A stretch of 64,000 nt of DNA from an uncultured Alphaproteobacteria bacterium (GTDB taxonomy: Bacteria > Pseudomonadota > Alphaproteobacteria > RF32 > CAG-239). The notes under the pieces are model-generated. The model was not told the DNA's origin, ran no database searches, and worked only from the letters and a program-made list of their open reading frames with translations. Numbering within the stretch: position 1 is the stretch's first letter; each line of letters opens with the position of its first letter. This document shows positions 1 through 64,000 of this stretch, one piece after another. The position numbers and the translations under genes were made by a program. The DNA is taken from NCBI GenBank assembly GCA_944391395.1, contig CALXTI010000004.1, positions 1 through 64,000 of the forward strand. Reading direction: 5' to 3'.

Positions 1-201
1 ATGGATGACAGCAATATTGAAGACATTCAATCATTGGTCGGCATGGATACCGAACACAAAATCTATCGTCTGCTGGACTTTACAACTCATCCGCGCAACA
101 TTAAAGATCCGTGGTACACTGGGAATTTTGATGAAACTTACCGGGATATCGTTGAGGGCTGTCAGGCTTTTTTAGAGTATTTAGATACGTTGAAAGATTA
201 A
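1..201 (+). CDS. Low-molecular-weight protein tyrosine phosphatase, C-terminal part (5' end outside window)
   Basis: The reading frame is open from the first base, so the gene probably begins before the window. The 66 visible residues match the C-terminal end of low-molecular-weight tyrosine phosphatases: the DPWYTGNFDETYRDIVEGC segment corresponds to the family's conserved D-P-(Y/W)-Y-x-G motif, which carries the general-acid aspartate, followed by the last helix. Full family members are about 150 residues, so the P-loop with the catalytic cysteine lies upstream and cannot be checked. These enzymes remove phosphate from tyrosine in the cytoplasm. The family call is fairly sure; the substrate is unknown. 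The ATG at base 1 should not be taken as the start. Confidence 0.75.
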   Translation: MDDSNIEDIQSLVGMDTEHKIYRLLDFTTHPRNIKDPWYTGNFDETYRDIVEGCQAFLEYLDTLKD

Positions 202-301
202 AAGTCATGACGCAAGATAAAAAATCAGAAGAACGGGAATTAGCATAAAATATTTACAAATGATAACTTTGTGAAAAAACTGAAACGTTAATATAAAATC
301 C

Positions 302-349
302 TTGATTTCCTCCAAAAAGTGCTGCATTATAGAACTATCTGGAGGAAAT
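302..349 (+). promoter_or_regulatory. abiE promoter with overlapping inverted-repeat operator
   Basis: A sigma70-like promoter reads TTGATT (302-307), a 17-base spacer, and CATTAT (325-330), placing the transcription start near 337. A perfect 10-base inverted repeat surrounds it: ATTTCCTCCA at 305-314 and TGGAGGAAAT at 340-349. The left arm overlaps the -35 box. The right arm overlaps the 5' leader and contains the GGAGG ribosome binding site of the antitoxin gene. AbiEi antitoxins are known to repress their own promoter through inverted repeats, so this is the likely operator. That the repeat is bound by this AbiEi is inference. Confidence 0.6.
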
Positions 350-937
350 ATGATATATTCGTTTGATGATTTAACACTCAAGTTTCATGATTATAGCAAT
401 ATAAAAGCTAAGATCCGGCGGGAAGTAAGAGATGGACGGCTTGTACAGATTGCTCGCGGGCTTTATGAAACCGATGCTAATGTTTCCGGTAAATATCTGG
501 CCGGCAGAATTTTTGGGCCATCGTATTTATCTTTTGATTATGCATTGGCCGTGTATTCGCTTATTCCCGAGGCTGTTTATCGGACTTATACTTCGGCAAC
601 GTTCAATAAAAGAAAAGCAAAGCAGTATCAAAACCATTTTGGTATTTTCACATACAGAGATATTCCATCTGAAGTTTACCCGTTGGGAATTTTGCTGCAT
701 GAAGAGAACGGCTATTCTTATCAGATTGCTACACCGGAAAAGGCATTGTGTGATAAGCTCTACACATTGCCACCGGCTAAAAATTTAAACGAGCTGCGCG
801 CTCTTTTATTTGATGATTTGCGAATTGATGAGCAGGAATTTGGTAGGCTCAATATGAATAGCTTAAATGAATTGGCTCCGTTATATCATGCGAGCAATCT
901 CAAACTTTTAGGCAAGTTAATCAGGAGAAAAAAATAA
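350..937 (+). CDS. abiEi: AbiEi-type antitoxin / transcriptional repressor of a type IV toxin-antitoxin system
   Basis: The start at 350 is chosen because GGAGG lies directly upstream (341-345); an in-frame TTG at 302 would run through the promoter. The protein has 195 residues. Its N-terminal part (YSFDDLTLKFHDYSN to RGLYETDA) fits the winged-helix DNA-binding domain of AbiEi proteins (consensus 'G.iv.l.rGlY'). The C-terminal part, with the ATPEKALCDKLY stretch, fits the AbiEi antitoxin domain. It should neutralise the toxin encoded next and repress the operon. The stop codon overlaps the toxin start (TAATG), which implies translational coupling. The AbiE family call is firm from the pair as a whole; activity is not shown. 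Confidence 0.82.
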   Translation: MIYSFDDLTLKFHDYSNIKAKIRREVRDGRLVQIARGLYETDANVSGKYLAGRIFGPSYLSFDYALAVYSLIPEAVYRTYTSATFNKRKAKQYQNHFGIFTYRDIPSEVYPLGILLHEENGYSYQIATPEKALCDKLYTLPPAKNLNELRALLFDDLRIDEQEFGRLNMNSLNELAPLYHASNLKLLGKLIRRKK

Positions 938-1833
938 TGCAGACCGTTTTGCAACAAATGCTAGGGTATTATAAAACAAATACGACTGAAGACAAGAAAA
1001 ATGCACTGAAAGAAGTTGTGCAAGAAGTGGCTTTGTGCGGTTTGTCCCGTGCCGGATTTTTTAAGCACGCGGCTTTTTACGGCGGTACAGCGTTGCGTAT
1101 TTTTTATGGGCTTGATCGTTTTTCTGAAGATTTGGATTTTTCATTGGTTACGCCCAACCCTGATTTTCCGCTCAATCGTTATTTTTCCGGTTTGGAAAGT
1201 GAATTAGCAGCGCTAGGGTTGAAGTTTTCGATTGAAGAAAAGCAAAAAACAGTCGATTCAGCTATAAAATCGGCCTTTTTGAAAGGAAACACCAGAGAAC
1301 ATATTTTGAGCATCTATGATGTTCAGAATATTAGCATTAATCCCGAAGAAGTTATAAAAATAAAGTTTGAAGTTGATACCAATCCGCCGGCTTTTGCACA
1401 GCTTGAAAATAAATATCGGCTGTTGCCGTCACCGTATCAGGTTAAGCTTTACGACATGTCTTCTCTGTTTGCCGGAAAAATTCATGCTGTTATTTGCCGT
1501 TCATGGAAAAATCGGGTTAAGGGACGGGATTTATATGACTATGTATTTTATCTCTCACGGCAGGCAAAGGTTAATCTGCCGCATTTGCAGTCAAGGCTGA
1601 AAGATTCCAGTGCTTGGAAAAGCGGTGAAACGTTGACATTAGGGAAACTTCAAGAAATGCTTAAAGAGCGATTTGAGATGATTAATTATGAGCAAGCCAA
1701 ACAAGATGTTTTGCCATTTATTGTCGAACCCCATAAATTAGACCTGTGGAGTAAGGATTTCTTTATAGATATTACTAAGAACCTGCAAGTTGCTGAAAAT
1801 AAATCGCATATGGAAACACAGACCATGTCTTAA
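937..1833 (+). CDS. abiEii: AbiEii-type nucleotidyltransferase toxin
   Basis: The 298-residue protein carries the nucleotidyltransferase signature of AbiEii: YGGTALRIFYGLDRFSEDLD at about residues 48-67, with GG-x(n)-D-x-D metal and nucleotide ligands. A later K-x-H-A and RDLYDYVF region (about 180-210) is also typical. AbiEii toxins transfer nucleotides, reported to prefer GTP, and stop growth; several give abortive infection against phage. Length is normal for the family and all signature residues are present, so the toxin looks intact. It overlaps the antitoxin stop by one base. No integrase or transposase lies nearby to show how the pair arrived. Confidence 0.85.
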   Translation: MQTVLQQMLGYYKTNTTEDKKNALKEVVQEVALCGLSRAGFFKHAAFYGGTALRIFYGLDRFSEDLDFSLVTPNPDFPLNRYFSGLESELAALGLKFSIEEKQKTVDSAIKSAFLKGNTREHILSIYDVQNISINPEEVIKIKFEVDTNPPAFAQLENKYRLLPSPYQVKLYDMSSLFAGKIHAVICRSWKNRVKGRDLYDYVFYLSRQAKVNLPHLQSRLKDSSAWKSGETLTLGKLQEMLKERFEMINYEQAKQDVLPFIVEPHKLDLWSKDFFIDITKNLQVAENKSHMETQTMS

Positions 1834-2184
1834 GATTTTGAAGGTCTGAAGTAGTGGATTTAGGGTAAGGGTTTGATATTTTTTTAATATTATGCAAAAT
1901 CAGGGTGTTATTTCTTATATTTTTTCTCACTTTGGCTTAAAAGCGCAACCATTAAAAATAAGGCGTTGAGAAAAATCTCAGAGCCTTTTGTTTTGCTCGA
2001 CTTCATGGATTTTTATCCGTGAATATAAACATCTCAAAAATGTTTTCTTTCAAAGCAAAAATCAACATATGAAAAACGACTGAACCGGCAACGACTGCGT
2101 TAAGAATATTTGAAGAAAAACTTCCATGAAATCGTAAATTCATGCACACGACATAAAAACTTTAGTATAAAAGTTTCAGAACAC
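1834..2184. other. Intergenic region without a recognisable gene
   Basis: About 350 AT-rich bases between convergent genes. I see no open frame of useful length and no RNA signature I can name. Two short hairpins occur: TTCATGGAT/ATCCGTGAA at about 2002-2023 and CATGAA/TTCATG at about 2128-2147. Neither has a following T tract. Confidence 0.5.
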
Positions 2185-2218
2185 AAAAAAGGAGGCGCGC
2201 TTCACAGCGAACCCCCTT
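2185..2218 (-). terminator. Rho-independent terminator of the M16-like gene
   Basis: Read on the minus strand, AAGGGGG pairs with CCTCCTT (one G-T pair) around an inner CGCT/AGCG stem, followed by a run of T. It lies 24 bases beyond the stop of the minus-strand M16-like gene. Confidence 0.65.
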
Positions 2219-2241
2219 AAGAAAAATTATGCAAAGCAGAG

Positions 2242-3414
2242 TTACTTCATCTTTTCAATCAGCTCATTTTCATTGTAATACGGCTTCTTACCGTATATTA
2301 CACATGTAAACGGCTGAGAGAATATGTCTCTAGCGATGTCCTGAACATCGCGGGCAGACACCTGCCAAGTGGCAGTTATTCTGTTCGTCACGTCATACAT
2401 TTCACCGTGACGCAACAGTTGCCACGCAATCTCAACTGCCGCCGCTTCCGGATCACCGAACTTAAACAGTTTCTCGGTCATTGCCGCATTTCGGGATGTT
2501 TCCATCCGACGGTCAGATGCCAACTCATTTTTAAGTCGGCTGATGTTGCGGCAAATAACATCCAGCATACGGTTCATTTCAAATGAAACCGCGCATTCGG
2601 CAGCAATCCGCAAAGTTCGACAGCCATAATAACCGGCGATTTTGACTTCCGTGGTCGCGTCTATGCCTGAGTCGACAAACGACCGATCAAGTCGCCCGGC
2701 AAGCATAGACATCAGCACATTGGCTTCTGCCACATTCGAAAGACCGGTCACATCCCAGCCAAGCAACACGCGGTTAAACCGCGGCTCCTCAACCTCAAGT
2801 TCACGATATCCTCCCGTATACTCCGGAAGATTTACTTTTTGAGTTTCTCCGGCCGGAATATCGGCAAACGATTTTTCCAGCAATGACAAAACTTCTTTTG
2901 TCTCTGCCTTTCCGCTGAAGCTTACCACCAGGTTTCTGCCGGTGTAATAAGTATCGTGCAGATTTTGCAAATCCGCTACCGTGATGCTCAAAAGCGATTT
3001 GATATAGGCATCGGTATCCCAAACTTGATGCCCGTTGAATGCCGTATGTTTGTACAGCAATTTCAACTGGCGTCGCGGCAAAACATTTCTGTCACGCGTG
3101 TGGCGGATAATATCCGTTACCGCGTCGTTCAACAATTCTTCCGAAAGAATCGGTTTCTTGATAAGGTTTGCCAATTCTGCAATCCTTTCAAAGGCTTCTT
3201 CTTTGGTTGCCCCACCTGTTAAATACGAGGTGATTGTTCCGCCATAGACGGTTTGAACATCTGGATTCTGAAGCATCAGAATCTTTTCATACACCGACGC
3301 TATCCCGAGCTTAGGCTCGTTAATGTGTCCGACTTTCACGGTTGCTGCAACTGTGTAAACACTCCGCTCATTGATAACGGCGATAATGCCGTTTGAAAAA
3401 ATATTTTTCTTCAT
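2242..3414 (-). CDS. M16 (insulinase/processing-peptidase) family protein, lacking the zinc motif
   Basis: The 390-residue protein has the fold pattern of M16 proteins: a start of the type 'NG(I)IAVINE', a 'KVGHINEPKLGIASVYEKIL' segment where active enzymes have G-S-x-x-E-x-x-x-x-G-x-x-H-x-x-E-H, and a second domain (about 200-390) of the M16 C-terminal type. The zinc-binding HXXEH motif reads S40-V-Y-E43-K44, so both metal-binding histidines are missing and the protein cannot be a normal metallopeptidase. M16 enzymes often work as pairs with one inactive partner, but no active partner is encoded next to it. There is no signal peptide. A possible TTGACA box lies upstream at 3478-3483 (minus strand). 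Role unknown. Confidence 0.72.
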   Translation of the reverse strand: MKKNIFSNGIIAVINERSVYTVAATVKVGHINEPKLGIASVYEKILMLQNPDVQTVYGGTITSYLTGGATKEEAFERIAELANLIKKPILSEELLNDAVTDIIRHTRDRNVLPRRQLKLLYKHTAFNGHQVWDTDAYIKSLLSITVADLQNLHDTYYTGRNLVVSFSGKAETKEVLSLLEKSFADIPAGETQKVNLPEYTGGYRELEVEEPRFNRVLLGWDVTGLSNVAEANVLMSMLAGRLDRSFVDSGIDATTEVKIAGYYGCRTLRIAAECAVSFEMNRMLDVICRNISRLKNELASDRRMETSRNAAMTEKLFKFGDPEAAAVEIAWQLLRHGEMYDVTNRITATWQVSARDVQDIARDIFSQPFTCVIYGKKPYYNENELIEKMK

Positions 3415-3581
3415 CTTGATAAGAATTAGTGATTAATAATAGAAAACCGTTTTCAAAGTACTCCTCTTTATATATTTTGTCAACACTCTTTGTCATATTT
3501 TTTAAAAAGTCATTTAGCGGCAGCATTTATTGAATATTAATAAAAAAAACTTATTTTTAAGGATAGTTAAGGAGAAATACC

Positions 3582-4178
3582 ATGGAAAATGATTTTATAA
3601 AACTAATTTCTAAACGCCGTTCGTTTTACAAACTCGGCAAAAATTTATCTATTAAAAATGCCGAATTGATTAAACATCTGGAACAAATCATCCAAAACAC
3701 CCCCAGCGCTTTTAACATGCAATCCGCCAGGGTCGTTTTGCTTTTGGGCGTCAATCACCAAAAACTTTGGGACATTACCAAAGAATGCTTGAAAAAAATT
3801 GTCCCTGCCGACAAATTTCCCGCAACCGAGAATAAAATCGAGTCTTTTGCCGCCGCATACGGCACGATACTTTACTTTGAAGAAGAGCAAACTATTCAAA
3901 AATTACAGCAGGATTTTCCTTTATATAAAGAAAACTTTCCGATTTGGTCGCAACAGGCAAACGGTATGTTGCAATTTGCGATCTGGACTATGTTGATTGA
4001 ACAAAACATCGGCGCAAATCTGCAACACTATAATCCGTTGATTGATGATGCCGTAAAAAAAGAATGGAATCTGCCCGATAGCTGGAAGTTGATTGCGCAA
4101 ATGCCGTTTGGAAACATTGTTGAACCGGCCGCCGACAAAACTTTTTTGCCGATTAAAGAACGTTTGCGAATTTTTTAA
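3582..4178 (+). CDS. Nitroreductase family protein (fatty-acid-repression/Frm2-like type)
   Basis: The start follows an AAGGAG ribosome binding site. The 198-residue protein begins with the family motif 'ISKRRSFYKLG' (the R-R-S segment that contacts FMN phosphate) and continues with 'NTPSAFNMQSARVVLL', typical of the oxygen-insensitive nitroreductases related to yeast Frm2/Hbn1. The middle (GMLQFAIWTMLIEQNIGANLQHYNPL) matches their dimer-interface helix. These are cytoplasmic FMN proteins that reduce nitro compounds or quinones with NAD(P)H; the natural substrate is usually unknown. It stands alone, divergent from the M16-like gene. Family call firm, reaction inferred. Confidence 0.83.
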   Translation: MENDFIKLISKRRSFYKLGKNLSIKNAELIKHLEQIIQNTPSAFNMQSARVVLLLGVNHQKLWDITKECLKKIVPADKFPATENKIESFAAAYGTILYFEEEQTIQKLQQDFPLYKENFPIWSQQANGMLQFAIWTMLIEQNIGANLQHYNPLIDDAVKKEWNLPDSWKLIAQMPFGNIVEPAADKTFLPIKERLRIF

Positions 4179-4179
4179 C

Positions 4180-4590
4180 GAATTTGAACAACGGGCGGCT
4201 GAAAGCAGCCGTGTATTTCACGAGAGTCTAAAGAACCCGACCCCGAATATAACAGCTGGCGAAACGTTTACGGTCAAAATAATGGTTAAGAAAATGACCG
4301 ACAAAAGGCTGGAGCTTGCCGATATTGAAATTGAAAACAATGGCGGTACTGATTTGGCCGCGTATGATTTGAAAGTGGGCAGAAAAAATACCGCCGTAGA
4401 TGCCTTTGGCAATCTCACCGCGGATAAATCCGCAGTTTCCAGCGGTAACAATATAAGTGTAGATGATTTGATTAAATTTGTCAATACCTATACGACGGAA
4501 ACTATCCAAATTGACGACTAAGAAAAGGCCGTGCGCAACAGCGCCGAACAGCAAATTACCCGCATCAAAAAAGGTCTTAAAACTTGCCCT
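4180..4590 (+). pseudogene. Decayed coding remnant of unknown origin
   Basis: Directly after the nitroreductase stop, another frame stays open and reads as plausible soluble protein (for example TDKRLELADIEIENNGG and NTAVDAFGNLTADKSAV). It meets a TAA at 4519-4521, but the same frame continues with plausible coding text (EKAVRNSAEQQITRIKKGLK) up to a terminator. No convincing start codon or ribosome binding site opens this frame after the nitroreductase; ATGs at about 4282 and 4294 lack a good site. I read it as the 3' part of a broken gene, perhaps left from an element that used the tRNA-Leu 3' end. I do not recognise the family. An intact short gene from about 4282 is the alternative. Confidence 0.35.
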
Positions 4591-4606
4591 TTATTTCCCC
4601 CCAACC

Positions 4607-4632
4607 GCCCCGATTTTCGGGGCTTTCTTTTA
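4607..4632 (+). terminator. Rho-independent terminator
   Basis: GCCCCGA (4607-4613) pairs with TCGGGGC (4617-4623) over a TTT loop, followed by TTTCTTTT. It ends the plus-strand nitroreductase/remnant transcript. Confidence 0.75.
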
Positions 4633-4660
4633 ATCCTTTTTAATTACTTTTAATATGAAA

Positions 4661-4682
4661 ATTAGGGACAGATTAGGGACAG
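4661..4682. repeat. 11-base tandem repeat ATTAGGGACAG x2
   Basis: Two perfect adjacent copies of ATTAGGGACAG (4661-4671 and 4672-4682) lie between the remnant's terminator and the tRNA-Leu terminator. They may mark an old insertion junction, but no matching second copy was noticed elsewhere in the window. Confidence 0.6.
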
Positions 4683-4696
4683 ATTCCCCTTTCGCC

Positions 4697-4733
4697 CAAA
4701 AACAAAGGCTTTGCCGATTTCCTGCAAAGCCTT
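4697..4733 (-). terminator. Rho-independent terminator of tRNA-Leu
   Basis: Minus-strand AAGGCTTTGC pairs perfectly with GCAAAGCCTT (plus 4705-4714 and 4724-4733), followed by TTGTTTTT on the minus strand. It lies 12 bases after the tRNA 3' end. Confidence 0.8.
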
Positions 4734-4744
4734 GATTTCTCTAA

Positions 4745-4831
4745 TGGTGCGCTAGGCCGGAATCGAACCGGCACGGGATTGCTCCCAACAGATTTTAAGT
4801 CTGCAGCGTCTACCTGTTCCGCCACAAGCGC
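4745..4831 (-). tRNA. tRNA-Leu (anticodon UAA)
   Basis: The minus strand folds as a class II tRNA of 87 bases including an encoded CCA end (plus TGG at 4745-4747). The anticodon stem-loop reads GCAGA-CTTAAAA-TCTGT, giving anticodon UAA, which reads UUA/UUG. A variable arm GGGA-GCAA-TCCC marks a leucine tRNA. The T arm is GCCGG-TTCGATT-CCGGC and the D stem GCG/CGC. The acceptor stem GCGCTTG/CTAGCGC has one T-T mismatch at the sixth pair. UUA is a frequent leucine codon in AT-rich genomes such as this one. Confidence 0.95.
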
Positions 4832-4849
4832 ATACTTTTTACAAAGTAG

Positions 4850-4878
4850 TTTATAACTATATAATTTCATAAATGCAA
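4850..4878 (-). promoter_or_regulatory. tRNA-Leu promoter
   Basis: On the minus strand TTGCAT (plus 4873-4878), a 17-base spacer and TATAAA (plus 4850-4855) form a good sigma70-type promoter. Transcription would start about 12 bases before the tRNA. Confidence 0.6.
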
Positions 4879-4994
4879 GATAAAACTTGTATTTTTTATA
4901 AAATTATGATGTTCTGATTTTGGATACAATCCATAAACATTAACTAAATGCGACAGAAACAGCGTTTCGGCATTTTTATTGAAAGGTATTCTTT

Positions 4995-5702
4995 ATGAAA
5001 AATATTAATCTTTCCTTCCAAAGGTATATATTTCCTAACATTAACAATGACGGGTGGCGTTTTATCAGCATTTTTGCTGCAGTAACTGCGTTGCTGGCAA
5101 TAATCTGGCTGCCTTTGGGTCTGATTGGACTTGTTCTGACCGTTTGGTGTTATTACTTCTTCCGTGATCCGGATCGTGTAACACCGCAAGTCAAAGACGT
5201 TGTGGTTTCTCCCGCCGACGGCATCGTACAAATGATTACCCGTGTTACCGGCCCCGAAGAATTAGGTCTAAACAACAAGACCTTCAACCGTATCAGTATT
5301 TTCATGAGCGTGTTTAATGTTCATGTTAACCGCGCGCCGGCGTCCGGAAAAATCATCAGAAAAGCTTATATTAAGGGCAAATTTTTTAATGCCACGCTTG
5401 ATAAAGCCAGCAAAGACAATGAGAGACAACTGCTTGCCATGCGCACCGAATGCGGTAAAGAAATTGCTTTCGTGCAAATTGCCGGTTTGGTTGCCCGCCG
5501 GATTATCTGTTATGCCAAAGACGGACAACAATATCAAGCCGGTGAAAGATTTGGCCATATTCGTTTTGGCTCTCGTCTGGATGTTTATTTGCCAACCGAT
5601 ATTGAACCGCAAGTTTGTGTCGGTCAAACGATGGTTGCCGGCGAAACAATCTTGGCTAATCTAAAATCCGAAACACCGCATGTTGAAGGAGCCATCAAAT
5701 GA
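4995..5702 (+). CDS. psd: Phosphatidylserine decarboxylase proenzyme, short (PSD-A type)
   Basis: This enzyme decarboxylates phosphatidylserine to phosphatidylethanolamine at the inner membrane, the second step after PssA, encoded next. The 235-residue protein is the short bacterial/archaeal type. A membrane hairpin covers about residues 20-55, followed by FFRDPDRVTP and SPADGIVQ, then FMSVFNVHVNRAP with the expected histidines. The self-cleavage site is GS in HIRFGSRLDVYLP near residue 196, where the serine becomes the pyruvoyl cofactor. It overlaps pssA by 4 bases (ATGA), so the two are translationally coupled. Confidence 0.95.
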   Translation: MKNINLSFQRYIFPNINNDGWRFISIFAAVTALLAIIWLPLGLIGLVLTVWCYYFFRDPDRVTPQVKDVVVSPADGIVQMITRVTGPEELGLNNKTFNRISIFMSVFNVHVNRAPASGKIIRKAYIKGKFFNATLDKASKDNERQLLAMRTECGKEIAFVQIAGLVARRIICYAKDGQQYQAGERFGHIRFGSRLDVYLPTDIEPQVCVGQTMVAGETILANLKSETPHVEGAIK

Positions 5703-6511
5703 AAAAGTTTGATAAAATAAAACACATCAACAACATCAACGACAAAATTCGTCTTTCAAAACAACGGCTTAACGAAATCCCTTTCCGCAAATTAGTGCCA
5801 AACATTCTCACCATGATGGCTTTGTGTTCCGGTGTTACATCCATTCGTTACGCCATCTTGGATGATTGGGTCAAAGCTGTTCTTTGTATTTTTTTGGCCG
5901 CTGTATTTGATGGTTTGGATGGCCGGGTTGCCAGATTTTTAAAAGCGTCTTCCAAATTCGGAGCAGAGCTCGATTCGCTGTCCGATTTTGTCAGTTTCGG
6001 CGTTGCGCCGGCAATTTTGATATATCAATGGACTTTGTTTGACTTACCCAAATTCGGCTGGTTTTTCTGCTTGTTGTTTGCCATGGGCATGGCCATGCGC
6101 CTGGCTCGTTTTAACACAATGCTTGAAGAAGATGATCAACCGGAATATTGGAGTCATTACTTTGTCGGAGTTCCGGCTCCGGCAGCGGCAGCTCTTGCCA
6201 TGATGCCGATTCTCATCAGTTTTGGTATTCCGCAAACCGAACAATTTTTGCGCTCGGATGCTTTTTGCAGCATTTCCATGTTTATCATAGCCTTTTTAAT
6301 GGTCAGCCGCATCCCGACGATTTCACTAAAAAAGCTCAAAGTGCAAACATATATGTTGTTGCCTTTAATGCTGTTTGTTGTGCTGTTTATTCATTTTATG
6401 CTGACGCAACCGTGGCTGACGCTTGGCTTTATGACCGGGCTTTACGCTTTGTGTCTGCCGTTGGGAATTATTAAATTTTTATATGACAAAAAAAAATATG
6501 AAAAACAGTAA
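5699..6511 (+). CDS. pssA: CDP-diacylglycerol-serine O-phosphatidyltransferase
   Basis: PssA joins CDP-diacylglycerol and serine to phosphatidylserine at the inner membrane, feeding Psd. The 270-residue protein has the CDP-alcohol phosphotransferase signature D-G-x2-(A/V)-R-x8-G-x3-D-x3-D: DGLDGRVARFLKASSKFGAE followed by LDSLSD, at about residues 72-95. At least six hydrophobic segments follow. It is the second gene of the psd-pssA operon and ends at a strong hairpin terminator. Confidence 0.95.
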   Translation: MKKFDKIKHINNINDKIRLSKQRLNEIPFRKLVPNILTMMALCSGVTSIRYAILDDWVKAVLCIFLAAVFDGLDGRVARFLKASSKFGAELDSLSDFVSFGVAPAILIYQWTLFDLPKFGWFFCLLFAMGMAMRLARFNTMLEEDDQPEYWSHYFVGVPAPAAAALAMMPILISFGIPQTEQFLRSDAFCSISMFIIAFLMVSRIPTISLKKLKVQTYMLLPLMLFVVLFIHFMLTQPWLTLGFMTGLYALCLPLGIIKFLYDKKKYEKQ

Positions 6512-6535
6512 AAAAGGCGGATTTTCCGCCTTTTT
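6511..6535. terminator. Bidirectional terminator between pssA and a small lipoprotein gene
   Basis: AAAAAGGCGGA pairs perfectly with TCCGCCTTTTT around a TTT loop. A/T runs on both sides let it act for the plus-strand pssA transcript and for the minus-strand lipoprotein gene whose stop abuts it. Confidence 0.85.
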
Positions 6536-6691
6536 CTACCATGGAACGCCCTTAACGCATTTATCCGGATTTTTATCACAATAAGCGCTGTCGTTGCCCA
6601 TACTATGCAACCGGTTTCTATTTTCCGGAAAATCGCCGGCAACAACACAGCCACCGACACACAGTAAAAGTAAAAAAACAAATTTTTTCAT
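6536..6691 (-). CDS. Small putative lipoprotein (51 residues)
   Basis: A minus-strand frame codes for 51 residues. It starts MKKFVFLLLLCVGGCVVAGD, a signal peptide ending in the lipobox-like VGGC (cysteine 15), so a lipidated mature peptide of about 37 residues is predicted. That part is hydrophilic and has two further cysteines (CDKNPDKC). A weak AAAGGA site precedes the ATG, and the stop sits against a terminator. It follows the 122-residue membrane protein by 10 bases on the same strand. I know no named family; it resembles other very small lipoproteins only in form. Confidence 0.6.
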   Translation of the reverse strand: MKKFVFLLLLCVGGCVVAGDFPENRNRLHSMGNDSAYCDKNPDKCVKGVPW

Positions 6692-6701
6692 AATCAATCC
6701 T

Positions 6702-7070
6702 TTATAACACAAATTTTAACCCGCAATACACGATTAAAAGCGTCAAAATCCTGGCAATATGACGCATCCAAACGCTTTTATCATATTCGGCCGAACTCCG
6801 CCACACACCGAACAAAACCATAATCGAATAAAGCGCTAAAGCCAGCAAACAAACAAAATATCCGATTGTCAAAAACAATATCATATTATCCATATTTAAC
6901 GGTGAGAAATAATGGGTATAATAATAGCTTATTGTCATGCCGTTTAATTTCTGCAACAAAAATGTTTTAAAAATTTTTGTAATCAAGGTGCAGAAAAAAA
7001 CACCCAACACCCCAAATTTCCAAAAAGTTTCTTTTAATGAAAATTTGCCGTATACCAAGTTACCAAACAT
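6702..7070 (-). CDS. Small membrane protein of unknown function
   Basis: A 122-residue protein with three hydrophobic segments (about residues 18-38, 60-85 and 103-120) and basic, aromatic loops. GAGGAAAAATG gives a good ribosome binding site. It lies 18 bases after the M49-like peptidase gene and before the small lipoprotein, all on the minus strand, so it is probably the third gene of a cluster that begins with the AMMECR1-like gene. I do not recognise a family. Confidence 0.6.
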   Translation of the reverse strand: MFGNLVYGKFSLKETFWKFGVLGVFFCTLITKIFKTFLLQKLNGMTISYYYTHYFSPLNMDNMILFLTIGYFVCLLALALYSIMVLFGVWRSSAEYDKSVWMRHIARILTLLIVYCGLKFVL

Positions 7071-7088
7071 TTTTCCTCCTCTTTTTCC

Positions 7089-8807
7089 TTAAAAATGCGA
7101 TATTATCTTTATATAAGGTTTTACCCCCAGCGACTTTTGAATTTCGGCAATATGACGCGACCACTCGCCCCATGTTGCCCAACGATTAATAAATTCACTG
7201 GCTGCTTCTACCGACTTGGAAAGTTGAACTTCAATCGTCTTTTCCAAAAGCTTATACATACACATATTAATAATATCAAAATCTATATGCAGTTTTTTTC
7301 GATCATCAAACCACAATGCTTTACTTTCCAACAAATAATTAAATTCTATCAAATCAGCGACCCTGTGGGGCTGCGACAACATCGGTTTGGCTCTTAAAAA
7401 CAAATTTCCGACAATCCATGAAGCGTAAATTTTTCGCAACGTTTCTCGGTCAAAATCCGCCCTTTTTTTTGCGGCTTCTGCGATTGAGGCTATGGAAACA
7501 ACATTAGCCTTATGCTCTTCAATAATATGTTTATACATGCCGAGCGAATTCTGATAATCGCTGCCCGGACCCAAAGAATGACCATTTTCATGACCGATAA
7601 CAAAAACAATCACTTTTGATTTATCAACATAAGGGTGCAACGCCGGATCAACCAGTTGTTCCAAAAGCTTTTTATATCTTTCCTCATCTCTGCTAAAGCG
7701 CACCTGACGATGATAAACGTTGCGCCTGCCGCCTCCGGTCTGAACGGCTATTTTATCGTTGTTTGGCAAGTTTTGCGCCGCTGTAATACCGCCGCGGCAC
7801 ATTGCGTAATCTCCGGTTAAAGCTATCAAATCGACATCAACCATTGATTGTTTCAAATCTTCTTCCGCAACGCTGCTTTGCGTATAATAATTGTTATACG
7901 GCATCCATTTGGCTAATTCCGGCAACATCTTCTTTGATAACAAAATTTTTTCGGTTTCTTCCCGATTAACAATCCCGACCCGACACCCGAGCGTGTCTTT
8001 GGCAACCACTTTTATATTATATTTTCCCAGTAATTTAATAATTTCCGGATTATCAAAAACCGTTCCCGTAATTTCATCTTCATAATTTTCTCTGGAAATC
8101 GTAAATTCCAAACAGGTGTCCTGCAATTTTGCCCAATGTTTATCCGCCAACATATCCATGTCCGGATTGTTTTGCAGCAAAGCTTGTGCTTGCCACCCAA
8201 GATATTCTTTAAACTCAGATTCTGTGCAATAATAAGCCGCCGCCTCCAACTCATTTGCGATTTCCGAAAAAGCTTCCGAAAAATATTCAGTATAATCAAT
8301 AGCTTTCAAGACATCTCCGGCTCGTCGAACCATAGTTCTGGAAGATAAAATTTTTCTGATTTCATCAATTTCACCACGTTCACCCATGGTCAATAAAATA
8401 CGATGAAATTCCTCCACGCTCAAATCATCCGGATAAAAATTCCTTCCGGGTAAAAGCGCCGCTTCTTTAACAATACGGACAGGTTCCCGGTCTATGCCGT
8501 TAAATCCGATAACCCCGTTTATACAATGAAACAAATCCAACGCTTTTTCTGCGTGAGAACTCCGCAAAGAAGCCCTTTCCAATCCCTCTTTTATTTTAAG
8601 ATTCAAGGGATTGTCCTGTTCCAAAGCAACATCATTGATAATGTTGGCGGCATTAACCAAATGCTCGATTGCCTTCTTGTCATTTTCGGAAAGGTTTTTA
8701 TACCCTTCAAAATCTTTAGATATCAATTCTACCGGCCGAGTTTGTTGATTTAACATCACATCAAGCTCTTCTTCGCTGTAATTCAATTCATATCCGTCAA
8801 TTTTCAT
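7089..8807 (-). CDS. M49-like (dipeptidyl-peptidase III-type) zinc peptidase homologue
   Basis: The start at 8807 (ATG) is preferred over TTG at 8816 because GGAG lies 10 bases upstream; it gives 572 residues. Near residue 406 stands H-E-N-G-H in VIGHENGHSLGPGSDYQN, and 20 residues on EEHKANVVS, the spacing and form of the M49 pair HEXXGH and EE(C/H)(R/K)A(D/N). This resembles the peptidase half of Nudix-fused M49 proteins more than classical DPP III, whose zinc motif has an extra residue. No signal peptide is present, so it should be cytoplasmic and cut short peptides. It overlaps the upstream membrane AMMECR1-like gene by 11 bases. Family call moderately sure; substrate unknown. Confidence 0.62.
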   Translation of the reverse strand: MKIDGYELNYSEEELDVMLNQQTRPVELISKDFEGYKNLSENDKKAIEHLVNAANIINDVALEQDNPLNLKIKEGLERASLRSSHAEKALDLFHCINGVIGFNGIDREPVRIVKEAALLPGRNFYPDDLSVEEFHRILLTMGERGEIDEIRKILSSRTMVRRAGDVLKAIDYTEYFSEAFSEIANELEAAAYYCTESEFKEYLGWQAQALLQNNPDMDMLADKHWAKLQDTCLEFTISRENYEDEITGTVFDNPEIIKLLGKYNIKVVAKDTLGCRVGIVNREETEKILLSKKMLPELAKWMPYNNYYTQSSVAEEDLKQSMVDVDLIALTGDYAMCRGGITAAQNLPNNDKIAVQTGGGRRNVYHRQVRFSRDEERYKKLLEQLVDPALHPYVDKSKVIVFVIGHENGHSLGPGSDYQNSLGMYKHIIEEHKANVVSIASIAEAAKKRADFDRETLRKIYASWIVGNLFLRAKPMLSQPHRVADLIEFNYLLESKALWFDDRKKLHIDFDIINMCMYKLLEKTIEVQLSKSVEAASEFINRWATWGEWSRHIAEIQKSLGVKPYIKIISHF

Positions 8808-9945
8808 AATAGACAATCTCCACCGCTTTGAAATAATAAACGTTGATTTGCTCTGACCAATAATCCGGACTTAACCCCGATTCTAATTTTAATTGTTTAA
8901 CAAATTCTTGCTTGTTCGGATACAAATACCAAAAAAACGGCGGCAAAAAGCCCGTTCTGTTGCCATATTCCACAATAACGCCATCCCCTTCTTTTAAAAC
9001 ATTTTTAAAATCCGTTTCGGTCGCATAATTTTCAGCCCGGCTTTTTTCGGTTAAAATAAAAACCTTAATATCGGCGGCGGGCATTGCTTTTTGAGCGGAA
9101 GAAACTCCGGCATAAATCCCTTGGGCAACAGAGTTGTTAAAATCCGTTGAGCCAAATTTTTCAACAACACCCATCTTTTCATCAAGCGCCAAAACCAAAA
9201 CCGCCGCTTTATCAAACAAATGTTTTTTATTTTCATAAAAAGATTTTTCGACTTTTTTGTGTTGTTTGGCTTGTGAAATTAATGTTATCAAAGGTTCTTT
9301 ATAATCATTAACAAACGAATGCAAATTTTCGTACTGTTCCCGCAATCCGTAATTATTTTTAACAACGCTCTTATCCAAAACAATATCTTTTTCTTTCAAC
9401 AAATTTTTTGTTACCGGCAATAAATTTAGTTTTGTCGCAATATATTCGGCAGCGCTTAAAGCTTCCGAGCTTTCCTTATCATTGACATCTTCTACAAATA
9501 TCAACACATTATCCGGTTTTTCCGCAAAAGATTTCAAATATTCTTTTTGTTTTTGCGAAATCTTCTGATAAAACACCGTTTCCGCGACATCACCCCATAA
9601 CGAAAAATCTTCCGATATTTTAAATTTATTTTGTATCCAGACGGCTTTATTTCTCACATTATCCGCATCAAATTTTTGCATTGACTGAATAAATTTCTGA
9701 TATGGCAAAATAACAATTTTAGGTTTCTTTTCTGCCAAATCATAATACGTAACCGCCAAACGCGGATTTCGCAGTTGCGCATAAATATCGACCGGAGCTT
9801 GATATTCCGTAATTTTTTGCGGATTTGTAGCTATAAGATTATTAAATTTAACAGCATTAACGATTACAATTATGAGCAATATCACTGCTAAAATTGTTTT
9901 TTTTAAAATTTTTAAATATTGTTCTTTGTTATTATTTAACGCCAT
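8797..9945 (-). CDS. Membrane-anchored protein with AMMECR1-like C-terminal domain
   Basis: A 382-residue protein. One N-terminal membrane helix (about residues 15-32, preceded by lysines) anchors it. The long middle (about 45-250) is unrecognised. The last 130 residues follow the AMMECR1 pattern: LDEKMGVVEKFGS in place of 'G-x-L-R-G-C-I-G', then DGVIVEYGNRTGFLPPFFW, the leucine/lysine-rich helix and a tyrosine-rich end. The family's invariant RGCIG motif is lost, so any chemistry tied to that cysteine cannot apply. It is the first gene of a minus-strand cluster and overlaps the M49-like peptidase gene, which suggests they work together. Function unknown. Confidence 0.6.
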   Translation of the reverse strand: MALNNNKEQYLKILKKTILAVILLIIVIVNAVKFNNLIATNPQKITEYQAPVDIYAQLRNPRLAVTYYDLAEKKPKIVILPYQKFIQSMQKFDADNVRNKAVWIQNKFKISEDFSLWGDVAETVFYQKISQKQKEYLKSFAEKPDNVLIFVEDVNDKESSEALSAAEYIATKLNLLPVTKNLLKEKDIVLDKSVVKNNYGLREQYENLHSFVNDYKEPLITLISQAKQHKKVEKSFYENKKHLFDKAAVLVLALDEKMGVVEKFGSTDFNNSVAQGIYAGVSSAQKAMPAADIKVFILTEKSRAENYATETDFKNVLKEGDGVIVEYGNRTGFLPPFFWYLYPNKQEFVKQLKLESGLSPDYWSEQINVYYFKAVEIVYYEN

Positions 9946-9986
9946 GACTATTACATTACAAACAATTCTCTTGTTTTTAATGTAAC

Positions 9987-10670
9987 CTATTTTAGATTTG
10001 ATAAAAGCAAACTCTGATAAAAATCCACAAAGGAATCAAAAAAGCAAATATCATCTGTTTTGTTTTCTTCATCTCCCCAGATGGATTTACCGATACGTAT
10101 GGAACGGGCGCCGGCAGCATGGGCGCAACAACTGTCCATCGGGCTGTCGCCGATAACCCATACGGTTGTTTGATTGATTTCCTGTGGTTTCAAAATATCT
10201 TTGACCGTCCATATCAAATGTCCGGCAAACGGTTTGTCCTCCTTTGCTTCGTGTCCGCAAACGATATTGTCAAAAATTTTCGGATTAAACAACAAAGGAA
10301 GTTCATGATTAAGTAAAACTCTGTCTTTGTTGGTCATTATCATTACGGCAACATGATTTTTTTTAAAAAAATTCAATGTTTCATGTGTTTTCGGAAAAGT
10401 GTCAATCATTTTATCAACATTTTTTAGATAAACCTCCGAATATTTGGCATAAGCTTCTTCGGCTTTGTCGCCGAAAATTCTGGAAAAATTATCTTTGAAT
10501 GATAAATTATTATCTCTTTTATCTTTTACCTTATCCCAATTTTCCAAACCATATTGCGGCAGAATCTGATTAATGGCATAAACAAGCGTACTGCGGCTTT
10601 CGGCCAATGTGTTATCCCAGTCAAAAACCGCGGCTTTCAAGCCTTTAATATTTAAATCCGTCTTCAGCAT
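9987..10670 (-). CDS. HAD-superfamily phosphatase (phosphoglycolate phosphatase-like)
   Basis: The ATG at 10670 follows AAGGGG and is preferred to a TTG one codon earlier (227 residues). HAD motif I is FDWDNTLAES (nucleophile aspartate and D+2), motif II MIMTNKD, motif III the lysine in EDKPFAGHL, motif IV VIGDSPMDSCCA. The helical cap between motifs I and II is of the PGP/beta-PGM class (type I). It would dephosphorylate a small cytoplasmic metabolite that cannot be named from sequence. It lies between serS and the AMMECR1-like gene on the same strand, with gaps of 65 and 41 bases. Confidence 0.85.
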   Translation of the reverse strand: MLKTDLNIKGLKAAVFDWDNTLAESRSTLVYAINQILPQYGLENWDKVKDKRDNNLSFKDNFSRIFGDKAEEAYAKYSEVYLKNVDKMIDTFPKTHETLNFFKKNHVAVMIMTNKDRVLLNHELPLLFNPKIFDNIVCGHEAKEDKPFAGHLIWTVKDILKPQEINQTTVWVIGDSPMDSCCAHAAGARSIRIGKSIWGDEENKTDDICFFDSFVDFYQSLLLSNLK

Positions 10671-10735
10671 CAATGAAACCCCTTTATGCCTTAAAATAAA
10701 TCATTAAAGACATAACTCAAGAGATGGCGAATAAC

Positions 10736-12022
10736 CTACAAATCTTTGCCGATACGCTGTTTGCCGCCCATATATGGCTGTAATTTTACCGGAATATTAA
10801 CCGAACCGTCCTCGTTTTGATGATTTTCAATAAACGGTACCAACGCACGCGGCGTGGCGATTCCGGTATTATTCAAGGTATGGGCGAATTTAACTTTACC
10901 GTCGGCATTGTCGCGATAGCGCAAATTTGTTCTTCTGGCTTGCCAATCGGTAATATTTGAACAAGAATGTGTTTCCCGATAACAATTCTGGCTGGGAACC
11001 CATGCTTCCAAATCATACTGACGATATTTAGGCGCGCCCATATCTCCGGTGCAAACCTCCAAAACCTGATACGGAAGTTCCAAATCCTGCAAAACTTCTT
11101 CCGAAATAGCCAACAATTTTTTATGCCATTTTTCGCTTTCGGAAATATCGTTTTTGCAAATGACAAACTGTTCGGTTTTCATAAATTGATGAACACGAAC
11201 CAATCCGCGCGTGTCTTTTCCGGCCGCGCCGGCTTCTCTACGAAAACACGGCGAAAATCCGGCATATAAAATCGGCAATTCGTTTTCTTGTAAAATTTCA
11301 TCGGCGCGCAAAGAATTTAAGATTAATTCTGCCGTACCTGACAAATATATATCATCTTCGGGCATATAATAAATTTCATCACGCGAGAATGGCAGATACC
11401 CTTGACCATACAACGGCTTTTCCTTGGAAATCGACGGTACGGTAATAATCGTAAAACCGTTTGTCCGCAATTTATCCAAAACCATCATATGCATTGCCAA
11501 CTCCAACTTTGCCAAATCGTTTTTTATTGCATACGTTCTGGAACCGGAAACTCTGGCAATTCTTTCCATTTCCGACCAATCATTTATTTCCATCAATTCT
11601 ATGTGATCGCGCGGTTTAAAATCAAAATGCGGAACATCGCCTACTTTGCGACGCACGACATTACCGCTGTCATCAGGTCCGACCGGGCTTTCGGGCGACG
11701 GCATATTCGGCATTTTAAATTCCAGCAAGCTAAATTTTTCCTGCTCGGCATTCAATTTTTCCATTTCTTTTTTCAGCTCTTCACCCAAGGCTTTGCTTTT
11801 GTTAATAATTTCCTGACGTTCCTCGGGCTTGGCTGCTTTTATCGAATTGCTGAGTTTGTTTTTCTCTTCTGCCAGAGCCTGCGATGAAGTTTTTAATTTT
11901 GTAATATCTTTGTATAATGCAACGAGTCCGTCAATATCCAAATCTTCTTTGGAATAACCTTTTTTTTGCAAACCTTCTTTAATTGTATCAATGTTGTCAA
12001 TAATAAATTTTATATCTAACAT
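10736..12022 (-). CDS. serS: Seryl-tRNA synthetase
   Basis: SerRS charges tRNA-Ser with serine in the cytoplasm. At 428 residues it has full family length. The N-terminal tRNA-binding coiled coil covers about residues 30-105 (rich in K/E, with the turn near LGEELKKEMEKL). Class II motif 2 is FRREAGAAGKDTRGLVRVHQ and motif 3 is GIATPRALVPFIENHQ near the C-terminus. TGTAELILN and ETHSCSN match serine-site segments. A promoter of the form TTGTCG-N18-TTATAA can be read upstream on the minus strand, so it may head the transcript that continues into the HAD gene. Confidence 0.97.
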   Translation of the reverse strand: MLDIKFIIDNIDTIKEGLQKKGYSKEDLDIDGLVALYKDITKLKTSSQALAEEKNKLSNSIKAAKPEERQEIINKSKALGEELKKEMEKLNAEQEKFSLLEFKMPNMPSPESPVGPDDSGNVVRRKVGDVPHFDFKPRDHIELMEINDWSEMERIARVSGSRTYAIKNDLAKLELAMHMMVLDKLRTNGFTIITVPSISKEKPLYGQGYLPFSRDEIYYMPEDDIYLSGTAELILNSLRADEILQENELPILYAGFSPCFRREAGAAGKDTRGLVRVHQFMKTEQFVICKNDISESEKWHKKLLAISEEVLQDLELPYQVLEVCTGDMGAPKYRQYDLEAWVPSQNCYRETHSCSNITDWQARRTNLRYRDNADGKVKFAHTLNNTGIATPRALVPFIENHQNEDGSVNIPVKLQPYMGGKQRIGKDL

Positions 12023-12226
12023 CTGTCGGCACCTTATAAAATTTTAACATTAAAAATCGACAACAGATTACCAATTTTATAAATAAATACAATACCAAAA
12101 ATCAAAATATTTCAGGTTTTGATAAAAATCTGTGTTTTTAAATATATAAATCTTTACATACTATCAAAAAAACATACAATGAGCACATAAGTTTTATTAT
12201 GACGATATTATTTAAATTTTCGAGAT

Positions 12227-12442
12227 ATGTGCACAAATGTAATACCAAGACATCTCAAAGAGATTAAGCTCTTGGACGGTCGACCGGCTTATATTTTCGT
12301 TCATTATGACGGAAAATTTCCGACCCAACAAACAATCAACGGCAAACTCTGTTGCCCTTATTGCGGAAAGGAAATGGAAAATCAAGCCTGTAACTGCTAT
12401 TCTTACAAAAGAATAGCAGAATTCAACGAATCTTTAAAGTGA
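12227..12442 (+). CDS. Small protein with a C-x2-C zinc-ribbon-like motif
   Basis: A 71-residue protein. The second half reads CCPYCGKEMENQACNC, which gives a C-x2-C pair plus a C-x-C pair and suggests a small zinc-binding ribbon. The first half is basic, with no membrane segment. The ribosome binding site is weak, but a strong terminator follows at once and the frame has no competing gene, which supports a real gene. I recognise no named family. Confidence 0.6.
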   Translation: MCTNVIPRHLKEIKLLDGRPAYIFVHYDGKFPTQQTINGKLCCPYCGKEMENQACNCYSYKRIAEFNESLK

Positions 12443-12443
12443 T

Positions 12444-12476
12444 AAAAAATCCCGGTTTAATATACCGGGATTTTTT
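12444..12476. terminator. Bidirectional terminator
   Basis: AAAAAATCCCGGT pairs with ACCGGGATTTTTT around TTAATAT. It sits between the convergent small zinc-ribbon gene and the minus-strand membrane protein gene. Confidence 0.85.
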
Positions 12477-12478
12477 AT

Positions 12479-13321
12479 TTAATCTTTTTCCGTTAAAATT
12501 TGCGACCTTTGCGCTTCCATAAAATTAACAACCAAAGCAAAAATCAACAAAGTTACAAAGTTAAAAACAAATTCTGCAATAAAATCATAAAATTGCAATG
12601 ATATTGATATATTGCTGATGTTTCTAAAAGTCGTATTGACGCTTAAAATAAAAACCAAAATCAATATAAAAAGCAGCGCCGTTGAAAAAACAATTTTAAA
12701 ACCATATCCGGCAGTATTGCGCCAAACCAATCCCGTCTTTTGCCGCCAGAGCAAAAAACAATCACAAAAACCATCTGCGTCCAAAGATTCGGCAAAAAGC
12801 GCGTAAAAACGCATTAAAACAAACGGAACGACAAAACCAAGACCAACAAATGTAAAAAACAACAACTCAATCTGCCATACCGGGTTAGGTTCTCTGAACA
12901 AAAGCACTATTCCGGAAATTGCCGGAATAAGGTTTAGTACAATAAAAATCAAGAACAAACAAAAATCTTTACAAAAATTTTTCCAATTCCGCAAAAGATG
13001 CACATAAACATTTTCTGCAAGCGTCTGATGAACGGCAAGATAATGCCACACCGTAATAAAGCAGGAGCAAAGTATTAACTTAAGCACAAAATAAAAAACA
13101 TATAAATAAGAACTGTCGCAATAAAGCTGCTTTGCCGCATCCGGATTAAAAACACATAAATATGTTTGATTAAAAATATAGGACAAAAGCGTTAAAACCA
13201 GCGCAAACAAACCGCCGCACAACAAAAATCTTTCCAGATTATCCGAAATATTCCACAATGGATAAATCAAAGATTTTACGACCGAATATTTTTTTTCACC
13301 ATCAACCTTATCTTTTGGCAT
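12479..13321 (-). CDS. Polytopic membrane protein of unknown function
   Basis: A 280-residue protein with a short charged N-terminus and about six hydrophobic segments (roughly residues 32-55, 72-95, 118-140, 147-170, 205-228 and 245-265). The form resembles uncharacterised DUF-type alphaproteobacterial membrane proteins located downstream of housekeeping genes. Its start lies one base from the end of dnaE, so it is very likely co-transcribed with dnaE. No catalytic motif was seen. Confidence 0.7.
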   Translation of the reverse strand: MPKDKVDGEKKYSVVKSLIYPLWNISDNLERFLLCGGLFALVLTLLSYIFNQTYLCVFNPDAAKQLYCDSSYLYVFYFVLKLILCSCFITVWHYLAVHQTLAENVYVHLLRNWKNFCKDFCLFLIFIVLNLIPAISGIVLLFREPNPVWQIELLFFTFVGLGFVVPFVLMRFYALFAESLDADGFCDCFLLWRQKTGLVWRNTAGYGFKIVFSTALLFILILVFILSVNTTFRNISNISISLQFYDFIAEFVFNFVTLLIFALVVNFMEAQRSQILTEKD

Positions 13322-13322
13322 T

Positions 13323-16300
13323 CTAAATCTCCTTCACGCTTGAAACTCCGGGAACAGCCCTTATTTTGCTTATCAAATTAACATCATAAAAAGCATAACC
13401 GCCGCTCAATTCAATCCGCACATCCCAATCGGTAATTTCCGGAACAATATATATTTTATTTGCACCTTGTTTATCCTTTTGCAAAATGTCCTTAACCGCC
13501 GCTACGGCATCGATATTTGTAATATTGATAATCAGACCTTTTGCCTGTTCGGCGATAGCTTCGTCTAAAGTTTTGACCGCATTTATCATGATTCGCGGAT
13601 TCGCGTCTTCGCTTTGTTTATCTATCGTTAATTTAACCAAAACCGGAACGCCTGAATTCAAAACTTCTTCATATTTGATAAGACCTTCGGAAAAAAGCAA
13701 AGCCTCAAAAGACCCTGTTGTGTCTGATAACCCTACAAAAGCATACTTATTACCGGATTTACTGAGACGTTTTTGAAAACTTTCGACACAAGCGGCAATG
13801 TTTGCTTTGATGCTGTCTCCCGCTTTAATGTTTTGCAAAACTTCCACACTGTTTTTAGCCCCGAGTTTTTTCATACTGTCGGCATAAATATCCAACGGAT
13901 GCGCCGACAAATAAAATCCGATGGCTTCCGCCTCATAGCGCAATCTTTCCAGATACGGCCATTCGGCAATTTCTCTGAATTTGATTTTGGTTGATAATTC
14001 TTCTGCACCGAACAAAGATTTCTGCTCACTTGTCTTAACTTCCGTTGCGGCATAAACATTGCGCATAATAACATCGATGTTCTCAAACAATTTAGCACGA
14101 TTGTTTTCAAGACTGTCAAACACCCCTGCTTTTATAATATTCTCCAGTTGTTTACGGTTAACATACTTAAAATCAACCCGATGGCAAAAATCGGACATAT
14201 CTTTAAACAAACCGTTTTTATCCCGTTCCTCGACAATCCCGCGCATATAAGCTTCACCCACGCCTTTAATAGCCCCCAACGCATAGCGGATTTTTCCGTC
14301 TTCAACTTTAAAATCGGCATTAGATTTATTAATATCCGGTTTTATGATTTCAATACCTGAGGCCTTGCATTCAGATGTGAAAAATGCCAATTTATCGGTG
14401 TTTGTCATATCCAAATCCATCACCGCGCACATAAATTCCACCGGATAATGCGCTTTCAGATACGCTGTTTGATAAGAAATCAAAGAGTATGCCGCCGCGT
14501 GCGACTTATTAAAACCGTATGAGGCAAATTTTTCCATCTGATCAAAAATGCTTTTGGCCACATCTTCGGAAATTCCGTTGGCAATGGCGCCTTTGGTGAA
14601 TTTCTCCCGTTGCTTGGGAATTTCTTCCCGTTGCTTTTTACCCATAACTTTACGCAGTTTATCAGCCTCACCCATTGTATAGCCACCCAGAGCGCGAGCA
14701 ATATTCATAACTTGTTCCTGATAAACCATAATTCCGTATGTTTCATCCAAAATCGGCGCCAAGCTCGGATGCAAATACGTAATTTCCTCTTCGCCGTGTT
14801 TACGTTTGATATACGTCGGAATATTGTCCATCGGTCCGGGGCGATAAAGTGAAACAATGGCAATTAAATCTTCAAACCGGTCCGGTTTGATTTGTTTGTG
14901 CACATCTTTCATACCTGAAGATTCAAACTGAAACACCGCCGCCGTATCGCCACGCTGCATCAATTCATATGTCGGTTTATCATCCAGCGGCACAGAATCA
15001 ATATCCAAATCCACGCCTTGAACTTTCTTAATCCAATCCACCGCTTTTTTGATAACGGTTAGGGTTTTCAAACCCAAAAAGTCAAACTTGATTAAACCGG
15101 TTTCTTCCACATATTTCATATCATATTGCGTTACCGGCATATCCGCCTTCGGATCTTTATAAAGCGGCACAAGCTGGTCGAGAGGACGGTCGCCGATAAC
15201 CACGCCGGCGGCATGAACGCCCGAATGTCGGTACAACCCCTCGAGTTTCATGGCTATATCAAACAACTTGTTGACTTGTGGATCTTTTTGCCGCATTTCT
15301 TCCAATTCGGGAACCGTGTCAAGCGATTCTTGCAAAGAAACATTTTTGCCCTGCACCGGATTCGGTATCATTTTTGAAATCTTGTCCGCCTGAGCATAAG
15401 GAATTTGCAAAACCCGCGCCACATCGCGGATAACCTGTTTTGATTGCAGTTTACCGTAAGTAATGATTTGCGCCACATGGTCAAAACCATATTTGTTTTG
15501 CACATACTCAATCGTCTTAAAGCGGTTTTCCTGGCAAAAATCCACGTCAAAATCCGGCATATTAACACGATCCGGATTTAAGAAACGTTCAAACAACAAA
15601 TCAAGTTTTATCGGGTCCAGTTCGGTAATTTTCAAAGACCACGCCACTATTGAACCGGCACCCGAACCTCGTCCCGGCCCGACCGGAACACCATGGGTTT
15701 TTGACCAACGGATAAAATCCGAAACGATAAGAAAATACCCTGGAAACCCCATTCTTTTAATAACGCTTAATTCATATTCCAGCCGGTCATAATATTTCTT
15801 GTCGATTTCGGCCTTTTGTTCGGCCGTCATGCCTTCAAAATAAACATGCTTTTCCATACGTTCGGCCAAACCTTTGTGCGCTTCTTCGGTAATATATTCA
15901 TCTTGGGTTTTACCGTCCGGACATTCAAAAATCGGCAACAACGGTTTAACTTTTTCCGATAAGAAATTGCATCTTTTCGCAATTTGAACAGTGTTCATTG
16001 TTGCTTCCGGCAAATCCTTGAACAAATCAAGCATTTCGTTTTCCGAACGAAAACGATTGTTCGGCGAATATCTTTTACGGTTTTCATTTGCCAGATATTC
16101 GCCGGCAGCAATACATATTAATGCGTCATGTGCTTCATACATATCCGCATCAAAAAAGAAAACTTCGTTGGTTGCCACCAGCGGAACATTGTATTTATAT
16201 GCCAAATCAATAAAACTTTGTTCCGTTTGTTGTTCTTCAACCAGACCGATTCGCGAAATTTCCATATAAAGCCGATTGTCTTGACCAAAAATTTGCAACA

Positions 16301-16802
16301 ATTTTTGCAGCATTTGCTCAGCTTCCGCCGGACGATTCTCCAGCAACAACCTTCCGATTGCCCCCTCCGCTCCCGCCGTCAGAGCGATTAACCCTTCGTT
16401 TAATTCTTCCAAATCAGTATAATTAAGCTGTGGATCATCGCCGTTTGCCGTGTTGTCAAGATAAAATCTTTTCATCAATTTCATGATGTTATCGTAACCG
16501 GCAGCATTCATCACCAATAAAATAAGTTTATCTCTTTTGACTTCTTTACCTTTAGTGCGCAACAAATCATCGGCATCCGGATTACGAACATAAAACTGAC
16601 ATCCTAAAATCGGTTTGATACCGTTTTCCGATGCGTATTTGGAAAAAGCTTTCGCGCCGAACATATTACCGCTGTCGGTTATGGCAACCGCCGGAATATT
16701 GTTTTCTTTCAATTTATGAATAAGTGCCGGAACTTGGATGGCGCCTTCCGATAAAGAATAGGCGGTATGAACGCGCAAATGTATAAACTTAGGATTTTCC
16801 AT
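13323..16802 (-). CDS. dnaE: DNA polymerase III alpha subunit
   Basis: DnaE is the replicative polymerase subunit. The ATG at 16802 is chosen over a 20-codon longer frame because the protein then begins MENPKFIHLRVHTAYSLSEG, the usual PHP-domain start. It has 1159 residues. The PHP domain spans about 1-270; the catalytic palm has the acidic motif PDFDVDF at 416-422 (aspartates 417 and 419), preceded by GPGRGSGAGSIVAW. The tandem HhH region follows near residue 800 and an OB-fold near 960-1060. It points away from the proposed origin. dnaQ, its proofreading partner, is 6 kb away on the other side of that origin. Confidence 0.97.
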   Translation of the reverse strand: MENPKFIHLRVHTAYSLSEGAIQVPALIHKLKENNIPAVAITDSGNMFGAKAFSKYASENGIKPILGCQFYVRNPDADDLLRTKGKEVKRDKLILLVMNAAGYDNIMKLMKRFYLDNTANGDDPQLNYTDLEELNEGLIALTAGAEGAIGRLLLENRPAEAEQMLQKLLQIFGQDNRLYMEISRIGLVEEQQTEQSFIDLAYKYNVPLVATNEVFFFDADMYEAHDALICIAAGEYLANENRKRYSPNNRFRSENEMLDLFKDLPEATMNTVQIAKRCNFLSEKVKPLLPIFECPDGKTQDEYITEEAHKGLAERMEKHVYFEGMTAEQKAEIDKKYYDRLEYELSVIKRMGFPGYFLIVSDFIRWSKTHGVPVGPGRGSGAGSIVAWSLKITELDPIKLDLLFERFLNPDRVNMPDFDVDFCQENRFKTIEYVQNKYGFDHVAQIITYGKLQSKQVIRDVARVLQIPYAQADKISKMIPNPVQGKNVSLQESLDTVPELEEMRQKDPQVNKLFDIAMKLEGLYRHSGVHAAGVVIGDRPLDQLVPLYKDPKADMPVTQYDMKYVEETGLIKFDFLGLKTLTVIKKAVDWIKKVQGVDLDIDSVPLDDKPTYELMQRGDTAAVFQFESSGMKDVHKQIKPDRFEDLIAIVSLYRPGPMDNIPTYIKRKHGEEEITYLHPSLAPILDETYGIMVYQEQVMNIARALGGYTMGEADKLRKVMGKKQREEIPKQREKFTKGAIANGISEDVAKSIFDQMEKFASYGFNKSHAAAYSLISYQTAYLKAHYPVEFMCAVMDLDMTNTDKLAFFTSECKASGIEIIKPDINKSNADFKVEDGKIRYALGAIKGVGEAYMRGIVEERDKNGLFKDMSDFCHRVDFKYVNRKQLENIIKAGVFDSLENNRAKLFENIDVIMRNVYAATEVKTSEQKSLFGAEELSTKIKFREIAEWPYLERLRYEAEAIGFYLSAHPLDIYADSMKKLGAKNSVEVLQNIKAGDSIKANIAACVESFQKRLSKSGNKYAFVGLSDTTGSFEALLFSEGLIKYEEVLNSGVPVLVKLTIDKQSEDANPRIMINAVKTLDEAIAEQAKGLIINITNIDAVAAVKDILQKDKQGANKIYIVPEITDWDVRIELSGGYAFYDVNLISKIRAVPGVSSVKEI

Positions 16803-16885
16803 TTTTATTCCCGTTAACAAAATCTCTGTCAGAAGTATAAAAACATCTGTTCCGGTTCTCAATCAATTTTTCATAGATATACTGT

Positions 16886-16924
16886 TAAAAAAATATCCGG
16901 AGCAATTTTTGCCCCGGATATTTT
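16886..16924 (-). terminator. Terminator of eno
   Basis: Plus-strand AAAATATCCGG (16890-16900) pairs with CCGGATATTTT (16914-16924). Read on the minus strand, the hairpin ends in a T run, 19 bases after the eno stop. Confidence 0.75.
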
Positions 16925-16942
16925 CAACATAAAATTAAAATC

Positions 16943-18268
<1,326 letters not shown>

Positions 18269-18314
18269 TTAACCGCTTGTCAAGCCCAACCTGTTATAAA
18301 ATTTATTATTTCTA

Positions 18315-18342
18315 TTGTCATAATTTTAATTTTCAATATACT
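18315..18342 (+). promoter_or_regulatory. Promoter of the dCMP deaminase gene
   Basis: TTGTCA (18315-18320), a 16-base spacer and TATACT (18337-18342) form a sigma70-like promoter. The expected start is about 25 bases before the gene, leaving room for its AAGGAG site. Confidence 0.5.
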
Positions 18343-18373
18343 TAACATGGCTGAATAAAAAAGGAGTTGTAAA

Positions 18374-18838
18374 ATGTTTTCTGACAAATGGCACCGTCGT
18401 TTTATGGAAATGGCTTTTTTAGTGGCATCCTGGTCAAAAGACCCGTCAACCAAAACCGGTGCTGTTGTTGTCGGTCCCGACCGCGAAATCCGGGCAACCG
18501 GCTACAACGGACTGGTCAGAGGTGTTGACGATAATATTCCCGAACGAATGGAACGTCCGACAAAATATGACTTTTTTGAACATGCCGAACGCAATGCCGT
18601 ATATAATGCCTGTCTGACTGGAACTTCTTTAAAAGGCTGTATTATGTACGCCACCCATGCTCCTTGCACCGATTGCGCCCGCGCCATTATTCAAGCCGGC
18701 ATCAAAATGGTCATCACCAATAAAGTTATTATTGATGAAAACACGCCCAAAGGAACTTGGCGCGATAAACTCGAATATTCCGCACAAATGTTCAAAGAAG
18801 CCGGTGTGGAATATATTGAACTTGAACCGAATACTTAA
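18374..18838 (+). CDS. dCMP deaminase family zinc protein
   Basis: A 154-residue cytidine/deoxycytidylate deaminase. The zinc site is HAERNAVYNA (histidine ligand and catalytic glutamate) at about residues 75-84 and PCTDCARAI about 25 residues later (two cysteine ligands). The N-terminal DPSTKTGAVVVGPD is typical of dCMP deaminases (ComEB-like), which turn dCMP into dUMP for dTMP synthesis. A strong AAGGAG site and promoter precede it. A role in nucleotide metabolism is likely; exact substrate preference is inferred. A perfect 10-base AT-rich inverted repeat (18849-18858/18869-18878) lies just downstream and may act in termination. Confidence 0.9.
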   Translation: MFSDKWHRRFMEMAFLVASWSKDPSTKTGAVVVGPDREIRATGYNGLVRGVDDNIPERMERPTKYDFFEHAERNAVYNACLTGTSLKGCIMYATHAPCTDCARAIIQAGIKMVITNKVIIDENTPKGTWRDKLEYSAQMFKEAGVEYIELEPNT

Positions 18839-18974
18839 ACGAACTTTTCTAAAAAATACGCCTATCTATATTTTTTAGCCAACCGGACTTTAAATGCCTG
18901 TAAGCACGATTATATCTGCAAACAAGCGCAAAAGTAACTTTTATACGTTTGCCTATCAATAAAGGAGGTTTGAA

Positions 18975-19595
18975 ATGAAAATTCTTATTGCGGACGACCA
19001 TGCTTTGTTCAGAGATGAATTATCCTCACGTTTGGAAAAAATCAACCCCGATGTTGTATTGATGCAAGCCTCATCTTTTTCTCAAGCATTAAAAATTTTG
19101 GAAAAAGAAGTGGATTTGGACATGATAATTGTGGATTTGGATATGCCGGACATGCAATGGGAAGAGGGAATAAAAATCCTGAAGCAAAAATCAGATGAGA
19201 TAAATATTATTGTTATATCCGCATCGGAAGATATGCGCCAAATTCGTAAAATTTTACAAAGCGGTATTAAAGGCTATATTCCCAAACGCCTGGAATCCCA
19301 AACAATGCACAACGCCCTCAAACTCATTGTGGAAGGTGGAATTTATATACCTCCGGCATTAGTTGAAAACAATTCGGAATTTTCAAACAACAACCGCCGC
19401 AGCAAAACTTTAACCAACCGCCAATCGCAAGTATTAGATTTAATAGCCGAAGGAAAATCCAACAAGCAGATTGCTTATGAAATGGGGGTTTCCGAAGCAA
19501 CCGTCAAATTGCACATCAACGCCCTGCTCCGCTCCCTAAAAGTCAACAACCGTACGCAAGCTGTTATCACTGCGCAAAAAATGGGATTAATTTAA
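18975..19595 (+). CDS. NarL/LuxR-family response regulator
   Basis: A 206-residue two-domain regulator. The receiver domain (about 1-120) has the acidic pair D7-D8, phosphoacceptor D54 in VDLDMPDM and the conserved lysine in GYIPKR. The C-terminal HTH (about 140-205) has LTNRQSQVLDLIAEGKSNKQ and the recognition helix SEATVKLHINALLRSL. It would bind DNA after phosphorylation. No histidine kinase gene is adjacent, so it is an orphan here. GGAGGTTTGAAATG gives a strong start. The pilin-like gene follows after 88 bases and could be its target or share its transcript, which is inference. Confidence 0.92.
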   Translation: MKILIADDHALFRDELSSRLEKINPDVVLMQASSFSQALKILEKEVDLDMIIVDLDMPDMQWEEGIKILKQKSDEINIIVISASEDMRQIRKILQSGIKGYIPKRLESQTMHNALKLIVEGGIYIPPALVENNSEFSNNNRRSKTLTNRQSQVLDLIAEGKSNKQIAYEMGVSEATVKLHINALLRSLKVNNRTQAVITAQKMGLI

Positions 19596-19683
19596 ACAAA
19601 AAACATTTAAAGTTGCAAAAAAAAAACGGTTTATGATTTCGTTTAAAACCACGTTTATATATTTTTATTCAGGAGAGTTTTAA

Positions 19684-20310
19684 ATGAAATTAAATCAAAT
19701 CGGACGAAGTATGGTCGAAATGCTTGGTGTTTTAGCCATAATCGGTGTACTTTCCGTTGGTGCCATGAACGGTTATTCCAAAGCTATGTTAAAATACAAA
19801 CTAAATAAAAATTCAGAACAATTAACATGGTTTTTAAACACTATCATAAGATATTCTTCATCCTGGAATTTTTCCCAAAGTACCAACATTCTTCCATATC
19901 TCATCAAACTCAATGAAATACCTCAAGAAATGATTGAAACAGGAAAAACCAATTCCGTTTACGACATATTTGACAATAAAATAAGCCTGATTTGGCACAC
20001 TGATAATAAAAACGAAATAGATATATATTTGGATTCTTCTAAAGCAGACAACGACACTTTAGATATTTGCCGCAATATCATCAATACAGCCAAAGAATTT
20101 CATGAGTATATTATCTACATATCTGCGGTAAATTACGGTTCATCTGAAGAATCTTCAGAAACAGCATCAATACTTTCATTCATCGGAGATAGTTTATGCG
20201 ATGGCAAAAATATGTGCCTGAAAAATGCAAATTTAGAGCAAATAGAACAATTCTGTCGTTTTAATACCAATCAAAATAATCAACCTCATATAGAAATACT
20301 TACATATTAA
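19684..20310 (+). CDS. Type IV pilin-like protein
   Basis: A 208-residue protein beginning MKLNQIGRSMVEMLGVLAII: a short leader ending in glycine, then a hydrophobic helix with glutamate at position +5. This is a prepilin peptidase (class III) signal. The +1 residue would be arginine, where ordinary pilins have phenylalanine or methionine. The C-terminal domain (about 40-208) is hydrophilic, with a CDGKNMC pair and further cysteines at about 121 and 200. No other pilus gene lies in the window, so it may be a minor pilin or pseudopilin. It is preceded by AGGAG and followed by a strong terminator. Confidence 0.75.
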   Translation: MKLNQIGRSMVEMLGVLAIIGVLSVGAMNGYSKAMLKYKLNKNSEQLTWFLNTIIRYSSSWNFSQSTNILPYLIKLNEIPQEMIETGKTNSVYDIFDNKISLIWHTDNKNEIDIYLDSSKADNDTLDICRNIINTAKEFHEYIIYISAVNYGSSEESSETASILSFIGDSLCDGKNMCLKNANLEQIEQFCRFNTNQNNQPHIEILTY

Positions 20311-20313
20311 ATT

Positions 20314-20340
20314 AAAAATCCCGTTTTATACGGGATTTTT
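20314..20340. terminator. Bidirectional terminator
   Basis: AAAAATCCCG pairs with CGGGATTTTT around TTTTATA. It lies between the convergent pilin-like gene and rho. Confidence 0.85.
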
Positions 20341-20342
20341 TA

Positions 20343-21596
20343 CTAGCTATTCATATTATTGAAAAAATCTTGATTATCTTTTGACATCCGGAGTTTATCA
20401 AGCAAAAACTCCATACCGTCGGTCATGCCCATTTGCATCAGAACCCGACGCAAAACCCACATCTTAGAAAGTGTCGCTTTATCAACCAAAAGCTCTTCTT
20501 TACGGGTTCCGGAACGAGTAATGTCAATCGTTGGGAACAAGCGTTTATCAGTCAACTTGCGGTCAAGAATGATTTCCGAATTGCCCGTTCCTTTAAATTC
20601 TTCAAAAATAACTTCGTCCATACGTGAACCGGTATCAATCAAAGCCGTGGCAATAATAGTTAAAGAACCACCTTCCTCCACATTGCGCGCCGCGCCGAGC
20701 AATCTTTTCGGACGCTGCAGCGCATTCGCATCAACACCACCGGTTAAAACCTTACCCGAAGATGGAACAACCGCGTTGTAAGCCCGCCCCAAACGGGTAA
20801 TGGAATCAAGCAAAATCACCACATCTTTTTTGGTTTCCACCAGGCGTTTGGCTTTTTCAATCACCAATTCCGCCACCTGAACATGACGCGTTGCCGGTTC
20901 ATCAAAGGTTGAAGAAATCACCTCGCCCTTGACCGAACGAGTCATATCCGTCACTTCTTCCGGCCGTTCGTCAATCAATAACACAATCAGATAAACTTCG
21001 GGGTGATTAACCGCAATGGCATGCGCAATATTTTGCAGCATCACCGTTTTACCGGTACGCGGCGGCGCCACAATCAACCCGCGTTGTCCTTTTCCTTGCG
21101 GCGCAATCAAATCAATAACCCGGGTAGTATAATCTTTTTCACCGCAAATAATGTCAAAATTTAACTTTTCCGTCGGATACAAAGGCGTCAGGTTATCAAA
21201 ATTAACTCTTAATTTTGATTTTTCCGGATCTTCATAATTAATCGTATTAATTTTGGTTAAAGCAAAATAACGCTCATTATCTTTCGGCGCGCGGATTTCA
21301 CCTTCCACCGTATCCCCGGTGCGAAGCCCGAATTTTTTAACTTGCGCCGGAGAAACATATATATCGTCCGGACTGGCCAAATAGTTTGATTTTGCCGAAC
21401 GTAAAAAGCCAAATCCGTCTTGCAAAACCTCAATGACACCATCACCGTTGATAATATTGTCTTCCGAGGCAATTTTTTTCATAATGGCAAAAATCAAATC
21501 TTGAACCCGCATGGATGATGCGTCTTCAACACCTAAATCTTCCGCCCAAGTCAATAACTCTTTCGGAGATTTTTCCTTCAATTCCCTTATATGCAT
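20343..21596 (-). CDS. rho: Transcription termination factor Rho
   Basis: Rho is the hexameric RNA helicase that ends transcription. The ATG at 21596 ([20 protein letters not shown]) gives 417 residues and a normal Rho N-terminus; the 18 extra codons upstream form a hydrophobic stretch unlike Rho. The N-terminal helical domain (1-45) is followed by the cold-shock-type RNA-binding fold ([17 protein letters not shown]). The ATPase core has Walker [16 protein letters not shown], Walker [16 protein letters not shown], the R loop and [11 protein letters not shown]. It is transcribed away from the proposed origin. Confidence 0.97.
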
Positions 21597-21650
21597 GTAA
21601 ACCTTACTGATAATTAAAAAAAAGAACTTTACGAACGTAACGCTTATCAA

Positions 21651-22065
21651 TATACTTTAAAAAGTTAAAATGTCAATCTCAATTTAGCCGCTTTTATGCA
21701 CAGCCAACCTCACCCAATATAAATTTTAAAAATATTTATTGTTATTTGTATATCATTGTGTTGAATGTGGATTATTTTTTATCCACTGTTTTATCCAAAA
21801 TTTTAAGACTCTGTTAATAAGTTTCTTAATACTTTATTAATTGTTTTTTGATTCAAGAACTTAAAAATTTTAACCGCTTGTTAATAAAATAAGATATCAC
21901 CATTATATATAATCTTGGGATATTTTTATCAACATGTTAATAAGTTCTAGGAAATGTTTTTACATTACGCGCATAAAATTGTATTATGACAGACAATCGG
22001 CAAACTTATACACAGCTGAGACACGCTTCTGTGCATAAAACTTTAACCCTTTGATAAGGAGTGAA
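21651..22065. other. oriC: Probable chromosomal replication origin (oriC)
   Basis: About 415 AT-rich bases without a gene, between divergent rho and coaE. Three perfect DnaA boxes (TTATNCACA) occur: TTATGCACA at 21694-21702, TTATACACA at 22006-22014, and TTATGCACA on the minus strand at 22030-22038. One-mismatch forms include TAATCCACA (minus strand, 21766-21774), TTATCCACT (21779-21787) and TTATCAACA (21926-21934). TGTTAATAA recurs at 21812, 21879 and 21935 in the AT-rich middle, a possible unwinding element. Neighbouring genes mostly diverge from here, and parAB with two parS sites lie 5-9 kb away. Known alphaproteobacterial origins lie in this same neighbourhood. Confidence 0.75.
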
Positions 22066-22067
22066 AA

Positions 22068-22652
22068 ATGCAAATTATCGCCATCACCGGCGCTATTGGT
22101 TGCGGCAAAACAACTATTGCCGGCATCATAAGACGACTTGGTTATGTTGTTTATGATGTTGATAAATGGTGTCGGCGCTTGTATTATGAGCCTGATTTTT
22201 TGCAAAAAATAAAAGAAAATTTTCCGTTTTGTTGGCAAGACGGAGTTTTTAACAAACGAATTTTACGCAATCATGTGTTTGCCGATAAAAGAGAATTAAA
22301 TAAGTTAGAAAAACTCACACACCCGTTTTTAAAGCAAAAATTTTTACAAGCCGTTCATAAAAGCTGCCGAACCGAAGATATTGTTTTTGTGGACGTGGCT
22401 TTGTTGTTTGAAATGGGCTGGAATCAATATTGCACGGACATAATTGTTGCCGACGCCCCTTTTGAAATCCAAAAACAACGTGTTATGCGGCGTGATAAAA
22501 TTTCTGAGGAGGATTTTGTTAATATTTTGAAAGTTCAGATGCCAAATAGGATTCGTATAGGGTTGGCTGATTATGTTGTCAATACCGACAAATCTTTAGG
22601 GTGTTTAAAAGCTGATATAATAAGACTGATAGAAGAGATAAAATCATGTTAA
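22068..22652 (+). CDS. coaE: Dephospho-CoA kinase
   Basis: CoaE phosphorylates dephospho-CoA with ATP, the last step of coenzyme A synthesis. The 194-residue protein has the P-loop GAIGCGKT (residues 8-15), then YDVDKWCRRLYYE (family 'D(A/V)D'), LTHPFL and VFVDVALLFEMGW. The start follows AAGGAG. It overlaps dnaQ by 7 bases and lies first to the right of the proposed origin, as in other alphaproteobacteria. Confidence 0.93.
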   Translation: MQIIAITGAIGCGKTTIAGIIRRLGYVVYDVDKWCRRLYYEPDFLQKIKENFPFCWQDGVFNKRILRNHVFADKRELNKLEKLTHPFLKQKFLQAVHKSCRTEDIVFVDVALLFEMGWNQYCTDIIVADAPFEIQKQRVMRRDKISEEDFVNILKVQMPNRIRIGLADYVVNTDKSLGCLKADIIRLIEEIKSC

Positions 22653-23365
22653 GAGAAATTGTTTTTGATACCGAAACAACGGGGTTAAGCCCTGAGGAAG
22701 GCGATAAATTGGTTGAAATAGGCGCGGTCGAGTTGATAAATCATATGCCGACCGGCCGAACTTATCATCAATACATTAATCCGGGACGTGATGTTCCGGA
22801 AGAAGTTGTCAAAGTCCACGGTTTGACCGAAGAATTCTTAAAAAATTATCCTAAACTATCGGAAGTTGCACAAGATTTTATAAATTTTGTCGGTGATGAC
22901 GGGATTTTGGTGGCACATAATGCCTCTTTTGATATTCATTTTATCAATTATGAGTTTAAACATTTGGGGTTTAAGACTTATCCCTGGGAACGTGTGGTTG
23001 ATACCTTGGAAATTGCCCGTAATAAGTTTCCCGGCGCGCGCAACAATTTGGATGCGTTGTGCCGTCGTTTTAACATCGACAATTCGGCGCGTACCAAACA
23101 CGGAGCTTTACTTGATGCTGAGTTGTTGTCCGAGGTTTACCTTGAACTTTTGGGTGGTGCCGAACCAACCATGAGCTTAACCGCCGAGGATGAAATTAAA
23201 TCACACCCGGAGCTTAAAACCGAAAACAAAATATATCATGAGCCGCGTTCTTTTTCACTCTCTGATGAAGAACTTCGGGCACATGAAAACTTCTTAAAAG
23301 AAAAATTAACCGATGCTGTGTGGTTAAAGGATACAGCGAGCGATATTAAAACAACTGCAGAATAA
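22646..23365 (+). CDS. dnaQ: DNA polymerase III epsilon subunit (3'-5' exonuclease)
   Basis: DnaQ is the proofreading exonuclease of the replicase. The 239-residue protein has the DEDD(h) motifs: ExoI FDTETTGL (about 7-14), ExoII HNASFDIHFIN (about 92-102) and ExoIII with KHGALLDAELL (about 152-162). The C-terminal tail (about 180-239) is acidic and variable, and would hold the alpha-subunit contact. It is coupled to coaE by overlap, and its 3' end overlaps the convergent HAD gene by 20 bases. Confidence 0.95.
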   Translation: MLREIVFDTETTGLSPEEGDKLVEIGAVELINHMPTGRTYHQYINPGRDVPEEVVKVHGLTEEFLKNYPKLSEVAQDFINFVGDDGILVAHNASFDIHFINYEFKHLGFKTYPWERVVDTLEIARNKFPGARNNLDALCRRFNIDNSARTKHGALLDAELLSEVYLELLGGAEPTMSLTAEDEIKSHPELKTENKIYHEPRSFSLSDEELRAHENFLKEKLTDAVWLKDTASDIKTTAE

Positions 23366-24014
23366 GTTTTTTAACTTCTTGCATATTGTGTGTAATATAT
23401 TTTACACCGAGTTTTTTGACTTTTTCTTGGTGAGAGGTGTTTCCGCTTAAATCACCGGCCAGAAAGGCTATCGGCAGACAGCCTGCTTTTAATGCTGCGG
23501 TCAAACCGGCAAGCGAATCTTCAATAACGACACAATCTTCCGGTTTTTCTCCCATTTTATCGGCTGCCAATAAAAACAAATCCGGTTCCGGTTTGCCGTG
23601 TTCGACCATATCCACGGTAAAAATATGATTATCTGGGAAATATTGAGTAATACCGGCAATCTTCACTTTAAGCATTGTTTTGCTTCTTATACCGCCGGTC
23701 GCAATACATTGTTTAATATTTTTCATTTTAAAAATTTCTTCAATACCATCGGTCAAGGCAAAACCTTTGTTACGCATAACGTCTTCATCCATTTCTATGC
23801 TTTTGTCCCAAAAATCGTCATCTGTGATAATACCGAGACTATCCAACACATTGCGTTTTGTTTTATCACCCGTGCCGCGTAAGTAATGATTAACGGTTTC
23901 CCAGTCCCAATCTATGCCTAAAGCTTCTTTCATTAAAATCTGTCTGTTTTTAAGCCATAATTTTTCCGTATCGGCAATTACACCGTCAAAATCCCATATA
24001 ATTAATTTTTTCAT
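23346..24014 (-). CDS. HAD-superfamily phosphatase/phosphomutase (beta-PGM-like)
   Basis: A 222-residue HAD protein of subfamily IA. Motif I is IWDFDGVIADTEKLW (residues 5-19), motif II CIATGGIRSK, motif III in HGKPEPDLFLLAA, motif IV CVVIEDSLAGLTAALKAGC. The helical cap lies between residues 17 and 85. The DFDGVIADTE form is shared by beta-phosphoglucomutases and sugar-phosphate phosphatases, so the substrate is open. The gene runs against dnaQ, and their 3' ends overlap by 20 bases with no terminator seen. Confidence 0.87.
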   Translation of the reverse strand: MKKLIIWDFDGVIADTEKLWLKNRQILMKEALGIDWDWETVNHYLRGTGDKTKRNVLDSLGIITDDDFWDKSIEMDEDVMRNKGFALTDGIEEIFKMKNIKQCIATGGIRSKTMLKVKIAGITQYFPDNHIFTVDMVEHGKPEPDLFLLAADKMGEKPEDCVVIEDSLAGLTAALKAGCLPIAFLAGDLSGNTSHQEKVKKLGVKYITHNMQEVKKLILQLF

Positions 24015-24184
24015 ATCAACCTCTAAAAATAAACGAGCGCGTATTAAAGCTGTACAGCTAAATTTGTCATAGAATATGATACAACTCTTAAAAAAATATA
24101 AAAATACTCTCTGCAGCGCTTAAAACGGCAAATTTATAATTTTATTAACATATATGGAGTATATATTAATAAAAAGAGGTCAAA

Positions 24185-25528
24185 ATGGATAACAAAACGA
24201 TATATGCACTTTCGACGGTTTACGGAAAATCCGGCGTTGCGGTAATTCGCATATCCGGAACCGATGCTTTGCAAACTATTTTAAAAATGACTAATCTTAA
24301 TACACTGTATTTAAAACCGCGTTATGCTTATTTTACTAAAATTTTTGATAGTGTTTCACATCAACCCATAGATAATTCTTTATTGCTTTATTTTAAGGCG
24401 CCGCATTCGTTTACCGGTGAAGACACGGTTGAAATTCAATGCCACGGTTCTAAAGCCGTGTTGTCGGCAATATTAAATTCATTGAGTCGGCTGCCCGATT
24501 ATCGTTTGGCTGAGCCAGGTGAATTTTCCCGCCGTGCCTTTTATAATCAAAAAATGGATTTAACACAAGCCGAAGGTCTGGCTGATTTAATTGATGCTGA
24601 AACATCAGCCCAGCAAAAATACGCTTTAAGACAAATGGAAGGCGGATTAAAAAATCTTTACGATGGCTGGCGTGATGAACTTTTAAATGTTTATGCTTAT
24701 TTGGAAGCGTATATTGACTTTCCGGAAGAAGATATTCCCGACAGTATAAAAGAGTCTAATTTGAACACTGTATTTAAATTAATTAAAGCAATAGATGAAC
24801 ATTTAAATACCGCGAATTATGGTGAACGTTTGCGTGAGGGTTTTCGTATTGTTATCGCTGGTCCGGCCAATGCCGGTAAATCAAGCTTGTTAAATGCGAT
24901 TGTCAAACGCAACGCCGTGATTGTTTCGGACGTTGCCGGAACAACCCGTGATGCGATTGATGTTAACTTGGACATAAAAGGATATCCGGTGATTTTTACC
25001 GATACAGCGGGAATCAGAAGTTCTGACAATCCTATTGAACAGCAAGGTATTGAAATTGCGTTTGAAAAAATCCGTCAAGCTGATATGGTTTTAGCTATGT
25101 TTGATGCGTCAACCGACACACCGGAAATTTTCACCGAAATCGAAAAAGAATCTAAAAACAAAATGTTATACATAGCCAATAAAAGTGATAAATTAACATT
25201 TGAACAATGTTCAAATTTGGAAAAACAGGGATGTTTTTTGATTTCGGCTAAGTTTAATCATGGATTGCCGGAATTGATGGATAAGATTGCCGAACATATC
25301 GGCAATAACTTTACCTCCGATTCAAATTTGCTAATTACACGCAAGCGTTACCGTGAAGCTTTACAAGAATGTCTTGAAAATTTACGTCGTTTTAACTTTG
25401 ATAAAGAAATTGAACTTTCGGCTGAAGATATACGTTTAGCCGCTCGTGCACTCGGAAAAATAACAGGTCGAATTGAGGTTGAAGAAATTTTAGATAAAAT
25501 TTTTGGTACGTTTTGTATTGGTAAATGA
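24185..25528 (+). CDS. mnmE: tRNA modification GTPase MnmE
   Basis: MnmE works with MnmG to build (carboxymethyl)aminomethyl-uridine at the wobble position of certain tRNAs. The 447-residue protein has the N-terminal TrmE folate-binding domain (about 1-118), a helical domain, and an inserted G domain: G1 GPANAGKSSLLNA (about 222), G2 DVAGTTRD, G3 DTAGIRSSD and G4 NKSD. It ends with the invariant FCIGK, whose cysteine is needed for modification. mnmG follows after 101 bases. Confidence 0.97.
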   Translation: MDNKTIYALSTVYGKSGVAVIRISGTDALQTILKMTNLNTLYLKPRYAYFTKIFDSVSHQPIDNSLLLYFKAPHSFTGEDTVEIQCHGSKAVLSAILNSLSRLPDYRLAEPGEFSRRAFYNQKMDLTQAEGLADLIDAETSAQQKYALRQMEGGLKNLYDGWRDELLNVYAYLEAYIDFPEEDIPDSIKESNLNTVFKLIKAIDEHLNTANYGERLREGFRIVIAGPANAGKSSLLNAIVKRNAVIVSDVAGTTRDAIDVNLDIKGYPVIFTDTAGIRSSDNPIEQQGIEIAFEKIRQADMVLAMFDASTDTPEIFTEIEKESKNKMLYIANKSDKLTFEQCSNLEKQGCFLISAKFNHGLPELMDKIAEHIGNNFTSDSNLLITRKRYREALQECLENLRRFNFDKEIELSAEDIRLAARALGKITGRIEVEEILDKIFGTFCIGK

Positions 25529-25629
25529 TTCTTTTATATAAATGTATTTTACCAAAGCATACAGTATTTTTTCTGTTGAAATATAAAGATTTTAGCGTAT
25601 TATACCGATAAATTTATTAAGGAAATACA

Positions 25630-27489
25630 ATGAAAAAAATCTATGATGTTATTGTTGTCGGCGGAGGTCATGCCGGTTGTGAAGCTGCGTCTGCGTCTGC
25701 ACGTATGGGTGCTGACACGGTTTTGATTACGCATAAAATTGCAACAATCGGTGAAATGTCCTGTAATCCGGCAATCGGCGGTTTGGGTAAAGGGCATCTT
25801 GTGCGTGAAATTGACGCGTTTGACGGATTAATGGCTCGCGTTATTGATAAAGCCGGCATACAATTTCGTATGCTCAATTCTTCCAAAGGCCCTGCCGTAC
25901 GTGGTCCGCGGGCACAGGCTGACAGAGAATTATATAAAAAATATATGCTGGAGGCTTTACAAAATCAGCCTAATCTTGAAATTATTGAGGCTGCGGTAGA
26001 AGGATTAAAAATTACTGAAGAAAACAACAAAAAAAGCATCAACGGAGTCATATTGTCTGATGGTTCTGAATTGTTGGCAAAAGCGGTTGTTTTAACAACA
26101 GGAACATTTTTAAATGGTGTAATGTTTATCGGACACCAAACAACAATCGGCGGTCGTGTCAATGATGTAACATGCGCCGGTATAACACCGTATTTAAAGC
26201 GATTGGGTTTAAGGATAGGACGCTTAAAAACGGGTACCCCGGCACGCTTAAACGGCAAAACAATAAATTGGGATATTTTGGAAGAGCAGGGTGGTGATGA
26301 AAATCCCGAACCTTTTTCTTACTTAACTGATAAAATATCAAATCCGCAAATAAAATGCCACATCACGCATACAAATGAGCAAACGCACAAAATAATCCGT
26401 GATAATTTTTCTAAATGCGCATTATTTTCCGGGCTGATTACCGGTGTTGGACCGCGTTATTGTCCGAGCATTGAGGATAAGCTTGTTAAATTTGCCGACC
26501 GCACTAGCCATCAAATTTTTCTTGAACCGGAAGGGTTAAATACGGATGTTGTTTATCCAAACGGCATCTCAACATCTTTGCCGGCTGATGTTCAGCATCA
26601 ATTTATCCACACCATAAAAGGACTTGAAAATGTTGAGATTTTGCGTCCGGCTTATGCTATTGAATATGACTATGTTGACCCACAGGAATTAAATCATTGT
26701 TTGGAAGTCAAAACGGTTTCAGGTTTGTTTTTGGCCGGACAAATCAATGGCACAACCGGTTATGAAGAAGCCGGTGCCCAAGGACTTGTTGCCGGTATTA
26801 ATGCAGCTTTAAAGGCTGAAAATATGGGCAGAGAGTTTATGATAGACCGTAGTCAGGGATATATGGGTGTTATGATTGATGATTTGATTACCAAAGGTGT
26901 GGACGAGCCTTATCGCATGTTTACTTCGCGTTCTGAGTATCGTCTGTTTTTACGCGCTGATAATGCCGACATGCGTCTAACGCCATTGGGGTATGAAATC
27001 GGGTGTGTCAGTGAATATCGGAACAGTGTATTTAAAGCTAAAAAATCCGCTATTGACGCATGTCGTTCTTTGGCACAAAATTTAAAAGCAGATTATGCTC
27101 AATTAGAACAAACCGGCGTAATTGTTAATCACGACGGTTCAAAAAGAACTGCGTTTGTGTTAATGAGTTATAATGATGTTTCACGTGAAACAATTTTAAA
27201 TTTGTTTCCTGAACTCAACGCTTTTGATGAAAAAGTTTATGAACAGGTTGAAATTGAATCTCGGTACGCCGGTTATATAAAACGCCAGCTTTCTGATATT
27301 GAGGTATTCAAAAAGGATGAAAATTTGCGCATACGGGAAGATGTTGATTATCAGAAAATAGGTGGTCTTTCCCGCGAAATGGTTTTTAAATTAAGCAAAA
27401 TCAAACCTGCCACAATCGGCGAAGCGTCACGTATCCCCGGGGTAACGCCGGCAGCGATTACGGCGATTTTAGGTTATCTGAAAAAATAG
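25630..27489 (+). CDS. mnmG: tRNA uridine-5-carboxymethylaminomethyl modification enzyme MnmG
   Basis: The FAD-dependent partner of MnmE. The 619-residue protein starts with the FAD-binding [17 protein letters not shown] (about residues 11-27). It continues with [13 protein letters not shown] and KTGTPARL, and later [20 protein letters not shown] and [13 protein letters not shown], all signatures of the family. The C-terminal helical domain binds MnmE. A perfect parS site lies inside the coding sequence at 27177-27192, where it encodes DVSRET. Confidence 0.97.
27177..27192. promoter_or_regulatory. parS: parS centromere site within mnmG
   Basis: The 16-base palindrome TGTTTCACGTGAAACA is a perfect copy of the widely conserved ParB-binding site. 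It lies in the 3' part of mnmG, about 5.1 kb from the proposed origin and 2.6 kb before parB. ParB should load here and spread, aiding chromosome segregation with ParA. Confidence 0.93.
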
Positions 27490-27496
27490 AGGAAAT

Positions 27497-28336
27497 ATGC
27501 AAAAATTCAGTTACCATACTCATACGGATTTTTCGGACGGCAGCAATACGCTGGAAGAAATGTTACAACAAGCTGTTGTTTTGGGCTGGCAAGAAATTGG
27601 TGTTTCCGACCATTTGATTGTACACAAAAACATCACTCAAAGCATAAGTTATCAAAATATGATTGCACGGGCACACTCGGATATGTATCATTCTGATTTC
27701 AAAACAGCCTTGCCTTTTTTTAATAAACATGCCGAAATTTTTCGTAAAATCGCAAAAAAATTTCCTTTAAAAGTATATTTGGGTTATGAAGTCGATTTTT
27801 TTACTTATGATGGCTGGCAAGAAGAGTTTAAGGAATTTATAAGCCGGTTGGATTATGATTATTTAATAACCGGCAATCATTTTTTTACCAATTTGGACGG
27901 TACTGAGATTGTCGACATTTCGCAATATAAAAAATGCAAAGACGTAAGAGGTGGTGATTCTCTGGAAAATTATTTAAGGCGTCATTATCAAACTATTGTT
28001 AAAGCGGTCGAATCCGGATTATTTGATTTTTTGGCGCATTTGGATTACGCCCGTAAAATTCCTGAGCATCAAAATTTTCCGATGATTGCCGAACGTCTGC
28101 AAATTGTCGATGCTTTACAGCGTCATAACGTCGCCTGCGAAATCAGCACCAAAGGCTTGCGTAAAATCGGCGATTTTTTTCCTGAAAATAATATGTTGGC
28201 TGAGCTTATTAAACAAAAAGTTCCGCTCGTTATCAGTGATGATGCGCATCAAACATCAGAACTGGGCTATGCTTTTGATGCAGCGGAAAAAACCTTAAAC
28301 AATGGCGGTTGTGTCATGCGTTATCATTTAAAATAA
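27497..28336 (+). CDS. PHP-domain histidinol-phosphatase-like hydrolase
   Basis: A 279-residue PHP-superfamily metal hydrolase resembling HisJ/HisK-type histidinol phosphatases. Metal-binding motifs are YHTHTDFSDGS (H-x-H, residues 5-15), GVSDHL (about 37-42), GYEVDF, LITGNHFF, FLAHLDYAR and SDDAHQ near the end, so all four PHP motifs are present. HisJ would dephosphorylate histidinol phosphate, but no histidine genes are near, so another phosphoester is possible. It starts 7 bases after mnmG. In most bacteria rsmG follows mnmG directly, so this gene interrupts a conserved pair. Confidence 0.82.
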   Translation: MQKFSYHTHTDFSDGSNTLEEMLQQAVVLGWQEIGVSDHLIVHKNITQSISYQNMIARAHSDMYHSDFKTALPFFNKHAEIFRKIAKKFPLKVYLGYEVDFFTYDGWQEEFKEFISRLDYDYLITGNHFFTNLDGTEIVDISQYKKCKDVRGGDSLENYLRRHYQTIVKAVESGLFDFLAHLDYARKIPEHQNFPMIAERLQIVDALQRHNVACEISTKGLRKIGDFFPENNMLAELIKQKVPLVISDDAHQTSELGYAFDAAEKTLNNGGCVMRYHLK

Positions 28337-28395
28337 ATGTTCATAACTTATGTTTTCGGTTTATCAATTTTTGTTGTGAGGCTATAAAAAACAAT

Positions 28396-29019
28396 ATGGA
28401 AAATTTTATGAAAAAATATGATGTTTCACGTGAAACATATCAAAATTTAGCAACAATGGTTGAGATGTTGCGGCAATGGCAAGAAAAATTTAATCTTGTC
28501 AGCCGCAATTCGTTACCGGAAGTTTGGAGTCGTCATATTGCCGATTCTGCAGGTCTTTTCAAATATTTGCCGGACGAAGTTGATTCTGTTTATGACATCG
28601 GCAGCGGCGCCGGTTTTCCGGGGCTTGTGCTGGCGATTATGGCAAAAGAAAAACATCCGGACACAAAGTTTGTTTTGATAGAAAGTATTGCTAAAAAAAC
28701 ACTGTATTTAAATGCGGTAAAAGAGGCTTTGAATTTAAATAATGTTAAAGTGATAAATGCGCGTGCCGAAGATTTGCCTTTACCTCCGGCTGATGTTATA
28801 ACCGCGCGTGCGGTTGCCTCGTTGGATAAACTTTTGAACTGTGTATTTAAATTAACGACGCGTCAAACCAAACTTATTTTACCGAAAGGTAAGACATATC
28901 AAGAAGAGTTATACGAAGCCTTAAAAAAGTGGAATTTTAAGATGTCGGTTCAAAAAAACGAAGAATCGATCGACGGTGTAATATTGTTGTTGGAAAATTT
29001 AAGGAGAAAAAAACAATGA
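28396..29019 (+). CDS. rsmG: 16S rRNA (guanine-N7) methyltransferase RsmG
   Basis: RsmG methylates a guanine of the 16S rRNA 530 loop (G527 in E. coli) with S-adenosylmethionine. From the ATG at 28396 it has 207 residues; an ATG at 28408 with GGA upstream is a second candidate start. The SAM-binding motif is YDIGSGAGFPGLVLAI (about residues 60-75), followed by VLIESIAKKTLYLNAV and NARAEDLP, all family signatures. The 5' end of the gene contains a perfect parS. Its stop overlaps parA by 4 bases (ATGA), so it is coupled to the segregation genes. Confidence 0.94.
   Translation: MENFMKKYDVSRETYQNLATMVEMLRQWQEKFNLVSRNSLPEVWSRHIADSAGLFKYLPDEVDSVYDIGSGAGFPGLVLAIMAKEKHPDTKFVLIESIAKKTLYLNAVKEALNLNNVKVINARAEDLPLPPADVITARAVASLDKLLNCVFKLTTRQTKLILPKGKTYQEELYEALKKWNFKMSVQKNEESIDGVILLLENLRRKKQ
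28422..28437. promoter_or_regulatory. parS: parS centromere site within rsmG
   Basis: A second perfect TGTTTCACGTGAAACA, in the first codons of rsmG (again encoding DVSRET). It is 1,245 bases from the parS in mnmG and about 0.6 kb before parA. Confidence 0.93.
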
Positions 29020-29783
29020 AAGTTATCGCGGTAGCCAACCGTAAAGGCGGTGTCGGCAAAACCACCACGGCTATTAATATTGCCACAGCCATGGCTGCCA
29101 TCGGCAAAAAAGTGTTGGTGTTGGATCTTGATCCGCAAGGCAACGCCACCACGTCCATGGGGATAGATAAAAAAAGTTGCGAATATTCTTCATATGATGT
29201 CTTAATCAACGGCCTTGATGCACAAAAAGCCGTTAAATCTTGTGAAATTCCGAATTTCTTTTTATTGCCTTCAACCCCGGGCTTGGCCGGAGCCGAAATC
29301 GAATTGATAGACGTTGCCGAAAGGGAATTTGTCTTGCGTCGTGCTTTACAGACATTAAACGGAAAATATGATTATATATTAATAGATTGTCCACCTTCCT
29401 TAAATTTGATTACCATCAACGCTTTGGTGGCGTCCGATTCGGTTATTATCCCGCTACAATGTGAATTTTTGGCTCTGGAAGGTCTGACCGATTTGGTCAA
29501 AAACATCAATCAGATAAAGAAAAGTTTTAATCCGGCGCTTAAAGTTCAGGGGATTGTTTTGACCATGTTCGACCGCCGCAATAATTTAAGTTCTATGGTG
29601 GAAAAAGATGTTCGGCAATATTTCGGTGATTTGGTGTATCAAACGGTTATCCCTCGGAGTGTGCGTATATCTGAGGCGCCTTCGCATGGCAAACCGATTT
29701 TGATTTATGATTTCAAAAGCGTCGGTGCGCAAGCCTATATAAGTTTGGCAAAAGAAGTATTAAAACGGGAAAAGGAGATATAA
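29016..29783 (+). CDS. parA: Chromosome partitioning ATPase ParA
   Basis: ParA is the ATPase that moves ParB-parS complexes over the nucleoid. The 255-residue chromosomal-type protein has the deviant Walker A KGGVGKTTTAINIATA (from residue 9), Walker A' DLDPQGNATT and Walker B YILIDCPPSLNL. It lacks the N-terminal HTH of plasmid type Ia ParA proteins. The start follows AAGGAG, overlaps rsmG by 4 bases, and parB follows one base after the stop. Confidence 0.96.
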   Translation: MKVIAVANRKGGVGKTTTAINIATAMAAIGKKVLVLDLDPQGNATTSMGIDKKSCEYSSYDVLINGLDAQKAVKSCEIPNFFLLPSTPGLAGAEIELIDVAEREFVLRRALQTLNGKYDYILIDCPPSLNLITINALVASDSVIIPLQCEFLALEGLTDLVKNINQIKKSFNPALKVQGIVLTMFDRRNNLSSMVEKDVRQYFGDLVYQTVIPRSVRISEAPSHGKPILIYDFKSVGAQAYISLAKEVLKREKEI

Positions 29784-29784
29784 A

Positions 29785-30669
29785 ATGGCTGCAAACAACA
29801 AACACGGCTTGGGGCGCGGTTTGGGCGCGCTGTTCGGTGATGAGGATTTAAGCCTGGATATGGACGGTGTTGTCACATCCGAGCGTCATACCATAAAAAC
29901 GGCCAAAATCGAAGATTTAATTCCCGGCAAATATCAACCGCGCCAAACTTTTGCAGCCGATGCAATTAATGCCTTGGCCGATTCTATCAAAGAAAAAGGT
30001 GTCTTGCAGCCGATTTTGGTGCGCAAATGCGGTGAAAAATATGAAATTATCGCCGGTGAACGACGTTATCGCGCTGCCAGACAAGCCGGTTTAACGGAAG
30101 TTCCGGTCATTGAAAAAAACATGGCCGACAACGAAGTTTTGGAAGTTGCTTTGGTCGAAAACATCGTCCGGCAGGATTTGACGGCTTTGGAAGAAGCTTC
30201 CGGCTTTGAACAGTTGATAAAGAAATTTTCCTATACGCAGGAGAAACTTTCCGAAATAATCGGCAAATCCCGGAGCTATATTACCAACAGCTTGCGCCTT
30301 TTGACCCTGCCGGATGGTGTTAAGGTATTGTTAAATCAACAAAAATTAACTGCCGGGCACGCCCGCGCATTAGTCGGCAGAGCAGATGCCGAACAACTGG
30401 CGCAAAAAATCGTCGCTGAAGGCTTGAATGTGCGTCAAGTTGAGGCGTTAGTCTCGGAAAATAAAGATTCTTCTCCAGAGTCAAAAAAACCGCCTTTACG
30501 GCCAAAACCGCAAAAAGACGCTGATTTAAGCGAAATTGAAAACAGTTTGTCGCAAAAATATGGCCTAAAAGTGCAAATCAACACCGGCAAAAACGGTCGC
30601 GGTAAAATTGTGCTGACTTATAAAGATTTATCTCAACTGGAAAAAATCATCGAAAAACTTGAAAACTAA
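29785..30669 (+). CDS. parB: Chromosome partitioning protein ParB
   Basis: ParB is the CTP-dependent clamp that loads at parS. The 294-residue protein starts with the ParA-stimulating peptide KHGLGRGLGALFG. The CTP-binding domain has GERRYRAARQAGL and VENIVRQDLTALEEA (about residues 85-145). The HTH domain that reads parS follows (YTQEKLSEIIGKSRSYITNS), and the C-terminal dimer domain ends in a leucine/lysine-rich helix. Two perfect parS sites lie just upstream in mnmG and rsmG. Confidence 0.96.
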   Translation: MAANNKHGLGRGLGALFGDEDLSLDMDGVVTSERHTIKTAKIEDLIPGKYQPRQTFAADAINALADSIKEKGVLQPILVRKCGEKYEIIAGERRYRAARQAGLTEVPVIEKNMADNEVLEVALVENIVRQDLTALEEASGFEQLIKKFSYTQEKLSEIIGKSRSYITNSLRLLTLPDGVKVLLNQQKLTAGHARALVGRADAEQLAQKIVAEGLNVRQVEALVSENKDSSPESKKPPLRPKPQKDADLSEIENSLSQKYGLKVQINTGKNGRGKIVLTYKDLSQLEKIIEKLEN

Positions 30670-30714
30670 AAAAATTTGTTTTTTTAAGATATTGTAAGAT
30701 TTGATTTTTAAATA

Positions 30715-30750
30715 AAAAAAACACCTTCGGTAAAATATCGGAGGTGTTTT
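30715..30750. terminator. Bidirectional terminator after parB
   Basis: AACACCTTCGG and CGGAGGTGTT pair with wobble pairs; an A run precedes and a T run follows the hairpin. It lies between convergent parB and the nucleotidyltransferase gene. Confidence 0.75.
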
Positions 30751-30775
30751 AGGTTTTAAAAACAATTAAAACTTA

Positions 30776-32020
30776 TTAAAGGCCGGAATTTTGCTTTATA
30801 AAAATCGATGCAATATCCGAGAGTTGCTGATAATTGAGTTGAAAACCGCTTTGTATCCATTCGTTTTTTAAGACACCGAGCAGCTTACCGATTGCAGAGC
30901 TGTCGGCAATTCCGAGTTCGATTAAATCGCTGCCAGAAATCGGGAATTTGGGAATTTCCACACAATCAATTTTTGCAAAAGCATCGCTTAAAGAAAAATC
31001 AGTGTTGTGATTTTGTGCCAAATCAAACAACAGTTTATCTTTGCAAAATTGTTTTCCGTGTGTGTAAACCGCTTGTTTTAATGCATTTTCATCAAGTGCG
31101 AGCCGACAGTCAAAAGCATATTTTGCCCAGTTTACCAAACGATTTTTTTGTTCTTTGGCCAAATGCAGGCGCATCGCCAGATTTTCCGCCAGTTGGGCAT
31201 CCGGACGATACATGATGTAAAGCCGCCGCAAGGCATCGGGTTCAAGGTTGTTTTGCAAAATAATATCCGACAAACTTTGTAAATCTTCCAAATGGTCGGA
31301 TACAGGCAAAATATAACTTAAAATATCGTTCTCAAAAATCATACGTAAGGTTTTAACGACATTCGGCGTCAGCAGAATTTTGAATAATTCGTCACGCACT
31401 TGTTCAATCGCCACATCTTTTAACAAATCGCGGTTTTCAACACAAGCTTTTAAAGATTTTATATCCGGTTCTTGTTTGCCGAAAATTGAATAAAAACGGA
31501 AAAAACGCATGATACGAATATGGTCTTCTTTAATCCGGTCTTCAGCATTGCCGATAAAACGAATAACCCCGTGTTCCAAATCGGAAATGCCGTTATAGTA
31601 ATCAAAAACATTGCCTTGTTCGTCGGCATATACCGCATTAATGGTTAAATCGCGCTTGGAGGCATCGGCAATCCAATCATCGGTAAATTCAAAATCCGAG
31701 TTTAAGGCATATCCTTTGCGTTCTTTATGCAGAGAAGACACGGCTACGATTTTATTGTTGATAACAACGCCGGTAGTAGCAAATTTAATACCGATGGGAA
31801 CAGTTTTAAGACCGGCATCTTGGCAGGCTTCGACCAACTCATCGGGCGTTAAATCGGTAGCAAGGTCAATTTCAAAACCTTTTAATCCCGCCAAAACATC
31901 GCGCACCGCGCCGCCGACGAACCTTAAAATACCGCCGTGATCGGCAACGGCGCGAAAAAGCACTAAAATACTTTTATCGGAAATGATTTTATTGATGTCT
32001 AAGTATTCCGGTCGAATCAC
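30776..32020 (-). CDS. CCA-adding enzyme / poly(A) polymerase family nucleotidyltransferase
   Basis: A GTG at 32020 with GGAG 8 bases upstream is the best start (414 residues). A longer frame uses TTG and would run into the divergent gene. Class II nucleotidyltransferase motifs: FVGGAVRDVLAGLKGFEIDL with the D-x-D-type acidic pair (about residues 30-50), DASKRDLTINAVY (the R-R-D-x-T-I-N motif), then EDHIRIMRFFRF (the E-D-x-x-R-x-L/M-R-x-x-R-F motif). It either repairs tRNA 3' CCA ends or adds A tails. In alphaproteobacteria this form is usually the CCA-adding enzyme, so I favour that. Confidence 0.87.
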   Translation of the reverse strand: MIRPEYLDINKIISDKSILVLFRAVADHGGILRFVGGAVRDVLAGLKGFEIDLATDLTPDELVEACQDAGLKTVPIGIKFATTGVVINNKIVAVSSLHKERKGYALNSDFEFTDDWIADASKRDLTINAVYADEQGNVFDYYNGISDLEHGVIRFIGNAEDRIKEDHIRIMRFFRFYSIFGKQEPDIKSLKACVENRDLLKDVAIEQVRDELFKILLTPNVVKTLRMIFENDILSYILPVSDHLEDLQSLSDIILQNNLEPDALRRLYIMYRPDAQLAENLAMRLHLAKEQKNRLVNWAKYAFDCRLALDENALKQAVYTHGKQFCKDKLLFDLAQNHNTDFSLSDAFAKIDCVEIPKFPISGSDLIELGIADSSAIGKLLGVLKNEWIQSGFQLNYQQLSDIASIFIKQNSGL

Positions 32021-32125
32021 ACTTAAAACTCCAAAAAAATTTAAATATTTGCTTTCTTTTAACAGTTTAAATTTATAATGCAAATAATATTTTTCAACAA
32101 ATGTAAGAAATGTGGGTATTTTGAA

Positions 32126-32632
32126 ATGTTTAAATATATAATTTCAGCGATTTTTTTATTTGCAAACGGAGCTTATGCCATGGAAGCGCCGCGTTTGATT
32201 GGCGAATATGGCGATTGGGCGGCATATACATACAAAGAAAACGGCAAAAACGTGTGCTATATGGCTTCCACCCCTAAAAAAGATGAGGGAAAATACACTC
32301 GCCGCGGAGATATTTATGCGGTGGTAACACATCGTCCGGGAGAAAAAAGTTTTGATGTTTTCAATCTTGTGGCAGGTTATACGTATAAGAAAAATTCCAA
32401 GGTAACGGTCAAAATCGGTACCCAGACATTTGATAAGTTTTTTACCGATGAAGACAAAGCCTGGACTTATACCGAAAAAGACGATAAAGCTTTGGTAGCA
32501 GCCATGAAACGCGGACAGCGTATGATTGTTGACGGCATTTCTTCCCGCGGCACCAAAACCAAAGACACCTATTCTTTACAGGGTTTTACCCGCGCTTACA
32601 CGGCAATCAGCGCCAAATGCGGTAAAAAATAA
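32126..32632 (+). CDS. IalB-like (invasion-associated locus B) secreted protein
   Basis: The ATG at 32126 gives 168 residues with a signal peptide (MFKYIISAIFLFANGAYA, cut after AYA). The mature part starts with GDWAAYTY and a CYMAS segment, as in IalB-family proteins ('W.v.C....g.~~C.i'), and has one later cysteine near the end (SAKCGKK) that could pair with it. IalB proteins are periplasmic; in Bartonella one aids red-cell invasion, but most homologues are uncharacterised. It overlaps rlmN by one base (TAATG), the same arrangement as in many alphaproteobacteria. Confidence 0.72.
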   Translation: MFKYIISAIFLFANGAYAMEAPRLIGEYGDWAAYTYKENGKNVCYMASTPKKDEGKYTRRGDIYAVVTHRPGEKSFDVFNLVAGYTYKKNSKVTVKIGTQTFDKFFTDEDKAWTYTEKDDKALVAAMKRGQRMIVDGISSRGTKTKDTYSLQGFTRAYTAISAKCGKK

Positions 32633-33702
32633 TGACGGATAAAATTGAACTCATAGGTTTAAGCAAAACCGAAATCCAGCAACATCTAACCCAAATGGGC
32701 GAAAAGCCATTTCGCGCCAAACAACTTTGGCAATGGCTTTATTTTCACGGTGAAACCGATTTTGATAAGATGAGCAATCTATCTAAAGATTTGCGGCAAA
32801 AATTAAAAAATAATTTTACCATAACCCGCCCGAAAGTCGTGGCCGAACAAGTTTCTAAAGACAAAACCCGCAAGTGGCTGTTGGAATTTCAAGACGGGCA
32901 ACGGGTGGAAATGGTATATATTCCCGAAGACGACCGCGGTGCGGTATGCATATCAACTCAGGTGGGCTGTGCTGTCGGTTGCAGATTTTGTCATACCGGT
33001 AGTCAGAAATTAACCAGAAACCTGACGGCAGGTGAGATTGTCAGCCAGTTTATGGTGGCGCGCGACACATACGGCGAATGGCCGAGTCCGACCGACGAAA
33101 CGCGCTATTTATCAAACATTGTCGTGATGGGTATGGGCGAACCTTTGCACAATCCGGACAATGTGATTAAAGCTTTAAATATCCTGACTGACGGGGAGGG
33201 CATAGCCATTTCCCGCCGAAGGGTTACCATGTCAACTTCAGGCATTGCGCCGAAAATTGTTCCGGTGCTGCGTGCAACGGGTGTCCGCTTGGCAATTTCT
33301 TTACATGCGCCGAACAATCAAATCCGCTCAAAAATTATGCCGATTAATGACCGTTTCCCGATAGAAGAAATTTTAAAAGCCTGTCAGGAATATCAAAGTG
33401 GCGATGGCAGCCGCTACATAACGTTTGAATATCTGATGTTAAAAGACATTAATGACACTTTAGACAATGCTCGCGAATTGATTGCTTTGATGAAAAAATA
33501 TAAGCTTCGCGCCTCGTTTAATTTAATACCATTTAACCCATGGCCCGGCTGTGTTTTTCAACCAAGTACGGAAAAAAACATTAAAGCTTTTGCCGATGCG
33601 TTGGAAAAAGCCGGTTTTGCCGCTCCGGTGCGCGTGGCGCGCGGACAAGACATTTTAGCCGCTTGCGGACAATTAAAATCACAAAAAGAAAAAAACACAT
33701 AA
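32632..33702 (+). CDS. rlmN: Dual-specificity 23S rRNA/tRNA adenine-C2 methyltransferase RlmN
   Basis: RlmN is a radical SAM enzyme methylating A2503 of 23S rRNA and A37 of some tRNAs. The 356-residue protein has the N-terminal helical domain (GEKPFRAKQLWQW), the 4Fe-4S motif C-x3-C-x2-C in CAVGCRFCHTG (about residues 112-122), VVMGMGEPLHNPDNV, STSGIAPKI and, near the end, VARGQDILAACGQL, whose cysteine is the methyl carrier. All key cysteines are present. Confidence 0.97.
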   Translation: MTDKIELIGLSKTEIQQHLTQMGEKPFRAKQLWQWLYFHGETDFDKMSNLSKDLRQKLKNNFTITRPKVVAEQVSKDKTRKWLLEFQDGQRVEMVYIPEDDRGAVCISTQVGCAVGCRFCHTGSQKLTRNLTAGEIVSQFMVARDTYGEWPSPTDETRYLSNIVVMGMGEPLHNPDNVIKALNILTDGEGIAISRRRVTMSTSGIAPKIVPVLRATGVRLAISLHAPNNQIRSKIMPINDRFPIEEILKACQEYQSGDGSRYITFEYLMLKDINDTLDNARELIALMKKYKLRASFNLIPFNPWPGCVFQPSTEKNIKAFADALEKAGFAAPVRVARGQDILAACGQLKSQKEKNT

Positions 33703-33759
33703 CCGATTGACAAAAAATATTTTATGTGTCAAATTAATAACAAATAAATTACTCTGTAT

Positions 33760-34176
33760 ATGAAAAAGAAACTGCCTCTATGGGTATTATACGAAAACGG
33801 TGAATCGCATTACCTAGAAAAACACAAACCGGTAGCGGTTTTTCTCAAGCCGGATACGATAGCTGTTTATATTCGGGATTTACCCAAAATGCCCTGGAAA
33901 GAAGCCAGCAAAATTTGCCACGAAATGGATATAGGCAATCTGTACTGGCAGATTCCCAACCAAAAACAGCTGCAAGCTCTTTTGGATTATCGGGAAGTGC
34001 TTGACCAAACCTTAAAAATGTTAAACCTTCCGCTCTTACGCAATCATAAATACTGGGGGCGCGACAAAGTAGATTTTGACATTCGGGTGGGTTTGGATTT
34101 GTCATTGGAACGGGAAATATATATTGAAGAATGTCAATATGCCTTTACCCGTCCGTTTTTAAGATTAGGATATTAA
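33760..34176 (+). CDS. Hypothetical protein with DUF1566/Lcl-like features
   Basis: A 138-residue soluble protein. The middle reads PWKEASKICHEMDIGNLYWQ-IPNQKQLQALLDY, then KYWGRDKVD. This resembles the pattern 'W..A..~C......~WrLPt..EL..l' followed by 'yW' of DUF1566/Lcl C-terminal domains, but the match is weak. No signal peptide. A TTGACA box lies upstream at 33707-33712, part of a TTGACA/TGTCAA inverted repeat. No clear ribosome binding site; a strong terminator follows. Function unknown. Confidence 0.55.
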   Translation: MKKKLPLWVLYENGESHYLEKHKPVAVFLKPDTIAVYIRDLPKMPWKEASKICHEMDIGNLYWQIPNQKQLQALLDYREVLDQTLKMLNLPLLRNHKYWGRDKVDFDIRVGLDLSLEREIYIEECQYAFTRPFLRLGY

Positions 34177-34208
34177 AAAAACTCCTTATAAATTTAAGGA
34201 GTTTTTTT
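34175..34208. terminator. Bidirectional terminator
   Basis: AAAAAACTCCTTA pairs with TAAGGAGTTTTTT around a short loop, directly at the stop of the 138-residue protein gene and facing the minus-strand cation transporter gene. Confidence 0.85.
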
Positions 34209-34250
34209 AATGATTATTTTTAAAATAAAAGGTTTGAATGAACACTGTAT

Positions 34251-35180
34251 TTAAAGGTCGCATTTTCCGTCAATCGTATAATCTAAACGATTTTCATGCA
34301 ATCCGTAAGGATCTTGATGAATTATAACCTGTGCATTTGGAAACGTTTCTTTTATTTTTTCTTCTGCCTTGTCGGTTAATTCATGCGTTTTATCGAGTGT
34401 CAGACTGCCGTCCAACTCCAAATGGATTTCAAAGAAATAAGCCCCGCCCAAATCGCGTGAGCGAAAATCATGATACCCTTTTACACCTTCGCTGTTCATC
34501 ACGATATCAATTACCTGCTTGCGCACTTCCTCGCTTAATTCTCTGTCTGTTAATGCGGCGACCGCCTCAGCGGCAATTTTATAAGCGTTATAGATTAAAT
34601 AAGCGGAAATTGCAAAAGCGGTTAAAATATCAAACCAGCTCATATTAAAAAGTTTAACGACAATAAGCGAAAGAATGATTGAAGCATTGGTCAGTACATC
34701 AACCGTGTAATGTGCGCTGTCGGCGGCGATGGCCGGTGAGGCTGTTTTACGAGCAACGTATTTTTGAAAAACAATCAAAGCTACTGTTGTTGCCAAACTG
34801 ATTACCATGATGATAATACCGAGTTCGGCTTTTTCCAAAGGTTTCGGATCAAGCAGACGAACAAAGCCGTCATACATGACAAACAATCCCGAACCGGCGA
34901 TAAACGCCGATTGCACCAAAGCGCTGATTGATTCCGCGCGGCCGTAACCGTAACGATGCTCTTGGCTGGCCGGACGTGTTGAAAAACGAATAGCGACAAA
35001 AGAAATCGACGATGCAAAAACATCGGCTAAACTGTCAATCAATGAAGATAATATGGCAAGCGAGCCGGTATAAAAAGCTCCGAATATCTTAAGCAGGCAT
35101 AAACCGCCGGACAACATAACACTGGCGCTGGCGGCTGCTCTTTTGAGCCTGTTGTTTGTTTCAATCAAACTTTGCGGCAT
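34251..35180 (-). CDS. Cation diffusion facilitator (FieF/CzcD-type metal exporter)
   Basis: A 309-residue inner-membrane metal/proton antiporter. Six membrane segments are expected. The metal sites are in TM2 (SSLIDSLADVFASS) and TM5 (AADSAHYTVDVLTN, the H-x3-D pattern), as in zinc/iron-exporting FieF-like proteins. HRYGYGRAESISALVQ matches the loop between TM2 and TM3. The C-terminal cytoplasmic domain (about 215-309) has GVKGYHDFRSRDLG and HLELDGSLTLDKTHEL. It overlaps the upstream ABC fusion gene by 20 bases and probably shares its transcript. Metal specificity cannot be read directly. Confidence 0.92.
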   Translation of the reverse strand: MPQSLIETNNRLKRAAASASVMLSGGLCLLKIFGAFYTGSLAILSSLIDSLADVFASSISFVAIRFSTRPASQEHRYGYGRAESISALVQSAFIAGSGLFVMYDGFVRLLDPKPLEKAELGIIIMVISLATTVALIVFQKYVARKTASPAIAADSAHYTVDVLTNASIILSLIVVKLFNMSWFDILTAFAISAYLIYNAYKIAAEAVAALTDRELSEEVRKQVIDIVMNSEGVKGYHDFRSRDLGGAYFFEIHLELDGSLTLDKTHELTDKAEEKIKETFPNAQVIIHQDPYGLHENRLDYTIDGKCDL

Positions 35181-38100
35181 TTTTTATCAACTCCCAATCT
35201 GCGGCAGAAATTTCTAAAAAACGACCTTTAACATACGAAGCAAAAAATTGCAAATGCTTTCCTCTGACTTTATCGCCGAAATCATATTTGACCCAAAACT
35301 TTCCGTTATCTTTGTAAAAATTAAGGTTAATCTGATTACCATGTTCGGCTTTAACATCCATTTTTAGCAATTCTTCTGGTTTTTCAAGCTGTTGAACCGA
35401 AGAAATGAACGCTGTATTTAAAAGATGTTTCATCATGTCGGCCAACTTGTCGGTATTGTTTTCGCCGTTGATGCTTTCCAGCCTGCCAAATCGCAAATCC
35501 CAGATATGGCTGTAAGTCCATTGTTGCCAATTTGGTGAAAGGTCAACAAAATCGGCCTGTGCCAGCCATACTTGAAATTTGCCGTCAAATTTGACATAAG
35601 CAGCGCTGGAACCGCGTCCGAGGTCAAGGTTGTATGTGCCGATTTCTACGGTCAAAACGGGCTTATTGTCCTTATCCCAAAGTTCAATTCTGGTGTTTGG
35701 CGAACCTTCGCTTTCTACCGGTTGCAAACCGAACAACGCCAAATTTTCGGCTTTATCGGATTTCTTTTCATAAAAACGCGCCTCCATCAATGCGCTCAAA
35801 AAGCTGCGGATTCTTTCCTGAAAAACCGGAAAATCGGGATATCCCGCAAGTTTCCAGACACCGTTTTCATTAACAAAACGAAGCGTATCATCATGAGTTT
35901 TAATGACAATGTTTTGCACTTGATTGATTTGCTGCGGCAAGTTCGGAAACAGCGGCTTATCCTCATATTTTTGAATGTCCGACCGGTTGGTGTAATAAAC
36001 CGAGATAATGCCGGCCAGCAAAATAACGGCGGCCGTTAATGATATTTTCAACAAAGCGCGGTTGAATTTTAATGGAGCGTGATAATTCCGCCGGCCTTTT
36101 TTCAACCATAAGAAAACCAGCAAAACAAAACTTAATATCAACGGCAGGGCAAAAATATTGATAAATTTAACAACCATGCCGATATGCGCGACATCCCGGT
36201 TGGCTTGTGCCCGCACGGCGCTTAATTCTTGCCGCAATTCATCAAGTTGTTTTTTGATGCCGTTAATAAGAGCAAGTTCGTCGGCGGTAAAAATTTCCCG
36301 TTCTTCAAAATCGCGTTTGCTCCAGATTTCCTGCAGTTGATTTTTAACCTGATTAATCCGCTCAAAAATTTCTTCTTCTTTAATTTTGAATTGGAAAATA
36401 TTTTGTTTGCGCAGCTTTTCAATATCCGTAAATTCGCGGTTGCGTGCGCTTTTACCGCGCAAATCAAGCAAAGACGCATTGTTAGTCAAATAATCCAGAC
36501 TGTTTAAGATAAAATCGGCATTGTTAAACAGCGGAATAAAGAAAGTTCTCTCCAAAATGGTTTGTGAAGTGGTCCAAAAAGCGTCATATATAAAATCCGT
36601 ATCGCCGACAACAATCATATTGAACTGATTGTCGGCATTTTTGCCATGCACGGCGGCAGCCAAAATTTTAGGGTTGTCGTCGGCTTTGAAATAAGTGAGC
36701 ACTTGACGGGGGTTCAATCCGTCATAAACCACTTTGATAGGCATTAAAGCAGAATTTTGACTGGCCTGCAACAGCGGAACAAAATCAATGTTATCGCTTG
36801 CCGGCATCACTACCGAAACTGAAGACATCAAAACACTGTTCAACCCTTTTGTTACCGGATGTGTGGGATTGAAATTTTCTTTTTTGAGTTTGAACTGAAT
36901 AATATCTTGAGTAAAAGCCGGATTGTTTTTATAGTTGCTGGTAGCGTCTACGGTAATGGAATTATCCAAATCAGCCACCACATATTCGTTATAAAACTTA
37001 ATGCCCCAAAACTCATCAAGACCATTTAAATTTGAGGGCGTAAACGGGTGATTAACGGAAGAATAAATTCGCTGGGCTTCAGCGGCGCCGTCTAAAAGTA
37101 ATAAAATATTGCCGTAATTTTGAGAATATTTTTTAACGGCTTCAGCCATTTCCGCGGAAATGTTTTGTGGGTGAATCATAATCAAAACATCGGGGCTCTC
37201 ATTTAAATCTTCAGGTTTTTGAATGTAGCGAACATCATAAAATTCTTTGATTTTGTTGGTGATTTCCCATGGTTGCAAAATCATGCTGTCGGTACCGCCG
37301 CCGTTTATCGGGAGCGTTGATAAAACCGCCGCGGTTTTTTTCTTGCGTCCCAGTTGATAAATTAGAGAGGTCAGATTTTGTTCCAAAAAAGGCATTTGAG
37401 CCGGTGTAAAATAAGGAATGACCAGCTTGTTTTGCAATGTGTCGGCAATCGTCAGGCCAAACAGGGCATTTTGATTGATATCAATCAAAGGTATCGGTTG
37501 AATTCCGTCGGCAATGGCGCGGTCTTCAACATTGTCCAAACTTTGCGGATGATAAATCCGATAATCAAATTTGCCGTTGGAGCGGTTTTTATATTGTGCT
37601 AAAAGTTGGCGGATTTTATCAAACATTTGCCGCATGGCCGGATTGCGTTGTTCCAAAATAGTGGAATAATAAAGTTTTGCCGTAACCGGTTCGGTTAAAT
37701 TTTGCAAAACCATGATCGTATCTTTGTTGAGCGTGTATAATTTATCTTCGCTGAAATCAACTTGCGTGCCGCGCGTAAGGTTATTTGCCAGCAGATTAAA
37801 GCCCATAAAACCTAAAACCAGCATCAACCATGCCCAAATATAGTAAGAACGGTTGGTGGATTTTAACCATGAAGAAGTGCCCGCGGTGCGAAAACCAACG
37901 ATTAAAATCGTGGTAAAATTAAACAGGACGATAATGGATGTAAAAAACAACACGTCGCGCAGCTCAATCAATCCGCCGGCAATATTGGCAAAATGCGTCA
38001 AAAAACTGAAAGAAGCGATGGCGTCAATCATATAATCGGGCAAAAACAACCGAAAGAAAGACAAAATAAATTCCACGCCGCTCCAAAAAAACATCAGGTT

Positions 38101-38610
38101 TGCCGCCACGGCCAACACCAAAGCAATCACCTGATTTTTAGTTAAGGCTGACATTGTTTGCGATATGGCAATCATACAACCGGCCAACACAAAACTTCCG
38201 ACGTAGCTTAAAGCAATAACGGCATTATCCGGTGTTCCCAAAATGTTGACCGTAATCCAAAAAGGAAAGGTAAGAGCCAATGCCAGCGCGCAAAACAGCC
38301 ATGACGCCAAAAACTTTCCCCACACCAATGTTTCGGCGGAAACCGGCATGGTCATAATCTGCACGATAGTTTTGGTGCGGAATTCTTCCGCCCACAAACG
38401 CATGGAAATTCCGGGAATAAACAACAAATATAACCACGGTTGAAAAGCGAACATAACTTGTAACGAGGCTTGTCCGCGCTCAAAAAAATTCCCGAAATAA
38501 AAAGCCATGGCGGCATTCAGGATTAAAAAAGACATCAAATAAATATATGCAAGCGGCGAAATAAAATACCGCAATAATTCGTTTTTTGTAACAATCCATA
38601 AATTTTTCAT
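35161..38610 (-). CDS. Fused ABC-2 permease / GldG-like / DUF4340-like protein
   Basis: A 1149-residue protein that appears to join three proteins usually encoded apart. Residues 1-240 form an ABC-2-type permease like GldF (six hydrophobic segments, start WIVTKNELLRYFISPLAYIY). About 260-850 match GldG-like 'ABC-type uncharacterised transport' proteins: a membrane helix, VDFSEDKLYTLNKDT, then a large periplasmic region with a coiled coil near 760-815. From about 870 a membrane helix and a DUF4340-like domain follow (NIVIKTHDDTLRFVNENGVW, RIELWDKDNKP). No stop or frameshift breaks the frame. The ATPase gene is directly upstream. The substrate is unknown; GldAFG supports gliding in Bacteroidetes, but no other gliding gene is here. 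Confidence 0.83.
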   Translation of the reverse strand: MKNLWIVTKNELLRYFISPLAYIYLMSFLILNAAMAFYFGNFFERGQASLQVMFAFQPWLYLLFIPGISMRLWAEEFRTKTIVQIMTMPVSAETLVWGKFLASWLFCALALALTFPFWITVNILGTPDNAVIALSYVGSFVLAGCMIAISQTMSALTKNQVIALVLAVAANLMFFWSGVEFILSFFRLFLPDYMIDAIASFSFLTHFANIAGGLIELRDVLFFTSIIVLFNFTTILIVGFRTAGTSSWLKSTNRSYYIWAWLMLVLGFMGFNLLANNLTRGTQVDFSEDKLYTLNKDTIMVLQNLTEPVTAKLYYSTILEQRNPAMRQMFDKIRQLLAQYKNRSNGKFDYRIYHPQSLDNVEDRAIADGIQPIPLIDINQNALFGLTIADTLQNKLVIPYFTPAQMPFLEQNLTSLIYQLGRKKKTAAVLSTLPINGGGTDSMILQPWEITNKIKEFYDVRYIQKPEDLNESPDVLIMIHPQNISAEMAEAVKKYSQNYGNILLLLDGAAEAQRIYSSVNHPFTPSNLNGLDEFWGIKFYNEYVVADLDNSITVDATSNYKNNPAFTQDIIQFKLKKENFNPTHPVTKGLNSVLMSSVSVVMPASDNIDFVPLLQASQNSALMPIKVVYDGLNPRQVLTYFKADDNPKILAAAVHGKNADNQFNMIVVGDTDFIYDAFWTTSQTILERTFFIPLFNNADFILNSLDYLTNNASLLDLRGKSARNREFTDIEKLRKQNIFQFKIKEEEIFERINQVKNQLQEIWSKRDFEEREIFTADELALINGIKKQLDELRQELSAVRAQANRDVAHIGMVVKFINIFALPLILSFVLLVFLWLKKGRRNYHAPLKFNRALLKISLTAAVILLAGIISVYYTNRSDIQKYEDKPLFPNLPQQINQVQNIVIKTHDDTLRFVNENGVWKLAGYPDFPVFQERIRSFLSALMEARFYEKKSDKAENLALFGLQPVESEGSPNTRIELWDKDNKPVLTVEIGTYNLDLGRGSSAAYVKFDGKFQVWLAQADFVDLSPNWQQWTYSHIWDLRFGRLESINGENNTDKLADMMKHLLNTAFISSVQQLEKPEELLKMDVKAEHGNQINLNFYKDNGKFWVKYDFGDKVRGKHLQFFASYVKGRFLEISAADWELIKNAAKFD

Positions 38611-38628
38611 GACATTGTCCTTGTTAAA

Positions 38629-39348
38629 TCATTCTTCCGTGTTTTGTGTCAGTTTTTTAAAAGCCTCGGCCAAAGTTTTGGCTTTTGCTTTGGCTAAAAC
38701 TTCCTGACAGCTGCCGTCAGCCATCATTATGCCTTTGTTAATCAAAATAATGCGTGTACAAATGTTTTCCGCCTCTTCCAAGAGGTGGGTGGAAATCAAA
38801 ATGGTTTTATTTTTGCCCATTTGTTCAATCAACCGCCGCATATGCTCTTTTTGGTTTGGGTCTAATCCGTCGGTCGGCTCATCCAAAAGCAAAATATCCG
38901 GATTACTCAAAATGCTTTGTGCAAATCCCACGCGGCGTAAATATCCTTTGGAAAGTGTTTCTATTTTTTGGTTTAAGACGTTTTCAATGTTTGCCAGCTG
39001 TATGGAGTGCTCAATTTCTTTTGTGCCGACATGACGCAAATCGGCCATATATCGCAAAAACATTTTGACGCTCATATCCGGATACAAAGGCGACCCTTCC
39101 GGCAAAAAACCGATTTTACTTTTAACCTTGATGGGTTGTTCGGCAATATTTAATCCTTCTACAAAAATCGCGCCTGATGTCGGTGCCAAAAAGCCGGTAA
39201 TCATGTTCATTAAAGTTGATTTTCCGGCGCCGTTTGGTCCTAAAAGCGCGATAACCTCGCCCTTTTGGGCGGTTAAATTAAAGTCATCCACGGCTTTGAT
39301 ATTGCCGTAGAACTTGCATAAATGTTGTGTCCGGATAACATCAGTCAT
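38629..39348 (-). CDS. ABC transporter ATP-binding protein (GldA-like)
   Basis: The 239-residue ATPase of the fused permease encoded 18 bases downstream. Walker A is GPNGAGKST (about residues 36-44), the signature LSKGYLRRVGFAQ, Walker B ILLLDEPTDGLDPNQ, and the H loop STHLLEE. The 'GFLPEGSPLYPDM' Q-loop region is of the ABC-2 drug/polysaccharide/Gld type. It overlaps the end of anmK by 4 bases, so anmK, the ATPase, the fusion and the metal exporter look like one transcript. Confidence 0.93.
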   Translation of the reverse strand: MTDVIRTQHLCKFYGNIKAVDDFNLTAQKGEVIALLGPNGAGKSTLMNMITGFLAPTSGAIFVEGLNIAEQPIKVKSKIGFLPEGSPLYPDMSVKMFLRYMADLRHVGTKEIEHSIQLANIENVLNQKIETLSKGYLRRVGFAQSILSNPDILLLDEPTDGLDPNQKEHMRRLIEQMGKNKTILISTHLLEEAENICTRIILINKGIMMADGSCQEVLAKAKAKTLAEAFKKLTQNTEE

Positions 39349-40457
39349 TTTGTTTTGTCTTCCTTTTCATAAATTTCGCCGCCGGTCATGGGTTGAGCCA
39401 CACCGGTTGTGGTCGGAAAGGTTATCGGCAAACCGTAAATCCGCCGTGCCGCCAAAAAAGCTATTGCCGGCGCATCGCCGATTTTAAAATCAAAAACATC
39501 TTCTTGCGCGGTTTCTATTTTCATTTCTTTTAAGTGCTGACGGATAAAGCGCACCAAAGTCGGGTTTTGCGCGCCGCCGCCGCAAATGACGGCACAAACC
39601 GGAACTTCCGGCAAATAAAGCGCCAAAGAATAAGCGATTGCCTCGCTGACAAAAGCGGTGGCTGTTGCCGCGCCGTCTTCTAAGGATAACCCTTCCAGAT
39701 GCTCGGTTTTGTCGTTAAAAGAATTCCGGTCCAAAGATTTTGGCGGATATTTTCCGAAAAAGTCGTGCTTCATCATTTGGTTTATGATTTTTTCATGAAC
39801 GACGCCGGTAGCGGCTGATTTGCCGTTAAAATCCATCTGCATTCCGCCGTGTTTGAAAACCCAGTCGTCAATTAAGGCGTTTCCCGGTCCGCAGTCAAAT
39901 GCGACGATTTCGCCCAGAGCTCCGGTCCAAATGAGGTTGGTGATGCCACCGATATTGATAAAAACATTAGGTTTGTTAAGAGTTTGCGCCAAAGCGCTGT
40001 AATAAGTTGCGCTGATAGGCGAACCTTGTCCGCCGTTTAAGATATCGGCATTGCGAAAATGCGTTACGACTTTTATACCAGTTTTCTCAGCCAATATGCG
40101 CCCTTTGCCGAGTTGATAGGTATAACCGTTTTGTGGTTCGTGACAAATAGTTGTCCCTTCCAACCCGATGACATCAATCGGTTCATCGCTCTCATGATTG
40201 ATTTCTTCAACAATTTCATTTATAAAGTCGGTAACTTCTGTTTCCGTTGTTTCAATTAAGGCGCGCTCTTCCGGGTTGGCGTAATGCAATCCCAAAATCG
40301 AGCGAACTTTTTGCGCCAACGGCTCCGGATAAAGAAATTTTCGGGCTGATTTAACCTCATAAATATCTACGCCGTCGGTTGACACCAAAGCGGCTTTAAT
40401 GCCGTCCAAAGATGTTCCGCCCATTAATCCCAGAATATTTAACGGTTTTATCATCAT
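39345..40457 (-). CDS. anmK: Anhydro-N-acetylmuramic acid kinase
   Basis: AnmK opens and phosphorylates 1,6-anhydro-MurNAc from recycled peptidoglycan to MurNAc-6-phosphate. I take ATG 40457 as start (370 residues); a GTG at 40472 lies within the GAGG site and is less likely. The ATP motif is GLMGGTSLDGIKAAL (usual form GLMSGTSxDG), followed by NIGGITNLIW, FDCGPGNALIDDW with the catalytic aspartate, and VCAVICGGGAQNPTL. It is divergent from tyrS, the usual alphaproteobacterial arrangement. Confidence 0.94.
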   Translation of the reverse strand: MMIKPLNILGLMGGTSLDGIKAALVSTDGVDIYEVKSARKFLYPEPLAQKVRSILGLHYANPEERALIETTETEVTDFINEIVEEINHESDEPIDVIGLEGTTICHEPQNGYTYQLGKGRILAEKTGIKVVTHFRNADILNGGQGSPISATYYSALAQTLNKPNVFINIGGITNLIWTGALGEIVAFDCGPGNALIDDWVFKHGGMQMDFNGKSAATGVVHEKIINQMMKHDFFGKYPPKSLDRNSFNDKTEHLEGLSLEDGAATATAFVSEAIAYSLALYLPEVPVCAVICGGGAQNPTLVRFIRQHLKEMKIETAQEDVFDFKIGDAPAIAFLAARRIYGLPITFPTTTGVAQPMTGGEIYEKEDKTK

Positions 40458-40538
40458 TGTCAAAAAATTCACCTCGCTGCTTGCATTGTCATAAATATAT
40501 GCTAATATGCGTTAAAATTTAGTATAAGGAAAAGAAAA

Positions 40539-41792
40539 ATGAGCACATGGAAATCCGAATTTTTTAATATTATGGTTGAACGCGGTTTTTACAATCAATG
40601 CACCAATGATACGGGTTTTGACGAATATCTGGCCGATTGTGAAAAGAAAGGCACCCCGGCCGTTGGTTATCTGGGTTCGGATCCGACCGGCGACAGCCTG
40701 CATGTCGGACACATTGTGCCGGTGATGATGCTGCGTTGGTTTCAAAAATGCGGCCACAAACCGTTAACTTTGGTCGGCGGCGCCACTGCGCGTATCGGCG
40801 ACCCTTCCGGTAAAGACAAGTTGCGCCCTTTTTTGAGCGAAGAAACTTTGGCGCATAACACCGAAGGTTTGAAAAAGTCTTTTCGCAAGTTTTTGAATTT
40901 TGAAACAGGCGCCAATGCCGCCGAAATGGTTGATAACTGGGATTGGTTCAAAGACATCAACTATCTGGCGTTTTTGCGTGATATCGGCACCTGTTATTCG
41001 GTCAACCGCATGCTGACGATGGATAGTGTCAAAAGCCGCTTGGAACGCGAACAGCCGATGTCGTTTTTAGAGTTTAATTATCAACTTTTGCAAGGTTATG
41101 ATTTTTGTGTTTTGTATCAAAAATATGGTTGCCGCGCTCAAATAGCCGGCGCCGACCAATGGGGCAACATTGTTTCCGGTACTGAACTCGGTCGTCGTCG
41201 TTATGATGTGGAATTGTTTGGTTTTACCAGCCCGATTTTGACTGATTCTTCCGGCAAAAAAATGGGCAAATCCGAAGGCAATGCCGTGTGGATTAATGAT
41301 GAAAAACTTTCTTCGTATGATTACTATCAATATTTCCGCAACATTTGTGATGCTGAAGTCGGCAAATGTTTAAGAGTGTTTACGGATTTACCGATGGATG
41401 AAGTTCGTCGCTTGGAAAGCCTGAAAGACAAAGAAATCAATGAGGCTAAAAAGATTTTGGCTTATGAGGCTACCAAGATGTGCCGCGGTAAGGCGGAGGC
41501 TAAAGCCGCGCAGGACACGGCGGTCAAAACTTTTGAACAAGGTATGGCCGGCGGCGAATTGCCGGAGATTAAAGCGGATTTAAATGCCGGAATCGGTGTA
41601 CTGGACGCCTTTTTGCAAATAGGTTTTGTTGAAAGCAAAGGTGAAGCGCGTCGTCTGATAAAACAAGCGGGCTTAAAAATCAACGACAAACCGGTTACGG
41701 ATGAAAATTATAAAATAACGACCGCTGATTTACTTAATGGTCAGGTCAAGCTCTCTCAAGGCAAGAAGAAGCACGGTTTGATTAAGGCTTAA
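40539..41792 (+). CDS. tyrS: Tyrosyl-tRNA synthetase
   Basis: TyrRS charges tRNA-Tyr. The 417-residue class I synthetase has the HIGH-type motif HVGHIVPVMML (about residues 54-64), the tyrosine-site GADQWGNIVSG and the KMGKS motif (TDSSGKKMGKSEGNAVW, about 242-250). A C-terminal S4-type RNA-binding domain (GEARRLIKQAGLKINDKPV) ends the protein. GGAAAAG precedes the start. Confidence 0.97.
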   Translation: MSTWKSEFFNIMVERGFYNQCTNDTGFDEYLADCEKKGTPAVGYLGSDPTGDSLHVGHIVPVMMLRWFQKCGHKPLTLVGGATARIGDPSGKDKLRPFLSEETLAHNTEGLKKSFRKFLNFETGANAAEMVDNWDWFKDINYLAFLRDIGTCYSVNRMLTMDSVKSRLEREQPMSFLEFNYQLLQGYDFCVLYQKYGCRAQIAGADQWGNIVSGTELGRRRYDVELFGFTSPILTDSSGKKMGKSEGNAVWINDEKLSSYDYYQYFRNICDAEVGKCLRVFTDLPMDEVRRLESLKDKEINEAKKILAYEATKMCRGKAEAKAAQDTAVKTFEQGMAGGELPEIKADLNAGIGVLDAFLQIGFVESKGEARRLIKQAGLKINDKPVTDENYKITTADLLNGQVKLSQGKKKHGLIKA

Positions 41793-41799
41793 AATCAAT

Positions 41800-41823
41800 C
41801 CCCCGTTCTTGACAGAACGGGGA
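41800..41823 (+). terminator. Terminator of tyrS
   Basis: CCCCGTTCT pairs with AGAACGGGG over TGAC, 8 bases after the tyrS stop. The following tract is only partly T-rich (AGTTTGTTG). Confidence 0.6.
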
Positions 41824-41852
41824 GTTTGTTGTGCAAATGTTTTTTTGTTTTA

Positions 41853-41890
41853 TTTAAAAACAACCGCTCCTGATAAAAAGGAACGGTTGT
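41853..41890 (-). terminator. Terminator of the ADP-dependent kinase gene
   Basis: ACAACCG (41860-41866) pairs with CGGTTGT (41884-41890), with an inner TCCT/AGGA stem. On the minus strand it is followed by TTTTTAAATAAAA. Confidence 0.7.
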
Positions 41891-41915
41891 AAGTTGTTCA
41901 TCTCAAAACGCGATA

Positions 41916-43310
41916 CTATCTTGCCGCCACCAGCGAAAGCGAAGAAATCGTGTCGCCCATACCGACCAATGTAACCGGTTTTTCAATCAAAATCGTCGGC
42001 ACCACAATCAAATCCCAGCGGCGATAGCGCCCGATACCGGTTTGTGCCAAATCATTTTGGCCGGTTGCCCAAGCCAGACTATCGGCTTCAATCAATCCGA
42101 CATCGGAAACTTCACGCCCGTGCGCCCACAAAAGTTCGTCAATCGACCCGGTTCCGGCTTTGGCGGCAGCAATAGTTGCCGCTGTCATCATTCCTTTTAA
42201 GTTTTGCTCCGGTGAGATTTTAAAGTTTGTGTCCTGTAAAGTCATATACAATCCGAACATATGCAGCTGAATCCGCGGTACCGAGGTTTTTTCTTTGATT
42301 TTAACCAATCCGGAAAACAGATTTTCCGCCGTCGTTTGTTGTCGGCAGCGTTCAGCCAGCGCCTCTTCATCAATAACTTCCAGAATATCTATGGTTTCCC
42401 GTTCGTTGATGCCGATGGAATCCATCAAGGGCGCCACCTTATCAATAATTGCCTTGCGGATGATTTTATCCTGAGTAGAGGCGATTTCCAAATGAAAAAC
42501 GCAGTCAGGGTTGTTTTTGCGCCAAGTTTCAATTTCGGGCAGAATATTATCAATCAGTTTTTCCCCCTGATTGTTGGAAGTCAAAGCGTGAAAACCCGAT
42601 AAAATGACATAATCAACCGGATTGTTATGAACGTGATGTATGAAATTTTTATCGGTAATCAGTTTCAAGTTTAACGGATCATAAGTGGCAATAAAACGAT
42701 TGGATTTCGGGCAACGGAATTTTTGTCCCTCCAACTCCAGCACATCGCCCTTGTCAAACTCAATAATCCAATGAATAAGCGGAATGTCTCTTTTACGGTC
42801 GATTTTATAAGCCGGTTGAACTTTGCCTTCATCATCAAAAGAAAGCAGATTTTCAAGTTTGGCAAATTGTTCGGCTTGCAGTTTCGGCAAAGAGTTCGTA
42901 TGCACAAAAACGTTTTTAATGCCGACCGTAGCCAGAGCATTACCGACGATTCCGCCTTGTCCGCCGATTTGCAGTCGGTCGTAACCGATGTTTTTATCCA
43001 TCCAGTCATAGACTTCTTTTTCTTCGGTAATCCACTCTTCGGCGATTCCTTTTGTAAAGCATTTAAAAATCCCCCGCACAACGTCATCGGGGGTCAAAAT
43101 TTTTGTTTGTTCAACACGCTCGAGGTCTTTTAGAGACATTTTTCTGGATTCTGCCAGTTCGGCCAAACGCTTTGCCGAAAGCTTAATGACTGCGTCGATA
43201 TTGGCATTAAACCCGGTTGCGGCGGCATTGATTTCTTTTAATTTTGCCAACTGTTCCGGAACAATCTGATATTTTTTTTGCCACATTTTTTTCAAATCGG
43301 GTGTATCCAT
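41916..43310 (-). CDS. ADP-dependent phosphofructokinase/glucokinase family protein
   Basis: The 464-residue protein (ATG 43310; a TTG lies one codon earlier) matches the ADP-dependent sugar kinases known from archaea and animal ADPGK. Signs are GFNANIDAVIKL near the start, RLQIGGQGGIVGNALATVG (substrate-site region), YVILSGFHAL, HLEIAS, GINERET, and near the end VGMGDTISS, the GXGD motif whose aspartate is the catalytic base. Such enzymes phosphorylate glucose or fructose-6-phosphate with ADP and give AMP. Family members in bacteria are uncommon. It has its own terminator and neighbours a Mic60-like gene on the same strand. Family call fairly firm; which sugar is used is open. Confidence 0.8.
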   Translation of the reverse strand: MDTPDLKKMWQKKYQIVPEQLAKLKEINAAATGFNANIDAVIKLSAKRLAELAESRKMSLKDLERVEQTKILTPDDVVRGIFKCFTKGIAEEWITEEKEVYDWMDKNIGYDRLQIGGQGGIVGNALATVGIKNVFVHTNSLPKLQAEQFAKLENLLSFDDEGKVQPAYKIDRKRDIPLIHWIIEFDKGDVLELEGQKFRCPKSNRFIATYDPLNLKLITDKNFIHHVHNNPVDYVILSGFHALTSNNQGEKLIDNILPEIETWRKNNPDCVFHLEIASTQDKIIRKAIIDKVAPLMDSIGINERETIDILEVIDEEALAERCRQQTTAENLFSGLVKIKEKTSVPRIQLHMFGLYMTLQDTNFKISPEQNLKGMMTAATIAAAKAGTGSIDELLWAHGREVSDVGLIEADSLAWATGQNDLAQTGIGRYRRWDLIVVPTILIEKPVTLVGMGDTISSLSLVAAR

Positions 43311-43352
43311 CAATTTTCTCCATCTCTAAAAAATAGTCTTTTATGTAAAGTT

Positions 43353-44417
43353 TTAAAACTGTTGTGCAACAGATTCGTTTTTAAGATTTTCAACTTTCAT
43401 AAACGCCAGCGTCAGCGCTTGAATGTTGTTCAAGGCTTGAGCAAAATCGTCTGCCTTGGCATATTTTTGCTGCCAGGTTTTAAACGCCGGAGTTTGGTAT
43501 TTCGCATCTGCCTGCATCAACAAAACAGCCTGAGCAAAATCACCGTTGTTGACAAGTTGATGGATTTTGTCGGCAGTGTTTTCTTTAACGATGTTTGTAT
43601 TCTCATTTTCACCGTTATATTCCACGACAATAAGCTTGCTTAATTTGTCGTTTAATTTTTCTTTCCAGCTTGAGGCGTTGTTGTTTGCCTCAGACGCCGC
43701 GACAGAGGTTTCATCATGCGTTTTTTCAATGTTTTGTGTCGCATACAAAAGGTTAAATTCATCAATCAGCATTTGCGGTGTTGCAACGCCGTCGGCAGCG
43801 GACAAGGCAATGGTTTCGGCGGATTTTTCCATGCTTGTGCCGGCTGCCAGTTGGCGCAAGACCTCTGCCTCGTACACAAAGGGCTTGCCGCTTGCCGAGG
43901 CGTCTTTCACCAACATGGCCGCGGTTAAAATCAAAGCGCCTTGTGAGCTGATTTTGCCCAAAGTTTGAACTTTTGCTTCCAACCCGTCAACTCGGGTAAC
44001 AAGCCCCAAAACGGCGGCATTGCTTGCTTTTGCGTCCAAAATTTCTTTATTGATTTGTAAAGATTTATTGATTCTTTCATTAAGAAAGGCTGTTCTTTTA
44101 ACAAAGGTGTTATTGATTTTTTCCCATTCCTGCCGGCTGATATCCTGCGACTTTTCTGTTTGCAAAGCCTGCACCTGATTATTAAGCCGGACAATTTGTT
44201 CTTTAAGCGCGTCAATTTCTTGTTTTTGTAAGGATAGTTCTTGCGATTTAACAAAAATCTGCGGGTTTTGATAAACATACCACCCGCCCAAAGCAACAAA
44301 TACAACCACGACTGCGGCGGTCGTTTTTCCTAAAAACTTATTTTTAACCGGAACTTTTTGTTTGTCATTGGTTGTTTGATTTTCCGTAAGAGATTTTTTT
44401 TCGGTGTTTTTTACCAT
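43353..44417 (-). CDS. Mic60/mitofilin-like inner membrane protein (COG4223 type)
   Basis: The ATG at 44417 follows AAGGACG and gives 354 residues. A charged N-terminus (1-31) precedes one membrane helix (about 33-52), then a long coiled coil (about 64-105, more to 160) and a helical C-terminal domain (from about 165) with LNNIQALTLAFMKVENLKNE near the end. This layout and its position beside tsaD fit alphaproteobacterial Mic60, which shapes inner-membrane invaginations and contacts outer-membrane proteins. In other alphaproteobacteria hemC and hemD usually lie between tsaD and this gene; they are absent here. Confidence 0.68.
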   Translation of the reverse strand: MVKNTEKKSLTENQTTNDKQKVPVKNKFLGKTTAAVVVVFVALGGWYVYQNPQIFVKSQELSLQKQEIDALKEQIVRLNNQVQALQTEKSQDISRQEWEKINNTFVKRTAFLNERINKSLQINKEILDAKASNAAVLGLVTRVDGLEAKVQTLGKISSQGALILTAAMLVKDASASGKPFVYEAEVLRQLAAGTSMEKSAETIALSAADGVATPQMLIDEFNLLYATQNIEKTHDETSVAASEANNNASSWKEKLNDKLSKLIVVEYNGENENTNIVKENTADKIHQLVNNGDFAQAVLLMQADAKYQTPAFKTWQQKYAKADDFAQALNNIQALTLAFMKVENLKNESVAQQF

Positions 44418-44513
44418 TTTTTCGTCCTTTGTCTGAATAATTCTTGGCAAGAATATTTTTATAGTTTATATAATTAAAAAAAAACTGCAACAGATTAATT
44501 GGATTATACAAAA

Positions 44514-45590
44514 ATGATAGTGTTGGGAATTGAAAGCAGTTGTGATGAAACCGCGGCCGCCATCGTTGATGAAAAGCGTGAAATTTTAGGTCAGTCGCTG
44601 CTTTCGCAGGAAGAACACAAAGTCTACGGCGGTGTTGTGCCGGAGATTGCCGCACGTGCGCATTTGGAACATATAGATGAAATTATAGAGTTTTGCGTGA
44701 AGCGTTCCGGTGTAAAATTAACGGATTTAGACGCTATCGCTGCCTCAAGCGGCCCCGGTTTGATTGGCGGGGTGGTAGTAGGTGTTATGGCGGCAAAAGC
44801 GTTGGCGTTGGCTTTGAACAAACCGTTTGTCGCTGTCAATCATTTGGAGGGGCATGCTTTGTGCGCCCGACTTTCCAACGATGTGGAATATCCGTATTTG
44901 TTGTTGCTGGTTTCCGGCGGCCATTGCCAGATTTTGGTTGTTAAAAACGTAGGCGAATATGAACGCTTGGGCACCACAATAGATGATGCCGCCGGTGAGG
45001 CTTTTGATAAAGTGGCAAAAATGCTGGGTCTGGGGTATCCCGGCGGCCCGATGATTGAAAAATCCGCCGCTGTCGGCGATGAAACGCGCTTTTCCCTGCC
45101 GCGGCCGCTTATCGGCTCCGATGATTGCAACTTGTCATTTTCCGGTTTAAAAACGGCGGTGCGTAAATTGATTGAATCCTATGCTCCCGACGGCGATTTA
45201 AATCATGCGGTAATTTCCGGCAAAGATATTGCCGATATTTGTGCCTGTTTCCAATACGCGGCAACGGATTGTCTTGTGCGCAAACTCAAAAGAGCCATCG
45301 GCATATTTAAACAAAAATATCCCAAAGGGCGTCATCTGGTGGTTTCCGGCGGTGTGGCTGCCAACACTTATTTGCGGGAAAAGTTGCGGATTTTGGCTGA
45401 TGAAAATGGCTTAGAATTTGCTGCGCCGCCGATTCGCTTTTGTACCGACAACGGTGTGATGGTGGCCTGGGCGGGGCTTGAACGATTCCGTGCTGGCTAT
45501 ACCGATTCGCTTGATTTTAAACCGCGTCCGCGCTGGCCGTTGGATGAAAACGCGCCCAAAGCGGCGGGCGCCGGCGGTGTCAAGGCTTAA
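44514..45590 (+). CDS. tsaD: tRNA N6-threonylcarbamoyladenosine synthase subunit TsaD
   Basis: TsaD transfers the threonylcarbamoyl group to A37 of ANN-decoding tRNAs, together with TsaB and TsaE. The ATG at 44514 (MIVLGIESSCDETAAAIV) gives 358 residues; a TTG five codons earlier is not needed. The metal-binding motif NHLEGHA (two histidines), the nucleotide segments LVSGGHCQIL and TIDDAAGEAFDKVAKMLGL, and VSGGVAANTYLRE are all present. tsaE lies 8 kb downstream in the same direction. nth follows after 12 bases. Confidence 0.96.
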   Translation: MIVLGIESSCDETAAAIVDEKREILGQSLLSQEEHKVYGGVVPEIAARAHLEHIDEIIEFCVKRSGVKLTDLDAIAASSGPGLIGGVVVGVMAAKALALALNKPFVAVNHLEGHALCARLSNDVEYPYLLLLVSGGHCQILVVKNVGEYERLGTTIDDAAGEAFDKVAKMLGLGYPGGPMIEKSAAVGDETRFSLPRPLIGSDDCNLSFSGLKTAVRKLIESYAPDGDLNHAVISGKDIADICACFQYAATDCLVRKLKRAIGIFKQKYPKGRHLVVSGGVAANTYLREKLRILADENGLEFAAPPIRFCTDNGVMVAWAGLERFRAGYTDSLDFKPRPRWPLDENAPKAAGAGGVKA

Positions 45591-45602
45591 AAAAGGAAGA
45601 AT

Positions 45603-46259
45603 ATGGAAAAGCAACAAACAAATCTTCGTCCGCCGAAAGAAACGTTGGAAATTATGGAAATTTTCAACAAAGAGGACCCTAACCCGCGTTGTGAGCTTAA
45701 TTTTAATAACGCTTATACTTTGCTGGTGGCGGTGGTGTTGTCGGCACAAAGCACCGATAAAGGCGTCAACCGCGCAACGGAAAAATTATTTGAAATTGCC
45801 GATACGCCGCAAAAAATGCTTGATTTGGGGATAGACGGCTTAAAAGAGTATATAAAGACCATCGGCTTATATAACAACAAAGCCAAGAGCATCATGTCAT
45901 TAAGCAAAGATTTGGTTGAAAAGTATAACGGCGAAGTTCCGCACGACCGTGAGGCTTTGGAAAAATTAGCCGGTGTCGGCCGCAAAACCGCAAATGTTGT
46001 GCTGAATGTGTGGTTTAATGAGCCGACTTTGGCGGTTGATACCCATGTTTTCAGAGTGGCGCACCGTTTGGACATGAGCCAAGGCAAAACGCCGCTGGAA
46101 GTTGAAAAAGATTTATTGAAAGTTTTACCGCCGGAATACGCCAAAAACGCCAATCACTGGCTGGTGTTGTTCGGCCGTTATATTTGCAAAGCTCAAAATC
46201 CGGACTGCCAAAATTGTCCGATAAAAACATATTGCCGCAGCAATGATAAGAGAGGTTAA
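45603..46259 (+). CDS. nth: Endonuclease III
   Basis: Nth removes oxidised pyrimidines from DNA and cuts the abasic site. The 218-residue protein has the helix-hairpin-helix with catalytic lysine LAGVGRKTANVVLNVWF (about residues 118-134), the catalytic aspartate in AVDTHVFRVAHRL, and the 4Fe-4S ligands C-x6-C-x2-C-x5-C at the end (CKAQNPDCQNCPIKTYC). It follows tsaD closely and ends just before the broken glycosyltransferase gene. Confidence 0.96.
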   Translation: MEKQQTNLRPPKETLEIMEIFNKEDPNPRCELNFNNAYTLLVAVVLSAQSTDKGVNRATEKLFEIADTPQKMLDLGIDGLKEYIKTIGLYNNKAKSIMSLSKDLVEKYNGEVPHDREALEKLAGVGRKTANVVLNVWFNEPTLAVDTHVFRVAHRLDMSQGKTPLEVEKDLLKVLPPEYAKNANHWLVLFGRYICKAQNPDCQNCPIKTYCRSNDKRG

Positions 46260-46260
46260 A

Positions 46261-47150
46261 ATGCCCGAAGTATCAGTGATTATTCCGGTTTATAACGGTG
46301 AAAAATATCTTAAAGAATGTTTGGACAGTGTTCTGGCGCAAACAATGTCTGACATTGAGGCCATATGCATCAATGACGGTTCAACTGATGATAGCTTAAA
46401 AATTTTGCAAGAATATCAAAATAAAGACCGCAGAATAAAAATCATAAACCAATCCAATCAAGGTCAGGCTGTTGCCCGCAATCGTGCATTTGCCGCGGCG
46501 GAAGGAAGATACATCGGTTATGTGGATTGCGACGACTGGATTCCGAAAGATTTTTATGAGAAACTATACAATGCGGCGGAAAAAACGGATGCCGACATTG
46601 CCGGTTGTAATATTGTTTCGGTAAAAGAAAATGAAACAAAGCATATGCTGAAGCTGAAAAAACAAAAAGTTTATCAAACCACGCCGGATAAATATAAAGC
46701 TTTTAACGTACCGAAGTTAAATTATATTTGGAACAAAATTTATATATTTGGAACAAAATTTATCGTCGGGATTTTATGCAAAAACACCATATATTTTTTC
46801 CCGAAGGAATGTTTTTTGAAGATATCTTATTTACACATCAGGCTTTAGATTGTTGTGCCAAAGCTGTCACGGTTCCCGACACCGTTTATTTTTACCGCCA
46901 AAATCCAGATTCGACGGTTAACACGATGAACGAAACAAAAGAACGCCAGTTCAAACAAGCGCTTATTGATGCGCAAAATTATGTTTGTGAAAAACAAATT
47001 AAAATCGATTTAAGCAAATATCCCCGCATAAGCAAACGGCGGATAAAGTTTTTGGGCATAAATATCGGCAAAGTGCAAGAGTGGCGGCATCTGAAAAAAT
47101 ATCATCTTTTCGGCATAAAAGTTTTTCAAAAGCAAAAGCCGCATACTTGA
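46261..47150 (+). pseudogene. Family 2 glycosyltransferase, frame broken by a 20-bp duplication
   Basis: The start at 46261 follows AGAGG. The first part is a GT-A glycosyltransferase: VSVIIPVYNGEKYLKECLDS, INDGSTDDSLKIL, and YVDCDDWIPKDFYEKL with the D-x-D-type metal motif. The frame shifts at a perfect 20-base tandem duplication (46724-46763), then stops at 46846-46848. Removing one copy restores one frame through NKIYRRDFMQKHHIFFPEGM to 47150, giving 289 residues, a normal length for the family. As it stands, the product would be 195 residues with a wrong tail. It may be a recent inactivation, a slippage on/off switch, or an assembly error. Confidence 0.85.
46724..46763. repeat. Perfect 20-base tandem duplication inside the glycosyltransferase gene
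   Basis: The unit ATATTTGGAACAAAATTTAT occurs at 46724-46743 and again at 46744-46763. Because 20 is not a multiple of three, the second copy shifts the reading frame. Confidence 0.97.
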
Positions 47151-47201
47151 TATTTTTCTAAAACCGTCCTACATTTTACTTTGGTAACAAAAGGAGCGGT
47201 T

Positions 47202-47645
47202 ATGGACAATCTGCCGTTGTTAAAAGACATACATTTACCTGAAGAGGTGTCGGCTTTTCCGCCTGGATACGGCTGGGGAGTGATTGCCGGTGCGTTGGTT
47301 TTATTGTACGCCTTTTACCGTTTGTTTCGATATGCAAAAACCAAAAGTAAAAAATACTACGCCTTAAAACTTTTGCAAAACGCAAAAGCGGACAATTTAT
47401 CATCGGCGCGGCAGATTTCGGAAATTTTGCGCCGGATTTGCGTTTATAAATATAGAGAGGCTGCTTCTTTGTTCGGAAAAGAGTGGATAGATTTTTTAAA
47501 TACCAAAAGCCGCGCTAAAATAACAAAATCCGCTGCCGAATTGCTTGTTTATGCCCCGTATATGCCTCAATCCGAGCGTTTTAAATCCGAAGATTACCAG
47601 CAATTAAAAACTTTTGCCAAAAACTGGATAGGAGAAAATTTATGA
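47202..47645 (+). CDS. DUF4381 protein of the Bat operon
   Basis: The ATG at 47202 follows AAAGGAGCGG (147 residues). LPLLKDIHLPEEVSAFPPGY matches the DUF4381 start ('l.dI..P..v~~wP.apgW'). A membrane helix follows (about 27-46), then a helical cytoplasmic region with EILRRICVYKYREAA and EWIDFLN, also typical. DUF4381 proteins are usually encoded between DUF58 and the VWA-protein genes of MoxR-Bat operons. Here it is the first gene; no MoxR or DUF58 gene precedes it. It overlaps batA by 4 bases. Confidence 0.8.
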   Translation: MDNLPLLKDIHLPEEVSAFPPGYGWGVIAGALVLLYAFYRLFRYAKTKSKKYYALKLLQNAKADNLSSARQISEILRRICVYKYREAASLFGKEWIDFLNTKSRAKITKSAAELLVYAPYMPQSERFKSEDYQQLKTFAKNWIGENL

Positions 47646-48652
47646 TTGTATTTCTCTATCCGTTTATGATTGTTTTGCTGTTATTGCCGTTTTTGGTGCG
47701 CTATCTGCTGCCGGCGGTACGCGGTATATACGGTGATGCGTTAAGAGTTCCGTTTATAAAAGATTTTGCACGGATTGAGGCTCTGCAAAAAAACGGAGTT
47801 TCATCACCGTCTGTGTCGCCGAAATCAAAAAGCGCCTTTTGGGGTTTGTTTGCCCTCTGGATTTTGCTTGTTTTGGCGGCAATGCGTCCGCAACAAATCG
47901 GTGAGCCGATTCGCTTAAAAAACGACAGTCGAGACATTTTGATGATTTTGGATATTTCCACATCCATGCTGGAAACGGATTTTTCTTATCAAGGCAAACG
48001 GTTGGATAGATTAACTGCGGTTAAAGCGGTGGCATCCGACTTTATCAAAAAGCGCCCGGCAGATAGGGTGGGGTTGATTTTGTTTGGCACTAGAGCGTAT
48101 TTGCAAGTGCCGTTGACCTTTGACAAGTCTTCGCTTGATGAGGTCTTATGGTCCATGGAGGCTGGTATGGCGGGAAATTCCACATCCGTCGGTGATGCTT
48201 TGGGTTTGGCTCTCAAAAGCTTACGGCAAGAAGAAAAAACGGCTGACAAGCAAAACAAAATCATTATTTTATTAACCGACGGCGAAAGCAACGACGGAAG
48301 CCTGAGTTTGCCGCAAGCGATAGATTTGGCCGAAAAAGAGGGCGTAAAAGTCTATACCATAGGTGTTGGCGGCGGCAGTTTTTCGTTGGCTAACGCTTTT
48401 TTTGGCATAAAAAATTCGCCGCTTGATGAAGAAAGCTTAAAAACACTGGCAGAAAAAACCAAAGGACGATATTTTCGCGCCGATGATTTAAAAGGTTTGG
48501 TCGGTGTGTATCAGGCGATTGATCAACTGGAACCCGAAAATCGTGAACAAAATTTTGTTTATCCGCGGCAGGAGCTTTATTATTGGCCTTTGTTGGCTGC
48601 GTTTGTCTTGGCGTCAATGATGGCTTATGCATATAGGAGACGGCGGGCATGA
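47642..48652 (+). CDS. batA: BatA-like von Willebrand factor A protein
   Basis: A 336-residue inner-membrane protein: two N-terminal membrane helices (about 5-25 and 64-82), a VWA domain (about 97-290) and a C-terminal helix (about 312-330). The metal-ion-dependent adhesion site is intact: D104-x-S106-x-S108 in LDISTSM, then LTDGESNDG. BatA proteins form periplasm-facing complexes with BatB-D; in Bacteroides the operon supports aerotolerance. It overlaps both neighbours by 4 bases, so the operon is tightly coupled. Confidence 0.88.
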   Translation: MIVFLYPFMIVLLLLPFLVRYLLPAVRGIYGDALRVPFIKDFARIEALQKNGVSSPSVSPKSKSAFWGLFALWILLVLAAMRPQQIGEPIRLKNDSRDILMILDISTSMLETDFSYQGKRLDRLTAVKAVASDFIKKRPADRVGLILFGTRAYLQVPLTFDKSSLDEVLWSMEAGMAGNSTSVGDALGLALKSLRQEEKTADKQNKIIILLTDGESNDGSLSLPQAIDLAEKEGVKVYTIGVGGGSFSLANAFFGIKNSPLDEESLKTLAEKTKGRYFRADDLKGLVGVYQAIDQLEPENREQNFVYPRQELYYWPLLAAFVLASMMAYAYRRRRA

Positions 48653-50367
48653 ACGATTTTTTTAGTGAGTTTGTCTTCAATTTTCATTTTTTGCGCCCGT
48701 GGCTGTTGCTTTTGCTGCTTGTTCCCGCGACGTTTTATTTTGTTTTATTTAAAAACGACGCCAATTTAAGCAGTTGGGAAAAAGTCTGCGATAAAAAACT
48801 TTTGGACTTTTTGTTGATAAAAGGGGATAACGGCCGCCGCAAATTCAGCGTGTTTTTGATTTATGCCGGCTTGGTTTTCAGCGTGATTGCCGCCGTCGGT
48901 CCGACATGGCAAAAAGAAGAGCAGGCGCTTTTGCTTAATAATAAACCGGTTATGATTTTGCTTAATTTATCAACCGATATGCAACAGTCTGATTTATCGC
49001 CGAACCGTTTGACCAGAGCCAAGATGGAAATAAAAACCTTGCTGGAGCAAAAAGGTGTGGCGGATGCCGAAAGCGGCTTGATAGTTTATACCGCGGAGCC
49101 GTTTATGATTTCACCGTTGTCAGATGATGCGGGGTTGATTACCAATTTGCTGCCGGCGATAAATTTTGACATTATGCCGCTAAACGGCGACCGTCCGGAC
49201 AGAGCCATCAATATGGCGGCAGAAAAAATCAAAGCGGCGGGCTATAATCACGGTGATATTATCTTGTTTGCCGCCGCGGCCGGAACGGATTTTTCGGCGG
49301 CGTTGAAAGCGGCCGAAAAAGCGGCTGCCGCCGGCATACGGGTCAACACGGTCAACGTTTCTGCAAAATCTTCGACCGGCCTGACCCGGCTGGCTGCTGC
49401 TGGACAAGGTGTCGCAAGCACGTTTGCGGATATCGGCAAAATCATGCAACGATTGAACAATCAGGATTTGGGCAATAAAAAAGAAAGCGATAACATGTCG
49501 GAAAGTTGGCGCGATTTCGGTTATTATCTGCTTTTTGTGCCGCTTTTGTGTTGTCTTTATTTTTTCCGCCGCGGGTTATGGCTTGTTGTTCTGACAACAA
49601 TAATAGCAACGCCTGCATCGGCGGGATTTTTCTTCAATGATAATCAGGAGGCGATGAAACTTTATGAACAAGGGCAATACGCCAAAGCTGCCGAACAATT
49701 TAAGCATGAGCAATGGAAAGCTTCTTCATGGTATCGTGCCGGTGATTATGTTCGTGCCGCCGATTCTTTTTCCAAGGCCAAAGACACCGAAAGTTTGTAT
49801 AATTACGGCAATGCTTTGGCCAAAAGCGGCAAGATTGAAGAAGCTATAAAACAATACGAGGAAGTCTTAAAACAAAATCCGCAACATGAAGATGCAAAAT
49901 ATAATTTGGAATATTTAAAACAGCAGCAGCAACAGCAACAAAATCAACAACAGCAACAGAATCAGGATAAAGATGAGCAACAGAAACAACAAAACTCTGC
50001 TGATAATCAACAACAAAATCAAGACGAGCAACAGAACAATCAACCGCAAACGCCGCAAGAAGATTCTTCTTCCGAAAATCAACAACAAAAGCAACAAGCT
50101 CAATCTTCGGTAAATTCCGAAGAAACCGAAGATAAAAATCAAAACGAAGATTCCGACACGCCGCAGCAAAACAAGCAAAATCCTTCTCAAACGGCGGAAG
50201 AGCAGCGCCAACAAACCGCGCCGGCCAAAGAGGGGGAGAAAGATGAAAAATATGACGAGGAAGCACAGGCACGCGCTCAACAATTCCGAGAAATTCCCGA
50301 AGATAAAGGCGGACTTTTACGGGCTTTTATTTACAAAGAATACATAAAGAACAGGTATGGAGATTAA
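48649..50367 (+). CDS. BatB-BatC fusion: degenerate VWA domain plus TPR and Q-rich tail
   Basis: A 572-residue protein. Two N-terminal helices and a VWA-like domain (about 95-270) resemble BatB, but the metal site reads N106-x-S108-x-D110 (LLNLSTDMQQSDL) instead of D-x-S-x-S, and the later TDG motif is absent. Two membrane helices follow (about 288-325), then a TPR region (about 335-420; YNYGNALAKSGKIEEAIKQY) as in BatC. Residues 425-530 are almost all Q, N, E, D and S, encoded by CAA/CAG runs. BatB and BatC are separate in many species and fused in others. The VWA domain probably binds no metal. Confidence 0.83.
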   Translation: MNDFFSEFVFNFHFLRPWLLLLLLVPATFYFVLFKNDANLSSWEKVCDKKLLDFLLIKGDNGRRKFSVFLIYAGLVFSVIAAVGPTWQKEEQALLLNNKPVMILLNLSTDMQQSDLSPNRLTRAKMEIKTLLEQKGVADAESGLIVYTAEPFMISPLSDDAGLITNLLPAINFDIMPLNGDRPDRAINMAAEKIKAAGYNHGDIILFAAAAGTDFSAALKAAEKAAAAGIRVNTVNVSAKSSTGLTRLAAAGQGVASTFADIGKIMQRLNNQDLGNKKESDNMSESWRDFGYYLLFVPLLCCLYFFRRGLWLVVLTTIIATPASAGFFFNDNQEAMKLYEQGQYAKAAEQFKHEQWKASSWYRAGDYVRAADSFSKAKDTESLYNYGNALAKSGKIEEAIKQYEEVLKQNPQHEDAKYNLEYLKQQQQQQQNQQQQQNQDKDEQQKQQNSADNQQQNQDEQQNNQPQTPQEDSSSENQQQKQQAQSSVNSEETEDKNQNEDSDTPQQNKQNPSQTAEEQRQQTAPAKEGEKDEKYDEEAQARAQQFREIPEDKGGLLRAFIYKEYIKNRYGD

Positions 50368-50368
50368 A

Positions 50369-52180
50369 ATGCACAAGAAATTTATTTTAGCTTTTATCTT
50401 TATAATGTTAACGAGCATGAACGCCCATGCCGCAACATTGTCGGTATCGGTTGATAAAACGACGATACCGTTGGGAGAAGCTTTTACTTTGGTCATAAAC
50501 GCCGATGAAAATCTTAACGAAAGTCCGGATTTAAGTGTTTTGCGGAAAGATTTTAAGGTTTATTCCACATCCGTTTCCCGCCAAAATTATATTATCAACG
50601 GCCAAAGCGAAGCTTCCGTTACTTGGAAAATCGGTCTTGTGGCGTTAAATGAAGGCAGTCAGGAAATTCCGGCTATTTCGGTTGGTAAAGATAAAACACC
50701 GGCGGTAAAAATCAATGTTGTCGGTGCCTCAACGGCAACGTCTGATAATTCGGATTCGGCATCGGCGCCTGCCATGCAAAATGAACAGGTTGCGACATCG
50801 GCCAAATATGGCATCAGAGCCTTTATTGAAAACAATGAAAAACCGCATTATGTTCAGCAACAAATAACTTATAACGTGGTCATAAGCGATGACGGAAGTT
50901 TAGCCGGTGGCGAACCGGTTTTTGATGCAAACGCCGTGGGTGATTGGATAATCAAAAGTCTTGACCGTCCGCAAACCGTTATGAAAACGGCGAATGGCAA
51001 AAAGGTAAGAGAAACAACATTTAAATATGCTTTGTTTGCGCAAAAAAGCGGCGATTTGATGATACCGCAAGTGTGGTTTAACGGTTACACGCTCCAACCG
51101 GAAAGCTCTGACGATATTGACGCTTTCAGCCAGGATATTTTTAATTTTACTATAAAAATGCCGTCTTTGTTTAATATCGAAAAACCGGTATCTCTCCGGG
51201 CGCCTGCCAAAGAAATTAATATTCTGCCGGTGCCGGAAAATTATCCCGACAAATGGTGGCTTCCGGCTGAAAAAGTGGTTTTAAGCGCCAAATGGCCGGA
51301 CGGGATGCCGCAATTTAAGGCCGGAGAAGCTTTTCGGCGGGAAATAACTTTACAGGTTATCGGGGTAACGGAAAATCAACTGCCGGACATTAATCTTCCG
51401 CAAACGACGGATTTTCGCCAATATCCGGAAAAGCCGACGCGCCGTTCAGGTGTGATAAAAAACAAATTTGCCGCGGAAGAAAAAATCATTAACGTTTACA
51501 TTCCTGAAAAAAGCGGTCGCTTAACCTTGCCGGAAATAACGGTGAACTGGTATAATACGCAAACCGGAACATTTGAAAAAGCAGTTGTTCCGGCCGAAAA
51601 AATCAACGTTGCCGACAATCCGCAAATGACCGTTTTGACTGATGAGGCAAACAATACCGCCGTTGCCGTTTCTGACAACGCAACGTTTGAGCCCGAAAAA
51701 AACACGCCTGAAAAGATTATACCGTCGGTTGTTTCCGAAGAAAGTTCTCTTACTCCGGGGTCGAACGGATTTTTTTATTTAATTTTGTTTACGGTTTTTG
51801 CCATTGGTATATTTATCGGTTGGATATTGTTTCATCGGCGCGATAAAGGCGGCAAGCCGCAATGCGAAATGCGTCAATTTCCGGATTTTTTGATAAAAAA
51901 GGCTTATCAAGACGATTTTCGAGCTTTGCGCGACGGTTTGGTTGCTTGGGCAATAGGTTTTTATCCGGAACATCGGATAAACAATTTAAAAGATGTGGCT
52001 TTAGCCGCAAATAATCCGCAATTTTCCGCGCAGATAGACATTATTTTGGCCAAACTTTACAATCCGCAGGATGAATCTTTATGGAATCCGAAAATTTTTA
52101 GCGATATTTTAAAAGATTTGATAAAAAATAAAAATAGAACTGCAAAGGAAAATCCGCCGCTGCCGCCCTTGTACGGTTAA
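50369..52180 (+). CDS. batD: BatD-like protein
   Basis: The ATG at 50369, 7 bases after GGAG, gives 603 residues; an ATG at 50357 overlaps the Shine-Dalgarno sequence and is less likely. A signal peptide (cut after NAHA) leads to repeated beta-rich domains: LSVSVDKTTIPLGEAFTLVI (about 22-120), KYGIRAFIENNEKPHYVQQQ (about 140-280), FRREITLQVIGVTENQLPDI (about 320-420). A membrane helix at about 468-490 is followed by a cytoplasmic helical tail. This is the BatD ('oxygen tolerance') layout. It is the last gene of the Bat operon. Confidence 0.85.
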   Translation: MHKKFILAFIFIMLTSMNAHAATLSVSVDKTTIPLGEAFTLVINADENLNESPDLSVLRKDFKVYSTSVSRQNYIINGQSEASVTWKIGLVALNEGSQEIPAISVGKDKTPAVKINVVGASTATSDNSDSASAPAMQNEQVATSAKYGIRAFIENNEKPHYVQQQITYNVVISDDGSLAGGEPVFDANAVGDWIIKSLDRPQTVMKTANGKKVRETTFKYALFAQKSGDLMIPQVWFNGYTLQPESSDDIDAFSQDIFNFTIKMPSLFNIEKPVSLRAPAKEINILPVPENYPDKWWLPAEKVVLSAKWPDGMPQFKAGEAFRREITLQVIGVTENQLPDINLPQTTDFRQYPEKPTRRSGVIKNKFAAEEKIINVYIPEKSGRLTLPEITVNWYNTQTGTFEKAVVPAEKINVADNPQMTVLTDEANNTAVAVSDNATFEPEKNTPEKIIPSVVSEESSLTPGSNGFFYLILFTVFAIGIFIGWILFHRRDKGGKPQCEMRQFPDFLIKKAYQDDFRALRDGLVAWAIGFYPEHRINNLKDVALAANNPQFSAQIDIILAKLYNPQDESLWNPKIFSDILKDLIKNKNRTAKENPPLPPLYG

Positions 52181-52211
52181 AAGCGCCAAAAAAAGCCCTT
52201 GCAGGAAAATA

Positions 52212-52240
52212 TTGCAATATTGATTTTTATGTGTTCTAAT
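52212..52240 (+). promoter_or_regulatory. Promoter of the nuclease-like gene
   Basis: TTGCAA (52212-52217), a 17-base spacer and TCTAAT (52235-52240) form a good sigma70-type promoter 29 bases before the gene. Confidence 0.55.
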
Positions 52241-52268
52241 TGAACCGACAACAACATAAGGATATGCC

Positions 52269-53333
52269 ATGTTTTTCTTGAAGAAAGTGTTTTTGGGCTT
52301 AGGGCTGTTAGGTGTTATTTATCTTGGTAGTTCCGGTACGCAAAGCAATAGTTTGTTTATGCAAGGAATGGGATTTGTCGGCCTGCTGATTGGCTTGATA
52401 ATTTTATATGTCTTTGGCCGAATGGTTTGGAAAGGCTTGGGCTGTTTGCCGTCATTTTTAATTTTAGCCGCGGTGGTTTTGTTTATGATGTATGCACTCG
52501 GCATGTTTAACAACGGTTTAAGCGGCATCGGACAACACGTCATGCAGTTTGTCGGTTATGATTCGGCAGAGCAGCAAACAACATCTTCGGACGCGGCGTT
52601 GTTGCCTGAAATGCCGGAACAAGAGTTTTCCGAAGAATTTTCCGCGCCGGAAAAAATGCCAAAACCGGAAGAAGATACGGATGATGCGGATTCAATCGAA
52701 GGTGCAAGTGCCGATTTGTTCGGCGGCGCTCCGAGCGAGGTCTCCGAACCGGAAGAAAAACCGGCAAAAGAAAAACCCGGAATGGTGGAAAATATGTTTT
52801 CTGCCATTATGGGCGGCACAAAAGAAAAAGAACAACCCAAACCTTTTAATCCGAATGATTATCCGGTTATATACGGTTCTGCCCGCGTTATCAACGGTGA
52901 TACGTTGGAAATATACGGTAAATATTTTCAACTGTTCGGTGTTGATGCGCCGGAATCAAATCAAACCTGTGCCAACCGACAAGGGCGGTCATACAACTGT
53001 GGTCGGGAAGCGGCGATGTGGCTGAAAAACTGGATTGGCAACGGCGAATTGGAATGCCATGTTTTGCAGCAAGATACCAAAGGCAACATGGTCGGCACTT
53101 GTTCTTACGGACCATATGATTTGGGCGCGGCGTTGGTCAATGCCGGATGGGCGGTGGCCTACACCAAATATACGGACATTTATTATCCTTATGAAATACA
53201 GGCACAGCAAAATCGCCGCGGTTTGTGGCAGGGAACGTTTTACAAACCGTGGGATTGGCGCAAATTGCAGTCCAGGAAAGCAAAAATCAAAGTTATTCGT
53301 CCGAAAGAGCGCAAAAAAACGATTTTCAACTAA
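52269..53333 (+). CDS. Membrane protein with degenerate thermonuclease (SNase) domain
   Basis: A 354-residue protein. Three hydrophobic helices lie at about 5-20, 30-50 and 60-80, then an acidic, proline-rich linker (about 100-195), then an SNase fold (about 200-335): VINGDTLEIYGKYFQLFGVDAPES, GREAAMWLKNWI, DLGAALVNAGWAVAY, QNRRGLWQGTFYKPWDWRKL. Compared with staphylococcal nuclease and alphaproteobacterial relatives, the two catalytic arginines are replaced (Q221 and N273) and the first calcium aspartate is N209, while E229 stays. Catalysis is doubtful. Four cysteines in the domain (CANRQGRSYNC, ELEC, GTC) suggest an oxidising, periplasmic location. Confidence 0.83.
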   Translation: MFFLKKVFLGLGLLGVIYLGSSGTQSNSLFMQGMGFVGLLIGLIILYVFGRMVWKGLGCLPSFLILAAVVLFMMYALGMFNNGLSGIGQHVMQFVGYDSAEQQTTSSDAALLPEMPEQEFSEEFSAPEKMPKPEEDTDDADSIEGASADLFGGAPSEVSEPEEKPAKEKPGMVENMFSAIMGGTKEKEQPKPFNPNDYPVIYGSARVINGDTLEIYGKYFQLFGVDAPESNQTCANRQGRSYNCGREAAMWLKNWIGNGELECHVLQQDTKGNMVGTCSYGPYDLGAALVNAGWAVAYTKYTDIYYPYEIQAQQNRRGLWQGTFYKPWDWRKLQSRKAKIKVIRPKERKKTIFN

Positions 53334-53363
53334 GAACACGCGTTCTGGAAAGTGCAGCCGAAC

Positions 53364-53846
53364 ATGAAGTACATATACAACTGTAAAACGGAAGAAGAAA
53401 CAAAAAAACTTGCGGCGGCATTATCGCAAATAACCGAAAAGGGTGATGTGTGGGCTTTGTTCGGCACTTTGGGCATGGGGAAAAGTGTTTTTGCCCGAGC
53501 TTTTATAAAAGCTTTAACCGGCGCTGCGGAAGTTCCCAGTCCGACGTTTACTTTGGTGCAAACATATTCTGCGCCTGATTTTGATATTTTTCATTATGAT
53601 CTTTATCGTTTGAAATCGCCCGAAGAAATTTGGGAGTTAAATATTGAAGAGGCTATGTATAACAATGTTTGCCTGATTGAATGGCCGGAAAAAATGGGAG
53701 CGTATCTGCCAAGAAATGTTTTTCGGATAAATATAAAACAAGATAAAAACAACGGTCGTTTGGTTGAAATTATCGTTGGTGCGGAAGACAAAATCAGGCG
53801 GATTGCCCGGTGCGGGAGAAAACCGGATGAGCAAAGCGCAAACTGA
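53364..53846 (+). CDS. tsaE: tRNA threonylcarbamoyladenosine biosynthesis ATPase TsaE
   Basis: TsaE is the ATPase that resets the TsaB-TsaD complex in t6A synthesis. I use ATG 53364 (160 residues); a GTG at 53352 is possible. Walker A reads GTLGMGKSVFARAF (family GDLGAGKT), then SPTFTLVQTY and FHYDLYRL (switch and metal region), and LIEWPEKMGAYLP, the conserved E-W motif. It overlaps hprK by 20 bases. Confidence 0.93.
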   Translation: MKYIYNCKTEEETKKLAAALSQITEKGDVWALFGTLGMGKSVFARAFIKALTGAAEVPSPTFTLVQTYSAPDFDIFHYDLYRLKSPEEIWELNIEEAMYNNVCLIEWPEKMGAYLPRNVFRINIKQDKNNGRLVEIIVGAEDKIRRIARCGRKPDEQSAN

Positions 53847-54279
53847 ACGTTTTTTTAAGAACATTCACGCAACCTGCGTTTGTTGGCAAAACAAAGGTGT
53901 TTTGTTGTTGGGCAAAAGCGGCGGCGGTAAATCCGATTTGGCTTTACGATTGATAGAAAATAAAAATGCAATTTTGGTCGCCGACGACCGAGTCGATTTG
54001 TTCACGGACGGAAAAACAGTTTCAGCATCTGCACCGAAAGTTTTGCAAGGTCTTATGGAAGTAAGAGGCATCGGTATCATTAAAAAAGAGTTTATGGCTA
54101 AAACCACAATAGATTTGGTCGTTGAACTGGCGGAAAATCCGGTCGATATTGAACGTATGCCGCCGGAAGAAAGATTTTGGGAAATTTCGGGGCAAAAAAT
54201 ACCGTTTTTTTCCGTATATCCTTTTGAATGTTCGGCGCCAGACAAGGTTGTTATAAAATTAAAAGCCCTGCTTGATTAA
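53827..54279 (+). CDS. hprK: HprK-type HPr kinase/phosphorylase domain protein (short alphaproteobacterial form)
   Basis: The ATG at 53827 follows GGGAG (150 residues). The P-loop is GKSGGGKSDLALRL (about residues 28-41), followed by LVADDRVDLF and the HprK signature LQGLMEVRGIGIIKKE (about 75-90). Only the C-terminal kinase domain is present; the N-terminal domain of Gram-positive HprK is missing, as usual in alphaproteobacteria. There it phosphorylates HPr of a regulatory phosphotransferase system. No ptsH or ptsI lies in the window. Confidence 0.87.
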   Translation: MSKAQTERFFKNIHATCVCWQNKGVLLLGKSGGGKSDLALRLIENKNAILVADDRVDLFTDGKTVSASAPKVLQGLMEVRGIGIIKKEFMAKTTIDLVVELAENPVDIERMPPEERFWEISGQKIPFFSVYPFECSAPDKVVIKLKALLD

Positions 54280-54317
54280 TATGAAAAATTGCATAGTATG
54301 AAAAAAAGGATGTCATC

Positions 54318-55109
54318 ATGCAAAAAAAACGAGTTGAACATTTTTTAAGAACGCTGGGCAAACCGTTGGTAAAATTTATCATCGGTCTTGGCGAGCTGTC
54401 ATCATTTGTCATAAAAGCGCTGTATCATTGCTTTACACCGCCGTATTATCCCAAAATTTTTATCCGCCAGCTTTTGGACATGGGTTTTTATTCTTTGCCG
54501 GTCGTTGGTTTGACGACGATTTTTGCCGGTATGGTGATAGCTCTGCAAAGTTATGCCGGCTTTGCTCGTTTTGGTGCGGAGAGCGCGATTGCGACCGTGG
54601 TGTTGATTTCCGTAACACGCGAGCTTGCACCGGTTTTGTCGGCGCTGATGGTGGCCGGTCGTATCGGTGCGGCGATGGCGGCCGAAATCGGTACCATGCG
54701 CGTAACCGAACAAATAGATGCGTTGATTACCTTATCAACTAACCCTTTTAAATATTTGGTTGCGCCGCGTTTGTGGTCGGGTGTGATTGTTTTGCCGCTG
54801 TTGGTCTTAATCGGCGATATTATCGGTATTTTCGGCGGATATGTCGTGGGTGTTTACAAACTTGGTTTTAATCCTGCCAATTACATTAATTCCACTTTGC
54901 AAAATATGGAACCGATTGACATTATTTCCGGCCTGACCAAAGCCGCCGTCTTCGGTTTTATTATCGCTTTGATGGGATGTTATAACGGCTATCGCTCCAA
55001 AGGCGGTGCGCAAGGCGTGGGTGAGGCAACGACCAATGCGGTTGTCTCCGCCTCGATTTTGATTTTAATTTTCAATTATGTTTTAACCGAGGTGTTCTTT
55101 TCAAAATAG
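54318..55109 (+). CDS. mlaE: MlaE-family ABC transporter permease
   Basis: A 263-residue inner-membrane permease of the phospholipid (Mla) transport family. The MlaE signature runs through ALMVAGRIGAAMAAEIGTMR and VTEQIDAL (about 108-135), followed by LVAPRLWSGVI and, near the end, GCYNGYRSKGGAQGVGEATT. About five membrane segments. The ATPase gene follows after 15 bases. No mlaD, mlaC or mlaB gene follows, so the substrate-binding partners must be elsewhere or absent. Confidence 0.92.
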   Translation: MQKKRVEHFLRTLGKPLVKFIIGLGELSSFVIKALYHCFTPPYYPKIFIRQLLDMGFYSLPVVGLTTIFAGMVIALQSYAGFARFGAESAIATVVLISVTRELAPVLSALMVAGRIGAAMAAEIGTMRVTEQIDALITLSTNPFKYLVAPRLWSGVIVLPLLVLIGDIIGIFGGYVVGVYKLGFNPANYINSTLQNMEPIDIISGLTKAAVFGFIIALMGCYNGYRSKGGAQGVGEATTNAVVSASILILIFNYVLTEVFFSK

Positions 55110-55124
55110 GCGGAGCGTTCGATT

Positions 55125-55886
55125 ATGGCAGAAGTTAAAATTTCAATACGCAATCTCTATAAATCCTTTGGTAAAAAACAGGTTTTAAGCGGGGTTAATT
55201 TAGATGTCCGAACCGGAGAATCTTTAGTGGTTATCGGCGGTTCGGGGACGGGCAAATCGGTATTGATTAAATGTATACAAGGGTTGCTTGTTCCTGACAT
55301 GGGATCCATCAAAATAGACGGGGAAGAAGTTGTCGGCAGTCGCCGCTCGTTAAAAAACATTCACGGCAAGATGGGTATGCTGTTTCAAGGCGGCGCACTT
55401 TTTGACAGCTTATCGGTTTGGGAAAATGTGGCTTTTTCATTGTTGGAAAATCAAAACATGAATAGAAACAAAGCCAAAATGGAGGCGATTCGCGTGTTGC
55501 GTCAGGTTGGTCTTGCGCCCGATGTTGCGGATTTGTCGCCGTCCGAGCTTTCCGGCGGCATGCAAAAGCGCGTTGGTTTGGCCAGAGCCGTGATTACCAA
55601 ACCCGAGATAATCTTTTTTGATGAGCCGACCACCGGGCTTGACCCGATAATGGCCGATGTGATTAATGATTTGATTGTAGAATCCGCCAAAGGTTTGGGA
55701 GCTACGACCTTCACGATTACGCACGATATGGCTTCCGTACGCAAAATAGCCGACCGAGTGGCCATGCTTTATAAAGGAAAGATTGTTTGGCAGGGAACGG
55801 TCAAAGAAATGGATAAAACCGAAGACCCGTATGTGCGCCAGTTTATCAACGGCAGCTCGCAGGGACCGATAAAAGTGGAAATTTAA
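55125..55886 (+). CDS. mlaF: MlaF-family ABC transporter ATP-binding protein
   Basis: The 253-residue ATPase for the MlaE-type permease. Walker A is GGSGTGKSVLIKCI (about residues 37-50), Q loop MLFQGGALFDSLSVWENVAF, signature LSGGMQKRVGLARA, Walker B IIFFDEPTTGLDPI and H loop TITHDM. The FQGGALFDSL and SGGMQKR forms are typical of MlaF. The gene ends 2 bases before radA, so mlaEF-radA-cvpA may share a transcript. Confidence 0.93.
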   Translation: MAEVKISIRNLYKSFGKKQVLSGVNLDVRTGESLVVIGGSGTGKSVLIKCIQGLLVPDMGSIKIDGEEVVGSRRSLKNIHGKMGMLFQGGALFDSLSVWENVAFSLLENQNMNRNKAKMEAIRVLRQVGLAPDVADLSPSELSGGMQKRVGLARAVITKPEIIFFDEPTTGLDPIMADVINDLIVESAKGLGATTFTITHDMASVRKIADRVAMLYKGKIVWQGTVKEMDKTEDPYVRQFINGSSQGPIKVEI

Positions 55887-55888
55887 AA

Positions 55889-57256
55889 ATGGCCAAAAAG
55901 AACACCATAGAATATGTTTGCCAACATTGCGGCGCCGTTTATCCCAAATGGCAGGGCAAATGCGATGCTTGCGGCGAATGGAATACCATTGAGGAAGAAA
56001 AATCCGAAAACAGCGGTTTTTCCGTTTTACCGTCCAAAAAGAAGGGTGAAATTATAGAGTTTGTGCCGTTAAGCGGGTCTACCCAAAGTTTTCGCCGTTT
56101 GGCGACCAACATCAAAGAAATTGACCGTGTTACCGGCGGCGGATTAGTTCCCGGTTCGGCCATTTTGGTCGGCGGCGATCCCGGTATCGGCAAATCAACA
56201 CTGTTGCTGCAAGTTTGCGCCGGTGTGGCGGATTTGTTGCCGGATAATGAATGTTATTACATCTCCGGCGAAGAGGCGATTGACCAGGTGCGGATTCGCG
56301 CGCAAAGGCTGGGACTTGCCGATTCGCCGGTAAAACTTGCCAGCACGACGGAAGTCAAAGATATTATTGCCACGCTTTCCAAAGCCAAACCGGCGGTGGT
56401 GATTATAGATTCCATTCAGACCATGTATCTGGAAAATGTTGAATCCACTCCCGGCAGTGTTTCGCAAGTCAGGGCTTGCGCATATGAATTGATTAAACTT
56501 GCCAAGAAAAAAGGTTTTGTTTTGTTTTTGGTCGGCCATGTTACCAAACAGGGTGCCATTGCCGGCCCGCGTGTTTTGGAACATATGGTGGATACGGTTT
56601 TATATTTTGAAGGCGAACGCGGCCATCATTTTCGCATTTTGCGTGCGGTTAAAAACCGTTACGGTGCCACCGACGAAATCGGTGTTTTTGAAATGCAAGA
56701 CAAAGGTTTGGTTGAGGTTGAAAATCCTTCGGCTTTGTTCTTGGCCGAACGCCAGGGCAATGTTTCCGGCTCGTGTGTTTTTGCCGGCATTGAAGGTTCT
56801 CGCCCGTTGTTGGTGGAAATTCAGGCACTTGTCAGCCCGAGCGGATATTCCAGCCCGAAACGAGCTGTTGTCGGTTGGGATTCTAACCGTTTGGCAATGA
56901 TTTTGGCTGTTTTGGAAGCGCGCTGCGGTATGAATTTCAGCGCCCAAGACGTGTATTTGAATATTGCCGGCGGCTTGAAGATTTCCGAACCAGCGGCGGA
57001 TTTGGCGGTAGCCATGGCGGTAATTTCATCTTTGACCAACAAACCGCTGCCTTCGGATATGGTTATTTTCGGCGAAATCGGGCTTTCCGGTGAAATTCGC
57101 GCCGTCAGTCAACCGAATTTGCGCCTGAAAGAAGCTTGCAAGCTGGGATTTGCCAGTGCCATTATTCCGCCCGGATACAACAAAGACAAAAAAACAAACG
57201 CCATTGCTGTTTATGAAATCGGCAATGTCCACCGCCTGATAAATTGGTTTAACTAG
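55889..57256 (+). CDS. radA: DNA repair protein RadA
   Basis: RadA is a RecA-like branch-migration helicase in recombination. The 455-residue protein has the N-terminal C4 zinc finger (CQHCGAVYPKWQGKCDACGE, residues 8-27), Walker A GGDPGIGKSTLLLQ (about 93), the RadA motif KNRYGATDEIGVFEM (about 250) and the C-terminal Lon-like domain (GGLKISEPAADLAVAMAVIS). All signatures are intact. cvpA follows after 9 bases. Confidence 0.96.
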   Translation: MAKKNTIEYVCQHCGAVYPKWQGKCDACGEWNTIEEEKSENSGFSVLPSKKKGEIIEFVPLSGSTQSFRRLATNIKEIDRVTGGGLVPGSAILVGGDPGIGKSTLLLQVCAGVADLLPDNECYYISGEEAIDQVRIRAQRLGLADSPVKLASTTEVKDIIATLSKAKPAVVIIDSIQTMYLENVESTPGSVSQVRACAYELIKLAKKKGFVLFLVGHVTKQGAIAGPRVLEHMVDTVLYFEGERGHHFRILRAVKNRYGATDEIGVFEMQDKGLVEVENPSALFLAERQGNVSGSCVFAGIEGSRPLLVEIQALVSPSGYSSPKRAVVGWDSNRLAMILAVLEARCGMNFSAQDVYLNIAGGLKISEPAADLAVAMAVISSLTNKPLPSDMVIFGEIGLSGEIRAVSQPNLRLKEACKLGFASAIIPPGYNKDKKTNAIAVYEIGNVHRLINWFN

Positions 57257-57265
57257 GAGCAAAAA

Positions 57266-58030
57266 ATGCAGCCGCTGAACAACTTGGACGTCATTATTTT
57301 AATCATCACAGCCATTTCGGCGCTGATAGCTTTATGCCGCGGCTTTGTTAAAGAAGTTCTCTCAATAGTCGGCTGGGTTTTGGCGGCTGTCGCGTTTTTT
57401 TATTTGTTGCCGGTATTAACACCGCTGGCACAAAAGTACATTGCCAGTACGATTATGGCAAGCATCGTTACGGCCCTGTTGATTTTGATAATTTTTTATG
57501 TGGTGTGGTTGTTAAGCACCGATAAAATGATAGGCAAAATCCGCACCAGTAAGTTAAGTGCTTTGGATAGACTTTTAGGACTGTTGTTTGGTGTTTTACG
57601 GGCTTTTCTGCTGGTCATTTTGTTTAACATCTTAATGACTTGGATGCTGCCGGAAGAATCAGAATCCGATTTTTTTGCGGATTCGCGCTATTTCACATAC
57701 GCCGGCGAATTTGCCGATCCGCTCAAAGAGCTTATTCCGCAATCCACGATTGATTTAATTCGCGACAAGAGCGCGGAAGTCGGTTTGGGAGAAAAATTGG
57801 AAGAAGACAACGAAACGGACGAAGATAAAAAATCAACCGATAAGGATGCCGAACTCACCGAAGAAGAAAAGGAGCAGGCGGAAATAGATGAGCTTTTCGA
57901 AAAGCTCGCGCAGCCTAAAATAGAAAAAATCGTAACGGACAAGGTTGAGGAAAAAGCCGAAAAGTTCACCGGATATAAGGAGGAAGAAACCGACAATCTT
58001 GACCGTTTGATTGAAACAACGGTAGAATAA
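57266..58030 (+). CDS. cvpA: CvpA family membrane protein
   Basis: A 254-residue protein. Four membrane helices occupy about residues 8-125 with the family motifs LDVIILIITAISALIALCRGFVKE (start) and LDRLLGLLFGVLRAFLLVIL. The C-terminal tail (about 160-254) is very rich in lysine, glutamate and aspartate and probably forms helices in the cytoplasm. CvpA proteins are linked to colicin V export and envelope stress, mechanism unclear. radA-cvpA is a common alphaproteobacterial pair, usually followed by purF, which is not here. Confidence 0.88.
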   Translation: MQPLNNLDVIILIITAISALIALCRGFVKEVLSIVGWVLAAVAFFYLLPVLTPLAQKYIASTIMASIVTALLILIIFYVVWLLSTDKMIGKIRTSKLSALDRLLGLLFGVLRAFLLVILFNILMTWMLPEESESDFFADSRYFTYAGEFADPLKELIPQSTIDLIRDKSAEVGLGEKLEEDNETDEDKKSTDKDAELTEEEKEQAEIDELFEKLAQPKIEKIVTDKVEEKAEKFTGYKEEETDNLDRLIETTVE

Positions 58031-58134
58031 AAAACACTTTGAAATTTTTATTAAAACATCTTTCGGATGCGTAGACAATCAGCACACCAAGTAAAAAGGC
58101 ATCTTTTTTAAACAGCTTTAAAAGCGGTATGCTT

Positions 58135-59931
58135 TTATTCGGTAATATTAAGCGTTTTCAATCGTTCCACCAACAAAGATTCATTAAAATTAATTATGGC
58201 CGGTTTTTGCAAACCATCGGAAATTTTGCCGCGGATAACATCTTTGTTCAGTTCTTCGGCATCTTCTTTTAAGATAAGAGCGTGCTGCCACTGAAAACGC
58301 GCCTCATCTTTGCGTCCGACCTGCCAATAAGCATCGCCCAGATGGTCGCAGACAATGGCGTTGCCGGGCAGATATTCGGCGGCGCGTTCCAAAACTTTGA
58401 TGGAATCTTCGTATTTACCCATGCGATACAAAGCCCAACCAAGACTGTCCATAATATGTCCGTCTTCCGGATTTTGGCGATAGGCCTCAAAAATCATGTA
58501 TAAAGCCTCATTAGAATTTTCATTATGCTGAAGCCAGCTGTATCCGAGATAATTCAAAACGAAGGGATGCCTGTTGCTGATTTTCAAAGCTTCCTGTAAG
58601 ACTTCTTCGGCTTTGTTCCATTGCCCGCTGCGTTCATAAGCCATGCCGAGAGCATAATAAATCGTCCAATCCTGTTTAGCGACTTCCGGAGCTGATTTAA
58701 GAGCTTTGTTATAATATTTAATGGCTTTTTCAGGCTGATTCATAATCCGGCTGATTTCGCCCAGATTAAACAACACCTGATAATCGTTCGGATAAAGCTC
58801 AAGCAGGTTTTTAAGTTTTTCAAGCGCTTTTTGATTTTGCCGCTCTTGCATATAGATGCTGGATATTTTTAGCTGAGCCATAAAATAAATCGGTGATTGC
58901 GGGCTGATTTTGGCATATTCTTTTATGGCTTCGTTATAACGCTGATTGTTTTCCAACAGGTCGGCCATGGAAACCAGAGCGACATCGTGTTGCGGGTTAA
59001 GGTATAATGCCAGCGCCGTAAAAATCTGCGATATATCGCTTTGATATCCGCGAAAAATCGTGCCGATGTTAAACAGAGCCTCGGCTTGTCCTTTTTGCGG
59101 TGAATCAATCAGTTTTGGGGTTGCCGACGCATCGGAGGTTTGGATATCCTGATACAATTCAAGCAACATGCGCGCCTGAAAATTTTTATCATAATATTTT
59201 TTAACCAGTGCCGCGGCTTCTTCTTGTTTTCCGTTGCGGATATAAAAATTCCCGATAATCTGCAACGAGCGGTATGAAAGCTCAAGATTTTCGTTGTTAA
59301 CAACCGTGTCAAAGGCTTTTTGCGCTTCTTCGATGTTGCCGAAATAATCGTTTAGCATGCCGTTGTGCATATAATACAAAGAAACCAGACTTTTATCGTC
59401 TTTAAATTTTTTCAAGACATTCAAAGCTTCTTTTTGCTTGCCCTCGCCGGCATAAATCCAAGCTTCAAACAAAGGCAGGATAGAAGCCTGATAAACTTTG
59501 TCATGAATTTTCTGCAAACTTTCCAAGGCGTTGGCATAATTTTGTTTTTGCATTTCGTCGGTCATAACCACAAAATGAATAAAATTACCCTTATCGCCTT
59601 TTTGCTGAGCCATTTTAGCGTATTCGGCGGCCTCGTCGATTCGGCCTTCCGAAGTCAAAAGCACATACGCCCGCCCGATGATTTCCGTGTTGTCGGCGCC
59701 CAGATTGATGGATTTGACATAGTAATCGGCGGCCGTATTTAAATCCTGACGCAAATGAGCCACCCGGGCGGCGAGATAAGTTCCGTAAGCTGTGTCGACC
59801 CGTGGATGGCTGTATATCGTTTCTGCGTCCGGTGTTCGATTCTGATGCATAAAATTTTCCGTGCAGGAGTTAAAAACTCCGACACTGATAATAAGGGCTG
59901 CTATATATCCGACTTTCATAAACTTTTTCAT
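58135..59931 (-). CDS. TPR-repeat lipoprotein
   Basis: The ATG at 59931 begins a lipoprotein signal (MKKFMKVGYIAALIISVGVF then NSC, lipobox F-N-S-C), giving 598 residues; the longer TTG frame has no such signal. The rest is tetratricopeptide repeats, at least ten, for example VLFNLGEISRIMNQPEKAIK, YYALGMAYERSGQWNKAEEV and CDHLGDAYWQVGRKDEARFQ. It is probably a periplasm-facing scaffold in the outer membrane. Similar proteins are common in alphaproteobacteria without a set function. No terminator is clear between it and the convergent cvpA. Confidence 0.8.
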   Translation of the reverse strand: MKKFMKVGYIAALIISVGVFNSCTENFMHQNRTPDAETIYSHPRVDTAYGTYLAARVAHLRQDLNTAADYYVKSINLGADNTEIIGRAYVLLTSEGRIDEAAEYAKMAQQKGDKGNFIHFVVMTDEMQKQNYANALESLQKIHDKVYQASILPLFEAWIYAGEGKQKEALNVLKKFKDDKSLVSLYYMHNGMLNDYFGNIEEAQKAFDTVVNNENLELSYRSLQIIGNFYIRNGKQEEAAALVKKYYDKNFQARMLLELYQDIQTSDASATPKLIDSPQKGQAEALFNIGTIFRGYQSDISQIFTALALYLNPQHDVALVSMADLLENNQRYNEAIKEYAKISPQSPIYFMAQLKISSIYMQERQNQKALEKLKNLLELYPNDYQVLFNLGEISRIMNQPEKAIKYYNKALKSAPEVAKQDWTIYYALGMAYERSGQWNKAEEVLQEALKISNRHPFVLNYLGYSWLQHNENSNEALYMIFEAYRQNPEDGHIMDSLGWALYRMGKYEDSIKVLERAAEYLPGNAIVCDHLGDAYWQVGRKDEARFQWQHALILKEDAEELNKDVIRGKISDGLQKPAIINFNESLLVERLKTLNITE

Positions 59932-60055
59932 CTTTTCAAGTTTTTTTAATGTTATATCAATTTTTGCCGTCGATTCAATAAAAATTATATAATTATATGT
60001 GTAAATAATTGCTTTATATTGCAAAATAAAGTATTCACGCTATATAATTCCTACC

Positions 60056-60850
60056 ATGGAACAAAAAAACGACATAGCCCGATTGTTGGAATGGTACATG
60101 GCTGCCGGTGTGGATGAAATCTGCGGTGCGGAGCCCGGTCTTTTATTGCATCCGGCAAACGAACAAGCCGCTGCAAATTCGCCTTTGCCGGCAGTGGAGC
60201 CGGCATCGGTTCGTCCGGCCATAAGCTCTTTGGCGCAAACAACGGTTGCCGCTTGTAAAAACGCGCGTGAATTGTGTGAAAAAGCCGACAGCTTGGAAGA
60301 TTTGAAAGCTGCCGTGGAGGCTTTTGAGGGGTGCGCCCTTAAGTTCAATGCCAAATCGACGGTTTTCGGCGCGGGAAATCCTCAGGCCGAAGTCATGATT
60401 GTCGGCGAAGCCCCGGGCGCGGATGAAGACCGTTTGGGCATTCCGTTTGTCGGCCGCAGCGGACATTTGCTGGAAAAAATGCTTTTGGCAATCGGCTTAA
60501 AGCGTGAAGATGTTTATATCACCAACATTTTGCCATGGCGTCCGCCGGGGAACCGGACGCCGACCGATGCCGAAGTTGCGGTTTGTCTGCCGTTTTTAAA
60601 ACGCCAGATAGAATTTATAAAACCCAAGGTGATTTTGTTGTTAGGCGGCAGCGCGGCCAATGCTTTGCTGGATAACGGCGATTCCATATCCCGTTTGCGC
60701 GGTCATTGGTTGGAATACGTTATGTCCGACAGAACATCTGTGGCGGCGTTGGCAAGTTTTCATCCGGCGTATTTGTTGCGCAACAGCGCCCAAAAAGCCA
60801 AATCTTGGAGCGATTTTTTACGCCTTTTGAAAAAATTAAAGGAAAATTAA
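60056..60850 (+). CDS. Uracil-DNA glycosylase, family 4-like
   Basis: A 264-residue protein. The core (about 95-264) has motif [22 protein letters not shown], the [18 protein letters not shown] stretch, and motif [16 protein letters not shown], the pattern of family 4 uracil-DNA glycosylases, which remove uracil from DNA. The N-terminal 80 residues are variable. The first iron-sulfur cysteine pair (C-x2-C in classical family 4) has only one cysteine (EGCALKFN). The CALK form is common in alphaproteobacterial members, so whether this protein holds a 4Fe-4S cluster is uncertain. Confidence 0.87.
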
Positions 60851-60909
60851 GTAAAAACAGGATAGACTAAAGCCAATTCTGAAATTTAAATTTAAAAAGG
60901 GGGCAAAGA

Positions 60910-61686
60910 ATGAGTATTTTAAGAAAAGCATGGTGTTCAACCTTGGCGCTGGCATTCACGGCGGGGGCTTTTGCCGTTCAGGCACAAGAAGCGGCGCCGG
61001 CCGAAGAACAAACGACCAAACCCCGTGCCGTGTTGTTTAAGGTGCATGATATCAAACCGGTTGAAAACACCGAAGGCGTTATCACGCATTGCGATTTTTT
61101 AGTCACGTTTTACAACCGTACGACCGACAGTTTGCGTCAAGCCAAAATCGATATGGGTTGGACCGATGAAATTACGGAACGTTACATGATTGAAGGCACC
61201 GGCGAAGAGGAAAAAACCGCGTCGACCGCGCGTCCGCGCGCCAGCCGCAACAGCCGCAATGCCGAACCTGTTTTGGGCGAAATCACCACCAGTGTGGATA
61301 TGCCGGCGTTGGGAGCATATAAACAGGCCACTGTCAAGGGTTCAGTCAAAACCGAAAAATGTTTCCTGCTTTTGGACAATCTGGAATTTAACGTTGCCTC
61401 TTGCAGCATTATCGGCCAAAACAATGACAGCGGGTCTTCCGCGCGCAGCAGCCGTCGCAGCCGCGTTACGGCCAGCCGCAACACGTCGGAATGCGCCAAT
61501 TTGTTTGAATATGTCAATTCCCAAAATCCGGAATATTATGACGAATTCAAAAACATTTCTTATTCCGAGCAGGAACGTCTGTTAAGCGATGAGAAAAAAC
61601 AAGACATCAGCGATATTGAATCGACTTATGAAACAATCGTCGGAAACTTTGAAAAAGCCGACAGCATTGTCAACAACATCAAATAA
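60910..61686 (+). CDS. Secreted four-cysteine protein A, unknown family
   Basis: A 258-residue protein with a signal peptide (MSILRKAWCSTLALAFTAGA, cut near VQA-QEA). The mature part has four cysteines in the pattern CDFLVTFYN, CFLLLDNL, CSIIG, CANLF. Two short arginine/serine-rich stretches interrupt it (RASRNSRN at about 107-114 and SSARSSRRSRVTASRN at about 177-192), and the C-terminus is an acidic helix. A GGGGG/AAAG site precedes the start. The next gene encodes a distant paralogue with the same cysteine order, and both lie upstream of tolQ. The protein is likely periplasmic or exported. I recognise no named family. Confidence 0.72.
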   Translation: MSILRKAWCSTLALAFTAGAFAVQAQEAAPAEEQTTKPRAVLFKVHDIKPVENTEGVITHCDFLVTFYNRTTDSLRQAKIDMGWTDEITERYMIEGTGEEEKTASTARPRASRNSRNAEPVLGEITTSVDMPALGAYKQATVKGSVKTEKCFLLLDNLEFNVASCSIIGQNNDSGSSARSSRRSRVTASRNTSECANLFEYVNSQNPEYYDEFKNISYSEQERLLSDEKKQDISDIESTYETIVGNFEKADSIVNNIK

Positions 61687-61697
61687 CGGGGCAGAAA

Positions 61698-62429
61698 ATG
61701 CGACAACGCCGGATTAAAATCACACGACGGCTCACCGGAGGTTTGCGTCGCGTTGCGCTGCCTGCGTTGCTTGCTTGTGTTTTGTTATCCGGCATTGCCT
61801 CCGCGCAAATGTTTGGTGCGTCAACCGGTTTTAACAACAACAATCGTCCGGCGCAAACGCAGAGAACTCCGGCACAACCGGCACCGACGCCTCGTCCGGC
61901 TTCTTCTGCCAACGCTCCGGCCAATTCGGCGCGACCGGCAGCCCGAGCGCCGTCTGCGCCTCCGGCCACACCGTCAATGGTCAACACCGGTCAAACAACG
62001 GCGGCGGCATCCCGACCGGCAGCAGAGCTTTCCGAAGAAGAGCCGGAAAATGTCCCCTCTGCTTTTGAACTGCGGTTTATCGGCGGCGAAGCGGTGGTTG
62101 ATGATTCGCCAAAGATAATGCTTTATATGCGAGATTTTAAAGTGGCGAACAACTTAAACGGCCGTCCGAGCTGCACCATGCGTTTTTATATTTTGTCTTC
62201 CGCGCCGGAAAAAATCACCAACATCAGTTATCGCTTAAAATGGCCGAAGATGGAAACCGCGCTTTCGTTTGACGATGTCGCTCCCAACACGCCGACATAT
62301 TTTGATTACGCCTTGTTGGGCAACGGCTGTTACAGCATGGACAAAGCCCCCAACATCATCGTGAACCGCTGCCGCATCAAGGGTATGACCCAGCGCCAGT
62401 GTGCCGATGCCATCCAGTGGATGGAGTAA
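61698..62429 (+). CDS. Secreted four-cysteine protein B, paralogue of A
   Basis: A 243-residue protein with a basic N-terminus and signal peptide (cut near IASA-QMF). A low-complexity proline/alanine/serine/threonine region (about 38-115) is followed by a folded domain with CTMRFYI, CYSMDKA, CRIKG and CADAIQW. The distance from the second to the third cysteine is 14 residues, the same as in protein A. The flanking hydrophobic pattern also agrees (ITNISYRLKWPK against LRQAKIDMGW). It starts 11 bases after protein A, so the two form one transcript. Function unknown. Confidence 0.72.
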   Translation: MRQRRIKITRRLTGGLRRVALPALLACVLLSGIASAQMFGASTGFNNNNRPAQTQRTPAQPAPTPRPASSANAPANSARPAARAPSAPPATPSMVNTGQTTAAASRPAAELSEEEPENVPSAFELRFIGGEAVVDDSPKIMLYMRDFKVANNLNGRPSCTMRFYILSSAPEKITNISYRLKWPKMETALSFDDVAPNTPTYFDYALLGNGCYSMDKAPNIIVNRCRIKGMTQRQCADAIQWME

Positions 62430-62458
62430 CAGGCGGAGTTACCGGTATTTAAAAATTC

Positions 62459-62487
62459 TTGCCAAAAAAACACTTTCATGCTACACT
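62459..62487 (+). promoter_or_regulatory. Candidate promoter with nearby inverted repeat
   Basis: TTGCCA (62459-62464), a 17-base spacer and TACACT (62482-62487) form a sigma70-like promoter in the 180-base gap after protein B. An inverted repeat ACACTAA/TTAGTGT overlaps the -10 box and the start region. It could drive the small membrane protein gene at 62610. Confidence 0.45.
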
Positions 62488-62609
62488 AAAAATGTGAAAA
62501 AATATTAGTGTGGTTGTGATTATGTGGGGTTTTTGTTTTGTGGGGAACCTTACCGCTCTATAAAAATTTTTTCCTTTTTTTAAATTGTAAAATCTAAAAA
62601 TAAAAAAAT

Positions 62610-62888
62610 ATGTTTGGAAATTTTCTTTTAATTTGCGCCGTGATCGGGATCATAGGCGCTATCTTGGGATGGATATTTGATAAAAGTCAGAATTTTCTTT
62701 CCTGGATTTTATCGTTTGTTATCCCGGGGATAGGAATGGGCATTATTCTTACGGGGATAATGTGGGTAGGATATTTTGTCGGTCTTTTCGGAGACTGGCA
62801 TATATTTAAATTCCACCCTTTCCTAATAGGCTTTTCCTTTGGTGTGGTGAGGGAGATATATCTCCTTATCCGCACCATCGTAGGGTAA
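62610..62888 (+). CDS. Small membrane protein of unknown function
   Basis: A 92-residue protein with three hydrophobic segments (about 3-22, 28-52 and 55-85), rich in glycine and isoleucine. No clear ribosome binding site is seen (AAAAATAAAAAAAT precedes the ATG). A plausible promoter lies 120 bases upstream and a strong terminator follows, which supports an independent unit. No family recognised. Confidence 0.5.
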   Translation: MFGNFLLICAVIGIIGAILGWIFDKSQNFLSWILSFVIPGIGMGIILTGIMWVGYFVGLFGDWHIFKFHPFLIGFSFGVVREIYLLIRTIVG

Positions 62889-62893
62889 GATTA

Positions 62894-62935
62894 AGCACCG
62901 CTTTTGTTTTTCAAAACAAAGCGGCGCTTTTTGTT
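62894..62935 (+). terminator. Rho-independent terminator
   Basis: AGCACCGCTTTTGTTTT pairs with AAAACAAAGCGGCGCT with one bulge and one mismatch, followed by TTTTG. It isolates the small membrane protein gene from tolQ. Confidence 0.75.
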
Positions 62936-63091
62936 TTGCTTTTGGATACAATGCCACGCCGATTTAAATTAACCGCTTCGGTTTCATTCTGCAAAAAAGC
63001 TGTTTTTTATGCCGGAATTAATTGAAAATTTAATATTTTATGCTAAAAAGCCGATAATCATGAAGTTTAAATAAAAAAGGGTTTTAGAAAA

Positions 63092-63838
63092 ATGGAAACA
63101 CAAGCGCTTTCTGATGTTGTTAACACTGCCGCTCAAATGTCCATGTGGGATTTGGTTTGGGCTTCCGATACCGTCACCAAAGTGGTGATGATTGGTTTAA
63201 TTGCCGCCTCTGTTTGGTCTTGGGCGATTATTTTTGAAAAATACGCCACGCTCCGCCATGTCAAAAAAATGTCCAAAAAGTTTGAAGAGGCTTTTTGGTC
63301 CGGCGGCTCGCTTGACCGTTTGTATGACGCCATCGGTAACCGTCCGCGCGACCCGATGTCGGCAATGTTTTTAGCCGCCATGAAAGAATGGCGCCGTTCC
63401 GACATCATGAAATCCAAAACCGACCGCAGTCTGCGCGGCGCTTCATTACAACAGCGCACCGAAAAAGCGATGATGGTTTGTATGGATAAAGAACTTGAAG
63501 ATTTGGACAATCGCTTGGGCTTTTTGGCTTCCACCGGTTCGGTGGCGCCGTTGGTGGGGTTGTTTGGTACGGTTTGGGGCATCATCAATAGTTTTAACGC
63601 CATTGCCGCCACCCAGAGCAACTCGTTGTCCGCGATGGCGCCCGGCATTGCTGAAGCTTTGTTTACCACCGCTTTTGGCTTGATTGCGGCGATTCCCGCC
63701 GTGGTGGCGTATAACATGATAACAACGCAAATTGACCGTTACGCCAACCGGCTGGAAAACTTTATTGCCGAATTTTCAACCATCTTATCGCGTGAAATTG
63801 ATGACACCACCTTAAAGGCGGAAATGGCGGGAGAATAA
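63092..63838 (+). CDS. tolQ: Tol-Pal system protein TolQ
   Basis: TolQ forms, with TolR, the proton-driven inner-membrane motor of the Tol-Pal envelope system. The 248-residue protein has three membrane helices (about 28-48, 143-168 and 185-210). TM2 and TM3 carry the family motifs LGFLASTGSVAPLVGLFGTVWGI and APGIAEALFTTAFGLIAAIPAVVAYN, including the pore threonines. The Tol operon order tolQ-tolR is kept, with 3 bases between the genes. Confidence 0.95.
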   Translation: METQALSDVVNTAAQMSMWDLVWASDTVTKVVMIGLIAASVWSWAIIFEKYATLRHVKKMSKKFEEAFWSGGSLDRLYDAIGNRPRDPMSAMFLAAMKEWRRSDIMKSKTDRSLRGASLQQRTEKAMMVCMDKELEDLDNRLGFLASTGSVAPLVGLFGTVWGIINSFNAIAATQSNSLSAMAPGIAEALFTTAFGLIAAIPAVVAYNMITTQIDRYANRLENFIAEFSTILSREIDDTTLKAEMAGE

Positions 63839-63841
63839 ACC

Positions 63842-64000
63842 ATGGCAAACTCTCCGCGTTTTGTTTCCCACCGCCGCAAAAGCCGCCGCAATGCCGATGT
63901 CAACATCACCAACTTAATGGACGTGATGATGGTGTTATTGGTGGTGTTTATGGTGGCCGCACCATTAATGACATCAGGCATTGCGCTTGATTTGCCCAAA
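63842..64000 (+). CDS. tolR: Tol-Pal system protein TolR, N-terminal part (3' end outside window)
   Basis: The first 53 residues are visible: a basic start with [20 protein letters not shown], then the single membrane helix. D in [15 protein letters not shown] is the proton-carrying aspartate of TolR/ExbD proteins. The periplasmic domain lies beyond the window. It belongs to the tol operon with tolQ. Confidence 0.93.

Follow-up and report, generated by a model that had tools for sequence, protein, structure and literature searches.

Tandem secreted four-cysteine proteins of Alphaproteobacteria and the linkage of their genes to the lytic transglycosylase gene slt

Introduction

What are two adjacent genes for secreted, cysteine-bearing proteins doing just upstream of a tolQRA cluster? 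The question is raised by a 64,000-nucleotide stretch of DNA (the window) from an uncultured alphaproteobacterium with a genome of 1.48 Mb. A preliminary description of the window had taken the two genes, here A and B, to encode tandem secreted paralogues with a common four-cysteine pattern, resembling no family known to its author and possibly acting in the cell envelope beside Tol-Pal. Our analyses address whether the two proteins are related, what fold they may have, and which of their genomic neighbours is conserved among relatives.

Gene layout and occurrence

The features concerned are these, with their coordinates in the window.

58135..60024, minus strand: TPR-repeat protein with a lipobox-like N-terminus, divergently oriented and kept as a neighbour of UDG-A-B throughout the family (Pfam TPR on the orthologue)
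60056..60850, plus strand: uracil-DNA glycosylase superfamily gene (UDG), directly upstream of A, the order UDG-A-B being kept across the family (PF03167 on the orthologue)
60910..61686, plus strand: gene A, secreted four-cysteine protein of 258 aa with a signal peptide, a predicted Ig-like beta domain carrying an R/S-rich insert, and a 40-residue C-terminal helix
61090..61494, plus strand: cysteine codons of A, C61 (61090), C151 (61360), C165 (61402) and C195 (61492), with W84 between C61 and C151, invariant in 29/29 homologues
61698..62429, plus strand: gene B, secreted four-cysteine protein of 243 aa with a signal peptide, a P/A/S/T-rich linker and a predicted C-terminal Ig-like beta domain of 108 residues
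62172..62402, plus strand: cysteine codons of B, C159 (62172), C211 (62328), C225 (62370) and C235 (62400), with W182 between C159 and C211, invariant in 31/31 homologues
62610..62888, plus strand: short ORF for a membrane protein, lying between B and tolQ, with conservation limited to the window's genus
63092..63838, plus strand: tolQ, the start of tolQRA, at the site that slt occupies in most relatives (slt is absent from the window genome)

Both open reading frames were found at these coordinates, head to tail and 11 nt apart; a 59-nt gap separates the UDG gene from A, and the small ORF and tolQRA lie downstream of B. The N-termini of A and B have a basic start, a hydrophobic core and an A-x-A type site ahead of the mature protein, and were assigned as signal peptides by eye. 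Among 54 relatives, A homologues were found in 28 and B homologues in 31. The relatives that have names are mainly uncultured Alphaproteobacteria of animal guts, Azospirillum sp. CAG:239 among them, and correspond to the CAG-239/RF32 clade of GTDB. The adjacent A-B pair is present in nearly every complete genome of the window's family and in all 80 species-level loci that B retrieved from a second collection, the two collections overlapping, so that their locus counts are not independent. One record labelled Lactobacillaceae (L128, JAISVX010000003.1) carries an alphaproteobacterial A-B locus and falls within the family in the tree; it is probably a mislabelled MAG. At another locus (L083:9050-10390), the A homologue has a long repetitive C-terminal extension, in an open frame of 447 aa, which is absent from most other A proteins.

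Paralogy and the cysteine pattern

On one hand, the sequences of A and B are very different when compared directly, and one could suppose that they are unrelated proteins whose resemblance is due to chance or to composition (a signal peptide plus low complexity). On the other hand, in a sensitive profile-profile comparison the core profiles of A and B align far above shuffled controls: hhalign gives a probability of 95.5 (E 1.6e-8) and a score of 53.6 for the cores only, whereas 100 column shuffles reached at most 19.0 and the reversed profile 14.4. With every cysteine masked, the score is 29.8. In addition, an HMM built from B alone picks up 49 of 80 A proteins, and the order of strands agrees between the two. 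A chance resemblance is therefore extremely improbable, and the idea of unrelated proteins is refuted by the profile comparison together with the AlphaFold models of both. A and B are paralogous members of an alphaproteobacterial family that had not been named before. Since A was seen only in the window's own order and B reaches further, A is probably a duplicate of B.

The middle cysteines are 14 residues apart in A and in B, and the tryptophan stands 23 residues past the first cysteine in both (A84, B182). Beyond the window, the combination C1-22-W and C2-13-C3 occurs in 29 of 29 A and 31 of 31 B homologues; two of the B proteins have Y in place of W. The same regular expression matched 80/80 A and 80/80 B proteins in the second collection, in which B was chosen with a pattern that includes C3. 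The spacing and the intervening tryptophan that had been noticed in the two window proteins thus hold throughout their homologues. Loss of the cysteines in homologues had been named in advance as a possible refutation of the shared pattern; every one of the 29 A and 31 B homologues kept all four, and loss of a cysteine pair was seen in no member of the family. When distant members of B, with identities to the window protein down to 12%, are included in the alignment, only the four cysteines and one proline remain invariant. The cysteines would form putative disulfides in the exported proteins. Two DsbA-like thioredoxin-fold proteins (Thioredoxin_4) are encoded in the window genome, in which DsbB was not detected.

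The preliminary description had also given each protein a low-complexity insert of its own. Such segments are present in both, but they are not conserved features: among relatives of A, the distance from W to C2 ranges from 38 to 76 aa and that from C3 to C4 from 10 to 29 aa, with the letters varying too, and in B the low-complexity part is an N-terminal linker that is likewise variable in length and letters. Given this variation, we regard the segments as linkers. Quickly varying linkers, along with the many rumen, colon, caecum and other gut MAGs among the named related records, could suggest that A and B are exported factors for contact with the animal host or with gut neighbours. However, host-interaction genes would not be expected to show single conserved copies at one housekeeping locus in nearly all complete genomes of the family, or such strongly conserved cores, and we consider such a function very unlikely.

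Predicted fold and database searches

Structure prediction was the other check on which the proposed paralogy could have failed, had the two folds been unrelated. From alignments made in this analysis, AlphaFold modelled the core of B (118 residues) at a pLDDT of 92.5 and a pTM of 0.80; the model has seven strands, and a short helix at each of C2 and C4. The model of A (221 residues, pLDDT 80.7) has its elements in the same order as B, with a disordered insert past the strand that bears the tryptophan and the 40-residue helix at the C-terminus. The predicted folds agree in strand order and in the short helix after C2, a comparison by order of elements and not by superposition. Taken with the profile comparison and the invariant cysteines, this bears out the description of A and B as tandem secreted paralogues.

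Foldseek returned nothing at E<=0.001 for either protein (best E 1.6e-2 for B and 6.5e-3 for A). The weak matches are beta sandwiches, including ApaG, IrmA, cellulose-binding modules and the Bacillus proteinase inhibitor IPI. The domain of B is confidently predicted to be all-beta, and these weak matches suggest an Ig-like fold class. Scans of A and B against Pfam, NCBIfam and PHROGs gave no family above the curated cut-off, and no Pfam family even at E<=1; sequence searches of the PDB with the A and B profiles were empty or insignificant. These results are consistent with the earlier remark that no such family was known. In the literature, we found no described family for an Slt accessory of the A/B kind or for an Ig-like partner of a lytic transglycosylase. 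Matches to GltJ/GltG were discarded as low-complexity noise on the P/A-rich linker of B.

Linkage of B to slt

Synteny among relatives points to a different neighbour from the one seen in the window. In 61 of 80 species-level loci, slt comes directly after B on the same strand and begins between -75 and +58 nt from the stop codon of B (a 75-nt overlap to a 58-nt gap, measured to the open frame). The slt product has ~588 aa and a transglycosylase SLT domain (PF01464, E 1.2e-26). Likewise, slt and not tol adjoins B in 66 of 92 tree rows. By comparison, B has tolQRA after it, at a distance of 0.5–1.2 kb, in three branches only: the window's genus, one other genus (G019/G005) and the L130 lineage. 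All of these are slt-less, and several further slt-less lineages have neither slt nor tol beside B. Conservation of the pair next to tolQ in relatives, a check proposed in the preliminary description, was therefore mostly not borne out, and on this synteny we set aside a role in the Tol operon as the main explanation.

The linkage to slt extends beyond the window's family. The B profile matches 21 of 385 class-level genomes, and B adjoins slt in about eight families outside the window's own (f2, f4, f23, f33, f51, f70, f74 and f91), of which f2 belongs to the window's order; in one f74 genome (L194), B occurs without slt nearby. In f51, UDG and B-slt are separated by an open frame of 544 aa that matches nothing in Pfam (L188:911-2542). 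A search of eight B-negative genomes with the B and distant-branch profiles found no divergent B near slt.

It could be argued that A and B are Ig-like proteins with a general task in the periplasm or outside the cell (as carbohydrate-binding or protease-inhibitor-like proteins, for example), which merely travel as passengers in a UDG-slt transcription unit. The weak Foldseek matches listed above (cellulose-binding modules, IrmA, ApaG and IPI) would suit such proteins, as would the fact that A and B outlast the loss of slt (see below). Yet in f23 and f91 no UDG match was found at the B-slt locus, where B nevertheless accompanies slt, which is unexpected of passengers in a UDG operon and indicates that B tracks slt rather than UDG. 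We therefore find the passenger explanation less probable than not, though a serious alternative. In these two families, B-slt lies opposite an LD-carboxypeptidase gene (LdcA; PF02016/PF17676), and in f23 also beside a Mur ligase gene (Mpl); both are peptidoglycan recycling genes, so that B tracks genes of wall recycling as well as slt. Several other alphaproteobacteria without B have UDG adjoining slt, which suggests that B, and later A, sits at a pre-existing UDG-slt junction.

Loss of slt in the window's sub-clade

Whole-genome searches gave no match to the Slt enzyme in the slt-less genera, while most distant alphaproteobacteria match the Slt query at E 1e-24 or better. The window genome retains one short SLT-domain protein of 206 aa. 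On a tree of A, B and UDG, a quick tree with several open forks, slt-positive and slt-less lineages separate, and very few changes suffice to explain the distribution.

The sub-clade without any match to an Slt70-like lytic transglycosylase comprises G000 (the window genome), G001, G002, G004-G006, G015, G018-G020 and G028.

A and B do not co-occur strictly with slt: it is missing in the window's genus and in four further genera that keep both. Genomes that keep A and B with all cysteines intact and have no Slt match are G000-G002, G004-G006, G015, G018, G019 and G028, so A and B are not solely accessories of Slt. This retention is the strongest argument against a purely Slt-bound role, and it makes the sub-clade a natural experiment for separating Slt-dependent from Slt-independent roles.

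A distant four-cysteine branch beside exbB and tolQ genes

Weak matches in large-genome alphaproteobacteria led to a second set of secreted four-cysteine proteins, of ~145 aa and from 24 genera, with the four cysteines kept in 22 of 22 aligned sequences. Cultured alphaproteobacteria, Rhodobacterales included, are among the carriers of this branch. The profile of this distant branch aligns with that of B at a probability of 94.8 and a score of 47.7, against a shuffle maximum of 17.9. With the cysteines masked, the probability drops to 14.6, so that homology to B is probable rather than certain. In at least 11 of ~28 loci, the gene lies directly upstream (from an overlap to a gap of ~20 nt) of a MotA/TolQ/ExbB gene. 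Plasmids of Ruegeria conchae and Rhodobacteraceae SC52 carry a gene for a hypothetical protein followed by those for ExbB, ExbD, ExbD and DUF4384, with a caspase-family gene nearby. Such Roseobacter-group plasmid operons, with a four-cysteine protein, ExbB, two ExbD and DUF4384, are found at L249:3947-8360 and L250:3980-8357.

These loci bring back, in a broader form, the idea of a role beside Tol-Pal: A and B could be accessory factors of energised Tol/Exb envelope machinery, serving as periplasmic Ig-like proteins that link either the wall or the outer membrane to TolQRA or ExbBD. The position of the distant branch upstream of MotA/TolQ/ExbB genes, its alignment with B, and the presence of tolQRA past B in three slt-less branches all favour this reading. 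However, the usual neighbour of B is slt and not tol, several slt-less lineages have neither, the gap of 0.5–1.2 kb between B and tolQ speaks against a single operon, and the link to the distant branch is much reduced once the cysteines are masked. We judge it unlikely that A and B belong to this machinery. A wider proposal would unite all of these proteins as a class-wide alphaproteobacterial superfamily of disulfide-braced, Ig-like periplasmic proteins that are general adaptors between the wall and its machines, with B (and A) serving Slt and wall recycling, the distant branch serving ExbB/TolQ-type motors, and the window's lineage having switched from Slt to Tol after losing slt; this seems quite unlikely to us.

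Proposed role

Since the conserved neighbour across related gut bacteria is slt and not Tol, A and B probably help manage peptidoglycan turnover. The more specific reading that we favour, and hold only tentatively, draws on the secretion-type sequences, paralogy, invariant cysteines, fold class, slt linkage and slt loss computed here. A and B would be exported, disulfide-braced proteins with Ig-like beta-sandwich domains carried on variable linkers. B, as the older member, would be a periplasmic accessory, regulatory or targeting, in peptidoglycan turnover, with the soluble lytic transglycosylase Slt encoded immediately downstream as its ancestral partner; the conserved genetic linkage in the window's family and eight others is what a partner of Slt would be expected to have. 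A probably arose upstream of B by duplication in the window's order, gaining its C-terminal helix, and probably acts together with B, with a putative effect on Slt or peptidoglycan. In the window's sub-clade, where slt was lost and A and B were kept, they would have to work independently of Slt, either on the wall itself or on a different hydrolase; direct binding of peptidoglycan or service to another hydrolase would reconcile their retention with the loss of slt. Gene order is by itself no proof of a physical interaction between A or B and Slt, and no particular biochemical activity is backed by a known family or a solved structure, the Foldseek matches all being weak.

The control of lytic transglycosylases is largely an open question, and a passage of one study on such enzymes states that the regulation of most cell wall hydrolases is unknown (PMC10746161). 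A conserved gene for an uncharacterised periplasmic protein that stays with slt in several families of Alphaproteobacteria is thus a testable candidate for a lytic-transglycosylase controller.

Comparison with known systems

ApaG, IrmA, CBM2-type modules and DUF1425 share the general fold class of A and B as their best, though insignificant, Foldseek matches, but none matches at E<=0.001 and there is no sequence relationship. The hypothetical proteins upstream of ExbB in Rhodobacterales (for example WP_260027219.1 of Ruegeria conchae) are secreted and have four cysteines with C2-13-C3, as in B. Unlike B, they lie beside exbB-exbD-exbD-DUF4384-caspase genes rather than slt, and they have neither the long linker of B nor the C-terminal helix of A.

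Among inhibitors of wall-cleaving enzymes, Ivy acts on lytic transglycosylases. Ivy and MliC/PliC are lysozyme inhibitors (PMC10746161), and as small periplasmic proteins acting on muramidase-type enzymes they illustrate a possible mode of action for B; A and B, however, have no Pfam match, and neither inhibitor family is among the listed fold matches. A functional parallel is IltA/LiiA of P. aeruginosa, an inhibitor and anti-inhibitor of the lytic transglycosylase MltF (PMC10746161). IltA is a Sel1-repeat protein and almost entirely helical, and LiiA is predicted to be an outer-membrane lipoprotein whose N-terminal domain is helical (PMC10746161), whereas A and B are four-cysteine beta proteins of an unrelated fold. 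The likeness is one of functional analogy only: envelope pairs that control a lytic transglycosylase do exist, built from proteins unrelated to A and B, and by this analogy A and B could form another such pair.
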